This document shows, piece after piece, positions 1-20,035 of a stretch of DNA of 20,035 nt. This DNA is from a virus, in the IMG/VR virus record IMGVR_UViG_3300030116_001097, positions 1 through 20,035 of that record. One strand, 5' to 3'. Position numbers and translations under genes: made by a program. Numbering within the stretch: position 1 is the first letter of the stretch; every line of letters begins with the position of its first letter. The notes below the pieces were generated by a model, which was given only the letters and a program-made list of their open reading frames with translations, had not been told where the DNA came from and ran no database searches.

Positions 1-327
1 GGCCCAACTACAGGCGGAACTGTTACCCAAGCAACTAACAAAACAACAGGTGTGACTCTTAATACAGAGTCAGGTCAGATCACAATGAACAACGCTGCGC
101 TTGGCGCCGCAGGCGAAGCAAGCTTCACAGTTACAAACGATAAAATCGCTGCAACTGATGTTGTCGTTGTTAATCATGGTTCTGGCGGAACTGCGGGTTC
201 TTACTTGGTAGGAGTCACAGCAATCGCGGCAGGCTCTTTTGAAATCACAGTTACAAACGTTTCTGGCGGTTCATTGAGTGAAGCAATTGTAATTAACTTT
301 GTTGCCCTTAAAGGTGCTTCAAGTTAA
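1..327 (+). CDS. C-terminal part of a capsid decoration-like structural protein (5' truncated)
   Basis: The reading frame is open from base 1 to the TAA at 325-327, so the gene begins upstream of the window. The visible 108 residues are rich in Gly, Ala, Thr, Ser and Val, with almost no charged residues and short alternating hydrophobic stretches (TVTND, VVVVNHG, SYLVGV, FEITVTNV), as in an all-beta sandwich. I recall similar C-terminal domains (a TVTQATNKTTGV start and an EAIVINF end) in virion proteins of marine phages near the major capsid gene. The following connector genes fit a decoration or capsid-surface role. The GTG at base 52 is unlikely to be the true start because the conserved pattern continues upstream of it. 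The exact role is inferred. Confidence 0.6.
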   Translation, partial: GPTTGGTVTQATNKTTGVTLNTESGQITMNNAALGAAGEASFTVTNDKIAATDVVVVNHGSGGTAGSYLVGVTAIAAGSFEITVTNVSGGSLSEAIVINFVALKGASS

Positions 328-479
328 TGGGATTGTTTGCTTTTAAGCGAATAAGGGAGAAAGAAGCTGCCGTTGCGGTGGCTTCTTTTCCTACTAAAAC
401 AAAAAAACGTAAACCCAAATCTAAGGTCGAAAATGGCAATAACCATAACAGCAACGGCGGGAGACGCGTCAGCAAATAG
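327..479 (+). CDS. Small basic protein, 50 aa, unknown function
   Basis: The ATG at 327-329 overlaps the preceding TAA (TAATG), which suggests translational coupling. The reading frame ends at TAG 477-479, overlapping the next gene by 47 bases in another frame. The product starts MGLFAFKRIREKEAAVAV and then has a strongly basic KTKKRKPKSK segment near residues 24-33. Small proteins with the same MGLFxFKR-type start occur, from memory, between capsid and connector genes of marine phages, so I prefer a real gene to a chance frame. No function can be assigned. Confidence 0.55.
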   Translation: MGLFAFKRIREKEAAVAVASFPTKTKKRKPKSKVENGNNHNSNGGRRVSK

Positions 480-1116
480 TTATTTAACTTTGTCAGACGC
501 AAACGCAATTATTGAAGGACTTGTTCTTGATGACGATGTTGCGGCTTGGGATGGGTCGTCAAATGATAATAAAAATCGCGCACTTTACACCGCAACTGTA
601 AGGATTGATCGCGAAAGATTTCTTGGGGCAAGAGCAACAGATACACAGGCTTTACAATGGCCGCGAACAGGAGTTAGAAAACCAGACACTTATGTAAATA
701 CATATGCTGTCGGATTCCCTTTTCGCATTTCAACAGATTATTTTACAGATACAGAAATTCCAGATCAGGTAAAAAGAGCGCAGGCAATATTGGCTGTTTA
801 TTTGAATAATAATCGGGATGGATTAGGATTAAGTGGACTTGAAGATTTTTCAAATGTTCAAGTTGGGTCTGTAAATATTACGCCTAATTTTTATGGGTCA
901 ACTGGCGCTGATAGGGTTCCGCCATTATTTGAACGCTATTTTACAGGCAGATTTAAAAGTATTTTTTTTAAAGAAGATACACAGATCAATACGGCTTCGC
1001 ATAATTATTCAGGAAATTCAATTGATTCTGAAACTTTTCTTGCGGGTCAAACTATTTACGGATTGTTTACAAGTATCACTTTATCAAGTGGCGCTTGCAT
1101 AGCTTATAAAATCTAA
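433..1116 (+). CDS. Head-tail connector (adaptor) protein, DnaT-like phage family
   Basis: The 227-residue product starts MAITITATAGDASANSYLTL. This N-terminal pattern, with SANSYLTLSDANAI, a central RIDRERFLGARATDTQALQWPRTG and PDQVKRAQAILAVY, matches the phage family that Pfam labels putative DnaT-like ssDNA-binding. In phages it sits at the connector position and probably forms the adaptor ring under the portal; the DnaT label is likely misleading. I chose ATG 433 rather than the earlier 373 because it restores the family N-terminus and has an AAGG Shine-Dalgarno at 423-426. Residues after about 180 form an extra extension ending TIYGLFTSITLSSGACIAYKI-like, a short beta motif that I recall on other marine phage virion proteins. 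The stop overlaps the next ATG. Confidence 0.75.
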   Translation: MAITITATAGDASANSYLTLSDANAIIEGLVLDDDVAAWDGSSNDNKNRALYTATVRIDRERFLGARATDTQALQWPRTGVRKPDTYVNTYAVGFPFRISTDYFTDTEIPDQVKRAQAILAVYLNNNRDGLGLSGLEDFSNVQVGSVNITPNFYGSTGADRVPPLFERYFTGRFKSIFFKEDTQINTASHNYSGNSIDSETFLAGQTIYGLFTSITLSSGACIAYKI

Positions 1117-1466
1117 TGGGTTTATCTTCAGCTTTAAAAAAAGTTTTAACAAATAAAAAACTTTCGTCTGATGTTACTTTTCGATCTGTTTCTGCGGGTT
1201 CATATAACACAACAACAGGTGTCATTACAGAAACAAATACAGATACATCAATCAAAGGGGTTTTAGAGGATATAAATTTACGCGAAGTTAATGAATTAAT
1301 TGAATCAACAGATAAGAAAATTCAAATTGCCGCGGCAAGTCTTTCTTCAACACCAACCACAAAAGATAAAGTTATTGTTGGTTCTGTTACCTATTCAATT
1401 ATCAGAATCGAAACAAATCAGTTAGGCGATGAAAAACTTACTTTTGTTTGTTATTTAAGAACATGA
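1116..1466 (+). CDS. Head closure / head-tail joining protein
   Basis: The 116-residue protein follows the adaptor gene with a TAATG overlap. It has a helical N-terminus (SSALKKVLTNKK), then a beta-rich body with SIKGVLEDI, KKIQIAAASLSSTPTTKDKVIVGSVTYSIIRIE and a C-terminal FVCYLRT strand. Size, position and the pattern of a small beta-barrel fit the head closure (stopper) class that includes lambda gpFII and SPP1 gp16, which docks the tail onto the filled head. Sequence similarity inside this class is low, so the assignment rests mainly on synteny. Confidence 0.65.
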   Translation: MGLSSALKKVLTNKKLSSDVTFRSVSAGSYNTTTGVITETNTDTSIKGVLEDINLREVNELIESTDKKIQIAAASLSSTPTTKDKVIVGSVTYSIIRIETNQLGDEKLTFVCYLRT

Positions 1467-1915
1467 GAAGAATACGAGTTGACCAAATTGGAGATTATTC
1501 AGAGGAACAAATTAATACTTTGTTATCTGTTGCCGTATTAACGGGAGATCGTATTGTCAAAGAAGGCTCGCCTGTAGATTCTGGAAGGCTTGCTGTATCT
1601 TGGCAGATAGGAGAAAACGCAGAAAGCGGCACACCCGCCCCAAAAGGCAAATATGGTTCATCAGGTAAAGGAACTGTTATAAGACCGCCAAAGCCTTTGA
1701 ATTACCAACTAGGAAAAGAAAATTTTAGAAAAAAATATCATATTCACAATAATGTTCCATATGCTGAACCTGTTATGTTTGGAACAAGTTTGCCGCCGTC
1801 TTGGGGTGGAACTTATAGAAGCAATCAAGGATTGAAGGCGAAACATCTTGATTTGTTGGCAAAAGAACTTGCAAACGAAATTCAAGACCTTTACAAACAA
1901 ATAAGGGGTACATAA
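1463..1915 (+). CDS. HK97 gp10-like tail component (lambda gpZ position)
   Basis: I placed the start at ATG 1463, which overlaps the preceding TGA (ATGA). The frame is open upstream to TTG 1448 without a better site. The 150-residue product has the family hallmarks SPVDSGRLAVSWQI (about residues 35-48) and PYAEPVMFGTS (about 105-115), which match the [ST]PVDTGRLRxSW and YAxxxExGTS motifs of HK97 gp10-like proteins. These act in tail completion or head-tail joining in siphophages. The C-terminus is a charged helix. It ends in a TAATG overlap with the terminator gene. Confidence 0.75.
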   Translation: MRRIRVDQIGDYSEEQINTLLSVAVLTGDRIVKEGSPVDSGRLAVSWQIGENAESGTPAPKGKYGSSGKGTVIRPPKPLNYQLGKENFRKKYHIHNNVPYAEPVMFGTSLPPSWGGTYRSNQGLKAKHLDLLAKELANEIQDLYKQIRGT

Positions 1916-2337
1916 TGGCCGCTATTGATTTAAATACAGTAAGAGCAACAATTGAAGCTAGAGTTGCGACAGAGCTTGCCAGTAGCCCCGCAATTTCTGT
2001 TGTCTTTCATAATATGTCGTTTGATAGTAATTCAGTAACATCCTTTGTTCAATGTTTAACAACATTTGGCGAAAGTAATTATCTAACGCAAGGAAATGCG
2101 GACGGATTGAACCGCGTAAATGGAATTGTTGTTTTTAATATCTTTACCCCGCAGGGAGTAGGTTCAGGCGATAACTACACAATCGGCAAAAGGTTGCGGG
2201 ATTTGTACAATCGAATTACAGTTTCTAATGTGATCTTTGACGCCCCGATTGGGCCGGAGGTCGTAGACAATCCAAACCCAGAAGGTCAATTCCAAACACA
2301 ACTGCGAATGACCTTTGAAATTTTCGAGGAACTTTAA
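1915..2337 (+). CDS. Tail terminator protein (lambda gpU-like, DUF4128 type)
   Basis: The 140-residue product starts MAAIDLNTVRATIEARV and contains FNIFTPQGVGSGDNYTIGKRLRDLYN around residues 75-100, followed by a beta stretch ending RMTFEIFEEL. This arrangement (N-terminal helix, a GxGxxxxxxxxxxLRDLF-like helix, final antiparallel strand) is that of DUF4128/gpU-type terminators, which cap the tail tube as a hexameric ring and fix tail length with the tape measure. A strong AAGGGG ribosome binding site lies at 1903-1908. The position between gp10-like and tail tube genes supports the call. Confidence 0.75.
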   Translation: MAAIDLNTVRATIEARVATELASSPAISVVFHNMSFDSNSVTSFVQCLTTFGESNYLTQGNADGLNRVNGIVVFNIFTPQGVGSGDNYTIGKRLRDLYNRITVSNVIFDAPIGPEVVDNPNPEGQFQTQLRMTFEIFEEL

Positions 2338-2480
2338 TGGAAATTACAGAAAAAATGCTTGATGCAATCGAAGCTGTAAAGGGTCGCCGTGACCCCGCTT
2401 ATTGGGATGGGCGTTGTAAGCGATATATGGAAAAGCAAGAAAAATTAAAAAAAGATGTAAAAAAAACAAATAAGAGTTAA
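2337..2480 (+). CDS. Small charged protein, 47 aa, unknown function
   Basis: ATG 2337 overlaps the terminator stop codon, and a strong GAGGA ribosome binding site lies at 2326-2330, six bases upstream. The product (MEITEKMLDAIEAVKGRRDP at the start) is helical and highly charged with a Lys-rich C-terminus. The placement, coupling and good Shine-Dalgarno make a real gene likely. I do not recognise a family and cannot assign a function. Confidence 0.6.
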   Translation: MEITEKMLDAIEAVKGRRDPAYWDGRCKRYMEKQEKLKKDVKKTNKS

Positions 2481-2509
2481 TATATTTATAAATAGATTCT
2501 TTTTTTGTT

Positions 2510-2929
2510 ATGGCTATCAAGGGCGATGTTGGAAAAATCATGTTTGAAAATGCGGGTGGCACCGAAGCTGACGTTGGACAAACAAGATCATGGTCTTTGT
2601 CTATAACAAAGGACACGATGGAAACAACAAAACAAGGTGACACATTTAAAACAAACATCGGCGGTTTAATAGCGGGAGAAGGTTCAGCAGAACTTCTTTA
2701 TAATCCATCAGAAACAGGCGCAGGCTATACAACATTTATTGATGATGTTTTAACCACAGGCGATAATGCTGACGCATTATTTGAATTATTTCCTGATTCA
2801 TCAACTTCAGCAAAGAAAATTAGCTTTGCGGGAATTATTACAAACGCAGAATATGGCGCAACACTTGGCGAAGTTCAAATAATAAATATCAGTTTTATAA
2901 CAAGTGGTACCATAACAAGCGCTATCTGA
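2510..2929 (+). CDS. Major tail tube protein
   Basis: The 139-residue protein begins MAIKGDVGKIMFENAGGTEA and contains RSWSLSITKDTMETTKQGDTFKTNIGGLIAGEGSAELLYN (about 26-66), the typical tail tube pattern with a WS[LF]S strand, a DxxETTxxGD loop and a G-rich turn. The C-terminal half (KKISFAGIITNAEYGATLGEVQIINISFITSGTI) gives the final strands. It corresponds to lambda gpV without the Ig-like C-terminal domain. It lies directly between the terminator and chaperone genes. Its upstream gap (2481-2509) is AT-rich with no clear Shine-Dalgarno, which is unusual for an abundant protein. Confidence 0.85.
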   Translation: MAIKGDVGKIMFENAGGTEADVGQTRSWSLSITKDTMETTKQGDTFKTNIGGLIAGEGSAELLYNPSETGAGYTTFIDDVLTTGDNADALFELFPDSSTSAKKISFAGIITNAEYGATLGEVQIINISFITSGTITSAI

Positions 2930-2941
2930 TACATTGAGTTT

Positions 2942-2955
2942 ATTAGTCAACTAAT
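2942..2955 (+). promoter_or_regulatory. Small inverted repeat before the tail chaperone gene
   Basis: ATTAG (2942-2946) and CTAAT (2951-2955) are perfect inverted copies around the four bases TCAA, 6 bases upstream of the chaperone start. In mRNA it could form a weak 5-bp hairpin that lowers chaperone translation relative to the tube gene. The stem is AT-rich and short, so this could be chance. Confidence 0.2.
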
Positions 2956-2961
2956 CAACCA

Positions 2962-3309
2962 ATGCAAAAAAGAACTATTGACCTGTTAACTGAATCTTAT
3001 AAAGATCAGATGACAGCTAGAAGAAAATACGAATTTAAAAATAAAAACGGCGAAAAAATTGTCGATTTATATTTTAAACCTTTAACAAGGGATGATCGTG
3101 TTCGCGCTCAAGGTGCCGCAAATACAGATGATGCTTTGACAATATCAACTTATCTTCTTTGTAAAAATGCAGAATTAGAAGATGGGTCAAAGGCATTTGC
3201 ACCCGCAGACGCGCCAAACCTACAAAGAGAACTTCCAGAAAATGTGTTGAACGAAATTGAATTATTTATGTTTGATATAAAATTAAATGTTGATACAGCA
3301 AAAAAATAA
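2962..3309 (+). CDS. Tail assembly chaperone, short form (lambda gpG-like)
   Basis: The 115-residue product starts MQKRTIDLLTESYKDQMTAR and contains LYFKPLTRDDRVRAQ (about 37-51), TISTYLLCKNAELEDGSKAF, and a helical NEIELFMFDIK near the end. It lies between the tail tube and tape measure genes, exactly where gpG-type chaperones occur. These proteins bind the tape measure and recruit tube subunits, and are not part of the finished virion. The frame ends GCA AAA AAA TAA, with the stop directly on a seven-A slippery run, and a second reading frame continues downstream. This is the classic arrangement for a G/GT pair. Confidence 0.8.
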   Translation: MQKRTIDLLTESYKDQMTARRKYEFKNKNGEKIVDLYFKPLTRDDRVRAQGAANTDDALTISTYLLCKNAELEDGSKAFAPADAPNLQRELPENVLNEIELFMFDIKLNVDTAKK

Positions 3310-3488
3310 TATCGCGAGATAATTGGATAAATTTTGAATTTTTTCTCGCAACAGAACTAGGAAAAACTTTACAGGAATTACGTTCTTTAATAACAGAAGA
3401 AGAACTGATATTTTGGGCTGCTTATTATGAAGTTAAGAATGAAAGAGAAAAAAGAGAAATAAATCGTCAAAGAGCAAATAAAAGGTAA
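2962..3488 (+). CDS. Tail assembly chaperone, frameshifted long form (lambda gpGT-like)
   Basis: Joining 2962-3306 to 3306-3488 by a -1 shift gives a 175-residue fusion. The added 60 residues include NWINFEFFLATELGKTLQEL and LITEEELIFWAAYYEVKNERE, then a basic tail. The pattern (FLATELG.T..EL, then E.L..W.AYY...ERE) is typical of the T half of siphophage tail chaperones, which contacts tube subunits. The T half has no ribosome binding site or ATG at its head, so the frameshift is its natural route of expression. The frame shift is inferred from sequence; the ratio of forms is unknown. Confidence 0.75.
3300..3306 (+). other. Programmed -1 frameshift slippery heptamer A AAA AAA
   Basis: Seven A bases (3300-3306) in the phase GC[A AAA AAA] TAA match the X XXY YYZ rule for -1 slippage. 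Slipping back one base avoids the TAA at 3307-3309 and enters a 60-codon frame that ends at 3486-3488. Confidence 0.8.
3314..3349 (+). other. Predicted frameshift-stimulating stem-loop
   Basis: GCGAGA (3314-3319) pairs perfectly with TCTCGC (3344-3349). The stem begins 7 bases after the slippery run, the usual 5-9 base spacing for a stimulatory element. The loop is 24 bases, and AATT at 3321-3324 can pair with AATT at 3337-3340 to extend it. It stands out because it is GC-rich within an AT-rich stretch. Confidence 0.55.
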
Positions 3489-3514
3489 TATATAAGAAAA
3501 GGTTTTGTTGATTT

Positions 3515-5599
3515 GTGGCACAGGCTAATGTAAAACTTACAGTTGATGCTTCGCAGGCCACAAGAGCATTAAAAGGTGTACAGGCGCAATCAACAGGTTT
3601 ACAAAATAATTTAGGTAGACTTAAGGCCGCATTTGCGGGTGTTGCTTTTACGGCTGTTGCAAGACAAGCCGTTAATACGGCCTCAAATTTTCAGGCTTTG
3701 CAATTAAGAATGAAAGTTCTTACATCTGAATTTGGTGAATTTGCGCAGGCTCAAGAATTAGTTAGAAAAGCACAAGATAGATTTAATTTGTCAATCGTTG
3801 AAGCAACAAAAGGTGTAACAGATATTTTTGCAAGATTAAGGCCGCTTGGAATTTCTTTAAAAGATATTGAAACTACTTTTATCGGTTTTAATACGATTGC
3901 AAAACTAGCGGGATTAAATGCAACAGAAGCAAGCGCGGCGTTTACTCAATTAGCGCAGGGTTTAGGTTCTGGGCGTTTACAAGGGGATGAATTTAGAAGT
4001 ATCGCCGAACAGGTTCCGCAATTATTAAAAGCCATATCAGACGAAACTGGAATTGCTTCAGGAAAGTTAAAAGATTTCGCATCAAAAGGATTATTGACTG
4101 CTGATGTTGTGTTAAGAGCTTTAGCAAAATCAGCAGATGAAGGTGCAGACAAAATTGGTGCAATTATGGACGCATCGCCCACAGAAGTATTTAAAAAATT
4201 TAGCAATGCTGTTCTTGAACTTCAGTTGACTCTTGGTGATAAATTATTGCCTGCTGTATTAGCAGTCACAAAAGCCACAACGTCATTTATTGAAGCAATT
4301 ATTGGTTTTGTTGATAGTGAAGCAGGGCAAGTAACAGCAATATTTATTGGAATTGCCGCCGCTATCAAAGGTATTACTGTTGTTGGAACACTTTTAATAA
4401 CTCAAATTGCCGCTTTGAAAGCTAATTTTTTAGCTATGTCTATAGCATCAGCCGCAGCAAATGGTTCTCTTGCTGCAACTACAACAATGACTTTTGCAAC
4501 GGCGGGAGGATTTGCAAAAGCTACAGCCGCCGCAACTGCATTTAAAATTGCACTTGCAAAAACTGGAATCGGTCTTGTTGTAATTGGTCTTGGATTTTTA
4601 GCCGCGGCGTTATTAAAAGCAAATAACCAACAAAGAGAATTTAATAAATTACTTAAAGAGGGTAGTACAGCAGATATAAATGAACAAATAAACATAACAA
4701 CAATTAAAATAAATAATTTAAAAGATGCACTTGAAAATGTTGGCAAAGGACGAGGTGGAAAAGCTGAAAAATTAAGAATCAATCGAGAGCTTGCTGAAGC
4801 AAAACAAAAAGTTGAAGATTTAAACTTAGCTTTACATAGTGCTGAAAATAGAGAATTAACAGTGCAATTTAATACTCAACTTGATATTTTGAAAAAACAA
4901 AACGCTGAATTAACTAAATCAGTAAAAAGGACGCAAATAAAAGGCGAGGAAAAACAAAAAGAATTTGATTTAGAGCAACAAATTGCAGAAATTAGAAAAC
5001 AATTTGACGGCGAAGAAGAAGAAAGACTTGTATCTTTGGCAAAACAAAATCACGAATTAAAAAAACAAGAAGATCAAATAAATAAAAATAAGGCTGCTGC
5101 TGAAAAACTAAAAGGAAAATTTATGCAAATTGGAGAAGATATAGAACAAGGTATTGTCACAAACTTAACTGATGCTGTTATGGGTACAAAATCCCTTGCT
5201 GAAGCTGCCACAAGCGTTTTAAATAATCTTAAAAGACAACTTATTGAACTTGCAATACAATCTGCTGTTTCTGGTATTGGAAAAAGTATTGGGGGATTCT
5301 TAGGTAATATATTTGGCGGTGGGAAAGAAAGAGGTGGCCCGGTAGCTGCTGGCGGTGCTTACCTCGTAGGGGAGCGTGGGCCTGAGATTTTGCAAATGGG
5401 GTCAAAGGGTGGCAATATTATTCCAAATAACAAAATTGGTGGAGGTATAACAAATATTGTCACTGTGAATGTAGATGCTTCTGATACTGAAGTATCTGGA
5501 AACACAGCAGATGCAAATGCTTTAGGTTCTGCTATTGCTGCGGTTGTTCAATCACAACTTATTAAAGAAAAAAGATCAGGAGGTTTATTAAGTAGATAA
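3515..5599 (+). CDS. Tail tape measure protein
   Basis: At 694 residues, this sets tail length and is ejected before DNA. The GTG start at 3515 is the first usable codon after an in-frame TGA at 3509-3511, with AAGAAAAGG upstream. Residues 55-240 match the tape measure N-terminal domain, including GLGSGRLQGDEFRSIAEQVP (149-168). Hydrophobic stretches follow at about 272-312 and 345-368, then a long charged coiled coil (375-535). The C-terminal end has GG...AAGGAYLVGERGPEI (606-625), a motif common at the end of phage tape measures. By the usual rule of about 0.15 nm per residue, the tail would be near 100 nm. The stop overlaps the gpM-like ATG (TAATG). Confidence 0.9.
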   Translation: MAQANVKLTVDASQATRALKGVQAQSTGLQNNLGRLKAAFAGVAFTAVARQAVNTASNFQALQLRMKVLTSEFGEFAQAQELVRKAQDRFNLSIVEATKGVTDIFARLRPLGISLKDIETTFIGFNTIAKLAGLNATEASAAFTQLAQGLGSGRLQGDEFRSIAEQVPQLLKAISDETGIASGKLKDFASKGLLTADVVLRALAKSADEGADKIGAIMDASPTEVFKKFSNAVLELQLTLGDKLLPAVLAVTKATTSFIEAIIGFVDSEAGQVTAIFIGIAAAIKGITVVGTLLITQIAALKANFLAMSIASAAANGSLAATTTMTFATAGGFAKATAAATAFKIALAKTGIGLVVIGLGFLAAALLKANNQQREFNKLLKEGSTADINEQINITTIKINNLKDALENVGKGRGGKAEKLRINRELAEAKQKVEDLNLALHSAENRELTVQFNTQLDILKKQNAELTKSVKRTQIKGEEKQKEFDLEQQIAEIRKQFDGEEEERLVSLAKQNHELKKQEDQINKNKAAAEKLKGKFMQIGEDIEQGIVTNLTDAVMGTKSLAEAATSVLNNLKRQLIELAIQSAVSGIGKSIGGFLGNIFGGGKERGGPVAAGGAYLVGERGPEILQMGSKGGNIIPNNKIGGGITNIVTVNVDASDTEVSGNTADANALGSAIAAVVQSQLIKEKRSGGLLSR

Positions 5600-6165
5600 T
5601 GGCAACTTTTCCAAATATCTCACCAACCTATGGAATGAGAAAAACAAGTAAACCCAAATTTAGAATCACTTCATTTGGTGATGGATATGAATTTAGAACA
5701 ATATTCGGTCTTCCATTGACTCAAGACCCAAAAGTATATGATTTAACATTTGAAGTATCTGAAACTAATGCAGATATAATTGAAGCATTTTTAAGGAGTA
5801 GGGTTTTCGATCAAGCTAGTTTTACATTTACACCACCAGCCGAAGGCTCTACACAAACAGGCACATATTCTCAAAGTGGAACCACAGTAACAATAACAAT
5901 TACAAATCATGGTTTAGCTTTAGGGGATGTTGTAACTATTGACTATACATCTGGTTCAGCCGTAGATGGAACCTTTGTAGTGATTACATCTGCTGATGTC
6001 AATACTTTTACAGTGACAGCGGCTTCTAGTGCCACTAATAGCGGAAATGTTTCTGTAGTTTTATCCGGTGCAGGTCAATACGTTTGTGAATCTTGGTCAA
6101 AATCGATACCATATAACAACAGAGCAACCTTACAATGCACTTTTAGAGAGGTGTTTGAACCATAA
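5599..6165 (+). CDS. Minor tail protein, lambda gpM-like, with an inserted beta domain
   Basis: This 188-residue protein follows the tape measure, as lambda gpM does. Residues 1-84 (ISPTYGMRKTSKPKFRITSF, FGDGYEFR, then ADIIEAFLRSRVFDQASFTF) and 157-188 (YVCESWSKSIPYNNRATLQC, ending REVFEP) make up the family fold, which forms part of the tail tip. Between them, residues 87-156 are a copy of a beta-rich repeat also found three times in the gpJ homologue. Without the insert the protein is 118 residues, close to lambda gpM (109). The insertion falls in a loop after FTPP. TAATG junctions link it to both neighbours. Confidence 0.8.
   Translation: MATFPNISPTYGMRKTSKPKFRITSFGDGYEFRTIFGLPLTQDPKVYDLTFEVSETNADIIEAFLRSRVFDQASFTFTPPAEGSTQTGTYSQSGTTVTITITNHGLALGDVVTIDYTSGSAVDGTFVVITSADVNTFTVTAASSATNSGNVSVVLSGAGQYVCESWSKSIPYNNRATLQCTFREVFEP
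5857..6066 (+). repeat. Mobile beta-domain copy A (in the gpM homologue)
   Basis: It encodes residues 87-156 of the gpM-like protein. It shares the pattern [ST]GTYSQSGTT-T-T-NHGL-(LV)GD-V-(IL)-(FY)TSG-A-DG-(YF)-V------NTFTVT-AS-----SGNV-V with three copies in the gpJ homologue at 9797, 10025 and 11480. The similarity is at protein level; the DNA has diverged. Confidence 0.75.
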
Positions 6166-6737
6166 TGGCAATACCAACTTCTGAGCTACAATCTTTAAAA
6201 AATAAATCAATTATTGAACTTTATTCACTAACTTTGATTTCTGCCCTTCATGGTTCGACTGATGTGACAAGGTTTCATTCTGGGGTTGGTATGAATAGCA
6301 ATGCAAATATAATATGGCAGGGCAACACATATACAAAATTTCCTGTTGTAGCAGATGGTTTTGAATATGTAGGCAAAGGAAGTTTGCCAAGACCGACATT
6401 AACAGTTTCTAATACTTTAGGAACTATCACAGCATTAATGGCATCAGTTAATAGCACAACACCATTCAACGATTTACAGGGAGCCAAATTGATTAGACAT
6501 AGAACAATGGCTCAATTTCTTGACGCTGCTAATTTTCCATCTAATATAAATCCTTTTGGAACCCCATCAAGTTCAACAGAACTGCCCCAAGAAATTTATT
6601 TTATTGATAAAAAAAATGTAGAGAACAGAGACGTTGTACAATTTGAATGTATCTCAGCTTTAGACTTTGAAAATATAAGAGTGCCAAAACGACAAGTCAC
6701 AAGAAAAGATTTCCCATCAGTAGGTCAGTTTGCATGA
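6165..6737 (+). CDS. Minor tail protein, lambda gpL-like, lacking the C-terminal Cys cluster
   Basis: The 190-residue product follows the gpM homologue, as in lambda. It has SIIELYSLTL at the N-terminus, a central GFEYVGKGSLPRPTLTVSN (about 65-83) and a C-terminal VVQFECISALDFENIRVPKR (157-176), the gpL pattern of an ELxSPLDLxxxxxPxR strand-loop. Lambda gpL is about 232 residues and carries four C-terminal Cys that bind an iron-sulfur cluster. Here the protein stops at RKDFPSVGQFA, where that region would begin, and has one Cys (162) only. The stop region overlaps the gpK ATG at 6734, so there is no hidden continuation. Confidence 0.7.
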   Translation: MAIPTSELQSLKNKSIIELYSLTLISALHGSTDVTRFHSGVGMNSNANIIWQGNTYTKFPVVADGFEYVGKGSLPRPTLTVSNTLGTITALMASVNSTTPFNDLQGAKLIRHRTMAQFLDAANFPSNINPFGTPSSSTELPQEIYFIDKKNVENRDVVQFECISALDFENIRVPKRQVTRKDFPSVGQFA

Positions 6738-7435
6738 CTTGGAAAGAAAAAGCGATTGAACATTCTATTAGTTGCTTACCAAAAGAATCGTGTGGTTTAC
6801 TTGCTTTAATAAAAGGAAAAGAAACTTTTTGGCCTTGTAAAAATTTATCTGAGGAACCAGAAGAATATTTTATAATTGACCCTGATGATTGGGCTAGTTG
6901 CGAAGATCAAGGAGAACTAATTGGTATTGTTCACTCACATACTTATGGTTCTGCATTTCCTTCCGATGCGGATAAAGCATCTTGTGAATTTTTAGGTTTA
7001 CCATTTTATATCTATAGTATTGAACAAAAATATTGGCATAGTTTCAAGCCAAGTGGTTATACATCTGGACTTTATGGCAGAAGATGGATTTGGGGCAAGC
7101 ATGATTGTTGGAGTGTAATTGAAGATTGGTATAAAGAAACAAAAAATATAGAAATCAAATATTGGCCTCGTCCTAAAAGTCCAAAAAAGTTTACTTTAAA
7201 TCCAGAATTTGAGTTTGCTTTACCACAGTTAGGTTTTATAGAATTAGAAAATACAATAGATTTACAAGAAGGTGATATTTTGCTTATGGAAGAAAAAAAT
7301 ACACTAAGTCATGTTGCATTGTATTTAGGTAACCAAACAGTTTTAAATCACAACGTAAATCAATTAAGTTGCAGGGAAATATACGATTTAGAATACATAC
7401 AAAAGACAAAAAAGGTTTATCGGTATGCAGCTTAG
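6734..7435 (+). CDS. Tail tip assembly protein, lambda gpK-like (JAMM + NlpC/P60 domains)
   Basis: The 233-residue product has two peptidase-like domains. Residues 1-110 carry the JAMM/MPN+ metal motif: Glu18 in KESCGLL, then HSHTYGSAFPSDAD giving His67, His69, Ser77 and Asp80. Residues 115-233 carry an NlpC/P60 fold with Cys125 in GKHDCWSV, His193 in LSHVALYLGN and a possible third residue at His206. Both active sites look intact. gpK homologues process tail tip components or peptidoglycan during tail assembly and entry. The gene overlaps gpL by 4 bases and gpI by 11, and its length is near lambda gpK. Confidence 0.85.
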   Translation: MTWKEKAIEHSISCLPKESCGLLALIKGKETFWPCKNLSEEPEEYFIIDPDDWASCEDQGELIGIVHSHTYGSAFPSDADKASCEFLGLPFYIYSIEQKYWHSFKPSGYTSGLYGRRWIWGKHDCWSVIEDWYKETKNIEIKYWPRPKSPKKFTLNPEFEFALPQLGFIELENTIDLQEGDILLMEEKNTLSHVALYLGNQTVLNHNVNQLSCREIYDLEYIQKTKKVYRYAA

Positions 7436-8054
7436 AAAACTAACAGTTTATGGAAGGTTAAGGCAATTTTTGGGTCAATCTCATTTTGAAGTTGCTGTAA
7501 ATAATCCTAGACAAGCCTTTGCTTTTTTGATTGCAAATTTTCCAGAAGTAGAAAACCACATGACTAATCAGTTATATAAGGTAAAAATGGGTGATACAGA
7601 AATAACTGAAAATTTACTTAATTTAACAGGTGATGGCGATATAAAAATTATACCTATCGCTATTGGTGCAAAAAAAGTCGGAAAAATTTTAGGTGGTGTA
7701 GCCCTTGTTGGATTATCTGTTGCAACAGGTGGATTTGGTGGTGCAGCTATAGGTACTTTTGGATTAGGTGCGGGGTCTGTTGCCGTTGGTACAATAGCAA
7801 CTTCTATCGGTGCAAGTATGATTATTGGGGGCGTGACAGAAATGATAATGCCAGTTCCAGAAATGCCATCTTTTAACGCAAGTGATATGTTTAACGAAAA
7901 TGACCCTTATGCAAATATGAATTTTGGTTTTTCTGCAATTACTAATAATACAAGAGCCGGCGTACCAGTGCCTATAATTTATGGAGAGGTGTTTACTGGG
8001 TCTATTGTTATTAGTTCTGGAATTGACACTGCACAAATAGAGGGTACCGCATAA
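7425..8054 (+). CDS. Tail tip assembly protein, lambda gpI-like
   Basis: The 209-residue product has an N-terminal ubiquitin-like beta-grasp region (residues 1-76; RKLTVYGRLRQFLG, then GDGDIKIIPI), a Gly/Ala-rich hydrophobic segment (about 88-140) and a C-terminal GVPVPIIYGEVFTGSIVISS (179-198). The order and motifs match the lambda tail I family, an assembly factor for the central tip that is not thought to remain in the virion. It lies between gpK and gpJ homologues and overlaps both. Confidence 0.8.
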   Translation: MQLRKLTVYGRLRQFLGQSHFEVAVNNPRQAFAFLIANFPEVENHMTNQLYKVKMGDTEITENLLNLTGDGDIKIIPIAIGAKKVGKILGGVALVGLSVATGGFGGAAIGTFGLGAGSVAVGTIATSIGASMIIGGVTEMIMPVPEMPSFNASDMFNENDPYANMNFGFSAITNNTRAGVPVPIIYGEVFTGSIVISSGIDTAQIEGTA

Positions 8055-11000
8055 TGTTTGGAACTACTTCAGATGGTCGCAGCGTAGTTCGGGCAATAAT
8101 TGACGCACATCCTCATGTTTTTAAAAATCGCACAGATATACCAAAAGATGCTCTGGCATCTAAACAATTTCAAACGTTAATTGATCTAATATCTGAGGGG
8201 GTTATCTCAGGATTTCCTTCTGCCACTGGTTCTCAAGGGTCTGATGAATATACTACAAGCAGTCTTAAAGACGTTTTTTTAAATGATACGCAAGTTTTAC
8301 AACAAAACGCTGGAACAAGTCCGAGTGATGAAGATTTTAATTATAAAAATATTACTTTTGTCCCTAGATTTGGTACTTCCGATCAGACAGCTATAAAAGG
8401 AATTTCTTCAAGTGAAGCTGAACAAGCAGTAGGTGTTGCTGTCGAAAAAGATACCCCTGTATCACGATCTATTAGCGATTCTAACGTTGACGCTGTAAGA
8501 GTAACTATTGCTTTTCCTCAACTACAAAGATTTGAAACTAATGGTGATATTAATGGTGCGGAAGTTTCCTTATCAATACAAACAATAGAAAATGATGGAA
8601 CTACAAAAACAGTTATTACAGATACAGTAAAAGGAAGAGCAGCGAGTACATATTTTAGAGATTATAAGATAAATCTACCCTCAGGCACTAGCTTTCCTGT
8701 AACAATAAGAGTCAACAGAGTAACAGATGACAGTACGGATTCAAACTTAGTAGATGCTTTTCAATGGTCATCTTTTACAGAAATCATAGAACAAACAAAC
8801 ACTTTTGCAAATTCCGCAGTAGTGGCCTTGCGTTTTGATGCAGAAAGTTTTCCTCGCATACCAACAAGAAAGTATAGGGTAAGAGGAACTTTAATAAAAA
8901 TTCCTCATAATGGAACTGTTAGGTCTGATGGTTCTATTTCATATTCTGGAACTTTCAATGGAAGTTTAAAATCTACAAAAGAATACTCTAATGACCCTGC
9001 TTGGGTTTTATATGATTTATTAACAACATCTAAAGGTTTAGGAGATCATATTGATACAAGTCAATTAGATGTTTTCAGTTTTTATTCTGCTTCAGTTTAT
9101 TGTTCTGAACAAGTTGATGATATGACAGGGACAGGAAATACGGAGGCAAGGTTCTCAACAAACGTAGTTCTTAACTCACAGCGTCAAGCTTATGATCTAA
9201 TAAATTCTTTGTCCTCAGTAATGCGGGTAATGCCGTTTTATACTGCTGGTTCCATTTCGATAACGCAAGATCGACCTACAGACCCTAGTTATATTTATAA
9301 CCTAAGTAATGTGACGGAAGAGGGTTTTACATATTCAAACCCTAGTAAATCAACAAAAGCAACAGTCGTTAATGTTTCATATTTTGATAATGATACACAA
9401 CAAGTAGATTATGAAACTGTAGAAGATACTGCTTTACAGGCTAAATATGGTGTTGTTGTAAAAAATCTTAGAGGGTTTGCAACAACTTCAAGAGGGCAAG
9501 CTGCCAGACTCGGAAAATGGTTTTTGTACACACAATCAAATGAAGCTGAAATATGTACATTTAAAACAAGTATCGAATCAGGGTCTATTGTTAGAGTTGG
9601 AACTGTTATAAACATACAAGACCCATTAAAAGCCGGTGTTAGAAGAGGTGGAAGGGTAAAAAGAGCTACAACAAAAAGAATTACAGTTGATGATGCAAAT
9701 TCAACAGATTTAACCGCATCGAATAGTGCAACATTATCTGTAGTTTTGCCAGATGGAACGATAGAAACAAAATCTATTGCAACTGCTGGCATCACCTCTG
9801 GCACTTATACACAATCAGGCGGCACTACTATTTCAATAAATTTAAACAACCATGACTTTAATGTTGGTGATGTAGTAACTTTAAACTTCACTTCAGGGGG
9901 TACGGCATCACCCGATGGCCTTTACACTATTGCAACTGAAGATGGTGATGACAATTTTACTGTTACTTCAACTGTTTCTGATTCAGCTAGTGGCAATGTG
10001 AATGTAACGCTTGCTGGGAGTGAATCTGGTACATACAGCCAAAGCTCAACAACCATAACAGTTACGTTGAATAATCATGGCTTGAATGTTGGAGAAAGTG
10101 TTGATTTAAATTTCACAAGCGGCGGCACATCATCTGCTAATGGCAAATATACAGTTGTTTCAGAAGATGGTGATGATACATTTACTGTTACATCTGCCAG
10201 TTCTGATTCTGCTAGTGGAAATGTAATCGTAACAATAGGAAGTGGCGGTAATGTTGTCACTGTCACTGAAGCTTTTTCACAAACACCAAATGTAAACACT
10301 GTATGGGTTATAGAAAATTCAAGTTTATCTTTGCAAACTTTTAAAATTTTTTCTGTTAAAGAAGTAAACCTTACTGAATATGAAATACAAGCTGTTGCTC
10401 ATAATCCTTCAAAATACAGCTTTGTTGAAGATGGTTCGACATTAGCAACAAAAACAATTACAACACTTACTCAAATCAAACCCCCGCCTAGTAATTTACA
10501 GGCAACTGAGCAAATTGTTGTTATTAACAACAGAGCCGTTTCAAAATTATTTATTCAATGGCAAGCGATTCAGGGTGTTACAGAATACCAAATTCAATAT
10601 AGATTTAATGAAGAAAATTTTATTACACAAAGAATAGAAAGATCAGATTTTACGATTTTTGAAACAGACATTGGTACTTATGAAATTAGGGTTTTTAGTT
10701 ATAATGCACTTGGTCAGCCAAGTAGACAACCATCTACTGTCACAGTTAATACAGTAGGAAAAACAGCTTTACCAGCAGATGTACAAAATTTAGTATTAGA
10801 ACCTGTTAACGATCAGTTTGTAAGACTTAGATTTACGCAATCTACAGATGTGGACGTACTTCATGGTGGCAACGTAGTAGTTAGACATTCAAATCTTACA
10901 GATGGCACCGGAACCTTTACAAATTCTGTTGATTTAATCCCTGCTTTGGCTGGAAATGTCAGTGAAACGCTTATACCAGCTATTGACGGGGAAGTAATTC

Positions 11001-12103
11001 TTAAATTCCGTGATGACGGCGGACGTCTAAGTGCCGGTGAAACTTCTGTTATCATTAGCTCCCCAGATGCTTTTCCTAAACTTACAGTTTTAAATGACAG
11101 AGAAGATACTGACAGTCCGCCTTTTACTGGTACAAAAAACTCTACATTTTTTGATGCAACTTTAAACGGATTAACTTTAGCTTCGGATACTTTAATTGAT
11201 AGCGTTACAAGTTTAATAGATACAATTCCATCTATTGATTTTCTTGGAGATATTGCTTCGAGTGGCTCTTATGAATTTGCAAATATTCTTGATTTAGGAA
11301 GCACAATGGATTTGAGGTTAAGCAGACATTTTGTGACAGAATCTTTTTATGCAAATGATTTGATAGATTCAAGAACTGCTTTGATCGACCTATGGACAGA
11401 TATAGATGCTCAAACCGCTTTTGATACCAATGCAAAAATATTAGTTTCTACTACGACAAGCGACCCGACTGCCACAACATCAGCGACGTATTCACAATCT
11501 GCATTAACAATAACTATCACTAAATCTAATCATGGCTTTTCTGTTGGGTCATTAATTGATATTACTTTTACAACAGGTTCAACAGCTTCCGCTAATGGAG
11601 TATATACAATCGTAACGGCTGCTGATGATACCTTCACTGTAACCTCTTCATCATCTGACACAGCAAGCGGTAATTGTACTTTAGGAGCTGAATTTAGTGC
11701 ATTTAATACATTTGCAAACGGCACTCATAGAGGTAGAGCGTTTAAATTTAAAGCGGAACTTTCAAGCTCTGACCCTGCACAAACTATATTAATAAAAGAA
11801 TTAGGATATACAGCAACACTTGAAAGAAGAGTTGAGACTGTAAATTCTGTCATTGCGTCTGGTACTTCAACAAAAGCAGTGTCATTTTTACACCCGTTTT
11901 TCACGGGGGCTGCTAATACTTCTGTATCTGCTGGTTCTGCTTTACCTACTATTGGAATTGTTATTGAAAATGCACAATCTGGCGATTTCTTTTCCTTGTC
12001 ATCTATTAGTTCAACAGGCTTTTCAATAGATATTAAAAATGGTTCTAGTTTTGTTAATAGGAATTTTAAATATACTGCTGTTGGTTTTGGTCGGCAGTCT
12101 TAA
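8054..12103 (+). CDS. Central tail tip / host specificity protein, lambda gpJ-like
   Basis: This 1349-residue protein forms the hub and tip of the tail and contacts the host receptor. A GAGGG site at 8040-8044 and a TAATG overlap define the start. The N-terminal region has LIDLISEGVISGF (42-54), and residues 310-360 carry DPAWVLYDLLTTSKGLGDHI and SFYSASVYCSEQVDD, the family signature. An FnIII-like domain lies at about 811-905 (PSNLQATEQ to SRQPSTVTVNT). Three copies of a 70-residue beta domain are inserted at 582-657, 658-729 and 1143-1211, each within a loop of a more conserved region. The C-terminal 130 residues (THRGRAFKFKAEL, RRVETVNSVI) resemble the end of other marine phage J proteins. 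Lambda gpJ is 1132 residues, so the inserts account for most of the extra length. Confidence 0.88.
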   Translation: MFGTTSDGRSVVRAIIDAHPHVFKNRTDIPKDALASKQFQTLIDLISEGVISGFPSATGSQGSDEYTTSSLKDVFLNDTQVLQQNAGTSPSDEDFNYKNITFVPRFGTSDQTAIKGISSSEAEQAVGVAVEKDTPVSRSISDSNVDAVRVTIAFPQLQRFETNGDINGAEVSLSIQTIENDGTTKTVITDTVKGRAASTYFRDYKINLPSGTSFPVTIRVNRVTDDSTDSNLVDAFQWSSFTEIIEQTNTFANSAVVALRFDAESFPRIPTRKYRVRGTLIKIPHNGTVRSDGSISYSGTFNGSLKSTKEYSNDPAWVLYDLLTTSKGLGDHIDTSQLDVFSFYSASVYCSEQVDDMTGTGNTEARFSTNVVLNSQRQAYDLINSLSSVMRVMPFYTAGSISITQDRPTDPSYIYNLSNVTEEGFTYSNPSKSTKATVVNVSYFDNDTQQVDYETVEDTALQAKYGVVVKNLRGFATTSRGQAARLGKWFLYTQSNEAEICTFKTSIESGSIVRVGTVINIQDPLKAGVRRGGRVKRATTKRITVDDANSTDLTASNSATLSVVLPDGTIETKSIATAGITSGTYTQSGGTTISINLNNHDFNVGDVVTLNFTSGGTASPDGLYTIATEDGDDNFTVTSTVSDSASGNVNVTLAGSESGTYSQSSTTITVTLNNHGLNVGESVDLNFTSGGTSSANGKYTVVSEDGDDTFTVTSASSDSASGNVIVTIGSGGNVVTVTEAFSQTPNVNTVWVIENSSLSLQTFKIFSVKEVNLTEYEIQAVAHNPSKYSFVEDGSTLATKTITTLTQIKPPPSNLQATEQIVVINNRAVSKLFIQWQAIQGVTEYQIQYRFNEENFITQRIERSDFTIFETDIGTYEIRVFSYNALGQPSRQPSTVTVNTVGKTALPADVQNLVLEPVNDQFVRLRFTQSTDVDVLHGGNVVVRHSNLTDGTGTFTNSVDLIPALAGNVSETLIPAIDGEVILKFRDDGGRLSAGETSVIISSPDAFPKLTVLNDREDTDSPPFTGTKNSTFFDATLNGLTLASDTLIDSVTSLIDTIPSIDFLGDIASSGSYEFANILDLGSTMDLRLSRHFVTESFYANDLIDSRTALIDLWTDIDAQTAFDTNAKILVSTTTSDPTATTSATYSQSALTITITKSNHGFSVGSLIDITFTTGSTASANGVYTIVTAADDTFTVTSSSSDTASGNCTLGAEFSAFNTFANGTHRGRAFKFKAELSSSDPAQTILIKELGYTATLERRVETVNSVIASGTSTKAVSFLHPFFTGAANTSVSAGSALPTIGIVIENAQSGDFFSLSSISSTGFSIDIKNGSSFVNRNFKYTAVGFGRQS
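9797..10024 (+). repeat. Mobile beta-domain copy B (gpJ, tandem first unit)
   Basis: It encodes gpJ residues 582-657, beginning SGTYTQSGG with the core LNNHDFNVGDVVTLNFTSGG. It is inserted in a loop between GTIETKSIATAG and NVVTVTEAFS, which would otherwise be adjacent strands. It is tandem with copy C and shares an identical EDGDD-FTVTS core. Confidence 0.75.
10025..10240 (+). repeat. Mobile beta-domain copy C (gpJ, tandem second unit)
   Basis: It encodes gpJ residues 658-729, beginning SGTYSQSSTT with LNNHGLNVGESVDLNFTSGG and SDSASGNVIVT. It is the closest relative of copy B, with stretches still shared at DNA level (a GAAGATGGTGATGA run), consistent with local tandem duplication. Confidence 0.75.
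11480..11686 (+). repeat. Mobile beta-domain copy D (gpJ, C-terminal region)
   Basis: It encodes gpJ residues 1143-1211, beginning SATYSQSALT with KSNHGFSVGSLIDITFTTGS and DTASGNC. It interrupts the region between ILVSTTTSDPTATT and EFSAFNTFANGTHRGRAF, which in related tail tip proteins (from memory) is continuous. Confidence 0.7.
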
Positions 12104-12136
12104 ATTGTGATAACCTTAAATAAAAATATGTAGGCA

Positions 12137-13564
12137 ATGGCAACTCACGACTATGTACTAGATAATGCCACAGGCGCGAATTTCCGTTCAGACCTTAATA
12201 ATGCGTTAGCTGCGATTGTAAGTAATAATTCATCATCATCTGAACCTTCTACAAAATACGCTTACCAATGGTGGGCGGACACTAATGACGGCGTTTTAAA
12301 AATAAGAAATAGCTCAAACGATGGGTGGGTTACTTTATTACAACTTGACGGAACTTTAACCCTTGAAGACGGGTCAAATTCCGCTCCCGCACTAGGATTT
12401 CGTGACGATTTAAACACTGGGATTTTTTCAAGTGCAGCCGATACTTTAGATATTACTTGCGGAGGAACTACAAGAGGAAGTTTTAGTTCTTCTGGTTTGA
12501 CAGTTACAGGAAATGTAACGGCAACAACCTTTGTAGGTAATATTGATGCTGTTGACGGAGACTTTGACGGAACTCTCGAAGCTGATGCGATTACTGTGGC
12601 AGGGGTGGCATTAGCAACTGTTATTGCTGGAACGACAGTTACGACAGCGACAAATGCAAATCATGTTTCTGTTGCTGATAATGAATCAACTAACGAAAAT
12701 AACTTAATTCCATTTATTGAAGATGCCTCTGCTACTGGAAATGTTGGACTAGAATCTGATGGTGACTTTACTTATAACCCAAGCACAGGAACAGTTACAG
12801 CTACAGTTTTTGTTGGTAATTTAACAGGAAATGTTACAGGAAATGCCTCTGGTACTGCGGCAACAGTTACAGGTGCGGCTCAAACTAACATAACTTCTCT
12901 TGGAACTCTTACAGGTTTGACCCTTAGTGGAGATATGACTTTTACAGGAGATAGTGCAAATATAGTTTTTGATAAATCAAGTAATGAGTTGCTTTTTGCT
13001 GATGATGCTAAAGCTGCTTTCGGAAACAATGGTGACATGGTCATTAGACATGACGGCAATAATTCTATTATTGAAGATACTGGCACAGGTGATTTATTAA
13101 TAAGGGGTTCTGATGATATTAAAATTCAAAAGGGTGATGGAAGCGAAGATTTTATACATTGCAATGATGATGCTTCAGTTCTTATTTTCCATGATGGAAA
13201 TGAAAAATTACGGACAGCTTCGGGAGGATTAAAAATTACTGGGGGTGTAGAAGCTAATATCACAGCCCTTTCTGATGGAGCAACAATAACAATAGATATG
13301 GCAACAGCTAGTCATCATTCAGTAACGCTAGGAGGAAATAGAACCTTTGCCGCACCTTCTAATCAGGTTGTAGGTCAAGCTGGTTCAATATTTATAACTC
13401 AAGATGGCACAGGGTCAAGGACAGCTTCATTCAACAGTGCTTTTAAATTTGTAGGCGGTACAGCACCGACTTTATCTACAGCCGCAGCCGCAGTAGATCG
13501 AATAGACTATGTGATTTTATCTAGTAACGTAATCCATTGTGCAGTTTCTTTGGACGTTAAATAA
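12137..13564 (+). CDS. Tail fibre protein with repetitive beta-helical shaft
   Basis: The 475-residue protein begins MATHDYVLDNATGANFRSDL and has YAYQWWADTNDGVLKIRNSS (about 41-62), an N-terminal domain found on many marine phage fibres for attachment to the tail tip. The middle has low-complexity beta repeats such as VFVGNLTGNVTGNASGTAATV. Residues 285-370 carry AKAAFGNNGDMVIRHDGNNS and FIHCNDDASVLIFHDGNEKL, a repeat pair typical of cyanophage fibres. The C-terminal 110 residues are a possible receptor or trimer-tip domain. I see no intramolecular chaperone peptidase motif. The gene follows gpJ after a 33-base gap. Confidence 0.75.
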   Translation: MATHDYVLDNATGANFRSDLNNALAAIVSNNSSSSEPSTKYAYQWWADTNDGVLKIRNSSNDGWVTLLQLDGTLTLEDGSNSAPALGFRDDLNTGIFSSAADTLDITCGGTTRGSFSSSGLTVTGNVTATTFVGNIDAVDGDFDGTLEADAITVAGVALATVIAGTTVTTATNANHVSVADNESTNENNLIPFIEDASATGNVGLESDGDFTYNPSTGTVTATVFVGNLTGNVTGNASGTAATVTGAAQTNITSLGTLTGLTLSGDMTFTGDSANIVFDKSSNELLFADDAKAAFGNNGDMVIRHDGNNSIIEDTGTGDLLIRGSDDIKIQKGDGSEDFIHCNDDASVLIFHDGNEKLRTASGGLKITGGVEANITALSDGATITIDMATASHHSVTLGGNRTFAAPSNQVVGQAGSIFITQDGTGSRTASFNSAFKFVGGTAPTLSTAAAAVDRIDYVILSSNVIHCAVSLDVK

Positions 13565-16104
13565 TGCCATTTTTTGACCCAATAAGAATAGGTGCTTCAG
13601 GCGTTTCTGATACTGCTTTTACTGTAGATCGCAGTTTAAGGTTTGATGATGGCAGTAGCACTAAGTTAACAAGAACTTTTGGTACAAATACCAGTAATAC
13701 AACAAAAACTGTTTCTGTTTGGGTAAAAAGATCGCATCTTGGTTCATTTCAATCAATATTTGCCACAACATCTTCAGGATTTATTGAAAGCAGATTACAA
13801 TTTACAAATACTGATGAATTGCAATATACAGACAGAGACTCTGGAAGTGGTTCTACAGATATACAAAAAATAACTACTCAAAAATTTAGAGACCCAAGTG
13901 CTTGGTTTCATATAGTATTAGCAATCGATACCACAGATAGCACAGCAGATGATAGGGTTAAAATATATGTCAATGGAACAAGGGTAACAGATTTTTCAAG
14001 TTCGACAAATCCATCACAGAATTATTCTGTTTCATTCTTTAGAAGTAGTGTAGATAATTTTATAGGAGCAAATAATACAACTGATTTTTTTGATGGGTAT
14101 TTAGCAGAAATTAATTTTTGTGATGGACAATTTCTTGACCAGTCATCTTTTGCAGAAACAGACGCAACGACAGGGCAATGGATTCCTAAAGATACATCAG
14201 GATTAACTTTTGGAACGAATGGCTTTAATTTAAAGTTTGCGGACAATTCAGGTACAAGTGCAACCACTTTAGGCAAAGATTCATCTGGTAACAGCAATAA
14301 CTTTACATTATCAAATTTCGGAACCGGTGATGCTGTAAAAGATAGCCCAACAAATAATTTTTGTACTTTAAGTTCAATTACTGACGCTGGCGCTCTTTTT
14401 GGTAGCAGTACTTTAAGCGAAGCTGGCTTAAGATATACAGGTGGTAGTAGCAATCGCAGTATTGCTGGAACTTTTGGCATCAGACATGATGACACCACTG
14501 GATATTACTTTGAGTGCAGAATAATTTCAGGTAATACGGCAAACAGAAATTTTGTTGGTATTGGATATGCTTCAACCGATTGGCAAACTACAGACGCTAG
14601 AGGTGCAAATAATGACTCTTGGGTTTTGCGTAATGGTGATGGCGTATTTATACACAATTCTAGTGTTGATGGAGAGACTACAGGTGCCGGTGGATTAAGT
14701 GTTGGTGACATCATACAGATTGCAGTGAAAGCAAATAAAATTTGGGTTGGAGTAAATAATACATATTTATTTTCAGGAAATCCGGCAGGGGATTCAACGC
14801 CAAAATTTAGTGATATTGCCGAAACTTGGCTGCCAGTAATGGACTTAATGACTAGCAACGTTAACCAGTTTAATTTTGGCCAAGACTCAAGTTTTAGTAA
14901 TTCTGTTACCGCACAAGGCAACACAGATGGTAACGGGCATGGAGATTTCTACTACGCACCGCCAACTGGATTTTTTGCTTTATGTTCAGCAAATTTACCT
15001 GACCCATCAATATTACTACCAAATGTTTATTTTGATGTTTTGACTTGGACAGGTAATAGTACAAACAATAGAGCTATTACTGGATTACAATTTCAGCCTG
15101 ATTTTGTTTGGATAAAGAAAAGAACCTCTTCCGCTGCTCAACATTCTCTTGTAGATTCTATTAGAGGAACTTCAGACAATTCAACTGGAAATGGTAATGT
15201 AGGCGATTTAGATTCTACTTCTAGTCGAGCGCCGGCTGCTCAATCTGCCGGTGGGTTTGAGTCATTTGATTCAAATGGCTTTACTTTAGGAAAAGGGTCT
15301 AATGACGCAAATGCGGATTCAGCTTACCAACTTAATAATGCCAGTGGTCAAACTTATGTCGCATGGAACTGGTTTGCCGGTGGTTCTACCGCAACAAATT
15401 CAAATGGTACAATTAGTTCACAAGTCAGAGCCAGTGCCATATCTGGGTTTTCATTGGCCTTTTATACAGGCAACGGCTCTGCCGGAGCTACAGTAGGGCA
15501 TGGATTAGGAGTAGCCCCAGACGCAGTTTTGGTAAAAAGAATTAATGCTTCTGATGATTGGAGAATGAATATCGGGCCGGTCTTGCCTAGTGGCAATGCG
15601 GGTCATTCTTTAAAATTAAATTCAACCGGAGGTATAAATGATGCGAATAATCTATTTAACAGTACTGACCCGACATCAACAGTTTTTACAATAGGAGACA
15701 ATGCAGATGTTAATGGTAATACCAGTACATATTTAGCTTATTGTTTTAGTTCAGTTACAAATTTTAGCAAGGTTGGAACTTTCGAGGGTAATTCAAACGC
15801 TAATGGTGTTGTCGTGAATTTAGGGTTTAAACCAGCATGGCTTTTGTTAAAACATATAGATGGTGAATCAGGTGCTTATTGGCTTATGTTAGACAGCACT
15901 AGAAGAACATTTAACCCAAATGGCCCTTCTTCTAGTTTGTACGCTAATACAAATGAAACAGAAAATACTTTTGGAAATGGTACAGGAATAGATTTTTTAT
16001 CAAGTGGTTTTAAAATAAGAGATAGTCTAAGTTATGTAAATACAAATACTATATTTTATATAGCATTTGCAGAGTCACCTTTCAAAAATTCAAGGGCAGT
16101 GTAA
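13564..16104 (+). CDS. Large lectin-like tail adhesin (LamG, SPRY-like and DUF7483-type modules)
   Basis: The 846-residue protein overlaps the fibre stop (TAATG). Residues 25-210 resemble a concanavalin/LamG fold (SLRFDDGSSTKLTRTF, SVWVKRS, WFHIVLAID, KIYVNGTRV, FDGYLAEINFCDGQ). Residues 300-450 resemble a SPRY-like beta sandwich (GYYFECRII, NFVGIGYAS, GDIIQIAVKANKIWVGVNN). Residues 489-846 contain three divergent units, each with an FxPDxVxxK-type start (near 511, 650 and 754) and a YxAxxF-type end (YVAWNWF, YLAYCF, FYIAFAE), similar to what I recall as DUF7483 in marine phage tail proteins. The role is most likely binding to host surface glycans or proteins. No catalytic residues are evident. 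Confidence 0.75.
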   Translation: MPFFDPIRIGASGVSDTAFTVDRSLRFDDGSSTKLTRTFGTNTSNTTKTVSVWVKRSHLGSFQSIFATTSSGFIESRLQFTNTDELQYTDRDSGSGSTDIQKITTQKFRDPSAWFHIVLAIDTTDSTADDRVKIYVNGTRVTDFSSSTNPSQNYSVSFFRSSVDNFIGANNTTDFFDGYLAEINFCDGQFLDQSSFAETDATTGQWIPKDTSGLTFGTNGFNLKFADNSGTSATTLGKDSSGNSNNFTLSNFGTGDAVKDSPTNNFCTLSSITDAGALFGSSTLSEAGLRYTGGSSNRSIAGTFGIRHDDTTGYYFECRIISGNTANRNFVGIGYASTDWQTTDARGANNDSWVLRNGDGVFIHNSSVDGETTGAGGLSVGDIIQIAVKANKIWVGVNNTYLFSGNPAGDSTPKFSDIAETWLPVMDLMTSNVNQFNFGQDSSFSNSVTAQGNTDGNGHGDFYYAPPTGFFALCSANLPDPSILLPNVYFDVLTWTGNSTNNRAITGLQFQPDFVWIKKRTSSAAQHSLVDSIRGTSDNSTGNGNVGDLDSTSSRAPAAQSAGGFESFDSNGFTLGKGSNDANADSAYQLNNASGQTYVAWNWFAGGSTATNSNGTISSQVRASAISGFSLAFYTGNGSAGATVGHGLGVAPDAVLVKRINASDDWRMNIGPVLPSGNAGHSLKLNSTGGINDANNLFNSTDPTSTVFTIGDNADVNGNTSTYLAYCFSSVTNFSKVGTFEGNSNANGVVVNLGFKPAWLLLKHIDGESGAYWLMLDSTRRTFNPNGPSSSLYANTNETENTFGNGTGIDFLSSGFKIRDSLSYVNTNTIFYIAFAESPFKNSRAV

Positions 16105-16113
16105 TATGTAATT

Positions 16114-16668
16114 ATGGCTTTTAAATTAAACGGAAATCCATTAGCAGTTGATGTTCCCTTTACAGTTGGAACAGGAGAAGATGCTGTTAATTACCCTGCA
16201 AACTGGTTAAGATTATCAACAGCAGAAGAAAAAACTGCTTTGGGAATTACTGAGGTTGAAGATTCAAAAGTATATGATTCACGTTTTTATAATGGTGATG
16301 GGTCAGCAAAAACTTTAACAGATACAAACGCAACAGATGAAAATGGTGACCCAGTATTAGATGAAAATGGAGATCAGGTTGTTATTTTAGGTGTCAAATC
16401 TTTATTAAAGGCACAAGAAAAACAAATTGCTAAAAGTTTATTAAATAAATATGATTGGCAAGTTGTAAGAAAGGCTGAAAAAGGTACAGCAATGGATTCA
16501 GCGGTGATTACTTATCGTGACGGAATACGCACAGCTTATACAACACGCAAAACTGAAATCGAAAACTGTGCAGATACAGCAGCTTTAGTTACTTTATATG
16601 GAACAACAGAAAAAGATGGCGAAGTTACACCAAATATGACACAATACCCAACAGACCCTAACTTATAA
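16114..16668 (+). CDS. Probable tail fibre assembly / tail-associated protein
   Basis: The 184-residue acidic product starts MAFKLNGNPLAVDVPFTVGT and has YPANWLRLSTAEEKTALGIT (28-47), a motif of small proteins beside tail fibre genes in marine phages. It has an acidic loop (DENGDPVLDENGDQV) and a helical C-terminal half with AKSLLNKYDWQVVRKAEKGT and RDGIRTAYTTRKTEIENCAD, which resembles DUF4376-type tail fibre assembly factors. The location directly after two adsorption genes fits a chaperone or an accessory fibre role. It ends in a TAATG overlap. Confidence 0.6.
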   Translation: MAFKLNGNPLAVDVPFTVGTGEDAVNYPANWLRLSTAEEKTALGITEVEDSKVYDSRFYNGDGSAKTLTDTNATDENGDPVLDENGDQVVILGVKSLLKAQEKQIAKSLLNKYDWQVVRKAEKGTAMDSAVITYRDGIRTAYTTRKTEIENCADTAALVTLYGTTEKDGEVTPNMTQYPTDPNL

Positions 16669-16841
16669 TGGATTTACAACAAAGAAAAGAACAATTAATT
16701 AAAGAAAATCAAGAAGCTATTTCTGAATATGAAAAAGCAATACAGGCTGCGAATATGTTTAAAGCAAAAGCCTTTTCATGTCAGGAAAGATTAAAAGAAA
16801 TAGAAATGTTGATTGTAGAGTTAGAAGAAAAAGTTAATTAA
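16668..16841 (+). CDS. Small coiled-coil protein, 57 aa
   Basis: ATG 16668 overlaps the preceding TAA. The product begins MDLQQRKEQLIKENQEAISE and is one continuous charged helix with heptad-like spacing of Leu, Ile and Ala, ending IEMLIVELEEKVN, with one Cys (38). Short coiled-coil proteins of this kind commonly follow tail fibre or lysis genes in phages. The function is unknown; a role as a fibre or spanin partner is possible but not shown. Confidence 0.6.
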   Translation: MDLQQRKEQLIKENQEAISEYEKAIQAANMFKAKAFSCQERLKEIEMLIVELEEKVN

Positions 16842-16959
16842 TCTTTTCGATTTGTCTAGTCATCATTCCAAGAGTTACATATAAGGGAGCTAATGCACAT
16901 AATCCGCAGAACGTTATAATTGTACAAGGTACTAACGCACGAAGTAGGGCTGTTCTCAT
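16834..16959 (-). CDS. Small membrane protein, 41 aa, minus strand
   Basis: On the minus strand an ATG (16959-16957) opens a 41-codon frame ending TAA at 16836-16834. It fills the only sizeable gap in this part of the window, 16842-16957. The product (MRTALLRALVPCTIITFCGL at the start) has a strongly hydrophobic segment at about residues 5-30, then a short charged tail (MTRQIEKIN). It resembles, from memory, small membrane proteins of marine cyanophages. The start shares the palindrome CATG with the start of the next plus-strand gene. There is no strong Shine-Dalgarno, so the call is moderate. It could be holin-like, but that is speculation. Confidence 0.5.
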   Translation of the reverse strand: MRTALLRALVPCTIITFCGLCALAPLYVTLGMMTRQIEKIN

Positions 16960-17155
16960 GGCAAGGATTTCTCAAATATTATCTATTTTAAGTTTTATAA
17001 TCAGCGCGTCAATGTTAGGCGCTGGCGTTTATGGTTACATGATGGTAACAAGTGATGATTTTAAAGAAAAAATGATTCAACAAGTTATTGAAAAAATACC
17101 CTTACCAGAAGTTCCAAAACTACCAAAATCAACAGGCAACGTAATTCCATTTTAA
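16958..17155 (+). CDS. Small membrane-anchored protein, cyanophage-type
   Basis: The 65-residue product starts MARISQILSILSFIISASML and has one N-terminal transmembrane segment (about 7-31). A helical charged part follows (DDFKEKMIQQVIEKIPL), then a Pro-rich end (PLPEVPKLPKSTGNVIPF). A GTAGGG element lies upstream at 16945-16950. I recall close relatives with the same MARxSQILSILSF start next to a Pro-rich repeat protein in marine T4-like cyanophages, which is also the arrangement here. The function is unknown. It is separated from the next gene by one TAA in the same frame. Confidence 0.65.
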   Translation: MARISQILSILSFIISASMLGAGVYGYMMVTSDDFKEKMIQQVIEKIPLPEVPKLPKSTGNVIPF

Positions 17156-17158
17156 ATT

Positions 17159-17887
17159 TTGGAAATACCAGAAATAAATATTCCAAACATAGATATTCCA
17201 GAACCTATCCATATTGAACCGCCTATCGTCCTTGATACGCCTGTTTTTATTGATATGGGCGTTCCTGTCATTGATGCGCCTTGCGCTGTTGTACGCGATT
17301 CTCTGACGAGTGGTAAAGATCATTTCAACAATGACCCAGATGGAAATGTTGCCTTATGCGATCACAACGCACCAATTTATTTTGCACCCGATTATTCGGC
17401 AACAGCAAAAATAATTACACCAAAACAAAACACACAAACTGAAGCGCCAGAAATACCAGAAATAAAAACGCCAGAAATTCCAAAAACAAAAGAAAACAAT
17501 GAAGATACTGTTATAAAAGAAAAAAAAATTGATTGCCCTGCAAAAGACCAACAATTTAGGCTGAACGATGTAAGAAATGCAGAAGCGCAAGAAAAGGTTG
17601 TCGGGTTTGAAGTAATAGACGGAAAATGTATCGAAATATGGGCTAAAACTGATTTTGTCGATAAATACCTTCCATCTTCATCTGTTGTCGCAACGACCTT
17701 AGTAGTAACTATTGTCGCAACATCCGCCGCAACTGCTACGCCTTTTTTAACTAAATTACTAAAACCCCTATTTAAACAAATTATAAATCGAATTAAAAAA
17801 CTACTAGGAAAAAAATCAGGTACAAAATTTAATTCTTCTTCTCGTTTGAAGAAGCAGAAACTTCTTTCAAAGAATGTTGATGATTAA
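17159..17887 (+). CDS. Pro/Ile-repeat protein with C-terminal membrane segment, cyanophage-type
   Basis: The 242-residue frame has no early ATG. TTG 17159 (or ATT 17156) is the likely start, because residues 2-25 already show a repeat of I-P-[ED]-I-x-I-P type (EIPEINIPNIDIPEP) that the first in-frame ATG at codon 33 would remove. Residues 55-80 have DPDGNVALCDHNAPIYFAPD and 125-160 have CPAKDQQFRL and KVVGFEVIDGKCIEI. A hydrophobic segment (about 175-197) and a Lys-rich amphipathic tail follow. I recall this DPxGNxxLCDG, CPxxxQ and KVxGFExxGxxC arrangement from unnamed proteins of marine T4-like cyanophages. Cysteines at 42, 67, 126 and 157 are spaced for possible disulfides. The function is unknown. 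The 3' end overlaps the convergent gene by 59 bases. Confidence 0.65.
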   Translation: MEIPEINIPNIDIPEPIHIEPPIVLDTPVFIDMGVPVIDAPCAVVRDSLTSGKDHFNNDPDGNVALCDHNAPIYFAPDYSATAKIITPKQNTQTEAPEIPEIKTPEIPKTKENNEDTVIKEKKIDCPAKDQQFRLNDVRNAEAQEKVVGFEVIDGKCIEIWAKTDFVDKYLPSSSVVATTLVVTIVATSAATATPFLTKLLKPLFKQIINRIKKLLGKKSGTKFNSSSRLKKQKLLSKNVDD

Positions 17888-18539
17888 TCAATGTATTGCT
17901 TGGATTTGTTAATTGAACATCTTCGCATAATTTATAATATTTTGACGATTTTTTGAAGTTATAACCCTTGGATAAAAGATCGCCGCACGTTTTCAAACGT
18001 CCGAGTTCTAGCGCATACATATTGTCATTTATTCTTGCTTGTATTAAATCTGATTGTCTTTGTTGCGCTTCGCGGCATAAGCGCACCGCTTTTCGATCAA
18101 GTGAAATATTCCAAGATAAACTAATTCCCGGCGAAATATTATATGTATCTTTTTGCGCTGTTCTTATTGTTTTATAACCAATAATTTGGCCGGGGTTGTC
18201 GGGGTCGCCATCGCCTATTGTCACGCCGTTTGCATCTGTCGCGCCTTCTGTATCTTTTACTGAATATATTGGGTCAAGATAAAAATCTTGATAAGGTTTT
18301 GTAAATGAAGCCGATGAAGTGACAAAAGGTTGGATGACTAATGTATCAGATTGACAAACTACAGTATTACCGCCGACTTGATTTTGAAATTGTCTTGTCG
18401 GCATATTCATTACGCCCAAATTCGTGACACTTCCAGACGAATTTGAAACTGGATTGTTTGTCATATTGGTGTTGGCATAACTTGGAAACTGAACAGAAAA
18501 AAATAATATTGCGCCTGCTATCTTAATTTCTTTTATCAT
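17829..18539 (-). CDS. Exported protein with four Cys, cyanophage-type, unknown function
   Basis: The 236-residue protein has an N-terminal signal peptide (hydrophobic AGAILFFSVQF, likely cleavage after SYA at residue 22). The mature part has MNMPTRQFQNQVGGNTVVCQ (45-63), IQPFVTSSASFTKPYQDFYLDP (69-90), DNPGQIIGY (114-122) and a helical C-terminal half with LDRKAVRLCREAQQRQ and LELGRLKTCGDLL. Cysteines 62, 155, 185 and 205 could form two disulfides. I recall this pattern from proteins of marine T4-like cyanophages. It is the last gene of a minus-strand operon, overlapping the upstream gene's TGA by 4 bases. Confidence 0.65.
   Translation of the reverse strand: MIKEIKIAGAILFFSVQFPSYANTNMTNNPVSNSSGSVTNLGVMNMPTRQFQNQVGGNTVVCQSDTLVIQPFVTSSASFTKPYQDFYLDPIYSVKDTEGATDANGVTIGDGDPDNPGQIIGYKTIRTAQKDTYNISPGISLSWNISLDRKAVRLCREAQQRQSDLIQARINDNMYALELGRLKTCGDLLSKGYNFKKSSKYYKLCEDVQLTNPSNTLINHQHSLKEVSASSNEKKN
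17835..17854. terminator. Inverted repeat in the convergent overlap, possible bidirectional terminator
   Basis: CTTCTTC (17835-17841) and GAAGAAG (17848-17854) are a perfect 7-bp stem around TCGTTT. It lies in the overlap of the convergent 3' ends. It has no T-run directly after the stem on either strand, so termination is only a possibility. Confidence 0.25.
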
Positions 18540-18973
18540 TGCGTAAACGTGCTTGTCGATTCAGTTACAGATTGGACTTCAATAGTGCGATCTATATGGA
18601 CATAAGAATTTAGCCCCGGCCCAATATATGATTCGTGATATTGTGTCGCCGCGCCTGCCGTTGTTTGCTTCCATTGGGGTTTAGTAGATAAATTTATTCC
18701 TGTTGTTGTTGACGTAACGCCGTTAATTGTTTGTGTTGCCCCTGCAATCGCTTCAGGGCTGATTGAACCGCCTGCCGTGACCGCTTCGACATTGGTTCCG
18801 CCTGTTGTGTACTGATACCCCGTAGAATAAGAATACGACTGAATTATTTCCCGTGTTGATTGTGAACTGGTTGTTCGACTTATACTACTACCCGCAGAAA
18901 AATTTGGAATTACGGGAATTGCAAAACAGGGCGAACTGGACAATAAAAAAAGGCTTATAAATAAGCGCCGCAT
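18536..18973 (-). CDS. Exported Ser/Thr-rich protein, cyanophage-type (QTTAGAAT motif)
   Basis: The 145-residue product begins MRRLFISLFLLSSSPCFAIP with a clear signal peptide, probably cut after CFA (residue 18). The mature part is rich in Ser, Thr, Gly and aromatics, low in charge and probably all beta (STGYQYTTGG, QTINGVTSTTTGI). Residues 101-118 (WKQTTAGAATQYHESYIG) share a motif with the neighbouring upstream protein. The end is VQSVTESTSTFTQ. It overlaps both neighbours by 1 and 4 bases. I recall related secreted proteins in marine T4-like cyanophages. An outer surface or virion fibre-like role is possible; the function is not known. Confidence 0.65.
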   Translation of the reverse strand: MRRLFISLFLLSSSPCFAIPVIPNFSAGSSISRTTSSQSTREIIQSYSYSTGYQYTTGGTNVEAVTAGGSISPEAIAGATQTINGVTSTTTGINLSTKPQWKQTTAGAATQYHESYIGPGLNSYVHIDRTIEVQSVTESTSTFTQ

Positions 18974-19482
18974 TATTCGATTTCGATTGAACTTGTAATT
19001 GAACCTGTCACGCTTGAACCCGCTGCGCCGGGGCTTAGTGTAATTGTTCCGCCTGCTACTGAAGTTATTCCGATTGATTGCCCTGAACTAGACCCGCCTG
19101 AATATGTGATTGTGTCGCCTGTTACTGGTAAAGAAGAGACAACGCCAGAAGAAACACTTGCTGTTGTTACTACCGCATCCCCTTGGATAAATGATTCCGA
19201 AAAACTTGTTGCGGCGCCTGCCGTGGTTTGTGTGTAAGACCCTGTTCCGTGTGTAGCGGCCACGCCTGTCAATACCGAACTGTTATCAAGTGCGGGCGAA
19301 TCTAAATGCCCCATTGTTCCCGCGGTAATCCCTGTCGAACTCATTGAATAGGTCGAGCCGATGCGCTTTGCCTGCGAATAGCTACCATCAACCACACCTT
19401 GAGCCGATGCCGTTATTTTGTGGACATAGCCCGCCTGCAATGGCAAAGGAAACAAAAATAAAACAAAAAATAATTTTTTCAT
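18973..19482 (-). CDS. Exported Gly/Ser/Thr-rich protein, cyanophage-type (QTTAGAAT motif)
   Basis: The 169-residue product starts MKKLFFVLFLFPLPLQAGYV, with a typical signal peptide cleaved after LQA (residue 17). The mature chain starts HKITASAQGVVDGSYSQAKR and is beta-rich and low in charge, with YTQTTAGAATSFSESFIQGD at 83-102 and a Gly/Ser/Val-rich C-terminus ending TSSIEIE. The central motif matches the next gene downstream, so the two are probably distant paralogues. The stop and the next ATG overlap by one base (TAATG on the minus strand). GC content by eye is higher than in the tail genes. Confidence 0.65.
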   Translation of the reverse strand: MKKLFFVLFLFPLPLQAGYVHKITASAQGVVDGSYSQAKRIGSTYSMSSTGITAGTMGHLDSPALDNSSVLTGVAATHGTGSYTQTTAGAATSFSESFIQGDAVVTTASVSSGVVSSLPVTGDTITYSGGSSSGQSIGITSVAGGTITLSPGAAGSSVTGSITSSIEIE

Positions 19483-19724
19483 TTGATACCTACTTTTGTA
19501 TTCTTATTATCTACTATAACTGGTTTTTTTTGGTTGCCATTCTTACCTTTCACAGACACACCATAAGAACTTGCGATATTCCCCACGAGGCCAGCCGCAA
19601 AAGTGTCTAATCTTATTTTTTCCATATATCCAAGAGTCATAACCGATAAACTCCATCCAAGAATAATTATGCGAACAAAATGACCGACATAATCCCGACT
19701 TTCCTTTTCTTCTTCTTCTTCCAT
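19479..19724 (-). CDS. Small membrane protein heading the minus-strand operon, possibly holin-like
   Basis: The 81-residue product has an acidic start (MEEEEEKESRD), then YVGHFVRIIILGWSLSVMTL (12-31), one good transmembrane segment. A second moderately hydrophobic stretch spans about 41-56 (DTFAAGLVGNIASSYGV), and a charged tail ends NKNTKVGIK. I recall proteins with DFVGHVVR-type starts, also followed by a short membrane segment, in marine T4-like cyanophages. The size and topology would allow a holin, but this is unproven. It is first in an operon of four overlapping genes, so it is probably coexpressed with the three exported proteins. Confidence 0.6.
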   Translation of the reverse strand: MEEEEEKESRDYVGHFVRIIILGWSLSVMTLGYMEKIRLDTFAAGLVGNIASSYGVSVKGKNGNQKKPVIVDNKNTKVGIK

Positions 19725-19735
19725 AATTAAGGCTT

Positions 19736-19753
19736 TTTGCTAAAACTAGCAAA
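19736..19753. promoter_or_regulatory. Perfect dyad in the divergent intergenic region (operator or hairpin)
   Basis: TTTGCTA (19736-19742) and TAGCAAA (19747-19753) form a perfect 7-bp inverted repeat around AAAC. It lies 11 bases upstream of the minus-strand operon start and 35 bases before the next plus-strand gene. It could bind a dimeric regulator controlling both directions or form a hairpin in the 5' leader of the minus operon. No clear promoter pair is visible. Confidence 0.4.
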
Positions 19754-19788
19754 CTTGTCTACAGTTGAAAAGAATATATTACAAAAAC

Positions 19789-19950
19789 ATGATTCGATTT
19801 ATTAAGCCAATACTGAAGTTCTTCGTCAAATCCAATGCTGTGAAATCGCTTGTGATTGGATTGCTTGAGGACTATGCGGCATCCACGGAGACAGACATTG
19901 ATAATGAGATTGTCGCATTGGTTAAGGAAAAGTTATGGCCTGTTACATAA
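19789..19950 (+). CDS. Small protein, 53 aa, unknown function
   Basis: I chose ATG 19789 over the upstream TTG 19765 because it starts the pattern MIRFIKPILKFFVKSNAVKS that I recall from short marine phage proteins (MIKF[IL]KP-type start). The product has an amphipathic hydrophobic N-terminal helix and an acidic segment STETDIDNEIVALVKEKL. It could associate with membranes. The function is unknown. The gene is divergent from the minus-strand operon and overlaps the next small frame by 17 bases. Confidence 0.55.
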   Translation: MIRFIKPILKFFVKSNAVKSLVIGLLEDYAASTETDIDNEIVALVKEKLWPVT

Positions 19951-20014
19951 CTTTAAGTTATGGTTGGCGTAAGGCGTCAGGTGGTCGATGCCTTCTCTGC
20001 AAAAAAATGGGCTA
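19934..20014 (+). CDS. Very small Cys-containing protein, 26 aa
   Basis: ATG 19934 has a strong AAGGA ribosome binding site at 19923-19927, six bases upstream and inside the preceding gene. The frame (MACYITLSYGWRKASGGRCL at the start) ends in a CLLC motif and KKMG just before the stop at 20012-20014. The CxxC pair could bind a metal. The site is well placed, but the frame is so short that I cannot exclude chance. Confidence 0.35.
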
Positions 20015-20035
20015 ACTAATTCCCCAAAAGTTAGC
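20011..20035 (+). terminator. Inverted repeat at the window edge, possible terminator
   Basis: GCTAACT (20011-20017) and AGTTAGC (20029-20035) are a perfect 7-bp stem with an 11-base loop containing CCCC. It directly follows the last small gene. The bases after the stem lie outside the window, so the T-run needed for an intrinsic terminator cannot be checked. Confidence 0.35.

Follow-up and report, generated by a model that had tools for sequence, protein, structure and literature searches.

A siphovirus version of a gene cassette common to marine cyanophages, with a probable task at the host cell envelope

The window, that is, the whole stretch of 20,035 nucleotides that was analysed (IMG/VR record IMGVR_UViG_3300030116_001097, positions 1 to 20,035), encodes connectors, a tape measure, minor tail proteins and a J-like protein, and belongs to a lambda-type siphovirus. 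About 1 kb of it shares 81% DNA identity with the Prochlorococcus siphoviruses MED4-117 and MED4-184, and the cassette described here is placed at the end of this Prochlorococcus-type genome stretch. An earlier, sequence-only reading had outlined the gene layout at 16834-19724, and all of its open reading frames were recovered in place; the three signal-peptide proteins and one membrane protein that it had seen in a minus-strand operon were also recognised on direct reading. The genes are as follows.

16834-16959, minus strand: 41-aa microprotein with a single TM segment (MRTALLRALVPCTIITFCGLCALAPLYVT...), divergent from the next gene
16958-17155, plus strand: phrog_568 protein, 65 aa, predicted inner-membrane, T4-GC 414 (phrog_568, E 3.8e-9)
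17159-17887, plus strand: phrog_570 protein, 242 aa, Pro-repeat, T4-GC 234 (phrog_570, E 1.8e-35)
17829-18539, minus strand: phrog_848 protein, 236 aa, predicted exported, T4-GC 235 (phrog_848, E 9e-59)
18536-18973, minus strand: phrog_650/DUF6322 protein, 145 aa, predicted exported, T4-GC 236 (phrog_650, 4.8e-38; PF19847, 5.3e-28)
18973-19482, minus strand: phrog_564 protein, 169 aa, predicted exported, T4-GC 237 (phrog_564, 5.2e-26)
19479-19724, minus strand: DUF6450 protein, 81 aa, predicted membrane, phrog_721/21865, T4-GC 218 family (PF20048, 1.8e-6; phrog_21865, 3.6e-10)
19789-19950, plus strand: small neighbour protein, phrog_2738 (1.4e-19)

The identity of the cassette is practically beyond doubt; PHROG and Pfam profile searches assigned a named family to each of its six genes. 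The coding signal lies far beyond chance, all cassette genes are real, and purifying selection acts on all of them, with dN/dS values against close relatives of 0.03-0.25, and of 0.3-0.65 for the divergent alleles of DUF6450. The 41-aa microprotein matches no database family. Its reading frame at 16834-16959 is probably a real gene, because it is kept in dozens of siphovirus loci (45-87% identity in contigs, 59.5% in MED4-184, where the gene is unannotated) with a dN/dS of 0.13-0.24; it may be a cassette member or only a neighbour. The phrog_2738 gene, found beside the cassette in siphoviruses and P-SCSP1 (MED4-184 6171-6335, P-SCSP1 34139-34300), is probably not part of it.

On the plus strand, the phrog_568 protein carries a single N-terminal TM segment at residues 7-23, a Pro-rich tail (PLPEVPKLPK) and the terminal sequence STGNVIPF, and the family is present in 178 of 230 loci. 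The phrog_570 gene begins with TTG and encodes IPEINIPNIDIPEP-type repeats, four Cys residues and a C-terminal TM segment at about 176-192 followed by a basic tail, without a signal peptide. Both genes share a frame and are separated by a single TAA; readthrough of this codon was considered and rejected, as relatives have insertions or other spacing. The minus-strand operon is headed by DUF6450, whose protein shows, by hydropathy across the family, two hydrophobic TM-like segments and a Lys-rich tail, and start and stop codons overlap down the operon (ATGA, TAATG, ATGA). The phrog_564 protein is rich in Gly, Ala, Ser and Thr and related to the 145-aa phrog_650 protein, which ends in SxFxQ; the MED4-184 member of phrog_564 matches phrog_650 at 5e-4. 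In the family alignment of phrog_848, four Cys are invariant, which would suit an oxidised periplasmic domain, and there is a C-terminal HxH. The 3' ends of the phrog_848 and phrog_570 genes overlap by 59 nt, an arrangement seen in 70 of 76 loci.

Direct reading placed signal peptides in the 169-, 145- and 236-aa proteins, ending before G (MKKLFFVLFLFPLPLQA), I (MRRLFISLFLLSSSPCFA) and N (MIKEIKIAGAILFFSVQFPSYA), respectively. Signal peptides were called by inspection and by a crude rule, which detected them in 84 of 99 members of the phrog_564 set (which also takes in phrog_650 members), 43 of 50 of phrog_650 and 44 of 55 of phrog_848. No lipobox occurs in members of phrog_848, phrog_650, phrog_564 or phrog_570, and one match was found among 49 phrog_568 members. 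The membrane topology of the cassette proteins is predicted from hydropathy.

The cassette itself was already known. In 15 of 16 cyanomyoviruses, Sullivan et al. (2010) found a mobile cluster made up of T4-GCs 218, 219, 234, 235 and 237 together with a "plasmid stability" gene. The location of the cluster differs among T4-like genomes; S-PM2 lacks it, so at least one cyanomyovirus can do without it (PMC3037559). "Plasmid stability" is the label that phrog_568 bears in cyanophages, and Sullivan et al. proposed that the cassette may owe its mobility to this gene (PMC3037559). The label and the shifting location would suit a self-mobile cargo kept by phrog_568 and devoid of a fixed phage function, a reading that is nonetheless very improbable: the protein consists of one TM segment and a Pro-rich tail, matches no toxin, antitoxin or partition family above the cut-off, the PHROG label being no more than a name, and all genes are under purifying selection in a near-fixed order.

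What is new here is that order, convergent (phrog_568 and phrog_570 on the plus strand against phrog_848, phrog_650 and phrog_564 on the minus strand) in 229 of 230 loci, together with the presence of the cassette in sipho- and podoviruses, a siphovirus clade, late promoter motifs and an apparent internal phrog_848 start. Matches to the 236-aa phrog_848 protein were found by tblastn in 409 of the searched phage records, including S-SSM7 and Syn1, and to the 145-aa protein in 369, placing the cassette among the widespread gene sets of ocean cyanophages; match totals from two scans of viral contigs are lower bounds. These records and the PHROG and Pfam matches agree with the earlier proposal of homologues in T4-like cyanophages, where the families form one syntenic cluster rather than being absent or dispersed. 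The cassette occurs in T4-like, siphovirus and T7-like cyanophages, hence in all three tail types, as had been expected of a module that crosses phage types. In the isolated cyanosiphoviruses MED4-117 and MED4-184, in S-SKS1, and in the podoviruses AP013546 and P-SCSP1 (the latter in reduced form) it is recorded as hypothetical genes only, and the P-HS2 record matches those of MED4-117 and MED4-184. Typing of contigs as podoviral with PF12236 and AP013546 proteins gave no match anywhere and so does not bear on their type. Among the papers listed in literature searches on DUF6322 and on cyanophage spanins and lysis genes, none dealt with the cassette genes. Among seven hits in cellular genome contigs none is a convincing host copy, the search having used a single peptide pattern that could miss distant homologues; T4-like genes lie close to the cassette in five of the seven (L243-L246, L249). 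Presence in all three tail types and the lack of a convincing host copy fit a task that phages have in common better than a metabolic gene derived from the host.

Compared with the T4-like cluster, the window holds homologues of GC234-237, of the plasmid-stability gene and of GC218 (the DUF6450 family) in the same convergent order, 414/234 against 235, 236 and 237. DUF6450, however, heads the minus arm in the window and the plus arm in T4-like phages. GC219, which in the T4-like cluster separates the plasmid-stability gene from GC234, is missing: only 3 nt lie between phrog_568 and phrog_570, and MED4-184 likewise has no gene there. Furthermore, phrog_848 starts through an ATGA overlap in the window, whereas in T4-like phages it seems to begin within phrog_650, in a different frame, at an ATG 166-172 nt ahead of the GC236 stop. 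The MED4-117 and MED4-184 cassettes hold all six families in the window's order, again following J and fibre genes, although their cassette proteins are only 29-37% identical to the window's, less than the microprotein (59.5%) and phrog_2738 (48%). The order is also shared by the T7-like AP013546 (Oinezvirus) and P-SCSP1, downstream of the tail-fibre region; in P-SCSP1 neither phrog_564 nor phrog_568 is recognisable, and the Cys residues are absent from the phrog_570-like protein.

In a FastTree tree of the concatenated proteins, midpoint-rooted and weak in its deep branches, the window copy groups with siphovirus contigs, apart from the T4-like clade. A recent myovirus origin thus finds no support, since the copy is placed in the siphovirus clade, and of the sequence-only interpretation the families, synteny and cross-type spread hold, while the idea of a "myovirus-type" set acquired by a siphovirus does not. 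Recent exchange is evident elsewhere: the S-SKS1 copy lies inside the T4-like clade, and the DUF6450 gene has been swapped between phages, the window allele differing from those of close relatives.

Promoter motifs bear on timing. In T4-like phages, [AC]TAAATA occurs at -50 to -15 relative to the gene that heads each arm, in 26 of 34 (expected 0.94) and 20 of 37 cases (expected 0.74), against 0 of 41 and 1 of 41 at the internal genes phrog_570 and phrog_650. In S-SM1, 18 of 19 early or middle genes lack the late motif and the late gene gp22 carries TATAAATA. This motif criterion stems from the present analysis, not from the published cluster definition, and the motifs favour a late role. The window has no T4 late motif, and the siphovirus and podovirus class does not show the arm-wise pattern (0 of 100 at phrog_564, 1 of 95 at DUF6450). 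A sigma-70 scan of the window gave 8 sites against 10.1 in shuffled sequences, not above chance, and no promoter was assigned. In siphoviruses the minus operon is oriented opposite to the late tail genes.

Structure prediction bears on what the exported proteins might build. The AF2 model of phrog_848 (pLDDT 69, pTM 0.31) is too weak for a fold search; that of phrog_650 (pLDDT 82) contains two strands of about 24 residues, with no significant PDB match and its own homologues as best BFVD hits. PDB sequence searches gave no genuine match; the antibody hits with the Ser/Thr-rich profile reflect composition. The long strands, the Ser/Thr/Gly-rich sequences of phrog_564 and phrog_650, and a weak shape likeness of phrog_650 to a tail protein of Staphylococcus phage Andhra (E 2.6e-3) could mean that these proteins, once exported, form a structure outside the cell or attached to the virion, for instance fibres or decoration acquired at lysis. 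This is improbable, given that the Foldseek matches are not significant, that virions assemble in the cytoplasm, and that the S-SM1 GenBank record labels the exported cassette proteins hypothetical despite a measured virion proteome. Still less credible is an envelope pore or uptake device altering nutrient or ion permeability during infection. Beta-rich exported proteins with inner-membrane partners would fit a pore, and phrog_650 weakly resembles long beta-barrel pores, but the strands are largely polar, as those of a transmembrane barrel would not be, the fold matches have E-values of 0.01-0.2 and TM-scores of about 0.2, and no transporter or porin family was matched.

A stronger competitor, although itself rather doubtful, is surface remodelling, whereby the exported proteins and their partners would coat or block receptors, excluding superinfecting phages or preventing progeny from sticking to debris. 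Cor of N15 and phi80, Lom of lambda and Llp of T5 are thought to act in this way; the cor and lom genes come after J, and llp adjoins the T5 receptor-binding gene. The cassette encodes three exported proteins, in the window, MED4-184, AP013546 and S-SSM7 it adjoins tail-fibre genes or follows shortly after them, and late timing would suit progeny protection. In S-SM1 and Syn1, however, it lies far from the fibre genes. Cor, Lom and Llp are each encoded by one small gene that has no inner-membrane partner, and no homology to them or to other known exclusion families was detected. Single-gene exclusion systems also differ from a conserved set of six proteins whose order is nearly fixed across phages that probably bind different receptors.

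The interval is the siphovirus version of a cassette common to marine cyanophages. Since all three tail types carry it, it probably serves a need that many ocean cyanophages share at the envelope of the host cell, most likely late in infection. Our best guess is a late trans-envelope complex for egress or for surface or receptor modification; tentatively, and ahead of the other readings, we infer that it aids progeny exit. In such a complex, phrog_568, DUF6450 and the C-terminally anchored phrog_570 would sit in the inner membrane, the Pro/Cys part of phrog_570 lying in the periplasm by the positive-inside rule, and phrog_848, phrog_650 and phrog_564 would be Sec-exported without lipoboxes. 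Made late, the proteins together would span the envelope: DUF6450 as a holin-like two-TM protein, phrog_570 and phrog_568 bridging the periplasm, and the beta-rich exported proteins acting on the outer membrane in place of spanins. Phrog_570 is Pro-rich with a C-terminal TM segment, as in u-spanins, yet no cassette protein has the outer-membrane lipobox, and the cassette is therefore not a classical spanin system. DUF6450 resembles class II holins in its two TM segments and charged, Lys-rich C-terminal tail, but it matches only PHROGs of unknown function and DUF6450. No cassette member matched holin, spanin or other lysis profiles in PHROG or Pfam, and the cassette has neither a peptidoglycan hydrolase nor an adjacent endolysin. 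Among 12 scanned proteins from part of MED4-184 no lysis gene was found, a set too small to weigh on the question. The fuller proposal, a shared egress machine that replaces classical spanins, with allele-like swapping of DUF6450 and an internal start in T4-like phages, is a more speculative and, on balance, unlikely one.

Given its presence in sipho-, podo- and myoviruses, and late motifs where promoters are readable, what had been a cluster of mobile hypothetical genes now yields a hypothesis, open to experiment, on how cyanophages act on the picocyanobacterial envelope as infection ends. If true, the egress reading would reveal an unrecognised multi-protein egress machine common to cyanophages of all three tail types.

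The window, a 20,035-base IMG/VR record, derives from a lambda-type siphovirus, with genes for head-tail connectors, a tail terminator, a major tail protein, a tape measure, minor tail proteins and a J-like protein, and about 1 kb of it is 81% identical in DNA to the Prochlorococcus siphoviruses MED4-117 and MED4-184. The cassette comes after the J-like gene and some more genes of the fibre region, and the sequence-only reading had described it accurately: a plus-strand gene pair (65 and 242 aa) and, convergent with it, a four-gene minus-strand operon, with three signal peptides. The operon genes are joined by the start/stop overlaps ATGA, TAATG and ATGA. Six products matched family profiles, with E-values across the families of 4e-9 to 9e-59.

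16834-16959, minus strand: microprotein gene, conserved (41-43 aa, single transmembrane segment), unannotated in MED4-184; no family match in the databases searched
16958-17155, plus strand: 65-aa protein, phrog_568
17159-17887, plus strand: 242-aa protein, phrog_570
17829-18539, minus strand: 236-aa protein, phrog_848
18536-18973, minus strand: 145-aa protein, phrog_650/DUF6322
18973-19482, minus strand: 169-aa protein, phrog_564
19479-19724, minus strand: 81-aa protein, phrog_21865/721/DUF6450
19789-19950, plus strand: small protein phrog_2738 (IRFIKPILKFFVKSNAVKSLVIGLLEDY...), flanking the cassette in siphoviruses and P-SCSP1

This cassette is a cluster already published by Sullivan et al. 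(PMC3037559), who described T4-GCs 218, 219, 234, 235 and 237 plus a "plasmid stability" gene as a mobile cluster of 15 of 16 cyanomyoviruses. It is not new, because T4-GC notes in GenBank (S-SSM7, Syn1 and S-SM1), together with tblastn, equate the published families with those of the window, and the prediction that they match and co-occur in T4-like cyanophages was thereby borne out. No description of the cassette outside myoviruses was found in the literature searched. It is present in the isolated cyanosiphoviruses MED4-184 and MED4-117, in the siphovirus S-SKS1 (208 kb), in the T7-like phage AP013546, in many siphovirus contigs among the matches listed and, in reduced form, in P-SCSP1 podoviruses. 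By counts that are not independent, the loci being related to one another, phrog_568 and phrog_570 (plus) face phrog_848, phrog_650 and phrog_564 (minus) in 229 of 230 loci, with absent members mostly at contig ends; the 3' ends of phrog_570 and phrog_848 run into each other in 70 of 76 (59 nt are shared in the window), and DUF6450 is the first minus-arm gene in 120 loci, those of the sipho/podo class, and belongs to the plus arm in 46, those of the T4-like class. The cassette is real, widespread and previously published; its setting is new. One locus, filed as Nonlabens xiamenensis (L245; NZ_RMVE01000006.1, 188,235 bases), has T4-like cyanophage genes adjoining the cassette (gp41, uvsX, gp43, regA and gp44, 62-73% identical to S-SM1) and looks like a cyanophage genome within a bacterial assembly.

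In a tree built on phrog_848, phrog_650 and phrog_570, the T4-like copies form one clade with S-SKS1 inside it, the window falls in a siphovirus clade, and podovirus AP013546 clusters with other siphovirus contigs. On this tree the window's cassette is therefore no recent acquisition from a myovirus, and the label "myovirus-type" is not supported for this copy. DUF6450 is, as its sequence identities indicate, an allele exchanged between phages. The genes on both sides of it (19479-19724) are 90-100% identical to those of close relatives, with flanking phrog_564 at 90-99% and DUF6450 itself at only 27-41%; its nearest named relative is in podovirus P-SCSP1. Contig L005 and seven others carry the MED4-184 allele, yet the phrog_564 of MED4-184 is only 37.5% identical, and contig L030 has an allele of T4-like type, judged by reading the sequences. 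Against close relatives, dN/dS was 0.03-0.25 for most cassette genes and 0.3-0.65 for divergent DUF6450 alleles; on such ratios the cassette genes are under purifying selection.

The window's phrog_848 has a plain ATGA start, whereas in T4-like loci this gene (GC235) probably starts within phrog_650 (GC236) in another frame, which would add about 55 basic residues ahead of the signal core. No ATG, GTG or TTG lies near that core in T4-like loci, and a conserved ATG stands 166 or 172 nt upstream of the phrog_650 stop. Over the final 53 codons of phrog_650, the phrog_848 frame stays open in 53 of 54 distinct T4-like loci, against 3.1 expected after synonymous redrawing; the test is not fully independent of how these 54 loci were chosen, since picking loci that lack a near start itself favours long open frames. 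The other frame is open in none (1.8 expected). In 59 of 60, the codon just before the conserved Trp has A as its third base (26.3 expected). This junction was seen in L001, L002, L003, L082, S-SM1 (L250) and about 54 T4-like loci. The annotation of S-SM1 has the identical 172-nt overlap; that of S-SSM7 omits phrog_650 and that of Syn1 truncates phrog_848. The putative dual-coding stretch is partly visible in GenBank annotation, and no discussion of it was found in the literature searched.

Profile searches gave no known function for any of the six families, and the name "plasmid stability" given to phrog_568 is no more than a label. The three exported proteins have N-terminal signal peptides and no lipobox, as judged by eye and by a crude rule. 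The families phrog_564 and phrog_650 appear related, because one MED4-184 member matches both profiles. In the family alignment of phrog_848 four Cys are invariant, and a C-terminal HxH motif is nearly so. The AlphaFold2 model of phrog_848 is weak (pLDDT 69, pTM 0.31; a beta part and a 42-residue helix), and that of phrog_650, with a pLDDT of 82 and two strands each about 24 residues long, is fair. Neither model had a significant match in the PDB; a BFVD fold search returned phrog_650 homologues.

Timing was approached through the T4 late promoter core, [AC]TAAATA, at -50 to -15 of each arm's first gene, with expectations from shuffling. The core precedes phrog_564 in 26 of 34 T4-like loci (0.94 expected) and DUF6450 in 20 of 37 (0.74 expected); internal cassette genes, and loci of the sipho/podo class, have it no more often than chance predicts. 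Of 19 early/middle genes in S-SM1, 18 have no late core, and the late gene gp22 carries TATAAATA, but this control is partial, because gp23, gp3, gp21 and S-SM1's own phrog_564 (GC237) have none within 70 nt. talC of S-SM1 (49061), counted as early/middle, has the late core TCTAAATA at -31. From the motif only, we infer that both arms are expressed late in T4-like phages.

The inner-membrane members, namely phrog_568, DUF6450, which has a pair of hydrophobic segments and a tail rich in Lys, and the C-terminally anchored, Pro-rich phrog_570, would together with the three exported proteins span the envelope. A common late task is favoured because the cassette is kept across tail types, has no convincing host copies and carries late promoter motifs in T4-like loci. 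Receptor masking or exclusion, though rather unlikely, is ranked close behind egress because the cassette adjoins fibre genes in several phages. Tentatively preferred is egress: the cassette may act at the outer membrane in the release of these phages.
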